A DNA stretch of 64,000 nucleotides, taken from the NCBI GenBank assembly GCA_026075535.2, contig AP026540.1:12462001-12526000 (forward strand). The letters run 5' to 3'. The notes below the pieces were generated by a model that saw only the letters and a list, made by a program, of their open reading frames with translations, was not told where the DNA came from and did not search any database. Source of the DNA: Tricholoma matsutake. Lineage: Eukaryota; Basidiomycota; Agaricomycetes; Agaricales; Tricholomataceae. Below, piece by piece: positions 1 through 64,000 of this stretch. The position numbers were made by a program, and so were the translations under genes. Numbering within the stretch: position 1 is the first letter of the stretch; each line of letters begins with the position of its first letter.

Positions 1-367
1 GGCTGGCTTGGTTCTCCACCTTTCTTAATTATGACAAAGATACTTCCAAATACCTCCTTTGTCAAAATGTTTGTGAAATATCTGACATTGTTGGAAATAC
101 TCATAATTTACAGATAATTCACAGATGGAGGATTCCCTGATGGATGCTCAGTAAAAAAGAATTTCATGTGGATGTCATGTGGTGTCATGTGGTAGTTATG
201 TAACTGTCAAAAAAACAGCATTTGGAGTAACAACCAAATTGATTAACCGAAAGAAGGACAAGTGATTGAGCCATTCCCTTGCAATGGTGCTTCCACCTCC
301 ACCTCTCATGGCTGATGTGGCCTAACTTTTTGGACTTCAAGGATAAAGGGAAGAAGAACAGTACCCA
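1..367. other. Unassigned sequence left of copia-1
   Basis: No gene is recognised here. The clear match to the copia-2 polyprotein begins only near 376. This stretch may be the decayed 5' half of copia-1 or foreign flanking DNA, and no LTR or gag motif is visible in it. The 5' LTR of copia-1 is therefore absent, truncated, or outside the window. Confidence 0.4.
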
Positions 368-3300
368 TTGCAATCAAGCTCCAGGGTTCCTATCACTGTG
401 AAAGATGTTAATGGTTGGGCTTTCACTGTCATGATTGACTCTGCCTCAATGGCCCCCCCACCTGACCCACCAGTGGCCCATGTGGCAGGTTTTGCTGGAC
501 TGACTAGTGATCAGCTGCCTACTGACAATGATGGATCAGAATACGAGGGTTGGATTGTCACTGAGGATGAGGAAATGACTAGTATTGATTGGGCTCATAA
601 TTCTATTACACCCATCACTAATGCACTTTCTGTTGAACCTCTCAATCAAGCAAGCCATTCTCAACTATCCATTGACAATCATCCATTTATCATTGATACT
701 GGGGCATCCGTCCATATTTCCCCCAACAAATCGGATTTTATCACTCTTCATCCAGTTCAGCCACATTCGGTCAAAGGTGTTGGCGGCACATCAATTGTTG
801 CAGTCAGAGTTGGTGACATCAAATTATGGGTTGCTTGAGGCACATCAATCACATTACATAACACCCTCTATATTCCTAATGTGGCAGTTTGGCTTATTTC
901 AGTGGGAACACTGGCTGACAACTCAAACGCTACAGCCCATTTTGACAACTCCCTATTTTGGATCACTGACAAATCCACTGGAGCACTCATTGCTCAGGGA
1001 TCTTGACTCTCCAAAAAACTCTACACTCTTAACCTATATTCTGCTACCGCTGATCATGCATTTACCATACACAAACCTAGAAACCTAGAAACCTGGCACC
1101 ATCATCTCGGTCACACAAATTATCAGTCTCTCTGGGACATGGCAAAAAGGGGCACACTCACAGGTGTGCCTATTAGCTCTATCCCTAAAACCCCTAAATG
1201 TGAATCTTGTGTTCTCAGTAAACAGACCAGAACTCCTGTTCCTAAGACACGTGAAGAGGGGAGAGGGCATAGAGCAACGAGAAAGCTGGAGAAAGTGTGG
1301 GTGGACTTATCAGGCCCCCATGCTATCAAATCTCGGGATGGGAATTTGTATGTTATGGATATAGTCAATGATTACACGTCTTTTCCTTGGTTGATACCTC
1401 TGTGAAATAAGGACGACTCTTTTCCAGAACTGAAAGCCTGGGAACTTGCTTGGGAAAATGAGACTGGACTAAAAATTGGGACCTACATCACTGATAACAG
1501 CAAACTGAAGTCTCACAAGATGCAGACTTGGTTGAAAATGCGAGGTACAGACCAACAATTTACTGCTCCACATACTTCTGCTCACATTGGTCATGTAGAA
1601 TGGATGCACCAGACTCTCATGGCTAAGGCTCGGACTATGAGGATCTACTTGGAATTGCCACCATTTCTTTGGGATGAATTTTACTTGACGGCATCCCATT
1701 TGCATGCAAAAACCATGACTCAATCACTACAGGGTGTTACACCTTGGGAATTATGGTATGAGTGCAAACCTGATTATTCATACTTGCAGGAGATCAGCTG
1801 TTGAGCTTTTGTCCTCATTCCTAAGAAGAATAATCCCAAAATCTTTGAGCAGTCAATAGAATGTGTATTAATTGGTTACAACTCCAAATCTAAATCATAC
1901 CATTGCTACAACCAGGCAACTAGGAAGGTCCACAGTTCATATCATATCAAATTTCTCAAGAGTCATGATGGCCATTCACCGGACATCCCTCCTGCTGAGT
2001 CAACACGCATGGAAATTCAGGACAATAAATCTATTCATACCTACCTACCTGTGAACGATGAGGAGGATGATCCCTTCCCTGCCCACAACCCCATCATTGA
2101 AGTTGACGATAGATGCAAGCAAGCACCAACACTGCTAGCACCTCCTGTACCCCCCATACCCCTGTGCTGTTCTTCTCAAATTCCTGTCCATACTGAAAGG
2201 CATCCTGATGGTGGATCAGCCACCACTAGGACAGCAAAGGCCATTCAGGAATCCAAAGAAAGTGCCATATGCATCAAAGAAGCACAGCATGCTTGTCGTG
2301 CCACTGTGGTAGCTGCTCAATCACTTAGCCCTGATCCAACACCCCCCCCCAACTGATGAAAATAACCCTTCGATCATCAATCATGATCAGAATGATGTCA
2401 TCAAAGACCTAAGTCGATCACTGGAGAACCTCAATCTAGGTGATCAGGCACAACAACTTTGAGCCCTGATCTCGGAGATGGCAGATTTTGATCCGGAATC
2501 TCTTCAATTTGAAGATGAACCGAGGACATGGGAGGAGGCTAAGATCACCATTGATGCTGAAAGATGGAGGGAAGGCTATCTGGATAAGTTGAAATCCTTG
2601 AAAGACATGGGAGTTTACAAGCTAGTTCCACAAGCCAAAGTACCCCCAGGGAAGCGCATCCAAAAAGGGAAACCAATCTTCTATATTAAGCAAAATGAAA
2701 CTGGAAAGCCTGTCCACTGGAAAGTACGTGTCGTATTCAAAGGCAATGAACAAATCTATGGTAGAGACTATACTAAAACCACCTCACCCACTGCACACAT
2801 GGAATCTTGGTGGATCCTCTTGCATATTGCTGCCTCTTTGGGCTGGGATGCGCAACAGATTGACATAAAGACAGCTTTCCTATATGGTTTTCTACTGGAT
2901 GATGAGGTACAATACATGCAACAACCTTCTGACTTTGAAGAACCTGGGAAGAAGGACTGGATATTAAATGGGGATTTACTTGCCTATCTTGTGAGTCTTG
3001 CATATACTATTGCAGATCAGACTCCAGCATTGTTATTGCGGCAGTTCATGTTGACAATTACCTGTCAATTGCTGATTCAAAGGAGGAGAATGAGCAGTTT
3101 AATGACCAAATGTGTAAAGTCTGGACTATTTCTGAGCTTGGGATGGCACATTTTATTGTAGGGATTGCCATATCTTGGGACCGGACCATGCATACCATTG
3201 CACTTTCACAGATGGCACTTATCAACAAGATAGTCAAACAATTTGGCCAGAAGGAAGCACACCCAGTCTCTGCGCCTCTGGAACCTGGTTCCAAACTATG

Positions 3301-4015
3301 ACAGCCTAACCCTCAGCTCATTCCCTCTGAAGACTGTCTACAGCTCTCTAAACTCCCATACCGATCACTTGTGGGATGTCTCCTATACTTGGCAATTTCT
3401 ACTCGACCCAACATTTCACATGCAGTACAACAACTATCACAATATCTTGACTGTTACACTTTTGAACATTGGGCTGCCGCCATCAGGCTGGTGAGATACA
3501 TCAAGGGGACAAGGGATCTGAAACTTTATCTTGGCAGTGATCTCCCCATAAACCTTCATGCTTTTAGCGACTCTGACTGGGCTAATTGTCTTGATACGCA
3601 TCGCAGTGTTGGAGGCTATATTTGTTCTCTTGGGTCTGGCGCTGTCTCTTGGATGTCCCATAAACAGAAAGTCATTGCTACCTCATCTTGTGAAGCTGAA
3701 TACATAGCCACCTTTGAAGCAGCTAAGGAGTGTACTTGGCTGCACACTCTTCTACACTCCATCAATTATCCACAGACAATCCTGATGACTATTTACTGTG
3801 ACAATTCAGCGGCAAAGACCCTGTCTGAAGACTCCCTTCTCCACTCCCATGTCAAACATATCAATATCAAATACCATTTCCTCCACAAATGCATCCAATC
3901 CAATAACTTACATCTTTCTTATGTGCATACCCATCAGAACATTGCCAACATGTTCACAAAGGCTCTTGATGTTAAACAATTCACCTACCTGAGGAACTTC
4001 TTGGGTCTCCACTAA
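368..4015 (+). pseudogene. copia-1 gag-pol remnant (PR-IN-RT-RNase H)
   Basis: Visible in order: an aspartic protease with the motif FIIDTGASVHIS (368-838); a GAG-pre-integrase/zinc-binding and integrase start with KCESC and VWVDLSGP (1139-1405); the rest of the integrase core with GHVEWMHQ (1520-1804); reverse transcriptase of RVT_2 type from FDPESLQFEDEP to YGFLLDDEVQYMQQ (2478-3161); and RNase H with SDSDWANC and CEAEYIA, ending at 4015 (3371-4015). Several stops and frame changes separate these parts, for example a TGA at 836-838 and frame changes between 2.9 and 3.4 kb. By comparison with copia-2 this is a once-continuous polyprotein. It is non-functional. Confidence 0.9.
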
Positions 4016-4034
4016 TGCAATTCCATGCGAGGAG

Positions 4035-5565
4035 TAGTGTTCAAGGGTCCAGCCCATAAGACTGGAAAAAGACTGGACCCTTAACTGAACTTAACTGCAA
4101 AAGACCAAACCATCAGTCTCAGTTCACCCCATATTGGGGTTGGTTCAGTTGTCAGTTGATCACTTTTGTAAACTCACGAAAACCAATGTAAGACCAGTCT
4201 TTTAGACATATTTATACTACTAGATATATAGCATAAGTTGAGTACAAAATACAGAAATAAGTATCCAAAAGTATATAAAAGAACAAAATATAAATACTAC
4301 TATTACTATTTATGGTATATATACATAAAGTGGAACAAGCCCAGGGGAAAAAACAGTTGTTTGGTGAGTGCTTATATACCCTGTGGTCACGTTTGTTCAC
4401 CCAAAAACAAATGTGGCACCACTTCCCAGATGACCTCCCATGACCACAACAATAACACCAATGATGCCATTTCCATGAAAATGACCACAACAACCAAACA
4501 AACACAGAGTAGATGGCCCAAATGACAAACAAGGGTCGTTTGTGCCCTAGGGTACATTGTTTTATAGTTAATTCTTTTCTTTTACTAACTAACTAACTAA
4601 CTTAAAGTTTTTTCTTCTTTTTTAGGTACTTTTCATTTTGATAATGAAATCGCCCACCCACCAAATGATGCCTTTGCTGCCGCTGTGAGCTGCTGCTTGC
4701 AGGCCAGCATTGGGCTGCTTCTGGACCACAACAACCATGCCCAACGCCGCCGCTGTGAGCCTCTGCTTGCAGGGTGGCAACGGGCCCTTTCCTGGACAAT
4801 GACAAATAGCGGGATGATGAGGATGACAAATCAGGGGGACGAGGACAAATTAGGGGGCTCTGCTGCAGACAGCCCAAATGATGCTAGTCGTCGTTTGGGC
4901 TGTTGAGTATGGTTTTTTGAAATCTTATTTCTTTTACTAATGATTATTTTCTTAGTTTCTTATCTTTTGCTAATGATGCTGGGCCCTCGCCATACACCAC
5001 CCATGCCCTATGTCACCGCTGTGAGCTTCTGCTTGCAGGGTGGCAATGGGTACCGCCACTTCCAGACAGCAACAGCAATGTCACAGCACCACCAACCCAC
5101 CTATGAGCTACTGCTCATAGGGGGTAATGGAGGTGCCGATGACAAACAATGCACACAGGGAGGGACTGACAAACGACAGGGAGCAGAAAACAGATGACAA
5201 CAAGAACAGGGGAGGGGGCAACATGCGATGGGGAGACAACCAACGACAACCACTCTCGACCCCCCACCCTCACTACAAACGTGAGATGGTGGGGCTATTT
5301 TATTATTATATTGTTCTTCTTTGTTTTCTTTCAGTTTTTTAGCAACACCACTGCGAGCAACTGCTTGCAGGGTGTAAATATTATTAGTTTTATCTATGAT
5401 ATATTATAATTTAGTTAGACTCATAAAAACAGCCCGAAGACTGGTCAAAACCAGTCTTTTTGGTTGCGGTCCATCCAATTTGGGCATTGATTTGGACCGG
5501 TTTTGGTCTCTGGTTGACCCCCTTGGGGGTCAAAAAACTGGACCAAACTGGACCCTTAAACACTA
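4035..5565. mobile_element. hAT-type non-autonomous element, copy A, inside copia-1
   Basis: The ends are inverted: TAGTGTTCAAGGGTCCAG on the left and the complement of TAGTGTTTAAGGGTCCAG on the right. They are bordered by a perfect 8-bp direct repeat GCGAGGAG (4027-4034 and 5566-5573). An 8-bp target duplication with ends beginning TAGNG is the hAT superfamily hallmark. Subterminal regions are rich in ACTGG/CCAGT words, as expected for transposase-binding repeats. No transposase ORF is present. The middle (about 4.3-5.4 kb) holds a different repeat with hairpins and recurring TGCTTGCAGGGTGG words, probably a nested insertion. Copia-2 preserves the uninterrupted sequence at the equivalent site. 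Confidence 0.88.
4330..5395. repeat. Hairpin/'TGCTTGCAGGGTGG' repeat module inside copy A
   Basis: The word GTGAGC(N)nCTGCTTGCAGG recurs near 4686, 4754, 5021 and 5348, often followed by GTGGCAAYGGG. Self-complementary units GCCCAAATGA...CGTTTGGGC occur at about 4515-4545 and 4869-4900. The same words return at 57.57-58.03 kb outside any hAT ends, so this is probably an independent repeat that entered copy A. There is a short ACTA/AACT microsatellite at about 4583-4601. No protein was recognised. Confidence 0.55.
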
Positions 5566-5592
5566 GCGAGGAGGAGTGCTCACGGTGAGGAG

Positions 5593-5946
5593 TGTTGAGA
5601 ATGCTCACTATCACACTGTGAGCATACACAATCATGCATTTGATGCATGTACTATTTATAGCCTATCCCTTTGATGTGTCATTTCATAAGCCCCTTTGTG
5701 CCATTTATTCCTTTCATTCTTTGTGTAGCTGGCCTCACATATATATAGAGGAGACAGTCAACTGTTCACCTCAGTCACTTATACAGAGACTGAGGTGAGC
5801 ATGTTTGTTATTACTCGATTATGAATCATTACTTACTGTACCTATAGTTAAACTCTGATTATGCTAGGTACAGTATTTGTATTACCTACAGTCACTTATA
5901 CAGAGACTGAGTTAAACTCTGATTATGCTAGGATTGAATTTCTATA
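5593..5946 (+). repeat. 3' LTR of copia-1
   Basis: It begins TGTTGAGAATG and ends near TTTCTATA, where CA is expected and appears mutated. It lies directly after the polypurine tract. A TATA-like run sits at about 5739-5747. Exon-like E1 lies at 5772-5794, a GT-AG intron-like segment at 5795-5847 (53 nt), E2 at 5848-5868 and a linker at 5869-5888. E1 is then repeated at 5889-5911, joined directly to a repeat of E2 at 5912-5932. Both repeats are identical to their first copies. Confidence 0.88.
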
Positions 5947-6015
5947 CTTTCAACTATTTCAGACATGTAAAGTGGTTTTTGAAAGAATAAAGGGCCTAAA
6001 TATGATGTTTCGACA

Positions 6016-6327
6016 ATGGCATGCTGTCCACTGTGTGGTGAGGAAGTGCAAGTCAGTACCGCAGGTCTGCAAGGGCTCAAGCAACACCAAGGGAAGAAGA
6101 AATGTCTGGGAAATGTTGAAAAGAAGAAGAAAGACGAACAAAAGGGAAAGAACTTGACCTTATTCTCTTTTCTGCAATGTCAGGACAAGAGGGAGCCAAC
6201 TGATGCCAGGGTCACTAGAGAGGCTGCAAGCTCATCTCACATTGTGGTTGGCCCATCCATTGCAACTCAACTACCAGAGAGTGCAGTCAGGGATGATAAA
6301 ACAGTGGGGAAGGCAAGCCAAAAATGA
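6016..6327 (+). CDS. Zinc-finger stub protein (CxxC...H...C), transposon-associated type
   Basis: The 103-aa reading frame starts MACCPLCGEEV and continues GLKQHQGKKKC, so it holds one C2H2/C2HC-like finger in the first 30 residues. A basic stretch follows, then TLFSFL and a low-complexity tail. It starts about 70 bp after the copia-1 LTR. A similar finger (CMRCGEY...HQKSKKC) lies beside another copia LTR at 26.5-26.6 kb, and the broken Plavaka protein begins with the same kind of finger. It may therefore be the orphaned N-terminus of a DNA transposase. An upstream exon could join at the AG before 6010. Its function is unknown. Confidence 0.45.
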   Translation: MACCPLCGEEVQVSTAGLQGLKQHQGKKKCLGNVEKKKKDEQKGKNLTLFSFLQCQDKREPTDARVTREAASSSHIVVGPSIATQLPESAVRDDKTVGKASQK

Positions 6328-7231
6328 TGTCTTTTCTTACTAATTCTTCGTTCCAATAAAATTTGCTCGTGTTTCTTTGTGAGACTTCCTTTTTTGGCCT
6401 GACCTCTCCTTTTTTGAGGGATAGGGGAGGGGGGGTCAGGCCGCCACCCGTTAAAAAATTTGCCTACCCCGGGCAATTTTTGCAATCCCAGTTCCCCCTT
6501 GTTTCTTGTTCTGTCTGGTATTCCTTTTTATGTATTATATGTACATGGCTCTACTATTTTAGCTGCAGCTAGTATAATGACAACTACTTTACAATGTTCA
6601 AGTTTGGAGGCTTGAGGTCCTTGACTAGGATATGACTTTTACATGACTTTTACATGACTTTGCCTGACTAGCTATTTCGGACTAGCTTGCTGATAACTGA
6701 CTTGCGCAGTCAAGCGATTGTATCAAAATCGACATTTTTAGTCAAGTTCCTGTCAAGTTCTGTCAAACTTGACATTTGCCTGACTTTTACACTACATTCT
6801 TTTTTACTGAGCCAGTTGCCGGTGTGCCGACTTGTCAATTCCCACATCCTTGCTCGCTCTCGACATTGATGAGCTGGTCGCTCCATTGCAGAAAAAATTA
6901 TTGAACGATGGGCTGATTTAAACAAAATCTCCATGACCCGTGCGTTCTTTCTTTGCTTTAAAGTGGATGGATTTCTGAGTCCCCCTACGTAGCGATAAGC
7001 AATGTGATCGATCTTTACCGGCAATGGTCGCCGGTCGGCAAGTGGAGAAATCACTGATGGAACCAGACAAAAGGCATAAACAAGCCATTCATAGACGTTG
7101 ATAGCTCGCCGTCTTGGTCATTGCTAGCTTCTTATTGGTCTACAGTCAGATGACCGTGATCTTGGGAAGTATCACGAAATACTTCAAGTTCCAACGTTCG
7201 AGTTGGAGTTCCGACTTTCCAGCAATAACTC
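6328..7231. other. Intergenic repeats; GC-rich palindrome and TGACT-rich tract
   Basis: Two structures stand out. GGCCTGACC (about 6390) pairs with GGTCAGGCC (about 6437) across purine/pyrimidine tracts, forming a strong hairpin. At 6625-6800 the words TGACT, AGTCA, TTTTACATGACT and GTCAAG recur in both orientations, which resembles the subterminal repeats of a small DNA transposon. No clean terminal repeats or target duplication were found. The last part presumably holds the bZIP gene promoter. Confidence 0.4.
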
Positions 7232-8131
7232 ATGGGGGCCAAAAATGCATCTGGTGGTGCAAATGCAGACCGTGCTCGTGAAAACCAAAGGCGATCTAGA
7301 GCGAGGAAACGTGAATACATAGCTTCGTTGGAGGAACGCTTGCGTCGCTATCATGAAGCAGGTGTCAAGGTCATTCGATTTCCTGAGCAACACTCTTGTT
7401 TGCATATTTACACTTATACCTAGGCAAACATTGGTCTTCAAGAGGCCGCGCAGAGAGTTCTCAATGAGAACAGAGATCTTCGAAAGCTTCTCAATGAACT
7501 TGGTCTTAGAGATCAGGATATACAGGCCAAGTTAGAGATGCTACGAAGAATTGATGGTGGGGCGCCTTGCGCAGAGTTGGCTAGGAGTAAATCGTGTGCA
7601 TGCGCTGTGGATTCTTCTAAACCGGAATCTGCAGACAGTTATGAAGGCCTGCTAACGGATGAAGTGGAGACTGGTACATCCTCACTGCACGGTGCAGGTT
7701 ATCCTGATCAAACCGGTGCTATACCTGCGCCTCCAGACGCCGATTTTCTTTGGGATTTGGCGTCAGAAACGAATTCATCTTGTACTGCGCCATCCCCTCC
7801 TGCTCTGCTGCCACATAAATATACAACCCCCCTATCGGAGATGGATCTATGTTGCTCGTTGTTTCTTCCACGTGCCACAGCTCCGTCTGGAATCGACGGT
7901 GACCCATTCCTTCCTCAATCGGTTCCAGACAAGTCATTATCCACACCATGCACAGTGGCATACACTGTCCTCGCTACACTTAACGCACGTATACACCAGC
8001 AGCAGGATATGTTACTTATTACGCTGGAACTACTGAATGGCTTGCGCGATGCGCCTGAGGGGGATCCGGAGGGATGCAGAGTGGACAACGATGTTCTCAT
8101 TCCGGTGATGGGCAAGTTACTTGCGGGATAG
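7232..8131 (+). CDS. bZIP transcription factor, two exons
   Basis: Exon 1 is 7232-7369 and exon 2 is 7424-8131, with a 54-nt GT-AG intron. The join preserves the frame (...HEAGVK then ANIGLQ...) and gives about 281 aa. Residues 14-35 form the basic region RARENQRRSRARKREYI, followed by leucine-zipper heptads (IASLEERL...). After the intron come GLQEAAQRVLNENRDLRKLL and a long, poorly conserved C-terminus with a cysteine-bearing patch (CACAV) and Ser/Pro/Thr-rich stretches. A nuclear DNA-binding role is expected from the fold. The position of the intron inside the zipper supports this gene model over the uninterrupted frame. No specific orthologue is named. Confidence 0.85.
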
Positions 8132-8498
8132 CCACACAAGGTCGCTCCTATCGTTGACAATGGTCTAGGTTGATACGTATGACTGACTGACAAGTCTGAA
8201 TCATGTTTCTAGACAAGTCATCCCTTCCTGTCCTCATTGAGTTGCTTATCGCCAGCAATACTTGCAGTCAATTGTACGTTCTACTTATGGTGTGGCATTT
8301 TTGTGATGGATATTTGACAGTGTGTCGGCCGATGACACGTGTGAAAACTGTTGGAAATATGGGACACCGTTTTCTTCTCTTGCGTTGTAATTTTATCCCA
8401 GCAATACACGAGCCTGCTCATACGGCACATTGTTACGTCACGTCCAATTTATGGAGGATACTGGTTACTCCCCACATGCCGACTGACAACTGTGGGTC
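8132..8498. other. Intergenic between convergent bZIP and rhodanese genes
   Basis: No coding signal is convincing. The bZIP gene ends at 8131 on the plus strand and the rhodanese gene ends at 8499 on the minus strand, so this is shared 3' untranslated/terminator space. Confidence 0.5.
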
Positions 8499-9048
8499 TT
8501 AATCTTTATCAACTAAGTTCTCATCGTCCGCATACTTCTCCAGCCATGCTTTGATACCTCCTTGAAGAATATATGCTGTTGAGGTCGTCGTGCCTGTTTC
8601 GTTCAGATAGTCCTGATACCTGCCACATACCAAGCATGAAACAGAGGAGACGGAAAAGACTGCCAACATACCATCCAGCACACCTCGGGCCCCTCCCCAT
8701 CGAACTCCCACAATAGAATACAACCTTTTCTGTATTGTGGTGCTGTTCAAAAAATTTGGGGAGATTGTCGTAGAACGTCTGCGCATGCCACTGGCTGCTG
8801 CCCCGGACGTGGCCGCCCTATATTGTGTACATATCATTATTGGAGACAGTATAGAGGCAGACAACAAGAGAAAGGCGGAAATGAATTAACCGCACAGCGT
8901 GATCGTTTCTCCTAACATCGATAACGGCCACATTCTCGGCCTTAGCACGGAGAAGTTCAGCGAGATCCTCAACTGTGAAGAGAGGAGCTGAAGACTTGAA
9001 GGCCGGGTATGCGTCCCACCAGTTCGAATTAGGTGTCTGATCAGACAT
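8499..9048 (-). CDS. Cdc25/YCH1-like rhodanese-domain phosphatase, three exons
   Basis: The minus-strand exons are 9048-8896, 8817-8672 and 8619-8499, giving 139 aa. The single rhodanese/Cdc25 fold is typical in size for this family. AVIDVRRNDHA and GGHVRGSSQW are the conserved N-terminal strands. FYCGSSMGR carries the C-x5-R active-site loop, with cysteine and arginine both present. GGIKAWLEKY is the usual C-terminal helix. The first intron uses a donor reading GTGCGG, which is needed to keep NDHA joined to GGHVRG in frame. The family includes yeast YCH1 and the arsenate reductase Acr2. Which substrate it acts on cannot be decided from sequence. Confidence 0.88.
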
Positions 9049-9393
9049 AAGTTCGATGTTTCGTAGTACTAGTAATGATGGAGATACAGTATACAGCTAA
9101 GCTGCGCTTGGTGTGTGTGTGTAAGATCTTATTCATGTGATGCACCGGTAGCAGCCAATCGGAACGTTTGAGTGATACGGTTGAGGACAACTTTAGGTCG
9201 CACCAAAAGGTTCGTAAAGGATAAGGTCAAACAATAGCAGACTATAGACGATGGCCATACCGTAACATTCTTATGCATTTCTGCGGTTTCTGCGACTTGC
9301 TCGGAATGTCGCAATGTCCCTTTTTGGAACGGAATAAGTAAGACCAAACAAACGTTAACATTACACTCATTCCGCCGAGTCACTTGAATCGCC
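9049..9393. promoter_or_regulatory. Divergent promoter region, rhodanese (-) / U1A-type (+)
   Basis: About 345 bp separate two head-to-head start codons (9048 on minus and 9394 on plus). It contains a TGTG run at about 9110-9121. ORFs on the opposite strand here are not supported by any motif. No specific operator was recognised. Confidence 0.45.
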
Positions 9394-10529
9394 ATGGAAG
9401 ACATCTCAATAGCTCCTCCACCATCAGATGGCATGATAGGCGTAATCGAGGCGCCCGTAAACGGCCTTGAGCCTATTGCGCAAGAGGCGACAGTGACGCC
9501 ACCTGAGGAACCCGAAAATGCATGCGAAACATTGTACATCCAGAACCTGAACGAGAAAATAAAGACCGATGGTTTGTTGGACGCTTTTATACGTTGTTTA
9601 TTGGACTAAATGTGTCTATGTCTCAGTATTGAAAGCGTCATTACGGGGTCTGTTCAAATCGTATGGCGAAGTTCTAGATGTGGTTGCACATGGCAATCTG
9701 CGTATGCGGGGCCAGGCGTTCGTGTCGTTTGCATCGCCGGAGAGTGCGGCGAAAGCTATGAAGGATATTCAGCGCTTTCCGCTATACTCTAAACCAATGG
9801 TATGTGCTCTTGATCAGCTAATTTAATGGCACTAACCGTGACTCTCACATCAAGCAAATATCATTTGCCAGGACTCGGTCGGATGCTGTGGTGAAGAAAA
9901 TAGATGCGCACAATTACGATGCGCACAAGGCACGGAGAGACGAACATAAAAGTGCGTTATGCGATTTTCTGTGCAGAATATGTCGTTGATCCGCTTTATC
10001 TTTGTAGAGAAAACACGCTATTCGAATCCTTTGAAACAGAAGTTCCGAGCGAAAAGAACGGCTGCGGAGAGTTCGTATTTAATATCCCTCAAGATACCTT
10101 TATATTGACTGTATACCTATTCTCTGCAGTGGATGGTGCTGCCGCAGTACCCGCCCCCAGAAGGCCCAACGTGCAAATGCCAGACGAATACCTACCACCC
10201 AACAAAATTCTCTTCCTGCAGAACCTGCCGGAAAGCGTCACAAAAGATCAACTCATGTCCCTGTTCTCTCAGTATGTACTCTTTTCTTCTTTATCTACTC
10301 ATCTTATCCGCTTGTCAGATATCCCAATCTTTACGAAGTCCGTCTCATCCCTACGAAGCGGGATATTGCGTTCGTGGAATACATGGACGAAGGAAGTGCC
10401 GGAGTCGCCAAAGACGCATTGCACAATTATAAATTGGACGGAGAGAACAAGATCAAGGTTCGCTTTGGTGTGGCTATTTGGATGACATACTTGCTGATGT
10501 TTTTACAGATCACGTTCGCCAGGAAGTAA
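9394..10529 (+). CDS. U1A/U2B''-type spliceosomal RNA-binding protein, two RRMs, seven exons
   Basis: Exons are 9394-9571, 9627-9799, 9855-9951, 10008-10070, 10130-10271, 10319-10457 and 10509-10529. The joins add up to exactly 271 codons (270 aa plus stop). The first RRM has RNP2 LYIQNLNEKI and RNP1 RGQAFVSF. A basic linker has NPLKQKFRAKRTAAE. The second RRM has LFLQNLPESV, AFVEYMDEG and the terminal ITFARK. This order (RRM, basic linker, C-terminal RRM ending in xFARK) is that of U1 snRNP A and U2B''. It is expected to act in nuclear pre-mRNA splicing by binding an snRNA loop. Introns are 47-59 nt, all GT-AG. Confidence 0.92.
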
Positions 10530-10931
10530 CACATATTCCCTTCGATACTGGTTTCTGTGTATTACGATATAATAATATTTTTGGCCCAAGGCACCTCGTG
10601 CTAGCGTCCAACTTTTGGGTTCAAACGTTCAAACTTTGCAACTTCAAATTTCTCCTACTTCATCCGTGTTCCTATATCCACTAGTACATGGTACACACCC
10701 AGGTCATAAAAAAAACAATAAGGATTATGAGCATAACAAAAGTGCACTCGATCTGACTGGGCCCTGCCAAGTCCGATAATATAGGACAGCATCAAACATC
10801 GTAAGGATGTCGAGCAGCAAACATGGCAATAATCTCGCAATGACCATCGATCCGAATAAATGTGGCTCCTCCCTACCAGCGCTTTGTCCATGTCGAGGTC
10901 ACAAGAATAGGGTCTTACCTCGTGAAGACGA

Positions 10932-12398
10932 TCAAACTAGGCTAGTTGCGCCTTTTGGAGGTGGTTCTTCCGTAAGCGTATCCTCGGACGATGCTGTATT
11001 GGGCCTTTGTGTAGCGAGAGTAGACCTAGAGTCCACCGGGGGCTCCAAGCTATGTCCTGAGTGTGATAGCAAGACAGGAAGCGTTGTATGGGTGTGGGAG
11101 GTTAGCGAGTCAGTCAGGTGGGTATGCTGGGGTGCTGAACCCAAGCGGTTGACTGTGGTAAACTTTGCGCCGACACGCCGTGTGGACTGACCATACCCCA
11201 GCTCGTTGGCCTCTGTGTCGGTGAGGAATGGAGTTGGGACGAAAGATTTTTCGTCTGTGGAACCGGAAAGACATTAGTCGCTGTGCCTTGCATAAGAGAG
11301 TGTCGAGAGGACGTACAAACTGGACTGCCTATAGGGTCTGGCTCCACTGTCAAGTCGACAGGTCCATGACGTGGGGGTCTGCGCTGTCTTTTGAGTAGAT
11401 AGAGGAGATAGATTCCAACGGCGAGGATGAATGGGATGACAGTGGCGACGACAATTCCTGCCGTTGCTCCTGGCGATAGGCGCCCCCGCTTCAATGAAGA
11501 GGATCTGGGAGCTGTGCCAGTTGTGGTTGACGAGATCAACACACTCGTTGATGACATCATAGGTGTTGAGTCGGTGGGACTTGAATCGCCGGCCAACGAC
11601 ACTCTAGAAAGCCAATCAAATCTCGTACAATCGGTTGAGAACATTCGAGAGACCATACATCGGCGTCGAGGAAGGATGAGTGTAACCCGGATTGTCCGGT
11701 TCAGTTGTGGTTTTTCTATAGACAGCAGGAGAATAAGATGACAATGATAAGTAACAGAACAGCCAACGACAAACCCAGCCCCCCCTGTTTGGGCAACGAC
11801 CAGAAAGACGGCGTTCAGAAGGATCAGAACAACTAGGAAATTGAGCATGAAACCATCGTTATTGCCTCTCATGACGCCAAGGGTACTCCAGGCTGTAAAT
11901 TAATACAAGGAACGAGGACCCCCCTAAGGGGCTTGAAGATATCTGAAGGTCAAGACGACTGCAAAGGGGGGGAAGAAGGGGAATATCTTCGCAGAGTGAG
12001 GTCGAGACGGGAGTAGATAGACCATCCACCGTTCCAGTGACATCAGAAGACGGGTGATTGACTTCCAAATGCCCAGGCCCTAACAAGGAAATTGTCAACA
12101 TGTTGATCGCAACGTGTTGGCCCACCTGCCAACCGTGAACATCACTAGTCTCAGTTGGGCGCCATTCGGAGAGGCGGTGCTTTCTGTGAATAGAACTTCG
12201 GAACTGCATGGGATCTTCAAACGATAATTGTGATATGGAAAAAGCAGTTCTCAGCGTCTGACAAAACAGTTCCTGTGAATCAGTGATGATTCCGCAGTAG
12301 AAATTCTGGCTGATCCTGCGAGTCGAAGATATAGCTTCCCACCAGATTCCCGACTTCCCCGCATAGCGAAAACCGAAATAGCTCCAAGGAGACTTCAT
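10932..12398 (-). CDS. Probable single-pass membrane protein with secreted ectodomain (exons unresolved)
   Basis: The best-supported part is the frame 11872-11114. It has a hydrophobic leader (FLVVLILLNAVFLVVAQ), a Ser/Thr-rich stalk (SSTSVLISSTTTG) and one strong membrane segment, AGIVVATVIPFILAVGIYLL. KRQRRPP on the cytoplasmic side is followed by a Ser/Pro/Gln-rich tail. A second frame, 11144-10932, could continue the tail after splicing. Upstream (12398-11860) another frame contains YIFDSQDQPEFLLRN and SDAENCFFHITIIV, so a split extracellular domain is likely. Such stalk-TM-basic proteins are common in Agaricomycetes and mostly uncharacterised. The exact exon chain could not be fixed. Confidence 0.5.
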
Positions 12399-12399
12399 A

Positions 12400-13411
12400 A
12401 AATCATATGTCGCGGACTACTAGAGGAAGAGAAACATAGTGATTTATTAGAAGTGGTGCCTTTCGTAAGTTAGTGGTAGCACTAAACACCAGCTCGGCAT
12501 GCAGCGGGTGAGAGACTCACAATGTTAACTCCCGGGGTTAGATAAGGAGCAGATGAACGTTTGAACGACCGCAGACTCGCTCTCGGAGAGCAACACGTGC
12601 CATCATGTTCACACTGTGACATATTCCGATTTGCTCCTGGCGCCACGGCTAGAATTGTTTCACTGGCAAGGGACTCTATCCCATCGGCTGGTAATTTGGA
12701 CCATGGACGTTACGGAGGCCCTTCTCGACTTCTTGAAGCCCCACGGCCAGTTGACAGCTTCGGTGAAAATTTGGTGAAAATTATAATTATGTAATATAAC
12801 GGTTACGCATTAGATGACACTCTTGGAAGTAAAATGGCCTTTGACACTTCTACTGTCTTGTTCATGACTTTGGAATTCTTTGGGCATTACATAGTATGTT
12901 TTGTTATGGCGAAGTTGTGTTGTTGTCGCGATTGTGCCCCTTTGGACTCATGTGATCTTATTCATCCTTGTGACTGAACCTTATCCAATGCTTACAATGC
13001 TTTTATCATGACGCTGTATCCGCGCTCAGTCGAGAATACACCGCGGTCCTGTCAACTTGCGTAACCACGCCAGTGTAGCCTAATTGACGATGGCAGGCTT
13101 CCACGCAAACTCGCAACTTTGCGTTAGAGCACATGGCAGCTTGATGGCAGCACCTATTCTGAATATTTGGGGTAAGCTGTAGCAAACCAGACACCAAACG
13201 GGTTATCAGATCGCTTATATTCGGGACATTCCGACCGACCGGTACTATCAGCACGGAGTTGCAAAATTTTGAGCAAATAGACCGTTATGACTCATCGGCT
13301 TCACTTTTCTTTAATCAGACTCGAGGATTTACTACCTCAGCTAGGTGCTTATAATATCAGTTTCTTTTGTGGAATCCTCTCGGAAGGAAGCCGGATGGCC
13401 AGATCCCAAAA
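12400..13411. other. Intergenic region, no gene recognised
   Basis: Short ORFs on both strands (for example at 12561-12794 and 13254-13006) carry no recognisable motif and no convincing splice signals. This stretch separates the host island from the transposon block that starts at 13.8 kb. Confidence 0.4.
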
Positions 13412-13465
13412 ACAGGGAGTTGCAAAACCTTCATCACGGTGTGTCTGCATTTTGCAACTCCCTGT
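13412..13465. repeat. Perfect 16-bp inverted repeat (hairpin)
   Basis: ACAGGGAGTTGCAAAA (13412-13427) is followed after 22 nt by its exact reverse complement (13450-13465). A further TTTTGCAAC lies just beyond. No target duplication was identified. It could be a foldback remnant of a small transposon. Confidence 0.6.
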
Positions 13466-13827
13466 CATTTTGCAACCCAGTACACATAATAGCACACTGT
13501 TTCCTTTGCATTTCCTTTGTGTTTCCTTTTTGTAGAGTTGGGAGATAACTCCTTTGATCACAAATATTGACTTTGAAAGGCTTCCGAGAGGCAGCTAGAG
13601 TGTATTGATTCTCAAATTGACTCCCTACTTAGGCCTTAGTGTACTTGAATAATTATGATGGGAGTGTCAGAGTTTTAATTTACCATATGATGGTTAGTTG
13701 GTCCCTGCCCCGAGCCAGGAGCCTCTTAATTCTATTGTGGAAGTCACATGATAAGTCAGCCCATAGCTATTACTTAGCAAAGATGCACATAGAAACACAA
13801 CAGCAGCCTTGCAAGGGTTGTGTGAGC

Positions 13828-14186
13828 TAGGGTTGTGGAAAATATTCTGGCCTGGTAAATCATAAGGGGTCCATTTCCAAGCTGTAATTTACCAGTAAAT
13901 TACTGGTAAAATATTGCACTTGATCAATTCATGTGATTTTTAGTAGGCATGTCAAAGATTTCCAGTGCTTGCCTGCATCCAGCTGCATGGACTTGCATTC
14001 TAGCTATCTACTATAGTTCTCACAATCATGATTCGGTCTGTGGGGACGATGCATAATCAACACCAGGATTCCAGAAGTATCACAGACAACATTACACATG
14101 AGTTGGTAAATTACTACTTCGAGACTTGGGTGGTAATTTACCAGTAAATTACCAGTAAATAAATACCTATTTTTTTCACAACCCTA
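13828..14186. mobile_element. Small hAT-type MITE, copy E
   Basis: It is 359 bp long. The ends are TAGGGTTGTGGAAAA and the complement of TAGGGTTGTGAAAAA, flanked by a perfect 8-bp duplication GTGTGAGC (13820-13827 and 14187-14194). Inside, palindromic units of TTTACCAGTAAATTAC type occur near both ends. The TAGGG end and 8-bp duplication point to hAT. The end sequence differs from the TAGTGTT family, so it is a separate subfamily. The copia-2 target duplication starts only 4 bp after this element's right duplication. Confidence 0.85.
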
Positions 14187-14202
14187 GTGTGAGCACCCTT
14201 AA

Positions 14203-14548
14203 TGTTGGAATCGCACCGTGAGTCCATAACACTTCTGATGTGTTTGATGCGTGTGCTATTTTTAGCATTCCCTTTGATCCGCATGGTCGGTTTGTGTTTA
14301 AGTTTCCCCTTGTCTCTTTTCCTTTGACACACATCCTTTTGTTACGCATTACACATATATATATCTTCAGTAGTTTACTTTATCACCTCAGTCACTTATC
14401 CAGAGACTGAGGTGAGCTATATTTACTATACATATTTATTGATGCATACTTACTCTACTACAACAGTTGTTTATACTAGGTATAGTACAGATTAATACAG
14501 TCACTTATCCAGAGACTGAGTTGTTTATACTAGGATTTACTTTCTACA
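14203..14548 (+). repeat. 5' LTR of copia-2
   Basis: TATA-like ATATATAT lies at about 14355-14363, some 30 bp before E1. E1 is 14389-14411, the intron-like segment GTGAGC...CAACAG is 14412-14466 (55 nt), and E2 TTGTTTATACTAGG is 14467-14480. A 17-nt linker runs 14481-14497. E1 is then repeated at 14498-14520, joined directly to E2 at 14521-14534. The 37-nt joined copy is identical to E1+E2 without the intron. The last 14 nt, ATTTACTTTCTACA, are the U5 end. Confidence 0.95.
14412..14466 (+). other. Intron-like segment in the copia-2 5' LTR leader
   Basis: It is 55 nt, starts GTGAGC, ends ACAACAG and has an ACTTACT word upstream of the acceptor that could serve as branch site. Its length and signals match the introns of neighbouring host genes. 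Removing it produces exactly the sequence found again at 14498-14534. Equivalent segments are at 19514-19568 (3' LTR), 5795-5847 (copia-1) and 27017-27068 (solo LTR). Confidence 0.8.
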
Positions 14549-14559
14549 GGTTATGGGCC
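14549..14559 (+). promoter_or_regulatory. Primer-binding site for an initiator tRNA-Met half molecule
   Basis: GGTTATGGGCC directly follows the 5' LTR. From memory of the eukaryotic initiator tRNA-Met anticodon arm, this is its complement around the CAU anticodon. It is the same kind of internal tRNA primer site used by Drosophila copia. The tRNA 3' end would not pair here. Confidence 0.75.
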
Positions 14560-14758
14560 ATTCTCGTTGTCTTTGAACAACGGGAGAAAGTATCCTAGCC
14601 ACTCGACGTTCTGCTTTGTCATACCTTCTGATCCATTTCCCCGATCATTTTTGATCTCGGATCAATTCCTTTGTCTTTCACGGACCCGGCTGCTCTACCA
14701 TTGCGTCTCTCTCATCTCCCTTTGCACACTCGTTGTCCACTGACCTCGGTTTTCTATC

Positions 14759-17700
14759 ATGGGTACCGATACTGTTGATCCCCCGTCCATTTCCCCTATC
14801 AAACTTTCTGTGCAATATACTGGGGAGAAGCTCGACAAACTTAAATCAAATTACAAAGAATGGTGCGAGGAGATTATTATTGCTTTATCATTAAACGGCC
14901 TTTATGAGTATGTTATGGGTGGAATACCTGAGCCCACTTCTACTGAACTCTGAGCGCTTGCCAACTGGAAGGCGAATTCCCGCCTCGCATATGCGTTTAT
15001 CGTGTCCAGTGTCTCTCCATCTGAGCATAAATTCCTGGACATTAAAGTAGGCCCTGATGCGAACTGGAAAATTCTCCAGGACCGTCACCAGAAGGAAGGC
15101 CCCGTTCGGCAGGTCCAGCTCTTACAACAAGCGCTTTCCATCCAGTGTACAAAGGACACACCACTCCCCGAGATGGCAGAAAAGATTTGCGCGTTAATTG
15201 AACGCGCTTTTGCCATGGGTGATATACAGGCCAATCTTCTTTGTTGCATCGCTCTCCTTAATTCCCTTAGTGATAATTTTCCACATGCTCGCTCCATTAT
15301 TTCATGGGATATTGCTGCTTCTTCCCTCTCAGCTCCATATGGCTCGAAGGATATCAAATTATTTCTGGAGAACGAACAATCACTACTTGAGAATGATCAG
15401 TGTGGTGGTTCCAAAAACCATGCTGCTTTTACCGCACAGTCCAAATCTTCCAAGCTCCCTAATGCACCAATCTGCACCAACACTAACTGTGGGAAACTTG
15501 GCCACATGAAACAATATTGCATTAAACCTGGCAGTGGTATGGCTGGGAAATCACTCAAGGAGTCGATCGCTGCTCACAGGGCTGCCCATGAGAAGAAATC
15601 CTTACTGGCTGGCACTACGAAGGTTCCTATTACTGTGAAGGACATTAATGGTTGTGCCTTCACTGTCATGGTCGACCCCAATATTCCTACCCCACCTGCA
15701 CTGGAATTTGCCGGGCTTGCTCACGACCCGCTGCCTTTAGACCCTTCGGACGCGCTGGAATATGAAGGATGGGTTGCTGTGGAGGAGGAGCTCACCACTA
15801 CAGTGGACTGGAAACACCATACATCACCCATCCCTGACAATGCGCTCACCGTGGAACCCCTTTCACAGACTTGTCGCTCACGCATCACCTTAGACGCTCT
15901 CCCCTTTATTATTGACTCTGGGGCTACAGTACATATATCCCCTGACAAGTCTGACTTCCTCACCTTACGACCCATTTCACCTCACTCTGTCAGAGGTGTC
16001 GGTGGTTCATCTATTGATGCTGTCGGTGTTGGTGATATACAGCTAAGAATAGCCTGGGGCGCATCAATTATTTTACGTAATGCCCTCTACATCCCAAAAT
16101 CGGCAGTTTGGCTGATCTCAGTGGGCACGCTGGCCGACAACTCTAATGCTGTCGCACATTTTGACAGTAACACATGCTGGTTCACTGATAAATCCTCCGG
16201 GGCCTTCATAGCTCGTGGATTGCGCATATCTAGAAAGCTTTACATGCTCAACATTGCATCGGCCCAGGCTGATCACACGCTAACAGTTCACAATACCCCT
16301 ACTCTCGAGACATGGCATCGTTGTCTGGGTCATGCAAATTACCAGGCACTCTGGGATATGGCCAAGAAGGGTGCTTTCACTGGTGCACTGCTCGCTTCAT
16401 TGCAAAAATTACCTAAATGTGATTCCTGTGTCCTTGGCAAGCAGACCAAGTCTCCAGTCCCCAAGAAACATCAGGAGGGACCAGGCCATAAGGTGACAAG
16501 GAAGCTGGAAAAGGTGTGGGTGGATCTATCTGGACCACATTCAGTAACGTCGCATGCAGGGAACCATTATATCATGGATATAGTAGACGACTACACCTCA
16601 TTCCCATGGTCTATACCATTGCAAAATAAAGATGATGCTTTCATGGAACTTAAAGCTTGGGAACTTGCCCAGGAGAATGAAACCGGCCTCAAAGTCGGGA
16701 CCTATATCACCGATAACAGTGAACTTAAATCGCACGAAATAAAGGAGTGGTTGAAGACTCATGGTATTGATCAGCGTTTCACAGCACCTCACACCTCGGC
16801 TCACATAGGCCATGTTGAGTGAATGCATAGGATGCTTATGGCTAAAGCACGCACTATGCGAATATATGCTGGTCTGCCCGCTTATTTGTGGGACGAGTTC
16901 TACCTCACAGCTGCCCACTTGCACGCCAAGACTACGACCCATTCACTAGCAAGCCTAACGCCTTGGGAATTATGGTACGAGAGAAAACCTGATTATTCTT
17001 ATCTTTGGGAGATAGGTTGCAGGGTGTTTGTGCTTATCCCAGGAAAGGATAATCCCAAGATACTTGAACGATCCATCAAATGCATCTTGATAGGCTAGGA
17101 GCCAAAATCAAAAGCATATCGCTGTTATAACCGCGCAATGTGTAAGGTTCATATTTCATATCATGTCCGCTTTCTTGAGAGCCATGAAGGCTATTCACCA
17201 CCTTCAATTGATGAATTAGGAGAGGATGATAATATTGGGTCCAGTGGTAGTCTACCCACATTCCTTGGTCCTATTTTACAGCAAGATGATGATGTTGAGT
17301 CTTCTCATGAATTCACTCTCCCTGATGCGCCCTCTAATAGTTTCACGACACCGCCACCGCCACCTGTCACCCAGCCTATTCGTCGATCTACCCATGTTCT
17401 AATACCCACAGACAAAAACCCCAATGGTGGCCCTGCTATTACTAGAACAGTGGCTGCAGTGCAAGAATCATTGGAGAGTGCTGTGCATGTAAAGGAGGCG
17501 CGGCGGGAGCGTCGGGCTGCTATTGTGGCTGCACGATCGGATCACATTACAGATCAATCCTCCGATCATGATCGTGATGACATGGAAGAACTCCAACAAT
17601 CATTTCATAATCTTGATTTGGGTGATCAAGCGCATCAATTTCAGGCCCTGATCTTGGAAATGGTAGATTTTGATCCGGAGTCACTTCAATTTGAGGATGA

Positions 17701-19261
17701 GCCAAAAACACGGGATGAAGCCAGAAGATCTGTTGATGCAACGCGATGGGAGCGTGGATATCTGGAGGAATTGAACTCATTGAAAGAAATGGGGGTATAC
17801 AAACTAATACCTAGGTCAGAGGTTCCACTAGGGAAACGTATTAGGCGTGGGAGACCGATTTTCCACATTAAGCGCAATGAGGCGGGTACCCCTATTAGAT
17901 GGAAGGTATGCCTAGTCTTCAGAGGAAATGAACAAATTTATGGCAGGGACTACACCAAAACTACCTCACCGACTGCGCGCATGGAATCATGGTGGATTCT
18001 CTTACACACTTGGCTGGAACACACAACAGGTCGACATAAAGATGGCCTTTCTTTACAGCTTACTTCTGGACGATGAAATTCAATATATGCAGCAGCCTGC
18101 TGGTTTTGAGGAGCAGGGCAAGGAGGACTGGATTTGGCAACTACAGTGTGGCTTATATGGTATGAAACAGAGTGGGCGCATTTGGAATCAGACCCTTAAC
18201 GCGCAGATGCTAAATTGGGGATTCACCCGCCTCTCATGCGAGTCCTGTATCTATTACCGTAAAACTGACACTGGTACAATTATCGCTGCTGTCCATGTCG
18301 ACGACTATCTAACCATCGCCGACTCCAAGGACGAAAACAAGTGCTTCAAGAACTAGATGCGCAAAGTATGGACTATCTCCGAATTGGGGATGGCACATTT
18401 ATTATGGGTATTGCTGTCTCATGGGACCAAGACATGTGTACTGTTGCACTTTCACAGACTGCTCTTATTGACAAAATAGTGGAACAGTTTGGTCAGAAAG
18501 AAGCACACCCCATTTCTGCCCCATTGGACCCTGGTTCGAAACTATGGCGCTCCAATCTGCAATGTATGTCCCAGGATGCCAGGAACACCCTGGCCAAGCT
18601 TCCCTACCGCTCTCTTGTCGGATGCTTATTGTACTTGGCAATATCTATGCGTCCCGACATTTCTTATGCAGTACAACAGCTCTCTCAATACCTTGATTCA
18701 TACTCCTTAGAACACTGGAGTGCTGCTATATGGCTAGTATGTTATCTAAAGGGAACTAGGGACTTCAAGCTTTATCTGGGCGGACAGAACCCCATTCTCC
18801 TGCATGCCTATAGTGACTCCGACTGGGCTAATTGCCATGACACTCATCGCAGCATTGGGGGATACATGTGCTCTCTTGGCTCAGGCGCAGTGTCTTGGGC
18901 AGCACATAAACAGAAGGTAGTGGCAGCTTCCACCTGTGAAGCAGAATACATAGCGGTGTTTGAGACCACAAAGGAATGCATCTGGTTGTGTACACTACTA
19001 CACACTATTGATTTTCATCAAAACTTGCCTACTACCATCCTCTGCGACAACAACACTACGAAGACTTTATCCGAGGACCCATTACTTCATTCACGTGTTA
19101 AGCACATCGACATCAAATATCATTTCCTATGCAAGCATGTACAGTTGGGCGACCTAGCTATCACTTACATCCACACCTGTGACAATGTAGCTGACATGTT
19201 TACTAAAGCCCTGGAACCTAAACATTTCGCCATCCTTCGTGCATCTCTTGGCCTTCATTAG
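14759..19261 (+). pseudogene. copia-2 gag-pol polyprotein, broken
   Basis: One frame runs from ATG 14759 to about 18008. It holds gag with a CCHC-like knuckle (CTNTNCGKLGHMKQYC); protease FIIDSGATVHIS; pre-integrase WHRCLGH...CDSC; integrase D (VWVDLSGP), D (YITDNSE) and E (HIGHVE); and reverse transcriptase start YGRDYTKTTSPTARMESW. RT continues in another frame with AAVHVDDYL (the YxDD equivalent), then RNase H SDSDWANC and CEAEYIA to the stop at 19261. Lesions are TGA at 14951, TGA at 16820 (TGG in copia-1), TAG near 17096, a deletion near 18008, TAG at 18353, and loss of one T near 18400. It is not functional as it stands. Confidence 0.93.
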
Positions 19262-19292
19262 TGGGATTCCATGCAAGGAGGAGTGTATTCAC

Positions 19293-19304
19293 GGTGAGGA
19301 GGAG
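19293..19304 (+). promoter_or_regulatory. Polypurine tract of copia-2
   Basis: GGTGAGGAGGAG lies directly before the 3' LTR, the expected plus-strand primer. The same tract occurs before the copia-1 LTR. Confidence 0.8.
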
Positions 19305-19650
19305 TGTTGGAATCACACCGTGAGTCCATAACACTTTTGATGTGTTTGATGCGTGTGCTATTTTTAGTATTCCCTTTGATCCGCATGGTCGGTTTGTGTT
19401 TAAGTTTCCCCTTGTCTCTTTTCCTTTGACACACATCCTTTTGTTATGCATTACACGTATATATATCTTCAGTAGTTTACTTTATCACCTCAGTCACTTA
19501 TCCAGAGACTGAGGTGAGCTATATTTACTATACATATTTATTGACGTGTACTTACTCTACTACAACAGTTGTTTATACTAGGTATAGTACAGATTAATAC
19601 AGTCACTTATCCAGAGACTGAGTTGTTTATACTAGGATTTACTTTCTACA
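19305..19650 (+). repeat. 3' LTR of copia-2
   Basis: It is the same length as the 5' LTR, with eight differences, all C/T or G/A. Three fall inside the intron-like segment. None falls in either copy of E1 or E2. Confidence 0.95.
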
Positions 19651-19655
19651 CTTAA

Positions 19656-20469
19656 TAGTGCCACTCCACCATAACTACACCAGCACTTGTAAAATAATTG
19701 CTCTCACCTCAACTTTGACTTATAGGTGTTAAGTACTGAGCTGGATGGGGAAGTCATTGGATTTCTGGTTGTACCTGGATGATAGAAGTTGCAGAGGATG
19801 GATTGAGTAAGGCAGGGAATCCGATGGAAATCTGGGGCAGGGTTTACTTGATGTGTCATACCAAGTGGGGGAGCAGAAAGGACTTGGCTTCAACTTATAA
19901 GAAGTTGCACCCTTCTCCTTGTCAAGTGTCCTAATTTCAAGACAAGGGTAAGGAGGATGACCAGAGGTCCAGAGAATTTCTGGATAGGATGAGCAAGAGT
20001 TGGAGATAGACTTAAGAGAGTAATTGGAGTTTTTAAATAGGATAGAATTAAGTGGGAGACTTGGTTGATTTACAAACTGCTAATACAAGACAAAAGTAGC
20101 TAGCTTAAATACTAAAGTCCAGAGGCGATAGGGGTTTCCAAGGCTGTGATAATTGCAAACTGGCTTCTGAGATAAATAACCTGAAACCATTTCATCGAAT
20201 TGGAAATGAGGGAATTTCACCTCTAGGCAGTGCTGCTGATAGGAGGTGGGCTGTGATGCAAGGTGGCTGGGAAGGGGGGCGGAAAATGATTGGAAATCTG
20301 GTCGAGAGAATCAGTCTTGACAATAGGTATAAATAGAGCAAGAAAGAACTTGTTGAAGAGCCCCCAGAACTGGTGCTTACTGCTTGTTGAGATCTGCATG
20401 TCATCACTTACTACCCCAACAGCTTGACAACAACATCCATCAGCATCTACCCTCACTGCTCTGCTTCTA
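19656..20469. other. No gene recognised; right flank of copia-2
   Basis: AT-rich sequence without convincing ORFs. It continues the pre-insertion sequence from 14202. It may include the decayed 5' part of the copia relic that becomes recognisable at 20.47 kb. Confidence 0.35.
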
Positions 20470-21010
20470 TTAAAAGAGATTGAATATGAAGGTTGGCTTG
20501 CAACTGAGGAGGAGCTGGTTATATCCATGGATTGGACTACCAACATGGCCCCACCAACTGAAGACACATTCAGCATCACAGCCCTTCAGCAAACTCTATG
20601 CACATCCATTTCCCTTGATGTGCACCCTTTCTATGTCAACACAGGAGCCACCATCCACATTTCCCAAGAATGGACTGACTTCATCACATTATGGCTGATC
20701 AATCCATGTGTTGTTAAAGGAGTAGACAGATCAACCATCACTGCCATAGACATTGGAGACATCAAACTCAGAATAGCTAAGGGCATGTTAATAACCCCTT
20801 AGAGTCCAACACTGCTCTGAGTCATGCAACTATTGATGCTTGATTGATGCATAGATTTGGTGTGTATTGCTACAAAGTCTCTGAGGTCAGTGAAAAGGTC
20901 TCTTTGCTGGCAATAGTACAAGTCATCAACAACAGTAATGAAGCCTACCAGCAACTGCTGGTGCAGGAATCACATGAGCCATTGGTGATCTTGGTCAGCT
21001 GAGTCACATT
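20470..21010 (+). pseudogene. Copia relic (protease region)
   Basis: The frame around 20480-20802 reads EYEGWLATEEELV...TFSITAL and FYVNTGATIHIS, matching the gag-protease part of copia-2 at 15760-16060. In the protease motif D-T/S-G-A the catalytic Asp has become Asn (VNTGAT). Weak similarity continues to about 21.0 kb with stops. No LTR is associated. Confidence 0.7.
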
Positions 21011-21526
21011 ACCCTATTTGGAAGTATATTCCCATGCAAGTTAGTTAGTTAGTTCCCCAGTTGTGGTCCTTTCAACCCAATATGCTTATTTTTTTCTGAC
21101 ACCCCTTGATTATACTTAGTACCAATAATTTACTGGGCATTGCTGGTGCTGGGGTGCCAATGGGTTTGAAACTCTGCTGCACACATCTTCAATGCCTCCT
21201 CGCCCTGCAGCAAACTTTGCTTGAAAAAAATCTGTGTGCAGCAGCTGTCTAGAGTGATCATGAGAGCCCATGAGAACAGCAGGAACATGTGTCCCAGCCA
21301 TTGTAGATCTGTAAAAATAGAATAAGAATCCATTGATTTCACGTAGTTTTCATGTACACCACTGCAGGTCCTGCAATGAGTGCAACACAGCTGAAATGTG
21401 CTCAAAATATTGAGCTGTCAGTGGCCTACCCATATCTCTTCAAAAGATACAGTAAGCTCCACCCCAAAATTCAAGTCTATTTCACTACAAAGCATAGCTG
21501 GCTCAGATCATTAAGTTATTAGGTAG

Positions 21527-23273
21527 TAGTGTTTCAAGGTCCAGTCACTTTAACTGGAAAAAGACTGTAACTAGACTGGACTGTAACCAATTGTAACTGG
21601 ACTATTGGTCCAGTTACATCCAGTTATTTTCTGGTCACAGTTACAGTTATGCCTAGTGTTGTGATGTCTCAGCTTGGCCTGAAAGCTGCAGCTAAGGCTT
21701 GGCTTTGAGGGGCTCAGGCTTTCAAAAATCCAAGCCTGAGCCATAAAGACAGCTTCAGGCTGGCTTAGGTCAGCCTTGGCCCAAGCCACAGCTCATTGGG
21801 GTACACAAGGGCATTGTGATAGTGGACACTGCTGGTGGTGGTGGGCATGGGGGTTTGTAGCCAGGGATGCAGGTGCAATGGTGAGTTTTGATGTATGTGT
21901 GGTGGTCATTATGCTGGTAATCATCATTGTGTGGCTAAAAGTCAATAATGGAATGAATCATTAGTGGAAAAATGAACACAATCCAAAATTGGAATATATA
22001 AATGGCTCATAAATGGCTATTTTTGCATCTGAACATTTGCAGCCATGCACTTTGGCTGTTGGAACTCCACAGTTGGGCTGAGGGCACCATTTATGAGAGG
22101 TACAAGTATGGGAGGCAGTGTTGTGGGTGGTTGTGGTTGTGGTTGTGTTGCAGATGTCATGGTATGCTGTTATGTCTGTTTGAGGAAAAAATGTAATAAT
22201 CTTAATTTTAAAGCTATAGTAACATCAATATCATCAGTAGTAGAAGTTAACAAAGGTTCAGAAGATATGACCTACCTAAACTATGCATTCTCAAATCTCG
22301 ATCATGAAAATGAGATGTGTTGATGCGTCAATCACACGATAAAGTTGTTGACATAGACAAATTTACAAACAAGAGTAAATACAATTGTTGGTGAAATCCA
22401 TTTTGAGCAGAAGTCCAAGTTCGATGTGTCATTACAAAAGCTGCAGCTAAGGCCACAGCTTATGGCTTTCTTGACTCAAAGCCTGAGCCATGGGCCCTGT
22501 GAAACCATCACTATGGCCCATGCAGGCTTGGCTTTTTAGGGCTCAGCCTCAGCCAGCTTATGGCTTTGAGCCAAGCTGTGCACATCACTAGTTATGCCTG
22601 ATGTGTATAAACATTGTAACCAACAAAAAACTGGTTATAACCAGTCTAAAACTAGACCACAGTCTTAGATACATGGATAGGGAGTATAGTGTAACAATTT
22701 TGGTTAATTTAGGTCCCTGGTTCATCCAAATAGGTCCAGAACTGAGTGATATATGACAAAAACAATTTCTACAGTCATAATCCAGTAGTATCACCTTGTC
22801 CTATTAGCAACACAAGAATACCTACTCAGAATATCAAGTAACCTGGTTGATTCTGATATGAAATTACTCATTCCAATGGGCTAAGAAGGTTTCATGTTAC
22901 TCCATACCATGAATGTCAAGGTACTTTAACATAATAGCCATGCTGAGTTGGCACTCACATCAATCATGTTTTTGAAATAACTTGATGGCAACTTGGTATA
23001 TTTACACCAACTCTTTTGTGCCTTATATGTGCCATGAATATGCATAATTTGGACTCAAAATACCAGAAGAATAGTGGTTGCAACTGATCTCAACCTGTTA
23101 ATAACTGGTTCAATTTTTAACCAGTTGTAAGCAGTTGTTTAATTGCACAATAACTGGTTATGGACAGTCCAGTTATGGTCCTTCCTTATTGGGAACATCA
23201 TGTAACCGGTCCCAGTCTTGGTTACATGCCAAATAAGGCAAAAAGCTGGACCAGACCAGACCTTAAAACACTA
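21527..23273. mobile_element. hAT-type non-autonomous element, copy B (carries nested copy C)
   Basis: Left end TAGTGTTTCAAGGTCCAG; right end is the complement of TAGTGTTTTAAGGTCTGG. A perfect 8-bp duplication TTAGGTAG flanks it (21519-21526 and 23274-23281). Subterminal regions carry many GTAACTGG/CCAGTTAC words. Removing nested copy C and one of its duplications leaves about 802 bp, close to copy D (838 bp). No transposase ORF is present. Confidence 0.87.
21654..22590. mobile_element. hAT-type element, copy C, nested inside copy B
   Basis: It starts TAGTGTTGTGATGTCTCAGC and ends as the complement of TAGTGATGTGCACAGCTTGG, flanked by a perfect 8-bp duplication GTTATGCC (21646-21653 and 22591-22598). 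Subterminal blocks share GCTGCAGCTAAGGC and AAGCCTGAGCCAT words in both halves. The end sequence differs from copy B, so it represents a second TAGTG subfamily. Nesting shows that copy B was in place first. No ORF resembles a transposase. Confidence 0.85.
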
Positions 23274-23281
23274 TTAGGTAG

Positions 23282-25730
23282 CAACTTTGGCAGATTAAGT
23301 ATTTAACACCTGATAATTTACTGTATATTGAGCTCAATTTATAGTTCAATTTATGGACCCATGATGCCAACCAGCCCAATTTACAGTCTGTTGATGAGCT
23401 GATGCTCAGCTAAAAGCCAAATCTAGATATTCTGAGTTCTCAGTGTTGAGGATGAGGTTTATCCCTTGACTTGGAGATGCATGGGAATATGTTCACACGA
23501 ATGTTGTGGTGTTTGCTGATGCTGATTTATGTGAGTCATCAATGTTTGCATATGCTTGCTTTTCTTGGGCTTTCACTGCAATGTTGCAGCATTTCACATT
23601 GCAGCAATTGCTGCTTTCACACCATGCAGAATAATCTTAATGCAACATTGCAGCAAATGCTGAGTGCTTTGATGTTGCAGCAATTGCTGCTCACTGCATC
23701 TAATGTTATTTAGTAACATAGTAACATGATAACATTCAGTCCTTTCTAATAGTATATATATCAAAAGACATGCCTACATTCATAAACCAAGCCTGAGAGA
23801 TGTGGTAGGCTATTGAAGCGGTGCTCGTCAGGTTGCTGATGGTTGTCATAGGTGCATACTTTGATGTGGGTAGGAAATAGCCTCTCACCATCCTTAGATC
23901 CTGTTATTTGGATTACATGTGCTGGTGACTGCATGCATTACACTCTCAGAGGAGTTATCTATTTCAAAGACAACCATTTCACAGAATGCATCATAACAAG
24001 CACTGGCATGGTCTGGTTCCACAGCAGGATGTTCACAGGACAATCACTATTATATGAATCACAGGAATTGGCTCAATTACTACTGATCATGCTGTAATGG
24101 CATTGTATATGCTTTACCCTCTCCACTCCTGAGAAACTCAGGTATGCTGTGCAGAGCAGTGGCCCTCACACCACAAGTAGCTATGCACTTGATCTGCTCA
24201 TCGTCAGCTCAAGAATGCAGTTGAGGACTGGAGAACACACATGCATGCTACAGCATTGCTTCCAATGCAATTTTTCTATATGTAAATTTCAGCATCCAGA
24301 AAGCCCCTTGATTTTTTGTGAAGAGAAAAGGTGAAAAGGACTGGAGCTATAGCTACAAGTTACAACCCTTACTGAGTACCTTGAAAATCACCTCATGTGT
24401 ACCTGCATGGTACCAACACCATAATATCTCTTTTCCAAATCTATTCATTGTTAAAAGTTGACTAGAACAGTAGGAGGGGAGATGTCCTGAAAACTCTTTG
24501 CTAAATAACTGGCCAAATAAGCATGGAATGTCTAGCAAAAGGCCCAAGTGCCTTGTTCCACATACCAGAGACTCAGGCTCCAGAGTGTCTGGCCCTTGAG
24601 TGTATGTGCTGAGGGCAATGCATGCATGTTGGGGGCCACTTATGACCACATGGTGGAGCGGCAGAGTTTTAAATGTGCCAAATTTACCAGTTTAGGCCAT
24701 GCTTGGCCCTTAAATTGAAGTGATTACAGCCAAACTCATATCGATAGACCCCTCTTGAAAAAATACACACAGGGGCATTTGATGAGTGGTGTACTATTTG
24801 GGCCTATTTTCTAGTGCTGAGTCTAGAACTTGGCTGTATTATACCAGGCTGTATTATACTGGTATCATACATATCATACATCTGAGGTCCCAGAACCTCA
24901 GTATAATTGGTATTAAAGACCTAAAAACTGCCAAAAATTTGGAATAAAATAGGCAAGCTGTCTACTGGTATCATAGCACTCTATTGGTGTCACTAACACA
25001 GAAATTGAGTTGCCAACATTGGAACAGCTTTGTTTTGCTCTGATGGTTTTGATAGGTTTTGATTTTCCTGTCTTGGAGCCTTCTCCAAGCCTTCTTTGTC
25101 AAGACATTGCATCAAAGTTACAGCAATGATCAATAAAGATTACTATTTTGCTCTCAAGGACACTGCTAGACAATTCCTGCAAGACCCAGGCTTCTCCCAT
25201 GTGCAAGTCAAAGATGTCATGTTGAACATGTTCAGTTTTCAATGAGATAGAGACAACATGATGAAATGGTTGCAATATTGGACTGCTCTTACAGTGTATG
25301 AGGAGCAGTTGAGGGATGGTGATACTAGTTGGGCTCCAGAGGTGCATTAAAGTATATGTATTTCCCTTTGGTGACATGCTAATGATTAATGTAGTTACTG
25401 CTTCTCAACCCTTCAACTGACTTGAGTCAGATGGATGTCGATGCGCTGAGTCAAGAAACAGTGTCCACTGGCAGTCAACTTCAGCTCTCAATGCAAATCC
25501 TTCAATCTGCGGCAGCCAATTGTGAAGCAGAGTGACAGGAACGACAGAAAAACTCAAATGATATGACCTGGTAGTCTTAATAGTGTTTTGTACCAATTAT
25601 ACATATATACATATAATACACAAAAAATTTAATACCTATGGTACTTACAATACGCCAGCACCATTCTAGTCTCTGGTAGCTGACCTTAAAATATCAGATG
25701 ATGAGTTGATCTGATATAAGGTCTGCCCCA
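23282..25730. other. Long stretch without recognised genes; local palindromes
   Basis: ORFs here are short and lack motifs. The perfect 14-bp palindrome GCAGCAATTGCTGC occurs at 23601-23614 and again at 23677-23690, with a degenerate copy between. GTATTATAC/CTGGTATCAT words recur around 24.84-24.98 kb. It is probably old decayed repeat sequence. Confidence 0.4.
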
Positions 25731-25736
25731 ACTTAA

Positions 25737-26077
25737 GAGTGGCGTAGTGAGGGGGTCCCATCGGTTGTTATCGGCTGAAAGTTACCATTGCAACTACCCA
25801 CGTGATGTCGGATAGATAAAATTGATGTAATCTCAGAGCATTGAGTAGTCAATGAATACAGTGAAAGCTGGTATAGTATGGACAAGATATCAACTGGAGA
25901 TGCTACCTGATCCATAGAACATGAAAAACCAGCACTCAAAAGAGTTTCTGGCTTCTCACATCTGCCTCATGTGATACTTTCGGACTTATGATGTATGACA
26001 AAGCATCTTCTTTAGGCTATGTTTGGTGCCACTTGGTGTCCGATTACTACAGAACTGACCCCCTCACTATGCCACTC
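25737..26077. mobile_element. MITE bounded by TTAA
   Basis: Inverted ends GAGTGGCGTAGTGAGGGGG and the complement of GAGTGGCATAGTGAGGGGG match at 20 of 21 positions. They are bordered by TTAA on both sides (25733-25736 and 26078-26081). Length is 341 bp and there is no ORF. TTAA duplications are the mark of piggyBac elements, but the end sequence is not a textbook piggyBac end, so the superfamily is open. Confidence 0.7.
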
Positions 26078-26081
26078 TTAA

Positions 26082-26512
26082 CAAGAGGTTTCAGATTGGT
26101 CGATCATGGACATTGGATCTCGTAGCACACGTGGCACACGGAGCTTACTGAGGCATGGCAGATCAATGTGGCTGAAACAGCAACTCAGCTTTGTCAGTGC
26201 TCAAGATGACAAAAGTCATAATCTTTCAGTCATTCTGTAGTGTCCAATAGTACTCCTAATAGATTATAATAGTAGTATGAGCATCCCTGAATCAGGCATG
26301 TCAATGGAAGACATCATTTATGTGAGGGGGAATGAGTGGAATGGGAACTCTTTGGTGTAATAATGGGAATGGTGGGGGTACTATATTGTAGGTTGGAATC
26401 CTTCGCAGGTTCTCTGGGGAGAATCGCTGTGGGTATCATGTACTGTTAGAAGTGTGTTCATGCAACGGTTGTCATATACTTCACTCACAATGATAGATTG
26501 GCAGAAGAGCTA
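26082..26512. other. No gene recognised
   Basis: This segment lies between the TTAA MITE and the zinc-finger stub. It has no motif-bearing ORF, terminal repeat or tandem array. Confidence 0.35.
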
Positions 26513-26752
26513 TTACACACCAGCAAATTCCAATCTACACTTCTTACTCTTCTGATGTTGATCAAGGGAGTTCAGTGAGTGCCGATCACACTTGTGGGCG
26601 ATGTATTCGCCACATCGCATACAGAGGACTTGATGAGTGCTGTCGGAGAAGTTGCCTTTTTCGAGGGGGAGATTATTATTGTTGAAAGTAGTAGAAATAT
26701 AGACAGAGGAAGAAGAAGGTTGCTGCGATACACTATGTACAGAATCAACCTG
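26513..26752 (-). CDS. Zinc-finger stub beside a copia LTR
   Basis: The minus-strand frame ends VLCMRCGEYIAHKC... ...LDQHQKSKKC, a CxxC...H...C finger like the one at 6016-6327. The open frame runs back into the LTR at 26809, so its true start is unclear. An ATG within the frame was not settled, and splicing is possible. Both finger stubs lie directly next to LTRs of the same copia family, in LTR-outward orientation. It may be an orphan N-terminus of a transposase. Function unknown. Confidence 0.4.
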   Translation of the reverse strand, partial: QVDSVHSVSQQPSSSSVYISTTFNNNNLPLEKGNFSDSTHQVLCMRCGEYIAHKCDRHSLNSLDQHQKSKKCRLEFAGV

Positions 26753-26808
26753 CCATGATGAGAAAGAGATAAGAACAAAGACTAAGATGCGTCGCAGATA
26801 ACGACGCG

Positions 26809-27157
26809 TGTTGAGAATGACACCGTGAGCGCATGTGAACACTGTATTGCCAAATACGGATCTTGGCATGTTAATTGATGCGTGTCCTATATTTAGTGCA
26901 TCCCTTTGATGCGCATGTTTGTATCCATGTCATGGATACCTTTATACCATTCTTCTTTATCTAACCTGATCATATATATATACCAGATCACCTCAGTCAT
27001 TTATACAGAGACTGAGGTGAGTAACGACTTATTATTTAGTAGTGATTGATTACTTACTGTACTTATAGTTCACTCTTGTTGTACTAGGTACAGTACTAAT
27101 ATAGTCACTTATACAGAGACTGAGTTCACTCTTGTTGTACTAGGTTGATTTTCTACA
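26809..27157 (+). repeat. Solo copia LTR
   Basis: It is 349 bp, TGTTGAGAATG...TTCTACA, flanked by ACGCG (26804-26808) and ACGTG (27158-27162), a 5-bp duplication with one transition. It has E1 at 26994-27016, the intron-like segment GTGAGT...TTATAG at 27017-27068 (52 nt) and E2 at 27069-27088. A joined repeat of E1 (27102-27124, two C/T differences) and E2 (27125-27144, identical) follows. Confidence 0.9.
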
Positions 27158-28583
27158 ACGTGAGGTTGTTGACGCGAGGTGGTGATGGTTGGACTCAAAG
27201 TCAGACTGATCAGTGATCTCAGCCTGATGCCATCCTGCCTTGCCATTTCCCAATTTGGGTGACACCCCCCCCCCCTGTAGCATGAGACCAACGTCCACAA
27301 TCACCAGATCTGATTCCTCTTGACTCTTAAGTTGACAGAGACTAGCACCATTCTGCACTGACGTACCAAATGTGATTCAGACCCAGCACTACTATTTTCG
27401 ATTGTTTTTCGACGTCCGACAGACTTTTAACTTTTATCGTATGCAATTTCCTTAAAAGCCTCGGCAATCAAGAAGTTGGGATTCAGCTACATGTGTATTT
27501 TTTCAGAAGGGCCTTTTTTTTTTTTTTCTTTCCAAGTTTATTCTCCGATTGTGGCGTACCATATGTACAGAGATATATACTAGTATTTTCTCTATTCGTG
27601 ACGGACCCCCAGGCATCCCCAATGTACCCACGACCCAGATAGAACACCTCTGTATATGTAAATGTGTAATCATCATCTTGGGCTTCCTTTACTTGGCTTA
27701 TAGCTTTCCCACCTGTGTTATTCCCATTCCCACCTTCTTGGCGTGACCCTTGTTCTCCTCTTACTAGACTGGTCGACAAGTTGGATAGTCGGCGTGCATT
27801 CTTTTATTGCTTCAAAGGGTAGTATGTTGACACGGAGCGGGGTAGCAGTGTGAACACGTGGTGGGTTTCGGTGTACGGTTCCTGACTAGGTGGCGAGTTT
27901 TTGTATTACCGGTCTCCGGGGACCGGCCAGAATACCGCAGGAAAGGGGTGCGACTATTATAACCTGAGGGTCCCCTTTCGGCGACAAGCCCATCTTACCT
28001 ATTGTGTAAGGTGTAAGGTCGTTGGCACCTGTAACCCTTCTGCATACCAGCTTCTTGACAGTTCGTGCCCAGGCATGTGCTCCCTGATGCTCATTTCATA
28101 TTGATGGGATCGAATAGGCTGCCGGAGCGAGTGTGGAGCCCTCACTGGCAGTATACTGTCCGCGAGTGTCACTTGTAACTTTGTAAGTTAGTTACCGGCT
28201 TCTCACTTAGGATGAAATGGTTCGGCTTCAACTTCAATCCTCGGCTGTTGGTTACAAATTACGGTCACTCCAAGTTCATTGTTGACATTAAGTATATAAG
28301 TTCTAATTTTTCTCTTTTTGACAGCTGTGATTTTAAATCGTTATTTCCTAGCGGAGGCCTGGATGCCTTTGGGTCGCCTTGTTCGAGTGGTCAATGCACT
28401 GGTGTGCCTCGAGTTGCCTAATGGATTCCCCCCGTCTGGACATACATCATCTCAGGTCGTGTTTCCAAAACTTAGTATGCTATAGCCTCTTCCAGATCCG
28501 ATCAATATCTTCAAAAGCTATCAAGTACATAGGTAGCAACATGTAGCTAGTTGATGTACATGCTGTGAAAGTTAGTTTCCGGA
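27158..28583. other. Intergenic, no gene recognised
   Basis: A C-homopolymer lies near 27268 and a T-homopolymer near 27518. Several short ORFs on both strands lack motifs. The lower repeat content after 27.5 kb suggests single-copy host sequence. Confidence 0.35.
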
Positions 28584-28887
28584 ATGGTTGATCGTCTCTT
28601 GATCGTAGGCGTGGACGAACAAATGATGGAGGCACTATTGTCGTTCACAAGTGACAGCAAACCGCCTCGAGGTAAGTAACTATGCGACGGGTGAGTTTCC
28701 GAGAGGATCTGGCAGATGGATAAACTTGCTTAGTTTCGTAATTTCATTCATGTGGCTTAAAGTATTGAGACTGAACAACAAAGTCGCCGCTGCGAAACTC
28801 ATGGTCCTTTGTCACTGCTGTACTAAATATGTCGCAGACAACAGCTCCTCGCATCAAGGAGCGCTTAAGGAAGCACAATGTGCATAA
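28584..28887 (+). CDS. Small two-exon gene candidate, unknown
   Basis: Exon 1 (28584-28671) starts MVDRLLIVGVDEQMMEALL and ends at a strong donor GTAAGT. Exon 2 (28763-28887) follows CTTAAAG and continues VLRLNNKVAAAK...CHCCTKY to a stop. The join keeps the frame and predicts about 70 aa. There is no known domain; a CxCC cluster is the only notable feature. It could be a fragment of a longer gene or chance. Confidence 0.3.
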
Positions 28888-29215
28888 ACATCAATCACCT
28901 CATTGCCTCCAAATGAACAACATATACGACTGCGGGTACTGACGATTATGCATATAGATCAGTGGCGAGGTAGAAAAACTTAAACTCTCTGACCATATAA
29001 TATTAGCCGAGACGTTTTGTTACCCATCTTCTGAGTGATCGCTTCCTGTCATGATGAAGATTATGATAGCAACTGTACGTCTAGTCCTCGGCTGTGCTAC
29101 ATGCCTCATGTCGAAGTGCATGAGTTTTTAATATTCCATACAAGTACTTCCTAGGCGTAAGTATTAAATGACGGCGAGATGTATAAAGGATCTTCACTGC
29201 ATTGAGCGCATCTCA
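28888..29215. other. Intergenic, 3' side of the DMT transporter
   Basis: No coding or repeat signal was recognised between the small plus-strand candidate gene and the stop codon of the minus-strand transporter. Confidence 0.4.
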
Positions 29216-31078
29216 TCAACTTGGAGCCCCTGCCTCTAAGTTGTCACTCCCTACGAGCTTTTCGTTCGACTGTGTTTGTTTTTTCCTTAGCTGGGTTGCA
29301 AGGGTCAGCATCATGTAGCAAAAGGCCTGTCCAGATGAAAAATCTTCAACACATACCGCAACAGATAGTGTGGATGTAATGATTATGAGGGATCCAATCA
29401 ACGAGAGCGTTGAAGGCAACGTATGGAAGAAAATTAACTGCAATATCATAGCGAACATCATCTATTGGAATAATCCATATTAGCCGCACGTCGGGTCAAA
29501 CATCGGATGAACAGTGACATATACCTGAGAGTAGATACCCAACGCTCCTCTGCCGGCAGCTTCAGATGCAAATCCGACCGTTAGAAGTATCTATTGATCA
29601 CCATTAAAATGTATGAAAACTACTATGGCAGAAAATAACATACCTGTGCACTGAGCCCTGCTATTATAATACTCAACATCAACGCACTCCATTCCCACTT
29701 GATGGGAATCACCACCGGTTCGGCAGTTATAAGCATCCTATAACATTGTGAACGTCAGCTTAATTTATGATCCATGATTGATTTGATGAGAAAGCTCACA
29801 TGATTGACCCGGCAATCACACCTTGGGTGCAGTTGGAAACCATAGTGTGCAACGGGTGGGCTCGATGGCCGGCGGCACGAAGAGCAGTATCTGAGAACAG
29901 AGATTAGATTATTGACATTAAAATAAACATTATGGGATGACTTACATGCACAGACTGTTCCCACCACACCAACCAGAGCCCCACTGAACCAAATGTCCAC
30001 CCAATGAGCTACACGCGGATGAAAAAGGACGAAAGATGTACCCAACAGCCATTAGCCGCTCAGCCGCTGTCCCCTTTCCCCCGTCCATCAACAAAAGCTG
30101 CCTGTTCACGAGGTCATTCCCAGCCCCGGTCACCAAATCTCCAAACAGAAAAGGTGGGCGAGCGATTAACACCACGCCCAGAAGACCAAAAGCTGCATAA
30201 AAACAAGCGTTAGAAGAGTGGAGAAGACAAAATGATCGAGCTGTTACTTGCCACTCGCAAACACCTCCATTTTGGTGAATTTCTCTCCTAGAAACCACGA
30301 GGCGGCGAGCCCCGTGCCGAGCGGCACTAAGAATGTCAGCACCGCCGCGTCCGATAACGATAGATAGTTCAAGGAAAAGTACATCCCCCACATTCCGACG
30401 AAGCTGCACAATGTTTAGGGTATCCCTACGTTCTCATCGACACCATGAATGGCAGGTTAACATACCCTGAGATTCCACGGAACGCGAGTAGCAGTCGGAC
30501 GCCTTTAGGCCCGAGCAATAGACCGGGTATTCCGCGCCAGTACCTGCGTGTTTGGTAAGAACGAAGTATGAAGAGAGTCAAGAGACACCGACATACATGT
30601 ATATCAAACAACATGGCAAGGTCAATCCCTGCCAACCACTCAACAGTCAAATTCCTGATCAACTTTAGATGACTCCCCAACTACTTACCATTCTCATAAC
30701 AATGATCTGTGAGTTACAAATTCAAATCAAATCAGCACTCCACCGTCTGTAACCGAAAAGTAGGACACATACCTCAACTGTCCCAATTCGGGGATCGATC
30801 TCGTGCAGTTTCTTAACCAACAAATTTATGACCGCGAGGAAAAACTGAGCAGCGATGATATACAAAAGCCCGACATTGCTTGTCGCTTTCTGTGTGGCTA
30901 CACGCAAGAGGGGGATCCGTTCCCCCAAGCTTGTTTGCCCCACGTCAGAGTGAACAGGGGACTCGACTACAGGCTCAGCAGGTACTTCGCTCGAGGCATT
31001 ACTTGGATATATGATGTTTGAATGACGAAGACCTGGATAGAAGTTAATTGGAACGTGAGAGTTGTGGAGGGAATCCAT
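29216..31078 (-). CDS. EamA/DMT-family membrane transporter, 11 exons
   Basis: Exon 1 (31078-30773) encodes a soluble N-terminus, then the first membrane helix (LLYIIAAQFFLAVINLLVKK). Splicing gives LPCCLIYMYWRGIPGLLLG, GVRLLLAFRGISG, SDAAVLTFLVPLGTGLAASW, FGLLGVVLIARPPFLFG, GTVCAYTALRAAGHRAHPL, ILLTVGFASEAAGRGALG and FFHTLPSTLSLIGSLIIITS, ending KLVGSDNLEAGAPS at 29216. The RGxxGF and VxLxARPPF motifs and about ten helices are those of drug/metabolite transporters (SLC35G-like). Substrate unknown. One intron appears to use a GC donor (GCAAGT) after FAS. The other introns are GT-AG and short. Confidence 0.85.
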
Positions 31079-32311
31079 GCAGCTGCAACAATTTCGTAGT
31101 AGCTGTTAGTGACCAAGTCCAGAGAGCGGGTGATAGCATTCTTATGGTTTCAACATAGTGGATCGATCGATTGAATGACAGCCGGCGGGGTCCGAAGCTC
31201 AATGACATTCGTAATGGTAACTAGACCGCTTTGAACGCGTCGCTTTGGTTCGCAACACGTGCTTATTCCTTCGGCTGAACGTCGCACATAGAATCTGACT
31301 CTATGCACTACTGAAAAATTTGTTTTGAATCCTAGGTTTGTGGTTAATATTATCGACAAATTATTGATGAGGAATTGTACACGAGATCGAGACATACCAT
31401 ACTTATATGACAGGAGGATCGAGAACGCGGAAAAAGAAAAATCCGACATCATGAGGGAAATGGAATCGTAGCAAAAGAAAATGCTGGCGATTTCAAGATC
31501 CGTACTACGGTGTATCTCAGCCGCCGAAGCGAGGCATTTCAAACTCCGAAGACCTCGACACGCTAGCGACGATGGAGATTGTTCGATTAGTTTAAAGATT
31601 GTTTACGCAAGTCCGAATGGGAAAGGTTCAATACGACAACACTACTTAGTACCCAACTCCCTTTTAACCCATACCCTTCCATGGACACTTCAGGCTATGG
31701 GTTATGAGGGAGTATGGGGTTTGAGGAAATAACAAGGGGGCTCTGGGATGGACTAACTAACTTACATAATCAGGAATATGTCTAAATATAATAATATGAC
31801 ATCATACTTTCCCTGCGTCCTCGCCAACCATGCACAACCAAATTTTGCGGCTCTTGCTCAAGTACTACACATTGGAGGTGATGCTAGACACATAATGTGT
31901 CAGAATGTGAATCAACACACATGGGACACAATGTACTAACCCAGTGAGTCAGAAGTCTTGCAGCTGGCTTGCTTGCATTTGAGGACCCCACTCAACAAAC
32001 TGTTGAGGACTAATCCACATAGACACCCATTCAGTGTGTTGGCTAGTTGTTGTGGAACCCTTTTTTTGCTTTGACCACCCTGATTCCTTGGGAATTTCAG
32101 AACCAATTTTGGTTGCCAATATGTGATTTCCTTCAATCGATAACATCGTACTCACTCTCAAACTCATGTTTGCAGTGTTTACTCTTCTGTCCTTTTCACT
32201 GCCATTTTCAATTGTTTTATTGTTCTGCTCATTGGACATAGTAAGTAAGTCTTGTTATGTCAAAATTAATCATACAACTCATGCTGTCATTGATGGATTG
32301 TCCTCCTTTCT
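31079..32311. other. Upstream region between transporter (-) and PD-(D/E)XK-like gene (+)
   Basis: ORFs at 31542-31150 (-) and 31481-31732 (+) overlap each other and have no motif. The region should hold two divergent promoters and possibly a first exon of the plus-strand gene, near the candidate donor/acceptor pair at about 32254/32314. Confidence 0.35.
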
Positions 32312-33770
32312 GAAGATGATCGGGTTCACGGTGTCACGCTTTCGTCACACTTCTATATCAACTGTCCCACGCGCTTTGCTCCGACCAATGGCCCCAAGCG
32401 AAAAGTCGAGAACGACAAACCAGACATCCAATCCGCTGACGATCTCCGAAGACTGCTGTCCTCAACTGTCAAAAGCTATGATTCTGCTGAAGTTGCTCTT
32501 CTCCATATAATGCAAGAGCATGATTTCAGTCTGAGCTTATTACATCAGATCTTGTCCGGTCCGTTCATTTTCTTTTGACCCAGGAAACTGATTGGTTCAA
32601 ATATTCTCCGTAGAGGACCACATAGATGTCAGCTTTGCTAATGTAAAATACGTGGATATGGCTCCATTCGTGGGACTCAACCCCGATCGAAACATGCATG
32701 ATATCTCCACTTTCGACCTCTATCGCTCCCGCATTCCCACATCGCTTTTCGAGTCGATCGTGGATGATATGGACATTCTCCTTCCGCAGTATGGGCCTAT
32801 CGTTGAGCATCAAACGGAGGAGGCGACATCCCGGTTCCTGGCCCCTGTGAGAGCGAGTCGAGCCTCCTGCTACAACAAACTCACTTCTGCCCTCAGATCT
32901 TTAATCGTCTTATCACTGTGTTTGGCTGTGCTTTTCGGAATCTGCCCAAATCCATGCTCCAAGACCGCATAACTAATAGAGGCAGAGTCGAATACTTCTT
33001 CAAGTCGTTTGGTGCTATTGCATTTCTTGTTATAGAAGTCAAGCTCAAAATCGGTAGTGGACAAGAGCGTTTGGATGCAATTGCTCAAGTAATAGCAGAA
33101 TGCGATGGTCAGGCTCCTGATCCTTAATTCGCACTCATTATCACTATGTGTTAATGTGTTAACATTGCAGCCTGTCACTGGAACAACACACGCCGAGGGC
33201 TTCACGTTCCCGTATATGGCATCCTTTGCGATGGAACGCTCTTTCAGTTCTTCTTGTTCGATGGAAACATCCAGCCGTACTCGTTCAGCCGTGGGATCTT
33301 ACACGAAGATACTCCAGCCGTTCGGCGTGGTTTTCAACTCAATGATCCGGAAACCCCCCGTCCTTTCATTCGCGCCCTGTGCCCGATATGCGAGCTTATC
33401 TTCGACCTGATGCTTGCCAGCTATATCTCGAGCTTGAACGCGTACCACAACCACTCCGTCAGCATGGCTACAAAGGAAGGGAAGCCACGGAAGAGCACAG
33501 GCGAATGGGAACGGGCTCTCGCTTTGGCTGGCGATGCGGTGGAAAATTTTCGAAATGCAGAAATAAAACGCCAGAACCAACTTTATAACGATGCAAATGT
33601 ATTGGTGCAAGATGCGATGGTGCTTCTTAAATCCAGGTATGATCCTTGAATGTCTAACATGCGTTCAGCTTAACCACCTTATGCAATCTAGCATAGATCT
33701 TGCTCCGAATATTGACAAAACAACCATTATCAAGAGTGGTTGGGATAAGGAGGAGGTTGAAGCAATATGA
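32312..33770 (+). CDS. Fungal protein with PD-(D/E)XK nuclease-like core, five exons seen
   Basis: Exons are 32312-32558 (5' limit uncertain), 32614-32846, 32897-33107, 33171-33636 and 33692-33770. All joins are in frame with GT-AG introns of 50-63 nt. N-terminal parts read DDLRRLLSSTVKSYDSAE. The core reads FFKSFGAIAFLVIEVKLKIG then RLDAIAQVIAECD, followed by LHVPVYGILCDGTLFQFF. The ExK within a hydrophobic strand (IEVK), with a following helix, is what a PD-(D/E)XK active site looks like. I recall similar unnamed proteins widespread in Agaricomycetes. No start codon is secure. Nuclease activity is inference. Confidence 0.6.
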
Positions 33771-34084
33771 ATGTCTAGATATAGATGAAGATGTGAGGTT
33801 TCTTTTGAGCGCTTTGTCGAATGACTAAGTCAGGACTAATTGTTCTTTGTTTTCCCTTCGCTGGACTGTCGTTTCGTCTTTCACTTTCTTTGCCCATAAT
33901 GCCTGTACGCTTTCTTTTGTGTCTGGGTCCCAGCTGTGAACGATAGTTGTTGTCGGTCAGAAACCCTTGTATCGCGTCGCCCGGTCTCCCGCGGTGACCG
34001 CACCACCGCCTGAGGTGGCCTCACGTGAATCAACTTTGGCGGGTGGAAGTTGCCGACCGTCACGCTGCGGTTACCTCGATGGTT
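33771..34084. other. Intergenic
   Basis: This is the 3' flank of the PD-(D/E)XK-like gene. No repeat ends or genes were recognised before the inverted arm that begins at about 34085. Confidence 0.4.
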
Positions 34085-34511
34085 CACACACCCAGCCTAA
34101 TAATAGTGGGTGATCTGGCCCCTGACGCACTATAACTATACTCGCTTCCGTCAAAACCCAACACCAGTGTTAACTCATTCCCCAGCTTACCTTTAAACTT
34201 GTAGTATTCTACTCCTTCGTTGTCAGCTGCTGCCCGTGGGCTTCCGTAGCGTACCTGGCACTTCCGCCTCTTGTCCAAACAACATCAACATGTGCCCACA
34301 CTGCTTCTCACACTCTCTCATGCTCTCTTGTCATCGTTGGCAATGTTGGTCATGCAGCCCTTCCCTCAGCAGCTACCTGTGGGCTCCCATAGTATGCCAC
34401 CTCGATGCCTCCTTGTCCAAACAACATCAACATGCACCCACATGGCTTCTCATGCTCTCTCACACACTCTTGTCGTCGTTGGCAATGTTGGCCACGTAGC
34501 CCTTCCTCATG
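34085..34511. repeat. Left arm of a ~0.42 kb inverted repeat flanking the KDZ block
   Basis: It is the reverse complement of 44308-44740 with only scattered mismatches. The arm includes a short ORF on minus (VEYYKFKGKLGNELTLV...) and two units of about 142 bp that begin TTGTCCAAACAACATCAACA. The outer edge lies at the word ACCCAGCCTAATAATAGTGG. No target duplication was found immediately outside. Confidence 0.7.
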
Positions 34512-34519
34512 CAGAAAGG

Positions 34520-35571
34520 TATTGTTTCGGGCCAACCCTCGATCATTACTTGGTACCTCCTCACAATGTTTCGCCAGTAATGTTTCCACTCCATCCATGC
34601 ATTTTCATCGCCAGTAACCTCTCCTGTAGATAATCTAAGTATTAGATAGTGCAATCAAGAATTGCGTGGTTGATTTACTAAGGTTGTCAATAATAATATT
34701 CCGTATATCTGCATGCATGGATGAGATTTGCTGTTTGTGATTTTTGGCTGCTCCTTTACCATATATGTTAATTGACAATGAATCAAAATTATATGCATCA
34801 TTGGCTTACCCTGAATACCTTGTGTACTGCAAATCCCTCCATTTTCCCTAGAAAGTCTTGTGTATCTGTCTTCATTACTCCTTCAAGGAAGTGCTTGACA
34901 CTGGGTGTTGCAAATGCGACACCTTTCATAGGCATGTCAGTTGTCCTGTGTGTAGTGAGCAGCATAGTCTCAACACCTGTATGTGATCTTAAATTATTAA
35001 GCTATACACAGAGCATTAGGCACTGGTGCGGTAATTGAAGAGAAAAAATAGAGATGACCTCATTCTCAATTGCTGCAAGGGTGTGAGTTGTGTTGTTGAT
35101 ACGCGACTTGGTTGAGACACGGAATGCCTTCGTCTGTGTTGCCTTGTGCTCTTCAAATTCATGGACCAATTCCTTATGGTCTTGCATTGATAGTTCATTG
35201 TATTCTTCTTGAGCGCCGCAGACCAATCCTTTCAATACTTCTTTCCCAGTAAGGGAAGCTATATCAGGATCTGGTATTCGAGAACTTAATACGTCAATCA
35301 AATCCAAATTCTGCATACCACACACTGTTCTCTTTGTCTTGTGATTTTTTCCAGGTAAAAGTGTTCCAAGCATTGGTTTTTTGTCAAGTCTTGTGTGCCA
35401 ATCTATGACCCATGTGAAGCTCAGATTGGACACATTGGAGGCTTTTGTGATGGGCAATGGCAAGGTCCTCCATGAGCTTGTCAATGGTATCCCAAGTCTC
35501 ACCCAGTGCATTTTTGTAATTTTGTGAAGCTTGCCGGTGGCATGCAAGAAGGGCAGCTCAAGCATCTGCAC
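34520..35571 (-). pseudogene. HMG-like Agaricomycete family protein, degenerate
   Basis: Minus-strand pieces in order: VQSELHMGHRLAHKT-stop-QKTNAWNTFTWKK (about 35.4 kb), ELSMQDHKELVHEFEEHKA, STKSRINNTTHTLAAIENE, GVETMLLTTHRTTDMPMKG, TQDFLGKMEGFAVHK, and after an intron (GTAAGC...CTACAG) ENAWMEWKHYWRNIVRRYQV with GWPETIPF. I recall this architecture from a large unnamed Agaricomycete family with an HMG-box-like segment (NAWNTFTWK). A TGA replaces the Arg expected before QKTNAWN (CGA to TGA), and other frame changes are present. The end runs into the inverted arm. Its biological role is not known to me. Confidence 0.6.
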
Positions 35572-36341
35572 TTAATTTTGGGCGGTTGACCTTGCGCTTG
35601 ACTCCGAGTGTTGTTCTGCTAGATTTTGTGGAGGTTTGATAGAAGCGAGTCCTCATCGCAGAATATTACAATGAGCAGAGTAAAGTGATACACCCCAATG
35701 TCGAAGTGAGATTAATGATATTAGCACAAAAACTATAGTAAATGATGTTTACACTACCACGCAAAGGTACCACATTATTCTCAATAAAAAACATACTGCT
35801 CCAGCAAAATAAAATAGACCTAAAGAAGAGTCCTTATATCGCTGCCGAATATCCAAATTGCACAGGTAGGCCAAGCTAGGGTCCTCTGAAAATTAAGTAG
35901 GAAATGGAAATTAGAGGGTACACACCACAAAATAAATAAAGACCGAAGAAGGGACACAAATCTTGAGAGCATTGCATCTGGAATATCCAAATTGCCGCTG
36001 GAAGATAAATTAGATTTGTCACAGGAGTATCTGTATATGCGCCTAGGGTCAGTACACAGGTTATACCAAAAGCGCACGGTTTGCCGAATTTTTTATTTGA
36101 ACCCAGGGCTATCAAGCTCATTAACGGATGCCAATTAGGTTCATAAGTAGCAGAATTGTGCACCTACAATCAACAATGAATGGGTGTGCATGATCGGACT
36201 AACACCTAAGTTTAGATAACAGATCACCGGAAATCACGAGTAGCGAAATAAAGGGTCAGATGAAAAAAGGTATACACAAACGTGAAAAAAGACTAAGAAA
36301 AAAAAATAAGGGACGTGTCTATACTTTGGAGCCAATAAAAT

Positions 36342-37063
36342 TCAGATAACATAGATGGCACTGGCTGCCAAAAAAGCGATCAAAATGAGAGAAATCCAGA
36401 ACAATATTCTGAAGGACATCGAAACCTTATTCAAAATCAGCCAATTTGTGACCAAGTATGTCAAAAAAAAAATACTGACTTGAACCATTTGGGGGGAAGC
36501 ATATTTCAGGTCAGCCAACATTGCTCGTGATAAGCTGGAAGCTTGCTCATAGCTCAGGCCCCACTGAGGTGTCCTAAGGACTGACTCCCACTGGGTATTT
36601 CGAACCTGGCGAGTGAGGACATGCAATCGAGGGATGAGCTTATCGTCTAGCTTGAACCGGTCGAGAACGGCATCAGTCTGAGCACCGATGCTAATAATAG
36701 TACCCTCAAAACCATCCACGGTGCTTTTACGAGGAGCTATGGTGAAGAAAATTTTCTTTAGCATTGTTTGTCATTACAAATAAAAGGTTTACCATGGATT
36801 AAACGTTCAGGGGGATCATCGTCCTCAGCAGCAACATTGACAGTGGATTCCCAGAACCCTGGATCCAAATCGCTGGCTTCATACTCGGTGTCAGTCTCGA
36901 CCCTTTTGATGGAAGATTTGGTGTCAGCAGTTTTGATGACAGGCTTGGGGCCAGCAGACAGCTGAGGGAGAGCCAATGAATGAGACATAGCATTAATGGC
37001 AATGTCCTGTGCAAATGTTCCAGCTATACGGCACCGAGCCCGAATATGTGGGCTATCTTTCAA
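36342..37063 (-). CDS. Unrecognised gene, possible membrane anchor
   Basis: Two minus-strand frames adjoin. 37063-36758 reads KDSPHIRARCRIAGTFAQ and an acidic ESTVNVAAEDDDPPE region. 36764-36342 reads STVDGFEGTIISIGAQTDAV, RTPQWGLSYEQASSLSRAM and ends in a strongly hydrophobic tail (ILFWISLILIAFLAASAI) that could be a C-terminal membrane anchor or translated intron. I do not recognise the family. It lies within the block bracketed by the inverted arms and may be degenerate like its neighbours. Confidence 0.35.
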
Positions 37064-37254
37064 AACTGGCGAAGGAAGATAGGATTGGCCATCAACTTTT
37101 AGCTGCTTTCCCAGTGCTAGTCAACATCATAAGTTCGAACAAAATACTTGAGCTGTAAACACATACTAGGTGCAGCAGTGGCATTAAGCCCTTCAACAGT
37201 GCAGCGTGCATGGAAATGGCGCAGGTGAAGCACAGTGATGATGCTCAACCCGGA

Positions 37255-38490
37255 AACCCAAACAAAACCCACAAAATGGCTTCGGATGGTATAACACAAG
37301 TCAGAGGAAGGATGCGAGGCCCTCTAGATGTCACCTGTCAGACCGACCGTCAAATAGTCATAAAACAACTGCTTGTCGAAGCAGTTCAAAGCTAAAAGAA
37401 TGTGTTTCGAGGACTTGCAATGATTTTTGAGATGTTGCAATGATTTTTGAGATGTTGCAATATTTTTCGAGGTGTTGTGATATTTTTCGAGGTGTTGTGA
37501 TATTTTTCGAGGTGTTGTGATATTTTTCGAGGTGTTGTGATATTTTTCGAGGTGTTGTGATATTTTTCGAGGTGTTGCGATATTTTTTGAAGTTTTTTCG
37601 GAGAAGGTTCAAGGAATTTCGAGTGCGCAAATATGTTCAGATGCAAGATTGGGGGACTAGACGAGTAGTAGAAGCAAAGCAAAGGTGAATCAAGGGAAAT
37701 GAGAGCGAAAATAGCATAATGCGAGGAATTTCGAGGAAGTTTAGTGTAAAACACCAAACTTCAGCCTGAATAAGACTAAACCAAACTCTCAAATCACTGT
37801 GATCTGGGAGGAAGACGATGACTTTCTTGTTTTTCTTTGTATCTAGTACATCTTTTTATATAAAATAAAGAAAGTACCTAAAAGGCTAGAGAACATGAGG
37901 CAAACATGTGGAAAACTCGAGGCAAAAGACAATATAAGTATATCAGAACAATAAAGCGAGACTAGAAGGGGTGAATATAACACATGATGAAGAAATGATA
38001 AGAAAGAATAGCTAAAAGTGGACTGTCCTTGTTATAAATTGAATAAAACATCAGAAACTGCTTTGAGTGGATTGTATACATGCACATGTGGTCGAAATGT
38101 GTTCGAGATACTCGAGATAGTGTCCCATGTGTCCAGTATGCATCCAAAGATCATTTGAATGGGAAATACTGTGTCTGAAGATGTTTTTCAAGGTTCAATG
38201 TTTCTCAAAGATTTTCGAAGTTTCTTCAGACTTCATTCGTGGCTCAAAATCGGTGTGATATTGTTTGACAATGGTAGGGGATACGTCTGGCATGTGTGCG
38301 ATGATTATTCAGATAGCGATATAGTGTCCAATGTCAATTTGCGATGTTCGACGATTTTCGAAGTCAGTTGAGGAAATATTGGACTTGTTCAAAGGCCGAT
38401 ATCACTGCAATATTGCTCGAAACTGGTTCGGAACCCATTGATGATGTTCCAAGTGTATATCCTGAGCTGTACAAAGGTCAGGGGAATTGT
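37255..38490 (-). repeat. Dispersed repeat, inverted sister of 56490-57402
   Basis: The complement of this stretch matches 56490-57402 over nearly its whole length (for example TATATAAAAAGATGTACTAG, CTCGAGTTTTCCACATGT, GGACAGTC...TTTTAGC). A TATAAAA box followed by a pyrimidine-rich tract suggests an LTR or promoter-bearing repeat, but no TG...CA boundaries or duplications were fixed. This copy has gained the 20-bp minisatellite at 37.4-37.6 kb. Confidence 0.65.
37413..37595. repeat. 20-bp minisatellite, about nine units
   Basis: Units of the type TGATATTTTTCGAGGTGTTG repeat head to tail. Two outer units differ (TTTTTGAGATG), and the central ones are identical. Because 20 is not a multiple of 3, long open frames appear on minus (repeating NTSKNITTPRKISQHLEKYH). 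They are a by-product of the array, not evidence of a gene. Confidence 0.85.
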
Positions 38491-38540
38491 ATTATGGCGG
38501 CCGAAGGCATACAAAGAATTTCGAGGTGTTGCAAAGAGTT

Positions 38541-39269
38541 TCAAAGCATTCTTGTGACTTTGTAGAGGTTCGTAGAGCTTCGACAACAATTGTAGATGTG
38601 TTTTCCAAGCTTGAATGACAAGGTGGACCTATCAATGGCCAGCTCAGCACCAAAAGCCTGCAAAATGAGTGCTACCTGCTTACTCATTTCCTTGCCACCC
38701 TCCTTGAGTTCTCTAGGTGAGATGTATGTATTGACCGTTATCTTCTCAGCAGCCAGATCTCCCTGTACACTGTATCCTGGACAGCAAAGTAAGACAGTAA
38801 GGCCCCCATCTATGTTGTCCAAAGTTGTGATCTGGGCAAAAAATATTGTGTGTGTTGTTTTTTTATAATAAACAAAGGAATGCACTGAGTCAAAGATATT
38901 GTGCAAAGTTTCCTTATGCAACTGATAGACTTCTTGCTGTTCCTGCGAGGAAACCTTCCCAAATCCATTGAGTGAGACATACCAGGGATGCAAGCCAGAT
39001 GGCTTCCTGGTATTGGAATGATCTTTGAGGTGTTGCTGGTGACAAAGAACAGCACGTGAAGCAGCCATTCTTTCCAAGGTAGAGAAAGTGGAGCCATGAG
39101 TAGAACTGTACACAGCGCCAACAGCTGAAGGAGAGTAGTCATTTGGAAGACCTTCTAGTTTAGTAGAACTGAGAGTCAACATAGTACTTGAAGTATGTGA
39201 GATGATCAATGGGATGAGAGAATGTGAGCGCACAATGCTGAGTATAGTTTCCAAGTTAAACATGGGCAA
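38541..39269 (-). CDS. Unrecognised ORF, 242 aa
   Basis: The frame starts MPMFNLETILSIVRSHSLIP and includes LHPWYVSLNGFGKVSSQEQQ, LHNIFDSVHSFVYYK and ISPRELKEGGKEMSKQVALI. It is one of the longest uninterrupted frames in this block and does not look like low complexity. I do not recognise a domain. It sits downstream of the KDZ transposase on the same strand, so it could be a second protein of that element or a captured fragment. An intron may be hidden (AGGTATGTT is not obvious). Confidence that it is a real gene is modest. Confidence 0.35.
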   Translation of the reverse strand: MPMFNLETILSIVRSHSLIPLIISHTSSTMLTLSSTKLEGLPNDYSPSAVGAVYSSTHGSTFSTLERMAASRAVLCHQQHLKDHSNTRKPSGLHPWYVSLNGFGKVSSQEQQEVYQLHKETLHNIFDSVHSFVYYKKTTHTIFFAQITTLDNIDGGLTVLLCCPGYSVQGDLAAEKITVNTYISPRELKEGGKEMSKQVALILQAFGAELAIDRSTLSFKLGKHIYNCCRSSTNLYKVTRML

Positions 39270-39639
39270 ACACAGTCGATGTCAGTAAGATAACACTCCT
39301 ATGAGCCATCTACTCATAATATTCTCTGATAGATTATACTAATAGGTAACCATGTCCATAGATTGACTGTATCTGAAGTTGGATGTGAAGATTGTAGTGG
39401 TGGCAAATGATAGATCTTTAATGGATGAATTTGAGGATTACTTATGATATCATTGGTTTCAAAATCAGACATCAAGAGTCAAGAGTTGTCCATCATGGCC
39501 TATGTTCAAGTTGTGCTGTCTGCTGTAAACAAGAGAGTGCATTATTCAAGTCATATGCATAAAGCATTATCTATGGTATGCTATACTGAGAAGATGCTTA
39601 CTATTTTATTGCACAGATACACGAGAGTCAATCTTGACT

Positions 39640-40080
39640 CAGAGCAGGCTCATGTGGGTGTCTTCATCCTCAAGATCTCCTTGGCTACCAATTCTGTTGA
39701 CAATTTTAAATTTATGCTAGCCATAGTAAATAAATTTCATGAGAACAGTTACATTTACTTTATATAAATCGAATACTATTAGTCTGTAATTGTCAACTTG
39801 AATACAAAGTCTACAAGTTTCTCAAGCTCATTGGGGGTGTCTTCATTTTCAAGATCCCCATCACTACCAATTACATTGGCAATCTTTTAAATTTATGCTA
39901 GCGATAGTAAACCTCATGAGAATGGTTACATTTACTTGATATAAATTGAATACTATTAGTCCATAATCGACAATACAAAGTCTGCAAGTTTCTCAAGCTC
40001 ATTGTGGGTGTCTTCATCCTCAAGATCTCCATCACTACCAATTCTGTTGACAATCTCTTCAGCATCCACGGCTCTCTCTC
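39640..40080. repeat. Triplicated ~175-bp segment at the KDZ 3' end
   Basis: GTGGGTGTCTTCATCCTCAA-type sequence with flanks recurs at about 39654, 39832 and 40003 (spacing about 178 and 171 bp), each with TTTAAATTTATGCTAGC and GGTTACATTTACTT-type flanks. The rightmost copy encodes the KDZ C-terminus (GSDGDLEDEDTHNELEKL); the other two lie beyond the stop codon. Confidence 0.7.
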
Positions 40081-43000
40081 CCTCCATCTGTTTGTTCAAC
40101 GTGCTTCTGGTGCATAGAAAAGCATTACTCTTTTGAATGGCATCAAGACATTGGATATGAAGTCAATTCACAGTGCTTTGAAGTTTCCACACCTGGCGTA
40201 ACTCAGCAGCTAAGGGAGGATCTGACAATGAAAGCTGAGAAATCGCCTGTTTGTAACAAATGGCTTCATCGCAGATAGAAACACGAAGCCATTGCATTTC
40301 AATGTCCAGTCTCATTATCTCCTCACATGCACGACATAGCTTGAAAAACTTCACTGTTGCTTCACAATGAGCTGTGTGTGTCCATGGCTGATTGCAAATG
40401 TCTGCTCTAGAATGCCATAGGGTGTCGAATTCACCTATAAAACTGTAATTGACAATCTCCTTCCACAATAGTGAGGGATGAGGTGGCGTGAGTTTTGCTG
40501 CTTGTGTATTGTATCGACTAAATGCATTCCCAATAGCTTCAGAATGTCACTGCAGAGCCTTGCCAAGCTGATGATGCAGCCTATAACCTGTAAGACTGGC
40601 CTTAAAATGAAAAAAAAAAAAACTATATGTGCTCATAAAATAAAATACCAGTGCCCGAACAGCTCAATTTTGCAAGTTCAAACAATCACATAACCACTAA
40701 CTGCTCCAGTTTGTCCAGTGCTCGCTCATAGTTTGTCTGGACATTAGCTTGACCAAAGGTTTGGTACTCAGCAGAGGTTGCGGTCCACCGTTCCTCAATA
40801 TTAAGACCATTCTCAAGGGTCTCAACATATGACTCAGCATTCTGCAGTTTTGAATATGCAGTGTCAACACGGCGCCGAGTCTGATTAATCACTGCAAGAA
40901 TCGACACAGAAGCAATAGATGTGAAAACCTCATTTGTGGCAGTTCGAGCAGCAGTCCATTCATGCCTGATCTTAATCTGAATAGCATAATTTGGATTTGA
41001 TAGGAACACCTCTTACCAACACTGAGAAAGATCATTCAATGCTTGAACATACTGGGATTTCAGGGTAGTTGTGGGAGATGGTTCTGTCAGATCTTGGAGG
41101 TATTTTCTCTCCACTGCGAGATACTGAATAAACGCATCATTAGTAATTCTGAATTGTTCGCGCAGCACAGCAAGCTTGGTCTCAAGAGACCGTATTGCTT
41201 GAGTTGCCTCTTGATAATGATTCTGAATGAACCGACCTGTGAAAGTTATTGGAATCAGTCATAAGCTTCTGGTAGCAAAAGGGAGAAATAATATACTCAG
41301 ACTCGCGTACTTGTCCTCATCCCAAAACATGAAATGTTCCTCAATTGCTTGATGGTGATGGAAGCGAGTAGCGTGTCATGTTCTGCGAGCAAGATCATTT
41401 GATGAGGAAAACACATGCTCGCACCCCTCACCCTCACTATGTCCTGTTCCTTCAATGTAGAGAGGGTGCCACTCAAGCTGGAATGCTCGATTGTGGGCAT
41501 GACCATGAAATGCCCTGACCATCAAATGAAACTGCGCATCCTTTGCTTTTGCACCCAGACTACTGGCCTCAAGGGTCTTTGCAAAAGAGCATCTGATGTC
41601 ATAAGCACAACCAATACCATTGCCAATCAGATCAACTAGGCAATCAATTATTGCAAGCGGGTACTTCACACTTAATTACTCGTGAGTAGATATTCCTCCA
41701 AGATTGATTATGATGTACAGTTCTCCACTTCTGACCATATCACACACTAGCAGGACAAATCGATGATGGCATGATGCAATGAAGATACCAGATTCCTCAA
41801 ACATCCCAAACATTTTTTTGCGTTCCTCTGGGCCAGCATTTCACCATCGATCAGCGCAGGGCAGACCTGGGCCAGGAGTTGGGGTGTCCTCTTCCCAATC
41901 ATTGTTGGTGTCAATATTATCAGTAAGCAGCCTATTTGACTAGTCAGAGGGTCAGCACACACAATTATGACATGTCTCAGATACTCACCCTAGGTACTTC
42001 ATCCTTGAAGCGGTCAACCTCTTCAATGCTTATCCAGCAATCAGAAGTGATTGTACGTGAGTCTAGGTGGTCCCTGACATTACATACACTACTCCCAAGA
42101 TGTTTCAAGGAATTATTGCCATCAACAGATACAAAGCAAGAAAAATCCAATTCAGGTTTATCCTCCAGCTTGTTGAAGCAGCACAGGCAGGATTGTTTGA
42201 GACGAAGTTGTGCTGTATCAAGTCCAAGGGCAATGTTCACTTGATTTTTGAGATGTCGGCAAATTTCAAGATATGCATCATATGCTATCGAAAATTGCAT
42301 GGAAAGGTAAGGGACATAAGGTACCTGGAAGCCGGTGGCATTAATTGCATCAATGATTTCTCTGGAAACAACAACCATGTTTGGTGGGACTGTCAGTAGG
42401 CAGCTAAGGTCCTAAGAAAGATGGCTAAAGTAGGTTGCACAGGGGAACATCCGATATACCCATGGCATAGGAGAGTTTCATTAGAATAGATGTTGCCTGG
42501 AAATGTAGGAAAAGTAGCATCATGTTGAACTAGGAAAAAGATTAGCAATGGTACAAAATGAGAGTGCATGATATACAGAAAATATCGATGACAACAATGC
42601 TAATCGGAGGGCCCAGCATTGTAGTTAACAAGGAATCTGGTATCTTTGGAATGCCTTCATCATTGATCTGTGTTCGACCTTCAAGATAGGCATTGACCAG
42701 AGCTGACATTTGCTGAGACCACTAGTGTGTTTGGATTTTGACACAATCTTGATGATCCCGATCATCAACATGCTGGCTGGCACCACAAAATCAAGAAAAA
42801 AAGATGGCTGAGGGTTACGATGACTTACTATCCAATCGATTGGGCGAGCATCTCTACAAGATCTTCAAAAACCTCATATTCTCCACCCTCATGACTGATG
42901 TCCAGAGCTTCTTCTCCAGGCAGGGCAGTATGTGAAATAGCGGAGACATCCTCGCCAGAATAGCCTGCATCAATGTCCATTTTCTCCACCATTTTCTCCA

Positions 43001-43324
43001 CCACATCTCGATTGTCTTGTGAGAGTTCTGTATGTAAACAGTTCAATGCAGCTATTCAGTATGTCATCAATGGTGTCTCACACCTTGTATAGTTTTTTGA
43101 CAATCTTATATTTGTGTTGCTCATCGCTGAGCTTGCTTGTAAAATATGTGTTTCACGCTGTTGGCCATGTCAAAACCCATGACAAAGGATAGCTTTGGAG
43201 AGACCTTGATGCTGGGACCTTTGAGACATTTGGTGGGATTAAGCTCACATATGTCGATGGCTACATCAAAGGCTGTCTGGCCATGTGGTAATTTAACAAT
43301 ATGACATAATGAAAATTGCACCAA
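39956..43324 (-). pseudogene. KDZ-family transposase, decayed
   Basis: KDZ landmarks in order on minus: HGYIGCSPVQPTLAIFLRTL (42.4 kb); AYDAYLEICRHLKNQV and LCCFNKLEDKPELDF...DGNNSLKHLG (42.3-42.1 kb); PCADRW, then MFGMFEESGIFIASCHHRF (41.8 kb); KYPLAIIDCLVDLIGN...YDIRCSF and AFHGHAHNRAFQLEWHPLYI...GCEHVFSSSN (41.6-41.4 kb); a helical C-terminal part with NIEERWTATSAEYQ; FDTLWHSRADICNQPW (40.3 kb); and ...ELEKLADFVLSIMD with stop at 39956. A TGA follows PCADRW and frames change several times. The N-terminal cysteine-rich part (43.3-42.8 kb) is poorly preserved. The full family member would be about 1,000 aa. Confidence 0.8.
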
Positions 43325-43739
43325 TAAACACTCGCATGTCCAAAAAGCAATATCGTAAATGCAATGGTATATATGAATTTAAACAACACTAATCATCTAG
43401 AATAGCAAAGAATGAGGCTTCAACTCACATATAATTACAAAATAAACAATAAGAAAGGCAAGGAGCCATATGGACCAATTTGCTAGTGGCCATAGAAACA
43501 CATATGTAGATAAGAGGCTGAACTAGAAGCAACAAGCAAGGTTGGGACTCTGGGAGTGCCGAGGTGAAATGAGCAGTGGCATCAACAGTGGCAAGACGTG
43601 CTCAATGAGAGCGATGTGATGACGTGGCATCAACAGCAACACCATTGAGCTGAAAAGGAAATAGAATGGGCAGCAAGAGTGGCAATATTGACCTTGACGT
43701 GGATCACAACAACTGGAATATATTGGAGGGTGTGAGGTG

Positions 43740-44560
43740 GATGGTCATGTTGTTTGGATGGAAAGGCACCAGCACTGAGTAGGGCTACATCCACAATGTG
43801 ATCGACAATGATGAGGGTAGGTCAGAAGATGTAAGAGGTGTTGTAGGAGGGGTTTATGTTGTTTGGATGGAAGAGTGCCAGCGCCGGGTACACTACAAGA
43901 GCCTGCAGACAACAACAGCCTAGCATCAGCCTCAACATTGCCTGCAACAACGAGAGTGTGAGAAGCACCATAGGCGCATGTTAGTGTTGTTTGGAAGAGG
44001 ACGTGCCAGTGCCAGGCACAAGAAAGGAAGGAGCCCATGGTCAGAAGAACAACATTGTTGACAAGTGACAACAATGAGATAGGGCTGAGATGTCAACAGT
44101 GAGTGCACAGTATGGGAATAGAAGGGGTATGAAGACGCACAGGAAGGGAGAAAGCATCTGAAAGCTGCAGGCAAGGATAGCAACCACAAAGTTTGATGAC
44201 GAGTGACGATGATGAGATAGGGTTGGAGAGCATGAGAAGTAGCATAGAAGTGTGTTTGTGTTGTTTGAACAAGGAGGCATCAAGGCAGCGTACTATGGGA
44301 GCATGTGGGTAGCTGCTGAGGAAGGGCTACATGGCCAACATTGCTGACAACGACAAGAGTGCATGAGAGAGCGTGAGAAGCCATGTGGGCACATGTTGAT
44401 GTTGTTTGGACAAGGAGGCGTCAAGGCGGTGTACTATGGGAGCCCACAGGTAGCTGCTGAGGGAAGGGCTGCATGACCAATGTTGCCAACAATGACAAGA
44501 GAGCATGAGAGAGTGTGAGAAGCAGTGTGGGCACATGTTAATGTTGTTTGGACAAGAGAC
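43740..44560. repeat. Irregular tandem repeat, about 105-148 bp units
   Basis: ATGTTGTTTGGA(C/T) recurs near 43748, 43853, 43985, 44250, 44398 and 44540. Each is followed by variants of GGAGGCRTCAAGGCRG, TAGCTGCTGAGG and AATGTTG...GACAAGAG. The last two or three units are inside the right inverted arm. The left arm has only two units. Confidence 0.65.
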
Positions 44561-44740
44561 AGAAGTGCCAGGTACACTACGGAAGCCCGTGGGCAGCAGC
44601 CAACGATGAAGGAGTAGAATACTACAAGTTTAAAGGTAAGCTGGGGAATGAGCTAACACTGGTGTTGGGTTTTGACGGAAGCGAGTATAGTTATAGTGCG
44701 TCAGGGGCCGGATCACCCACTATTATTAGGCTGGGTTTGT
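44308..44740. repeat. Right arm of the inverted repeat flanking the KDZ block
   Basis: It is the counterpart of 34085-34511 in opposite orientation. The outer edge is near GGCTGGGTTTGTG. Together the arms enclose about 9.8 kb containing the KDZ transposase and the HMG-like pseudogene, which fits a large composite element with long terminal repeats or an inverted segmental duplication. Confidence 0.7.
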
Positions 44741-45144
44741 GGGAAAGCCAGGTGGGTTCACACCATGTATCGCCTTCCTCGTTGGGCAATAGCGAGCTCG
44801 ATAGCAGATTTGTTGTTTGTTTCCCTCAAGCAACCTCCCCAATCATGTCAATTGGGCACCTCATCATGGTGACTTCCTTGGGTCCTAACCCAACCCTTTT
44901 CCTCAACAAAAAAACTCTGTTCCCATGCTGGCAAGACATCTCGAGGCACAAAGGAGCTGGCGCTGAAGGAAATGGCGCCATTGGTGGCAGTGTGTGGACC
45001 TTGACAAGGCTGGTCATGCTCAATTGGGGCCTTGATGGCAGCGATGGCAGGCTTGACAAGGATGCCAAAGGGGTGGAACGGGGAAGGCGCGATCATGCAA
45101 GGTGTGTAACCCCCATCGCGCCTGTTTCAGTTATGCCACATTGA
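44548..45144 (+). CDS. ORF spanning the outer edge of the right arm, unknown
   Basis: The 198-aa frame begins MDKRQKCQVHYGSPWAA and includes VEYYKFKGKLGNELTLVLGF. The first 60 residues are duplicated in the left arm (34278-34084, minus). After the arm edge the frame continues with unrelated sequence. No domain is recognised. The first part may be a conserved exon of a repeat-borne gene; the extension is probably fortuitous. Confidence 0.3.
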   Translation: MDKRQKCQVHYGSPWAAANDEGVEYYKFKGKLGNELTLVLGFDGSEYSYSASGAGSPTIIRLGLWESQVGSHHVSPSSLGNSELDSRFVVCFPQATSPIMSIGHLIMVTSLGPNPTLFLNKKTLFPCWQDISRHKGAGAEGNGAIGGSVWTLTRLVMLNWGLDGSDGRLDKDAKGVERGRRDHARCVTPIAPVSVMPH

Positions 45145-46233
45145 CATCACACCCCTCCTCGACAGCCTCCATCCATGCAAATGCCGTCATCATGTGCATC
45201 CACCTCTGCAACACGTTTGATGGCCTCTCCACCACCTTATTTTCTTCTTATCTCCCTGTAATCAAGATGTCAGAGCATTATGGAAGCTGCAGTGGCCGCC
45301 CATATGAAGAATCAGACCTCAAGTAAGTGTTGCCTGCTCTCGCCCAGATGCAAATCGAACGATGGCCATTGCACAGCAAGCAGAAGAAGTTTGGACAGGA
45401 CAAGGTGACAAAATGCAAGCTGATCAAGGTCTTGCTTGATTGGCGGGCAGGGTTCACCATGACTGCACTGAGGAGGCTCTCACACGCATCTTGTGCTAGT
45501 GGTGGACCACCAAGTGCACCATGAACTGATTCCATGCAGAACAATGAAGGTTCAGTAAGTACAGGATTCATGTCTATGAGCAGCTAATGCACTGTTCATC
45601 AGATCTCTCAGGCCCTTTCTCTCCACCAGCCACCTGGTACACTGCAAACCATGTGTGCCATCCTACCCACTGCTCACCAATGTGTACGTGTCCATATCGG
45701 TTTGTGTTTTGATGTTCAACCCATCATTCTTTTTTGTAGGAAATACAACTTCATCTTCAGGACCACCACTATCCATGAGAGCCCATGAAGACCATAGAAG
45801 TCATCTACAGCCATGCCATCAACCACCCGTGTTCTCCAGAGAAATGGCAGGTTTCTGCCTGCAATGTTCTTCAACACCTGCAGAAGACAAACAGCCAAAT
45901 CACAGGGCCAGGTGAGTTGCTATGTACACCCTCTTTCCTTCTTTTTCTTTCTGATCTTTTTTGTGTCTTTTGAGAAGGTCCCATCAAGGTTGGTGTCCCC
46001 GACTATCGAGAGCTGGACTACACATGGTACTTCTTCATCCAGGTGCCTGTGTCAGAGCTGACAAGCGCGCATGCTGTCCCAGATCAGTTAACTGTGCCAG
46101 CCAGTTCAACTATGGACCTGACATTCCCCATTGATTTTGCAGGCATGGTGAGTCTGTTCCTCTTTGTATTGCTTGCCATCATTGCTGAACACTGTCGAGG
46201 CTGGTCAATCACCCATGGGGCCTTCGATACCTA
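45145..46233 (+). other. Possible spliced gene fragments interrupted by the gypsy element
   Basis: Plus-strand frames suggest exons: MSEHYGSCSGRPYEESDLK (to 45326, followed by GTAAGT); AQMQIERWPLHSKQKKFGQD...CKLIKVLLD (45.35-45.45 kb); and PDYRELDYTWYFFIQVPVSE...DLTFPIDFAGM (about 45.98-46.15 kb). Donor-like GTAAGT and GTGAGT signals lie between them. No family is recognised. The gypsy element entered at 46239, so a 3' part could resume at 52291. Confidence 0.35.
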
Positions 46234-46238
46234 GTTCT

Positions 46239-46664
46239 TATAAGGGCAACCTCAGCCTCTAGCAAAGGGAAATCCGAAGTTAAAATTATGCTACATAATA
46301 CAGGGATTGGGGGCGCACCTAGCAAAGGGAAATCCGAAGAGAAAACTCTAAGGATCCCCTTGCTGATGCCCAGTATATGTGAAGACGACAAAAATCAAAT
46401 ATAACCTAAAAATAGAAAAAGGCGGAGATAGGCGGATCAAGGCCGCCGAATGACATCATACCAAGGGGTATGTGTCGGAAGGGGTACTCCGCCTCTAAAT
46501 ATAAAAGTGTCAACATGTACAAACATGATAGCAAGGGAAAATTAGTAATAAAATCCGGAAAAATCATAGAAAATGAAGAATAGAAGGAAATGAGGTGGGG
46601 AAAAATATAGGACGAACATAAAAAATAGGAAAAACACACAGGGCACCTCCCTAGTCCCCTTACA
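46239..46664 (-). repeat. 3' LTR of the gypsy element
   Basis: On the plus strand it reads TATAAGGGCAACC...CCCCTTACA. The related old LTR at 53879 begins TGTAAGGGCAACC, so the ancestral LTR had perfect inverted ends. Both LTRs of this element share the G-to-A change, which therefore predates this insertion. Confidence 0.93.
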
Positions 46665-46705
46665 TCACCCCCTCTCTAATATGCATTGCCCCGATGCATT
46701 CGAAA

Positions 46706-49700
46706 TCATATACGACCAAAGTCCGTGACTTGAATGCGACGCGGTGCAGCAGTGTGCCGTCGGTGGAATTCCTTGATTAACCGGGGGGCATTTACGTCAG
46801 ACTCTTCGACCCATGAGTTCTCCTCATACCCATAACCCTTCCAATGTACCAAATACTGGAGTTTTCCTCGACGTAAACGGCTGTCCAAGATTGACTCGAC
46901 TTCATATTGGGGTTCTCCCTCGATCACTGTAGGTGGTGGTGGTGGGTGTGAATGGCGTCCCGGGAATGGATCTGGGGAAGCTGGAAGCAATTTGACGACA
47001 TGGAAGACGGGATGGAGTCTGGACATGGAGGCTGGGAGGCGTAGACGATAGGCATGTGTTCCAACGCACTTGACAATGGGGAAAGGTCCCAAGAAGCGAT
47101 GAGCGAGTTTCTTGGATGGACGTGTAGTGGAAATGTCACTGGAGTCAAGATAAACTCGATCACCAACCTTGTACTGAGGGGTTGGGGAGTGCCATTGGTT
47201 GTAAAATCGCGCCATGTCGTCCTTCGCCTTTGCTAAGGCTGCCCTTGCCTCCTCCAAGCTATCCCTCATGCGTTCTGTGAACTCATTCACTGTCTCGATG
47301 TGTGAGGGAGTTTGGTGAGGTTCAAATCCCATGCGTGGATGTCGTCCAGTGTCTAAGAGGAAAGGGGTCTGTTGAGTGGAAGCATGGACATGGTTGTTGT
47401 ATCCGAACTCGGCCAAAGGAAGGAGATCATCCCAATCGTCCTGGCATTCATTGACAAAGAGGCGGATGTACTGCTCCAGTTCCTGGTTGACTCGCTCTGT
47501 CTGGCCATCAGTTTGTGGGTGATAAGCAGTTGAAGCAAGGAGTTTGATCCCCAGGAGTCGGTACAGCTCACGAGTGAACTCTGCCATGAACTGAGGGCCA
47601 CGATCCGAGAGGAAGGCACCAGGAAGTCCATGTAATTTCCACACGTGGTGGAGGTAGAGTCGAGCGGCACCTAGGGCACTGACAGTGGTGTGAGTGGGAA
47701 TGAAGTGAGCACGTTTTCCCACTGAGTCAACTGTGCACATCACTGCATCAAACCCATTTGACTCTGGCAATTCCACCACAAAGTCGACGCTGACGACATC
47801 CCAACGACTCTCTGGAACAGGAAGAGGGTGTAGCTCACCAATAGGCTTGTGACGAGGAACCTTGGTGCGTAAGCAAAGGTCACAAGTGCAACAATACTGA
47901 CCAATGAGCCGCGACATTTGTGGCCACCAATAGTTCCATGAGGTGAGCTCCAAGGTCTTCCAGTGTCTGGGGTGGCCAGCAATCTGTGAGTCATGGTGTT
48001 GGGATATGATGCACCGGCGAAGGTCTGGGTCATTGGGAACATAGATGTGATCCCTGAAATACAACAAGTCCTCCTTTTCAGCCCACTCTGCCGCACATAA
48101 GGAAAGGGTCGATCCCTTCCTCAGTTCTTTAACAGCTCGGGCGACAACATCCTCATGTAAACCGCTACGGTTTGTGCGATGAATGTCATGTAGGATGTCC
48201 CGCTCCTCGCCCTGGGGTGCGATGCCTTCCAGTGCCCAAATGGTGAACAGGTCTGGCTGCAACAGCACAATGTTTTGGTTGTCACCGCTGCCATCCCCAT
48301 GGTCTGCACATCGGGATAGGGCATCGGTCTTCCCCATGCTGCGACCCGGACGGTGGTGTAAGGAGAAGTCAAATCTAGATAGATACAGGGACCAACGAGC
48401 TTGACAACGGTTCAATTTCTTGGCCGTCATGAAGTACTCGAGGTTCTTGTGATCCGTCCAAATTTCCACCTTGTGTTGGGCACCCTCGAGGAAGTGTCGC
48501 CACTCCTCTAGTGCACGCATTATCGCCAACATCTCCTTGTCATGGATCTCATAGTTTCTCTCTACAGCACTAAGGCTTTTGGAGTAGAACGCAACAGGAT
48601 GCCACTTCTGGTCCTCCGGAGACTGCTGAGACAACACGGCGCCCGTTGCAAAGTCAGAACTGTCAGCTTCTACACAAAAAGGACGCGAATTGTCAGCAAA
48701 GGTAAGGATCGGAGTGGAAGTGACCATCTCCTTAAGCTTTTCGAATGCCTCCTGTTGTGCATTATCCCACCTCCATGCCTCCTTTCCTGTCAAGTCGAAC
48801 AGCGGTTGTGCATGATGTGAGAAATCCTTGATAAAACGCCAATAGAAATTGATGAAGCCCAGGAAAGACTGCACCTCCTTTTTGTTCGTGGGCGTCGGCC
48901 AAGCTGTGACCCCGTTTACCTTGATAGGATCCATCTCCACTTGACCCTCCGAGATAATCAGGCCAAGGTACTCGATCTTGGTCCTTTCGAACTCGCATTT
49001 GTCCTGACGAAGGTAGAGTTTGTACCGTCGAAGTCGCTCTAGGACAAGGCGCGTGATGCGACGGTGCTCTTCAACCGTGCGAGTGAAGATGAGGATGTCA
49101 TCGAGATAGATGCAGACAACGCCTTCGAGGATGAGGTCATGGAAGATGTCGTTCATCATGGTCTGAAAGGTGGCAGGGCTATTAGTAAGGCCAAAGAACA
49201 TGACAAGCGGTTCAAAAAGACCACGGTTGGTACAAAAGGCTGCCTTCCACTCATCTCCCTCCTTTATCCTCACATTATTATAGCCCCAATGGACATCGAG
49301 CTTGGTGAAGTATCGGGCTCCACAGAGCTGGTTTACGAGTTCGGAGATGAGGGGTAGTGGATAGCGATTTTTGACCGTGATGTTGTTGAGCCTTCTGTAG
49401 TCTTGAACCGGTCGAAGTGAGCCATCCTTCTTCTTGACAAAGAAAAAGGGAGAGGCCATGGGTGACTTTGATGGTCGAATACGTCCAGAGGCCAGGTGCT
49501 CGTCGATGAACTGGTCAAGCTGCCATTGTTCTTCCGGAGAGAGAGGATAGACCTTGCAGGATGAAGGGGTTGCGCCGGGGGTGAGCTCAATCGCATGATC
49601 CCATGGCTTACGCGCAGGAAGAGAGTTGAATGACTCCTTGGAGAACACGTCTTCAAACTCATGGAGATGAGGGAGTAAGGAGTTAGTAGAGGATTTAGCA

Positions 49701-50068
49701 GCATTGTTTTTGTGGAAGGCCTCGGCGAGGCATTGGGATATGTTCAATGTGGCACACACCTCATGCGATGAGCGAATCGCAGTGTAGAAGATCCGATCAC
49801 CCTCCTCCACTTCCTCTGGGTCCTCATCATCATCATCCGAGTCCGGCATTAGATCAGGAACCCCTTCCAATTCCACTTCAGGTATAGGCAGGGGTCCAGC
49901 ACGACACTTCTGAGTTCGTCGTATTGCCGCCTTCTGTCCACGACATTCTTGCCTGGCTTCCGTGAAACATGTCCGACAGCGGGATGGACATTGGCTCATG
50001 GTAACCTCCCCGGTGCACCAGTCAACCTCTTGGTTATGGTCTCGAAGCCATGGATATCCCAAAATCAC
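46706..50068 (-). CDS. Gypsy pol: RT, RNase H, integrase, chromodomain (1,120 aa open frame)
   Basis: From the first Met the frame is open to the stop. It has reverse transcriptase with TKLDVHWGY (about residue 253) and YLDDILIF (about 321), and RNase H from FCVEADSSDFATGAVL (about 465). An H2C2 finger reads HHDSQIAGH...CTCDLC. The integrase DDE triad is in VVSVDFVVEL, FLSDRGPQF and TDGQTERVNQELEQ. A C-terminal chromodomain reads YEVESILDSRL...YLVHWKGYG...NSWVEE. Chromodomains of this clade target insertion to modified chromatin. The natural polyprotein begins further upstream (see the gag-protease entry); a TGA separates the two parts. Confidence 0.95.
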   Translation of the reverse strand: MILGYPWLRDHNQEVDWCTGEVTMSQCPSRCRTCFTEARQECRGQKAAIRRTQKCRAGPLPIPEVELEGVPDLMPDSDDDDEDPEEVEEGDRIFYTAIRSSHEVCATLNISQCLAEAFHKNNAAKSSTNSLLPHLHEFEDVFSKESFNSLPARKPWDHAIELTPGATPSSCKVYPLSPEEQWQLDQFIDEHLASGRIRPSKSPMASPFFFVKKKDGSLRPVQDYRRLNNITVKNRYPLPLISELVNQLCGARYFTKLDVHWGYNNVRIKEGDEWKAAFCTNRGLFEPLVMFFGLTNSPATFQTMMNDIFHDLILEGVVCIYLDDILIFTRTVEEHRRITRLVLERLRRYKLYLRQDKCEFERTKIEYLGLIISEGQVEMDPIKVNGVTAWPTPTNKKEVQSFLGFINFYWRFIKDFSHHAQPLFDLTGKEAWRWDNAQQEAFEKLKEMVTSTPILTFADNSRPFCVEADSSDFATGAVLSQQSPEDQKWHPVAFYSKSLSAVERNYEIHDKEMLAIMRALEEWRHFLEGAQHKVEIWTDHKNLEYFMTAKKLNRCQARWSLYLSRFDFSLHHRPGRSMGKTDALSRCADHGDGSGDNQNIVLLQPDLFTIWALEGIAPQGEERDILHDIHRTNRSGLHEDVVARAVKELRKGSTLSLCAAEWAEKEDLLYFRDHIYVPNDPDLRRCIISQHHDSQIAGHPRHWKTLELTSWNYWWPQMSRLIGQYCCTCDLCLRTKVPRHKPIGELHPLPVPESRWDVVSVDFVVELPESNGFDAVMCTVDSVGKRAHFIPTHTTVSALGAARLYLHHVWKLHGLPGAFLSDRGPQFMAEFTRELYRLLGIKLLASTAYHPQTDGQTERVNQELEQYIRLFVNECQDDWDDLLPLAEFGYNNHVHASTQQTPFLLDTGRHPRMGFEPHQTPSHIETVNEFTERMRDSLEEARAALAKAKDDMARFYNQWHSPTPQYKVGDRVYLDSSDISTTRPSKKLAHRFLGPFPIVKCVGTHAYRLRLPASMSRLHPVFHVVKLLPASPDPFPGRHSHPPPPPTVIEGEPQYEVESILDSRLRRGKLQYLVHWKGYGYEENSWVEESDVNAPRLIKEFHRRHTAAPRRIQVTDFGRI

Positions 50069-50149
50069 CTTTTGCTTTCTTAATTGAGTGACAGCAAAAA
50101 GGGCACGCTCACTATGATCTTTGTAACAGAGAACCAGGTCTGCAACCTC

Positions 50150-51831
50150 TCAGATGGCACCAGCTTCATTTGGGGATCCATCCACATTATATACAGGTAT
50201 CGGACGTGAGAGTGAGCGAGTATTTAGACAATGTTGTTGTACCAGATGGGAATCGATGAAGAGACCAGTTGCACCAGAGTCCAGGAGCACAGAGACACCA
50301 AGTATCTGTCCAGTGTCGGTCGTCTGCAGTTCGATGGCTAGGTTTAAGGAATGTGCAGAGGGAGTGGATGCCACAATATACTTGCGTGGTAGTTTATGCT
50401 CCCATGATTTAATTTTGGGATGTGGAGTAGAAGGAGAGGTGGGGAGAGCAGGTACGTCTTTAGCCAACTTCGAAGGGTCAGAGCGGGGAGCAGTCATAGA
50501 AATGGATTCATTCTCCGGGGATTCAACTGACAAGACTTCAAAGCGGTTATGGACAGGCAGTGAGGGCGTATGATTCACTCGCTGCGAATAGGAAAATCCT
50601 GCTCCTCTACAACTTCCAACTTAATCTCCTCTGCAACTTGATCCTTCGCTTCCTCAACATCTACAAGCGCCAACAAATCTTGCAGGAGTTCGTCTCGTCC
50701 CTCGGGGGTGAGCATGCGGATATCCTGACGATGGGGACACGCTCCAGCCCTGTGTCCAGGTTCCCCACAACGGTAGCAGAGATCCAACTTACGTGCACGG
50801 CTGCGGGCTGCATCAACATCCATTGGTACTGGGACATTGACAGCTGGTGTGGGAGTTTGACGAGCAGGAATGGGGTTAGGGCAGGGGAGGCTTCGATTGA
50901 AGGTGTAGGGTGTATGAGTGGTAGTTGGAGCACGGAATGCAGCATTAAACGCCGCATTTGTGAGTCGGTTCTCGTCACAGAGTGAAGCAGCTTCATACCA
51001 AGCAAGGATATTATTGTCCGCTGGGCACCCTTCCAACATCTGTGCAATCTGGTCCTGAATTTCTTGGTGGAGCCCCCGTTGGAACTTCACCACCACTGGT
51101 AACCCACTCCCATATCCTGCCATGTCCACCAAATCCTTGAACTCATCGATATAGTCGTCCACGGATCGACGTCCCTGGTGGTAAGTGGATGACTCAAGTC
51201 ATGTCACTGCTCGGTGGCGTTCATTGAGGGGGCAGAAGTGGCGTACAAACTCAGCTCGAAAGTCACCCCAAGTGGAGAAAGGTAGAGAACCGAGTTCTTT
51301 AGTTTGACGTAGGATACGGTCCACATAGAGATAGGCACATTCAGATTTCATGTATGTGAAGGCCCAATAAATTTTTGCAGCCTCATCGACGAATTGATGC
51401 GACTGGAGACTAATGTATAACTCACAGGAATTAAGGAATGCACGTCCCTGCGCACGTGCACCATTAAATTCGGTGGGGGGGGACGGTTTGATCTGGGCAT
51501 GTTCCTTAGTGGACGCGTTTGGCAAAACGTCGTTGTTGGGTGCGCTTGGAGTCGTGAAGGGGGAACTATTAGTCATAGGGTTAGCCTGGAGGGTCCTAAC
51601 AAAGGTTTCAATCATAGATTTAAGCGAGTCGATTTGCGCGCGCATTCCGGAAACGTTGCTTTCAAGCGCGTCGAAGCATTCTGATGCATCCATGTCGCTA
51701 GGGAGCACGTTTGGCGAAAATGGCAGCGTAATAAAGGTGAGAGTATCTGGAATGGTGTGTAGGGACTCTGTGGAGCTTTGGGAAGTGTCGTCCAGTCCGT
51801 ACCTGCCTATTTTGGGCAGCGCGTTCGCCAT
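50150..51831 (-). pseudogene. Gypsy gag and protease, two point stops
   Basis: Gag starts MANALPKIGRYGLDDTSQSS (51831) and runs through CPLNERHRAVT to a TGA. It continues in the same frame as LESSTYHQGRRSVDDYIDEF to the zinc knuckle CYRCGEPGHRAGACPH and a stop at about 50575. The expected residue at the internal TGA is Arg. The next frame (-1 relative to gag) carries the aspartic protease VLLDSGATGLFIDSHL and stops at TGA after EAGAI, where EVADLV...VILGYPWL continues in frame into pol. Both internal stops fit CGA-to-TGA. Gag-pol coupling by -1 frameshift is suggested; no classical slippery heptamer was identified. Confidence 0.88.
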
Positions 51832-51859
51832 TTTCGGGCCTTAGGGGAGAGTTTTCTAC

Positions 51860-52285
51860 TATAAGGGCAACCTCAGCCTCTAGCAAAGGGAAATCCGAAG
51901 TTAAAATTATGCTACATAATACAGGGATTGGGGGCGCACCTAGCAAAGGGAAATCCGAAGAGAAAACTCTAAGGATCCCCTTGCTGATGCCCAGTATATG
52001 TGAAGACGACAAAAATCAAATATAACCTAAAAATAGAAAAAGGCGGAGATAGGCAGATCAAGGCCGCCGAATGACATCATACCAAGGGGTATGTGTCGGA
52101 AGGGGTACTCCGCCTCTAAATATAAAAGTGTCAACATGTACAAACATGATAGCAAGGGAAAATTAGTAATAAAATCCGGAAAAATCATAGAAAATGAAGA
52201 ATAGAAGGAAATGAGGTGGGGAAAAATATAGGACGAACATAAAAAATAGGAAAAACACACAGGGCACCTCCCTAGTCCCCTTACA
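51860..52285 (-). repeat. 5' LTR of the gypsy element
   Basis: It is the upstream LTR for the minus-strand element. It is the same 426-bp sequence as the 3' LTR apart from one G/A difference. The sequence internal to it (51859 downward) should contain the primer site; I could not assign the tRNA. Confidence 0.93.
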
Positions 52286-52290
52286 GTTCT

Positions 52291-53430
52291 GTTGATAGTG
52301 AGTGAGATCATTGTCCATCAACAGCATCAATGATCATACTGACTCATCTCGAAGAAGATGACAGCTAGTGTTGCCACAGCTCAGCTCAAGCAGCTAAGCC
52401 AATTTTGTGAGCTGATTTCCGTGCCTGTGATCACAACTTTCTGCCCCATCGCTACTTTAGAAGATTGTCAACATGAGGATTCTAGCATAACACCTCAAGA
52501 TTCTGAAAGTGAAGACACTATCATTTATGGTGATGTATTTACAGTATGGCAGTTGTACTGTGGAAATGAATTATGTAAGCAAACCACATGACTGGTGTTG
52601 GTGGGCAGGTTCCATCTAGGGCTGCCAACCATACCATATATGGCCATGGCCATACTCAATATGGTATGTATATGGCTACTATCCATACTGTTACCCATAC
52701 CGTATGCTTTCACTTCAGCAGCCTATATGGTACAGTACGGGGTAGAAGACAGCCATAAAATGGTATTACAGGTTATTACAGTCAAGAAGAATTTGAATAA
52801 ATACATGGATATCTATTACTTGTTACCTATAAGGTCATCAATGGTGCATTGTATAACACATAAGTGCTGCTTGACAAGTATCAACATCAGGAAAATCACT
52901 TGTTGACACAAGCTTTCCCAGGGTTAAGGCCATTTCCCAGGACACATCAAGCACCCTAGAGTACCTTGTGATACCCTGTGATGCCCTGTGCTGTGATGCC
53001 CTGTGCTGTATGTTGAAAATATATTGTAATTGCACTTCTGAGCATTTCAATTATATCATTTTTAAATCAATTTTATAACAATCTACAAGTAGATTATATG
53101 ACAGCTCTTCACTTTTCTGAGCACAATGTGGTCGTTCATGACTTCAAAGATCGAAGGAGGTGACTCTATGGAGATGATAGTTGAAGCACTAAGTGACACT
53201 CATTGTTGTAGTTTGAACCATATAAATAATGAATGAGAAGGGTTGTTAGTAACTGAATGACAGAAATATTTACTTTGGTTATTTCAGGTGTGGGAGGTGG
53301 CATGTGTTGTTGTCATGCATCATTGTTGTAATTTAAATTATGAATGACAATTCACATTGTTTGGGCCATGTTGTGCCATGTTGTGCTCGAGGTGGCTTAT
53401 TTACCCATTGTCCACCCGATGAGCAGTGGC
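52291..53430. other. Right flank of the gypsy insertion; short palindromic AT-rich repeat
   Basis: The start may continue the gene fragments of 45.1-46.2 kb. At 52.62-52.73 kb, TAGGGCTGCCAACC and several ATATGG/CCATAT palindromes look like one end of a MITE, but no matching opposite end was found. CCCTGTGATGCCCTGTGCTG is a short direct repeat near 52.97 kb. No gene was recognised. Confidence 0.35.
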
Positions 53431-53433
53431 TTG

Positions 53434-54318
53434 TCAGCATGGGGGTGAGTGCTCCATCATCGTCTGCTGGTGGCATTGGTGCTGGTGCTGGTGCCAGCAT
53501 CGGGGGGACAGTTTGATCTGGGCATGCTCCTTAGTGGGTGCATTAGGCGGTGTGTCATTATTGGGCATGCTTGGAGTCGTAATGGGGGGAATATTGGTTG
53601 TGGAGCTAGTCTGAAGGGTTCTGACAAAGTTTTCAATCATAGATTTGAGTGAATCAATTTGTGTGCATATTCCAGTAACATCGCTTTCAAGCATGTTGAG
53701 GTGCTCTGATGCATCCATGGCACTAGGCATGTTAAGCGAAAATGGTGGTGCACTGAAGGCAGGAGTCTTGGGAACAGTGTGTATGGAGTCTATGAAGCTC
53801 TGGGAAGTGTTGTCCACTCTGTACCTGCCTATCTTGGGCAGCGCATTTGCAATTTCAGCCCTTAGGAGAGTTTTCTACTGTAAGGGCAACCTTAGAGGCC
53901 ACTTAATTAGTGGACTAGCAGAGGGAAATCCAAAGTTAAAATTATGGTACACATTACAGGGAGTGGAGGCGCACCTAGCAAAGGGAAATCTGAAGAGAAA
54001 ACTCTAAGGACCCCTTTTCCAATGCCCAGTATATGTGAAGATTGCAAAAATCAAATAATAGCCTAAAAATAGAAACAGCAGAAATAGGCAGATCAAGGCT
54101 GCCAAATGACATCATACCAAGGGGTAGATGTCAGAAATGGTACTCCACCTCTAAATATAAAACTGTCAACATGCACAAATGTGATAGAAAGGGAAATTAG
54201 TAATAAAATAAACAAAAATCATAGAAAATGAAGAATAGAAGGAAATGAAGTGAGGAGAAATATAGGATGAACGTAAAAAATAGGAGAAACACATGGAGCA
54301 CCACCTAGTTCCCTTACA
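53434..54318 (-). mobile_element. Old gypsy fragment: gag start plus 5' LTR
   Basis: The LTR at 53879-54318 (about 440 bp) begins TGTAAGGGCAACC, ends CCCTTACA, and is a diverged relative of the 426-bp LTR of the young element. Gag residues DASEHLNMLESDVTGICTQI and IDSLKSMIENFVRTLQ (53817-53434) match the gag N-terminus of the young element. The rest of the element is missing left of 53434. Its outer end abuts the hAT transposase remnant, so it probably inserted into or truncated it. Confidence 0.82.
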
Positions 54319-55434
54319 GCTTAGCTGAAGGTCGATGTGTGTACTGGAGCAGTTTATGAAATGGCTGCTTGTTGACCTCATCAAATGGTTGGTCACATGC
54401 AACAATCCATTCTGCAAGGAGGTTCTCAAACTCTTCCTGGACAAATTCACCCTTAGGTGTATTGTCAGCCAGTAGCCAAGTGAATGGTGACTATTGACTA
54501 CTTATGGTTGCCTATGCTGCCTGTCACTGAAGTGCCTCCATAATATTTGATGATGCCTTCTTGAGTTTCAGAATATATTCCCCAGCTGCAAATGCATCGG
54601 GTTTTGTGTGTCCAGTTGCAATATTGAGTTCCTCCACAGTTGGAGGCTCAGGGCATGCCTTGAGTACTTCATATAGTCAGTACATCACAGGGAAGTGGTG
54701 TTTAAGGTGACTGACCAAACCTATCAGTATATCAGACATGGTGTCGCACTGGATATAATAAACCCACCATTGAGACTATATTTCATGGCTTTGGTGACTG
54801 TCAGAATTTTTCCCAAGCCATGGTAGCACTTGTGATGTTTGTCGCCATCTGCAGTTTTGCCATCAGCACCGGTTGCGACTTGTTTATAGAAGAGATAAAT
54901 AGGATTTTGCCTTGCAGACGACTGAATAAGGTGATGAGAAATAGTTTGAGAGTATACAATATTGTTTCACCTTTTTAGGCTTAGTAGATGCAGTCACATT
55001 GGGTTCTGAAGATTGGGTGGAAGATGATATATGCTGCATCATCTGATAAGCAACAATCAGAAAAAGATTTTTAACTACATACTGCCTGTCTTGAAGGCTG
55101 TGGTGCATCCTCATCTTCTACTTCTTTGATGGTGACTGACTGACTGGTGCCAAGGTTTTTTTGAGGTACTTGCATCCTCGATAGCATCATTTGTAGGAGA
55201 TTTGGATCTCTTTCATTTCACATCATTTTTTCAACATCGAGACTTCTTTTTGGAATGGTTTTTGATGGAAGTGACTCAGCAAGCTTGAGATAAGATATTA
55301 GAATATTCAATCTGAGTGGAAATAGGGTTGAGCTTACTTCTGCATTATTGACCATGGCATCATGCTCATCATCTTTAGAACTCTCACCCAAGGACTCCAT
55401 GAAACTTCTGTCATCCTCATCATCCTTAGGGTAA
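54319..55434 (-). pseudogene. hAT transposase remnant, N-terminal half
   Basis: On minus, reassembling frames gives a charged N-terminal part (KDDEDDRSFMESLGESSKDDEH, 55.4 kb), a BED-finger-like region (DGKTADGDKHHKCYHGLGK; LIGLVSHLKHHFPV, 54.9-54.7 kb), PPTVEELNIATGHTKPDAFA, and the fungal hAT signature NLLAEWIVACDQPFDEV followed by FHKLLQYTHRPSAK (54.47-54.33 kb). The catalytic core and C-terminal dimerisation region are absent; the old gypsy LTR begins exactly there. Several stops are present. This is the only hAT transposase trace in the window and is a candidate relative of the source for the hAT MITEs. Confidence 0.65.
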
Positions 55435-55442
55435 AGCACGGG

Positions 55443-56280
55443 TAGTGTTTAAGGGTCCGGTCCAGTTCGGTTGTTTGACCCAAAAACATAAAGACCACAA
55501 CCTAAACCAGTCCACGACCAACCCAGATACCACTAGAACTGAACTGGACCACCTAGGACCGATCCTTTCCAGTTAAAAGACCAAAAAAGACTGGTTAAGA
55601 CTGGTTCAGACCGATGTTTTGTCATGAAATTTGTCATATTAATATAACCCATATGTATCTTAGCAAATATTACCCAGACCTTATAACCACTCTACAGATG
55701 GATAAACATTGTAACTCCCCATCATTTGGTCTAACTTTTAAAACATTTCATCAATATTTGACTTGGCTATGATCAATATAAAATACATCTACTGAATGAC
55801 TTGTGCTGAACACCAAGAAATGTAATGTGACAACCATAAATTATGTGATGCATAGCATGCATTGACAAATGGTGGGAGTATTATTATACATGTTAGTCCT
55901 ATGATCATTAATAGAATCAAGCAAATGATCAACATATGAGTAAGATGAAATGAAAATCAATCTGATACAACAAAATACTCATACAAAAATAGATTTGGTT
56001 ATATCTTGCTCAATTCTTAACCATTTTTTATGAACCAGAGGTCGAATTTACCGGATTTAATGTGGGAGCATGGTCCAATATATGTTCCCACGATAAAACC
56101 GGTCCTAACCAGTTTAGACCGGTTTTCTTCGGTTTTACAACATTTTTCAAAATGGAAAGACTGCTAACTGAACTGCAAAAGACCGGTCCATAAATAGACC
56201 ACTGGTCTGGTCTTTTCCAGTCCAATTGAGTCCAATTTCAATCTTTTGTTTGGTCCTATGGACTGGACCCTTCAACACTA
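55443..56280. mobile_element. hAT-type non-autonomous element, copy D
   Basis: It is 838 bp. Left end TAGTGTTTAAGGGTCCGG; right end is the complement of TAGTGTTGAAGGGTCCAG. It is flanked by AGCACGGG (55435-55442) and AGCACAGG (56281-56288), an 8-bp duplication with one transition. Subterminal zones are full of ACTGGT/ACCAGT and GACCGGT words. It belongs to the same end family as copies A and B. It lies immediately upstream of the hAT transposase remnant. Confidence 0.87.
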
Positions 56281-56288
56281 AGCACAGG

Positions 56289-56480
56289 TGTGGGTCAACC
56301 TGCAGTAAATAGACAGTGGGTTTGACAGGTATGGGTACAGTTGCTGAAATGCCACACCTGTGGCACACTGTACCTGTTTTGGCAGTGTCACGGTTATCAA
56401 TGGGTGTATATAAGTCACCGGCTGTTAATAGGTCCCCAGCGCAGTTCGAGCACTGATATATGGGTTTTTGCACTTTCAAT
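56289..56480 (-). CDS. Short cysteine-motif ORF, interrupted by copy D
   Basis: On minus the frame reads MKVQKPIYQCSNCAGDLLTA and TGTVCHRCGISATV, i.e. CxxC...CxxC, possibly one zinc ribbon. The frame then runs into the right end of copy D. It may be an upstream exon of the same unit as 54.3-55.4 kb. Family not recognised. Confidence 0.35.
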
Positions 56481-56489
56481 TGACTTCAA

Positions 56490-57402
56490 ATGCTTTGTAC
56501 AGCTCAGAATATACACTTGGAACATTGTCAATGAGTTCTGAACCAGTTTCAAGCAATATTGCACCAATTTCGGGCCACAAACGAAGTCCGAAGAAACTTC
56601 AAAAATCTTCAAAAAACCTCAAACCTCAAAAAACATCTTCGGACACAGTATTTCCTATTTGAACAATCTTCGGACGCATGCTAGACACATGGGACACACA
56701 CATTTTGACTGCATGTGCACGCATACAATCTGCTCAAAGCAGTTTCTGATGTTTTATGCAATTTATAACAAGGACAGTCTGCTTTTAGCCATTCTTTCTT
56801 ATTATTTCTTCATCATGTGTTATATTCACCCTTTCTAGTCTCGCTTTATTGTTCTGATATACTTCTATTGTCTTTTGCCTCGAGTTTTCCACATGTTTGC
56901 CTCATGTTCTCTAGCCTTTTTAGGTAGTTTCTTTATTTTATATAAAAAGATGTACTAGATACAAAGAAAAACAAGAAAGTCATCATCTTCCTCCCAGATT
57001 GTAGTGATTTGAGAGTTCAGTTTAGTCTTAACACTAAACCTCTTCGAAAATCCAAAAATCCTCAAAAATCCTTGCATTATGCTATTTTCACTCTCATTTC
57101 CCTCAATTCACCTTTGCTTTGCTTCTACTACTCATCTAGTCCCCTGATCTTGTGTCCGAACATATTTGTGCACTCCGAATTTATCAATATAGCCACAAAA
57201 TTCTCCGAAATTCCATGAAACACATTCTTTTAGCTTCAAATTGCTTCAACAAGCAGTCCTTTTATGACTATTTGATGGTCAGTCTGACAGGTGACATCTA
57301 GAGGGCCTCGCATCCTTCCTCTAACTTGTGTTATACCATCCAAAGCCATTTAGTAGGTTTTGTTTGGGTTTCCAGGTTGAGCATCATCACCGTGGAAGTT
57401 GC
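56490..57402 (+). repeat. Dispersed repeat, inverted sister of 37255-38490
   Basis: It shares near-identical blocks with the complement of the left copy, including the TATATAAAAAGATG promoter-like box. The similarity stops at about 57402, after CAGGTTGAGCATCATCAC. At the place where the left copy has the 20-bp array, this copy has only a short precursor-like sequence. Confidence 0.65.
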
Positions 57403-57539
57403 CAGACATTGCCAGACATTGATCGACAAGCCGTGTCATCATTTCTTTCCATTGTGAGAAACAACAATGACTTCATTGTTGGTAAGTATTTTAACTTTCT
57501 TATTCTCACATCTAATGTTTTTTAGGTTCTAAACTACTG

Positions 57540-58450
57540 CCCAAGGCACATGACACGAAATGAATGAAACAGGGCCCAAATGATGATAAACATTGTTTGG
57601 GCCCCAGGTAAGTTTTTCTTTACTTGAACTTGCCTATAATAATGCAACTAACCAATGCACCCATAGCTAAGACCCATCTACCAACAACAGAAGAAGACCA
57701 CTGCCACCGCCACCATGGGACACCAGGGACAATGGGGACAACACCAGGGACAATGGAGACAACACCAGGGACAATGGGGACAACACAGCAACCATGGGGA
57801 CAATGGGGAAGGGGACAGCCACTAGGACACCATGGAATGAAGGCAATGGGGAAGGGGAGGGGCCAGCCACATCACACATGAGATGGGCCCTAACAACGTC
57901 TATCATTGTTTTGGCCCCAGGTGAGTTTTTTCATGTTTGTTTCTTATCTTTTCTTTCGGCTAACTTAGGTCTTCATTGATTATATATTATGCTATCTACC
58001 ACCACTGCTGTGAGCCCCTGCTTGCAGGGTGGTTGGGGGGTGATGGGATGACAAGGGAATGACATGACCACAATAGGGAGGATGGGGACAATGGGATAAT
58101 GGATACAGTGATGGGACAGCAATGCAAATCACCCGAAATGGGCCCAGATACATTTTTTCCCCTCATTTCTCTTCTTATTTCCCCATTCAACTGATGGCCC
58201 CCACCAACACCAACACCAACACCACCACAGAAAGCCAGACGATGCCACGGGCCATGCAGATGACGAGGATGACAGTGATGCAACGATGATGGTGAGGGAA
58301 TTACAATCACCACTGTCACCATCAGGGAAGATGGGGAGCAGGACTCTCCCTTGCGGAAAATGCGAGGGTGGTTTTTTCTGTTTCTATCATTATTTAGTTT
58401 TGTCCCTGTTAATTAGTTTTAATGAATGTTTTTAATATTTGTGTTGCCCC
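57540..58450. repeat. Hairpin/'TGCTTGCAGGGTGG' repeat, second locus
   Basis: GGCCCAAATGATGATAAACA...TTGTTTGGGCC (about 57573-57604) and GGGCCCTAACAACG...TTGTTTTGGCCCC (57887-57917) are hairpins like those in copy A. TGTGAGCCCCTGCTTGCAGG occurs at about 58010. A 21-bp minisatellite lies inside. No protein was recognised. Confidence 0.5.
57719..57785. repeat. 21-bp minisatellite (ACACCAGGGACAATGGGGAC type)
   Basis: Three nearly perfect 21-bp units and one partial unit. The period is a multiple of three, so a repetitive frame (GTMGTTPGTMETTPG) stays open on plus. Related words continue to about 57830. Confidence 0.75.
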
Positions 58451-58818
58451 TTCACACAAATGTGAGGCATTCTTCAAAAAAAGCCTTATTGTCTGTCACT
58501 TAGGTATGTATACAGCAGGGTGTAGTTAAGTTAGCTGAGGGTTATGCAATACAGTACAGTATATTTAACAATGTAGAACATCAACTAGAAGGCAAAAAGG
58601 AGTCAAAACCACACTGTATATTTGTGGTGTCACACCTGCAGTATTTCACAACAGACCATGGTAAAAACCTGTCACCATGGTTGTGGTGTTAGAACAGGTG
58701 CAGTGTTAGAACAGGTGTGGTGTTAGAACAGGTGCAGTGTTGGCGGGTGCAGGTGTGGTGTGCAAAATTTTACCCATGGTGTGACCCATGATGAACCCTA
58801 ATCATCCTCATCACTAGC

Positions 58819-59175
58819 TTAAAATGGAGCTGGAGCATGCTGGCGAGATACATGAGGCTTGCGCCCACATTTTTCAGCAGCCTCATGAGCAGTTTCAGCA
58901 ATTTCTGCTTGTATTAATTCTTGCATATGGCTAGAGGATTTCTTTTGGTGTCCTTGCCCCTCCTGCTGTACTAAATAAAATGACAGGAGGTAAGCACAAA
59001 GAAATGCTCATAATGCAAGACTAAATACCATTGTCAGTGGTCCTAGTTGGCTCGCTACTTCCAGGTTGGCCCATGGGTACATCATCATCAGCATCATAAT
59101 ACCAGACATGTTCTGGGTCATTAGGGCCAGTAGAAGGTGTGTTAGAGTTAGGACAGGAGATTTGGAAAGAGAACT
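58819..59175 (-). CDS. C-terminal exons of an unknown spliced gene
   Basis: An upstream exon ends at 59029 with DPEHVWYYDADDDVPMG then SSEPTRTTDN. A 58-nt GT-AG intron follows (59028-58971). The last exon, 58970-58819, reads VQQEGQGHQKKSSSHMQELI, EIAETAHEAAEKCGRK and stops after HAPAPF. The join is in frame. The exon further 5' was not found. An acidic spacer plus a basic helical tail gives no family assignment. Confidence 0.4.
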
Positions 59176-60550
59176 GTTGGATGAATGGTGACAAAAACGG
59201 TGTTCTTATGTGAAAAAGCTATTTCAAATTTTAGCTCTAGCATAGCTCATTGGCATGCATGGAAATATTGAAGCTGGAGGAGAAACTATATTTGAAATGG
59301 TTCCATGGTAGCCGCTTTGTGAGGAGTCTCAAGAGTATTTGAAATAGTATATTGGCAGGGGTACTAGGTAGCACTTGTTCAAGAACATTGAAAGTAGGGA
59401 AGATGTGTGTACTGTGAAGAGAAGAATCTGTCTTGACAGCTAGAACATTCTAGAAAGGAGTACTCACATTACTCAATTCTTTTGCCAGCACCAGCTCTTA
59501 TACCAATATAACATACAAGTCCTTGCAAACTTGGCATGCAACTGAAACACAAGTCTGACTCCTGATCCAGATCCATGCTAGGCAACACCAAGTCACCATG
59601 GATACCATATATGCGAGTGGTGACAATGAGTCAAACCGGTGATATGGAGTAAGATGCAAGATATGCAGTTGAGACATCAGCGGGGTTTGTCTTGCAGTTG
59701 AGTACAAAATTAAGGTTTTGGAGCTCAAACTACAAAGTACACAACTAATATACAGGCTGTATATATGGCTTGATGGCATGAGGATGGAGGAAAGCTATTA
59801 GAGCTAGGTCGAGCATTCATGGACATTGCTGCACATTGGTATAAAGTTGACTGAACCCTAATAACTTTCCTCCTTCTTCACAATCAAGAGATCGGTAACC
59901 TAGACTCTCTTGAAAATGTTATTTTCTGTGGATTATAGGTTTTACATTTGAGAAAAACACTTGTTTGAAGCAGTAATTAGATGGATGGTTGTTGGTCACA
60001 ATTTGTCACTCTTTATCTATGTGATGTGGTTGGGAGTGAACGAACCCTATCTTACAAGGTGGATCTTGTTGTTGTTGCCCTGATCTTGCATAAATCAATG
60101 AATTAGTCACCCAGCTTTCTGGGCATTGTAGAACACTCTACAGTGTTATATTCTACAGTGGGGTGTACATAATTGCACAATCTCTGTATTCAAAGAGTTC
60201 TCTTGTTGTCTTTCAGCTAGTCACTAGCCTGAGGTAATACCAAGGTAATACTAGCAGTCAACTTCATCAGGAAAAACAGTCAGGGTCATAGCTCCCTGCC
60301 AACGGTTGATAGCTGAACATTGCAATATCACACGTATATATCTGCAGCAGAGTGATCTAGTAGTACTCTGTACCCAATCCAGGCACTGTTGGCTACTGTG
60401 GGATGCACGAGATGCATTATAGTATGTGATAGCTGTGCCAGTAATATTTGTAGTGCTTCACATCCTACTATTACTACTAGTAGTTCTATAATATTACATG
60501 AGTGAATGTGAGGTGGTGAATAGAACTGTCACTAATCAATTTTGAATTGG
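59176..60550. other. No gene recognised
   Basis: An ORF at 59779-59498 (-) is without motif. The region may contain the 3' end of the Plavaka element. No terminal inverted repeat was identified. Confidence 0.35.
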
Positions 60551-63500
60551 TCATGGTCGTGTAATAACAAATGTGTCAACATGATGGTAAGCATTGACCC
60601 AAAATGATGTTGCTTTCTCCAGAACATTATCGGTAGTCCAACTGTGATCTATCTTTCTACTAGCTTTCGCCATCAAATGACAACCTTGAACTATGTGATT
60701 GACAAAGATGATTTCGGTGTTTCGATGATGCGCACACGTGGAATGTTTGATCATATGCATCCCAGTAATCAGGTCAGGGTTGCTGAGCAGTGTGAACCAC
60801 TCAACATATGTGAGAGGCTGAGAGAGCTGACTGAAGTGAGGTGGGAGATTAAAAAGCACATGAACTTGTGCAACATGGAGGCCTGTTCATAGGAAACAAT
60901 GGTGAGTCATGGTAAGAACCAGCCAGAATCTCAAATGACAACTCACCTTGAAATGATGATGATGCAACATAACTTTTGGGGTCTTCAATGATAAGAGCTG
61001 TGTCAAAGTGTGCAGGAACAGCAGGCCAGCATCCACAGGAGTCTCGAGCTGGAGTGGTTTGGATGCAAGTCTTCAAGGGTTGAGTGAGACTGATGTGTCG
61101 GTTGAAAGGTACAACTATGGAAATCTGATTGTAGACATCAAATCGATCATATTTTGAGGGCTTCAATGTGCATGAATGGCACCAGAGGAATTCTGAGAAC
61201 ATGGGTAGAAAGTCAACGGCACCATACAGAGTCTCAAGTTCCTTTATTGGCTGATTTGCGAAGGCAGGGCATTTGGCAACATGCCAAGTAATAGGTAGAG
61301 GAGACTCAGCAGGAGACTCGGTGTCAGCTGTCAGACCTGTGTGAAAATCGTCACCATCATCATCCATGTCCAAGTTGACTGAGCTATCTGTGATGCCAGG
61401 TGGGTAACGCTACAAGAGGTACGATATGTGCAAACAAACAGTTTCCTGATGCTGAAGCCAGATGGCCATCTGCTCTGTATAGTCATGCATATTGCTTGCA
61501 CGATATGCCTCCTTGGCAAGGTCGATGCATAGACATTCAGGGTTTTCTGAGTTGAATCCATCTGTGCTTCCAAGAGCAAGAATGGCATTGAGGTAATGCT
61601 GCATGCTGTGTAGCTTGGGTATGTTAAAATGTTCACGTACTCCTAGCTGTCCTTATGCGCGTGAAAGGTTTCAAGTGACTTCTCGAGACCCACGAGTGTT
61701 TTCATTGTGTGAGATTGGAGTTGTGCATAATAAATGAAGTCAATAACGGTGTGTATGATGGTGAGCACCTCATCATTGACTGCCCCTGCCATGACACCAA
61801 TGAATACTTTTTGCATCTCCTTGTGCTCAGTCCCTGTCCATTGTGATACAGATGATATCCCCTTCCAGAAGTGCCACAATCCTGGATAATCACTCATGGC
61901 TTTGAAATGTGCATCAATCTTGTCGGCCCCAATGATGCTGGTACACCATTTCACAAGGTGGTCCTTGAATATGCCCTTATGTAGTTGGTGCAGTAGATCA
62001 GGTGTGAAGCAGGTAAAGATGTTGGTGGGAGGAAGAGATCTCCAGAACAGTTCATATATCATGCATAAACCCAGGTCTTCAAATGCTGGAGGGGGCTTCG
62101 TTCCTTTCATCTGGGCCCTTCTGTCTCGTTCCAACACTGACATTGTTTCATCGACATCCCACCAACCAAAATCTGCAAAATCACCTCAATGGTTGGGACT
62201 AACCTTGCAATGTGAACAATAACTCTCTTTGCAGCATGCAACCAAACACTGTTCCAGAAAGTCAGCCCCATATGCAGCAAGGATGGGGAAGACTCAACAA
62301 ATAAATGAATCTGCGCACACCATCTCAACCCCATTCTTGCTGGCATAAATGAGTGGCTTCAGGATTTCAGTCATGCATTGGTGGAAAAGTCGATATCCAG
62401 CTACTGAGCATGAGTCTTCATTGAAGCACTGCAGTTTAGAAACAGGAAGATAACCAATGAGCACAGTGGCATTCGCAGACACCTAGTGTCATATGTACAG
62501 CTTATTATAACTTAGAGCTAACACTTTGCACAAACCTCACAGTGTTTCTCTTTTGAGATGTTCCCAAGGGTAAGATAAACCAGCCATGCCATCTTATCGC
62601 CTCAGAATCAGGTCAGCTGGGTCTTATCCAAAGCAAGAATGATGGGAGCAACTGTCGTGCCCATTGGTAACTTTTCCTGTAATCAAACTCTGTATAAGCC
62701 ATGCTGTCAACACAATATATAGGCTACACTCACCTGGGTATTCCACCACCAATCAGCTGTCCATGTCTCATCAATGATACGATTCCCTCCTCAGCTATCA
62801 GCACAAACATGCTCTGGTCTATATGCAAGATGATCACAGAATGCTGGGTTGCCTATCAGATCTCGAATGCACTCGACTGGATCAGGACACCATAGCTCAA
62901 GCTGTTCCCTCATGAGCATACCATCTTCTCCTTCACAATCCCCTGTAACATCAACAACATCACAAGTCCACTCTGGACCACTGGGAAGCTCATCGAGCTT
63001 TTTCAGAAAGGAATATGTATTGTGGAAAGAGAGCTGGGCACACTTATCTTTAGGTATAATTTAGTTTGAATGCAAGATACCAAATTATCCAAACTGACAA
63101 TTGGGAGCTTCAGGTACTCATCAATCAATTTTTGGCCAACATTCTTTATCAACCAGCATGCCAAGTCCCACTCCGCCTGATCCTCAAATGGTGCCCAAGC
63201 GTGCTCTCCTCAATTTTCTTGTTCTCAACACCACCTTTCAAAGCGGATTTCACCATGCCCCATGGTCTCGGCAACTGGTCCTGGATAAGCCTCTGTGAAA
63301 CGGGCCTTGCTGCATGGATTATTGACATCCTCGACCTCTTCAATCAGAACTCATCTCAGTGCCTGCAACTCTGGAGCTTGGGGACTTGGACTTGGCAGGG
63401 AGAATGCCATGTTATTGCCACAATCCTGCATCTCGATATCATCATCCAGTTGTGAATGTCATAAATCTCCAACACTGTGTCCAGTGACATGACTTCTGAG

Positions 63501-63611
63501 GTCTTTTTCCCAACCTGCAAGGCAGACTGGTGTATGGCTGATGTGCTGTTGGAGTGCCTCCTGTGTCATCCTTGATTTCTTGCAATATTTGCAGATGGGT
63601 GGACGGAACAT
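60551..63611 (-). pseudogene. Plavaka-family transposase, nearly full length but broken
   Basis: On minus it starts MFRPPICKYCKKSRMTQEAL with the finger continuing QQHISHTPVC (63611), then a TGA at an expected Arg. Further on: [19 protein letters not shown] and [18 protein letters not shown], then [10 protein letters not shown] (62.4 kb); FEDLGLCMIYELFWRSLPPT and FTPDLLHQLHKGIFKDHLVK (62.1-62.0 kb); SSVSQWTGTEHKEMQKVF and VLTIIHTVIDFIYYAQLQSH (61.8-61.7 kb); FDVYNQISIVVPFNRHISL and PAHFDTALIIEDP (61.1 kb); and LTYVEWFTLLSNPDLITGMH...CHLMAKASRK...VNAYHHVDTFV (60.8-60.55 kb). This is the Plavaka order from zinc finger to C-terminus. Frameshifts and stops break it into at least five pieces. Confidence 0.85.
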
Positions 63612-64000
63612 AGCACAGTGCCAGAAGCACATTGAATACAGTCGTGGCAGTCAATTCCTGTTGTGAACTATGCTAGACTATGATATGTATGGTGAATTTT
63701 CTTTTTTGCCATGTTTGTCAATGCCATTGACTAATACTCCACAGTTCTGAGTCAACTCGATAATATTTCTTTCTGATAGACTATGAGTCAGGAGCAGTTT
63801 TGTGTTGTCTGATGGCCCCTGACTCTTGTTACAAACACAGTCATGTTCGGGTCGCGACACGGTTTGTTGATTCCTGAATTTCTTGTTGATTTTTCTCACT
63901 CACTTCCCATACTTCAGATATAAAATGGACCTTCCCTCCCTCAGCATTGAAGCCACAGAATGGACACCTCTGCATCACATCTGGCCAATTCTTGCAGTTC
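63612..64000. other. Upstream of the Plavaka remnant
   Basis: On minus a short CPFCGFNAEGGKVHF sequence (about 63.97-63.92 kb) looks like another zinc-binding motif, possibly from a neighbouring gene cut by the window edge. Nothing else was recognised. Confidence 0.3.

Follow-up and report, generated by a model that had tools for sequence, protein, structure and literature searches.

A group of Ty1/copia-type retrotransposons in the genome of Tricholoma matsutake probably has its terminal redundancy made by splicing, with a second, intron-free copy of the leader exons in each long terminal repeat (LTR) being rewritten in every cycle from the spliced leader, a reading to which we attach a probability of roughly three in four. 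The LTR at the centre of the analysis lies in a window of 64,000 nucleotides, meaning the whole stretch of DNA that was analysed (contig C3, 12462001-12526000), and the genome searched comprises 161,040,721 bases in 13 contigs.

The element at 14203-19650 is a Ty1/copia LTR retrotransposon, as judged by domain order and by paired LTRs with a target-site duplication: Pfam domains Retrotran_gag_2, gag_pre-integrs, rve, SH3_retrovirus and RVT_2 follow one another in order on the plus strand between the LTRs. Below, the window family denotes the copia-type family of LTR 14203-14548, and a and b mark the first and the second copy of an exon. The features, in window coordinates and all on the plus strand, are as follows.

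14203-14548, + strand: 5' LTR of the window family, 346 bp, TGTTGG...TCTACA, with target-site duplication CTTAA at 14198-14202
Upstream part of 14203-14548, + strand: U3, with the TATA box and then E1a downstream
14356-14364, + strand: TATATATAT box (TATA), about 30 nt upstream of E1a
14384-14414, + strand: inverted repeat of 10 bp, CACCTCAGTC/GACTGAGGTG, covering the putative start site and the 5' splice site
14390-14411, + strand: E1a, presumed first exon (from sequence), 22 nt (AGTCAC...CTGAG), with the putative transcription start at its A in a CA initiator context
14412-14466, + strand: intron-like segment, 55 nt, GTGAGC...CAACAG, in which TACTTAC ends 13 nt before the segment end
14467-14480, + strand: E2a, presumed second exon (likewise)
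14481-14497, + strand: spacer TATAGTACAGATTAATA, 17 nt, mostly TACAGT... in other families
14498, + strand: junction base, the single base before E1b, variable between elements
14499-14534, + strand: E1b+E2b, intron-free copy (E1b 14499-14520, E2b 14521-14534), the proposed true R and proposed landing site of strong-stop cDNA
14535-14548, + strand: U5, 14 nt, then the presumed primer-binding region (GGTTATGGGCC...)
14954-18356, + strand: copia-type gag, integrase and reverse transcriptase pieces, with frames interrupted in this copy
19305-19650, + strand: 3' LTR of the window family, structured as the 5' LTR, with CTTAA directly after

The arrangement that the initial annotation had described, E1, a 55-nt GT..AG segment and a 14-nt E2, followed 17 nt later by E1 joined to E2, is directly visible here and was, if anything, understated. 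Its duplicated E1-E2 stands, while its E1 of 23 nt and its 37 nt of identity require trimming, as E1 is 22 nt long and the 23rd shared base (C at 14389 and at 14498) is coincidental, because 14498 varies between copies. An AG micro-homology at the E1/E2 junction allows the deletion to be written in three registers, one of which is GT..AG.

Two further LTRs of the window belong to other families with the same design.

5593-5945, + strand: LTR of a second family; E1a 5773-5794, segment 5795-5847, E2a 5848-5868, E1b+E2b 5890-5932
26995-27144, + strand: part of an LTR of a third family; E1a 26995-27016, segment 27017-27068, E2a 27069-27088, E1b+E2b 27103-27144

Both have an E1 near that of the window family and a different E2, and in each of them E2a and E2b are identical. 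The left window edge (353-5945) is occupied by a related copia element, with pol pieces mostly 58-75% identical and one stretch at 40%; LTR 5593-5945 looks like its 3' LTR, and between the pol end at 4012 and this LTR sits an inserted element of about 1.5 kb, the ends of which resemble inverted repeats.

A split-repeat scan of the whole window (X, a gap of 30-120 nt, Y, then X and Y joined within 260 nt; 9-nt exact seeds) returned 9 groups on the plus strand and 10 on the minus strand. Three of the plus-strand groups are LTR 14203-14548 and those at 5911 and 27124, all three with a GT..AG register. The other six, together with six minus-strand groups, fall in a tandem array of 20-nt period near 37.5 kb (37478-37570), where three of the plus-strand groups also include a GT..AG register, among 19-37 registers each; the remaining four minus-strand groups, near 57.73 kb, are without one. 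Twenty dinucleotide-shuffled windows, scanned on both strands, yielded no split-repeat group, and a chance origin of the split-then-joined repeat is ruled out by the two scans.

Genome-wide, with up to 3 mismatches allowed, a pattern of E1 plus donor matched 1313 sites, among them those of the window family, and the reversed pattern matched none. Eighty of 100 listed loci were fetched as the other-family sample, obtained with a pattern that fixed most of E1 and the GTGAG donor, and a script found a second E1 in 65 of them; a third E1 flagged in L021 was absent on inspection by eye. The window family itself has 131 to 135 sites in the genome and contributes 82 second-copy LTRs, its own two in the window among them, to a pooled set completed by the other-family sample, the two other window LTRs and one LTR in L033. 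Several LTR insertions occur in two or three copies with near-identical flanks (L121/L122/L157, L120/L123/L156, L118/L125/L154, L142/L148, L124/L155, L110/L116 and L143/L147) and are, by these flanks, segmental duplications on C1. Nine such duplicates (L116, L125, L154, L148, L155, L157, L123, L156 and L143) were removed before the pooled count. Of the 158 LTRs examined in the pool, 16 had no second E1 by our criterion and were not counted further, and 142 have a second copy. For other copia groups, a scan of 12 of the 30 loci L036-L065 gave one split repeat, without a GT..AG register (L039), a result of little weight since the LTRs may fall outside the stretches scanned. A large matsutake retrotransposon group appears, then, to have in its LTR an intron with flanking exons and, beside it, these exons once more without the intron; the layout is likely of single origin across the sampled families, since they have both it and a near-identical E1 in common.

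The piece missing from the second copy is GT..AG in 137 of the 142 LTRs, congruent with the earlier proposal of an exact loss as opposed to an arbitrary indel; the GT side of this count is partly built in, since 57 of the 142 were retrieved with a pattern containing the donor, as was much of the window-family sample, whereas neither the AG side nor the second copy formed part of a pattern. Four of the five other LTRs have one changed border base (L013, L091, L134, L147), and the fifth, L103, has one base too many at the junction of the second copy. The segments are 44-59 nt long, and a CTNAY branch-like motif lies in the last 30 nt of 128 of 133 of them, mostly 12-15 nt from the end; the LTR segment hence combines the GT..AG borders, fungal size and branch-like motif that characterize spliceosomal introns. 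It had been suggested to align genomic LTRs for exact loss of this segment, with length differences unrelated to its boundaries speaking against the idea. The alignment contains few extra indels: the second E1 of L137 is 15 nt short (L136, the probable 3' partner, is intact), L110/L116, which represent a single insertion, are without 10 nt of the first E2, L132 is without 10 nt at the second E2, and L097 has two extra tandem copies of a 19-nt E2 piece, after E2a and before the spacer. We read these indels as private changes of later date, since the design is exact in family members that do not have them. A pairing that encloses E2a is possible in many families between TACTGTACC, close to the end of the intron, and GGTACAGTA, where the spacer begins, and is weaker in the window LTR. 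Between the 3' end of the intron and the spacer, 43 of 133 LTRs have complementary runs of 8-11 nt, as compared to 2 of 133 with a shuffled spacer, and 85 of 133 have runs of 5-6 nt, a class about as large as the window family; we put no weight on this stem.

The promoter signal precedes the first copy. The TATA-like run reported about 30 bp before E1, TATATATAT in the window LTR, recurs across the pool, with TATATA or TATAAA located at -45 to -20 before E1a in 137 of 142 LTRs, as opposed to before E1b in 1 of 142. The suggestion that E1 starts the transcript, that the segment is intron-like and that a spliced leader was reverse-transcribed agrees with both this placement and the frequency of the GT..AG cut, and on these grounds seems sound.

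The base preceding E1b behaves like no other position of the LTR. In an alignment of the window family with one LTR per element (346 columns, 52 LTRs), a single column, 14498, has three or more transversion variants. After merging the likely pairs L017/L018 and L023/L081 into one element each, the junction base across 50 elements is C in 24, A in 11, G in 10 and T in 5, as compared to 19 transversions and 473 transitions for the other 345 columns together; this overwhelming excess of transitions suggests cytosine deamination of methylated or silenced copies. L023 and L081 (C6:1414750-1415550 and 1408900-1409500) are a 5' and a 3' LTR with the common target-site duplication CAAAC, about 6 kb apart on opposite strands, which suggests an inversion inside or beside one element. 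In the other families (60 LTRs) the junction base is T in 18, C in 17, G in 15 and A in 10.

Within elements this freedom disappears. In 30 LTR pairs matched by the 5-bp target-site duplication (28 identical, 2 with one mismatch), the two LTRs agree at the junction base in every pair, 30 of 30, with 8.5 expected and a maximum of 20 in 100,000 permutations. The 29 pairs measured have 8 to 20 other differences each, in total 344 transitions and 20 transversions, and in the pair L173/L014 the junction base is concordant and the preceding base differs. As LTR pairs agree at this base yet differ elsewhere, its variation seems to arise before integration, once per element. Non-templated bases are found at the retroviral U3/R border after strong-stop synthesis, and a free border base, alike in both LTRs, is the mark of R regeneration by strong-stop transfer that we observe here. 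It is as expected if minus-strand strong-stop cDNA had gained a non-templated base at its 3' end and kept it through first-strand transfer, and it marks where the copied RNA 5' end joined U3-derived sequence.

The two exon copies also remain in step. E1a and E1b differ at 21 of 3124 sites in the 142 LTRs, and E2a and E2b at 45 of 2376 sites, 37 of the 45 being transitions, the latter figure flattered by E2 blocks that the alignment itself delimits. In 29 window-family LTR pairs, no a/b mismatch is common to both LTRs and five are private to one; therefore none was likely present at insertion. Among 20 representatives chosen by us, the mean E2a/E2b identity is 0.97 within an LTR as compared to 0.69 between LTRs, the own E2 copy is the best match in 17, and the intron-like segments are 0.70 identical between LTRs. 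Eight of the 13 families with at least two members are without a majority a/b difference in E2, including three with seven or more members. The other five (n = 2, 3, 6, 2 and 2) have one such difference each, all of them transitions, and two of these five also have majority E1 differences, 1 and 2 in number. Shared E1/E2 mismatches in L118/L125/L154, L142/L148 and L110/L116 were considered as fixed copy differences and rejected, since near-identical flanks make each set one insertion, segmentally duplicated. The earlier interpretation of a reverse-transcribed spliced leader is accordingly supported as regards origin, whereas a single past event is not, since the junction base and the familywise E2 agreement point to re-creation in each cycle.

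We propose the following cycle. Transcription would start at E1a, with the TATA box at about -30, and the 5' leader would be spliced, such that the RNA serving minus-strand strong-stop synthesis begins with E1-E2-U5. The strong-stop cDNA would end at the E1 start, often gain one non-templated base and transfer to E1b-E2b near the RNA 3' end, which matches the spliced leader and may hence act as R. Extension into the spacer, E2a, intron, E1a and U3 would then copy the 3' LTR, where these remain unspliced, so that E1b-E2b would be rewritten from spliced RNA in each cycle and the upstream intron kept. Since the join precedes E1b but the TATA box precedes E1a, the intron must be missing from any RNA that has its start at E1a and serves as the template for E1b. 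Transfer of an unspliced leader would put the free base before E1a, where C is found in 141 of 142 LTRs (fixed by the search pattern for 57 of them), and the 5' leader therefore seems to be spliced. Conversely, an E1-E2-spacer form, as a spliced first copy would leave, was found at no site for the window family with up to 3 mismatches allowed, versus 135 and 131 sites for normal copies, and so the 3' copy seems not to be spliced. Transfer may occur by E1b-E2b pairing or by end-to-end joining at the spacer, and the data fit either.

The agreement of E1 follows from any splice that joins E1a to a U5-side exon. That of E2a and E2b needs E2b to be rewritten too, which a single splice from E1a to E2b does not explain. 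Two splices, E1a to E2a and then E2a to U5, would rewrite E2b, the alternative being one splice from E1a to E2b; template jumping between the E2 copies may replace the second splice. The right edge of E2a is CTAG/GTACAG in most families and that of E2b CTAG/G (slash at the edge), which would suit a further short intron running from the spacer to the end of E2b, with GTACAG as a weak donor.

How the 3' LTR intron would escape splicing may relate to the inverted repeat around the donor, through a hairpin that forms fully only with U3 in the RNA. The full hairpin CACCTCAGTC/GACTGAGGTG is predicted at -17.0 to -19.2 kcal/mol in 19 representatives, and one of its arms is located in part upstream of the start site, so that only RNA reading through U3, as in the 3' LTR, would contain all of it. 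The predicted mean unpaired fraction of the 5' splice site is 0.23 in RNA starting at E1a versus 0.12 with U3 in the 19 representatives, a comparison in which the search pattern fixed most of the inverted repeat for the other families. As this computed difference in accessibility is modest, and the donor is no freer in the E1a-start RNA in 3 of the 19 (L097, L101, L107), we offer a U3-dependent hairpin over the donor as a proposal.

Two variant LTR forms bear on this scheme. A U3-E1E2-U5 form is found in six LTRs at four places, including two elements that have it in both LTRs with matching target-site duplications (one with one mismatch); both a landing of strong-stop cDNA on E1a and a deletion between the E1 repeats would produce it. 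In these six LTRs, U3 is 91-97% identical to that of the window LTR, little or no further off than the common form. An E1-intron-E2-U5 form was recognized by inspection in 12 of the 80 sampled loci and at one site in the window family; among the 15 of 80 loci where the script found no second E1, L137 has a shortened one, and L094 and L126 are otherwise broken. We considered this form as the ancestral one and rejected it, as the duplicated insertions reveal later deletion to be the origin of at least two such LTRs: L122 is without spacer, E1b and E2b, while L121 and L157, the same insertion by flank, have them, and L143 compares likewise with L147. In the element L020/L206 the 5' LTR is without the second copy and the 3' LTR has it. 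E1-intron-E2-U5 LTRs hence arise, at least in part, by post-insertion deletion between the E2 repeats.

Could the LTR instead be an ordinary one, with transcription starting at E1b, R equal to E1b-E2b, the E1a-intron-E2a part a relic in U3 and the free base the usual U3/R border effect? The junction base sits exactly at the position of an ordinary U3/R border, and the window family has a TTTATA run 24-29 nt upstream of E1b, outside the TATATA/TATAAA criterion. Yet the TATA box is placed before E1a almost throughout the pool, a relic would drift, whereas the two E2 copies of an LTR agree despite the differences in E2 from family to family, and the GT..AG cut would be left without reason, all of which renders this account improbable. 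Less probable again is one ancient capture, with a spliced leader entering the LTR once and both copies passively inherited since. The layout and the near-identical E1 common to the sampled families speak for it, but E2a and E2b should then diverge along with the families, which they largely do not, and it gives no reason for a single free column of 346 that agrees within LTR pairs.

The remaining two accounts we hold to be very unlikely. An intron may have been gained by the first copy after a tandem E1-E2 duplication, with U3-E1E2-U5 as the ancestor; the existence of that form, in both LTRs of two elements, speaks for it, though the account addresses origin only and leaves the junction base and the copy agreement unexplained. 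Moreover, the closeness of the six U3 regions to the window LTR makes an outside position not evident in what is an unrooted comparison, and landing on E1a would equally produce the form. Slippage or gene conversion at the DNA level between short direct repeats, as a means of keeping the copies alike, has no better prospects: repeat deletions after insertion do occur (L122 versus L121/L157, L143 versus L147, L020/L206), however such events delete the second copy and would not rebuild an intron-free one, nor would they make one base vary freely from element to element and yet coincide between the two LTRs of each.

The element resembles other Ty1/copia members in its copia-type gag, integrase, SH3-like and RVT_2 domains, its 5-bp target-site duplication and its paired TG..CA LTRs, and differs by the intron-bearing leader and the intron-free copy thereof. 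For its pol, named relatives occur in Hypsizygus, Lyophyllum and Termitomyces. Introns in LTR retrotransposons and splice donors in R are already known. Excerpts of PMC12786077 describe plant Ogre and EVADE as LTR retrotransposons with functional introns, spliced transcripts and subgenomic RNAs; these excerpts do not describe the introns as lying inside the LTR, where the intron-like segment of matsutake is found. Foamy viruses, according to excerpts of PMC3694450, have their major splice donor inside R, in the LTR and downstream of the start site, and the RNA structure at that donor is not the same in RNA of the 5' LTR as in that of the 3' LTR, which includes U3 bases. The matsutake LTR likewise has a putative splice donor after its putative start site; the same excerpts describe no intron-free leader copy in the LTR, and the matsutake hairpin is a predicted one. 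In retroviruses, as excerpts of PMC4668388 outline, strong-stop cDNA extends up to the 5' end of the RNA, and its transfer relies on R complementarity; the scheme proposed here likewise combines strong-stop with R complementarity, differing in that the border precedes the second copy and the promoter the first. The initial annotation knew of no described LTR with this design, and in the open-licence full-text literature, covered mostly through search listings, we found no LTR with an intron and its own spliced copy and no R rebuilt from spliced RNA.

An intron inside an LTR should be lost at the first reverse transcription of a spliced leader. The matsutake group appears to have turned that problem into its means of replication, and to have retained this mechanism while many families diverged. 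We consider it somewhat better than an even chance that the RNA ends become complementary only after splicing: the spliced leader E1-E2 would be R, splicing would be the step that permits first-strand transfer, the intron would persist through an RNA life cycle in spite of its removal from each leader, and the stored copy, rewritten in each cycle, would hold the exons in step across many families. If true, this would be an LTR retrotransposon with a terminal repeat that depends on host splicing, and the junction base would be a natural record of strand-transfer events in a eukaryotic genome, through which strand transfer becomes readable from genome sequence.
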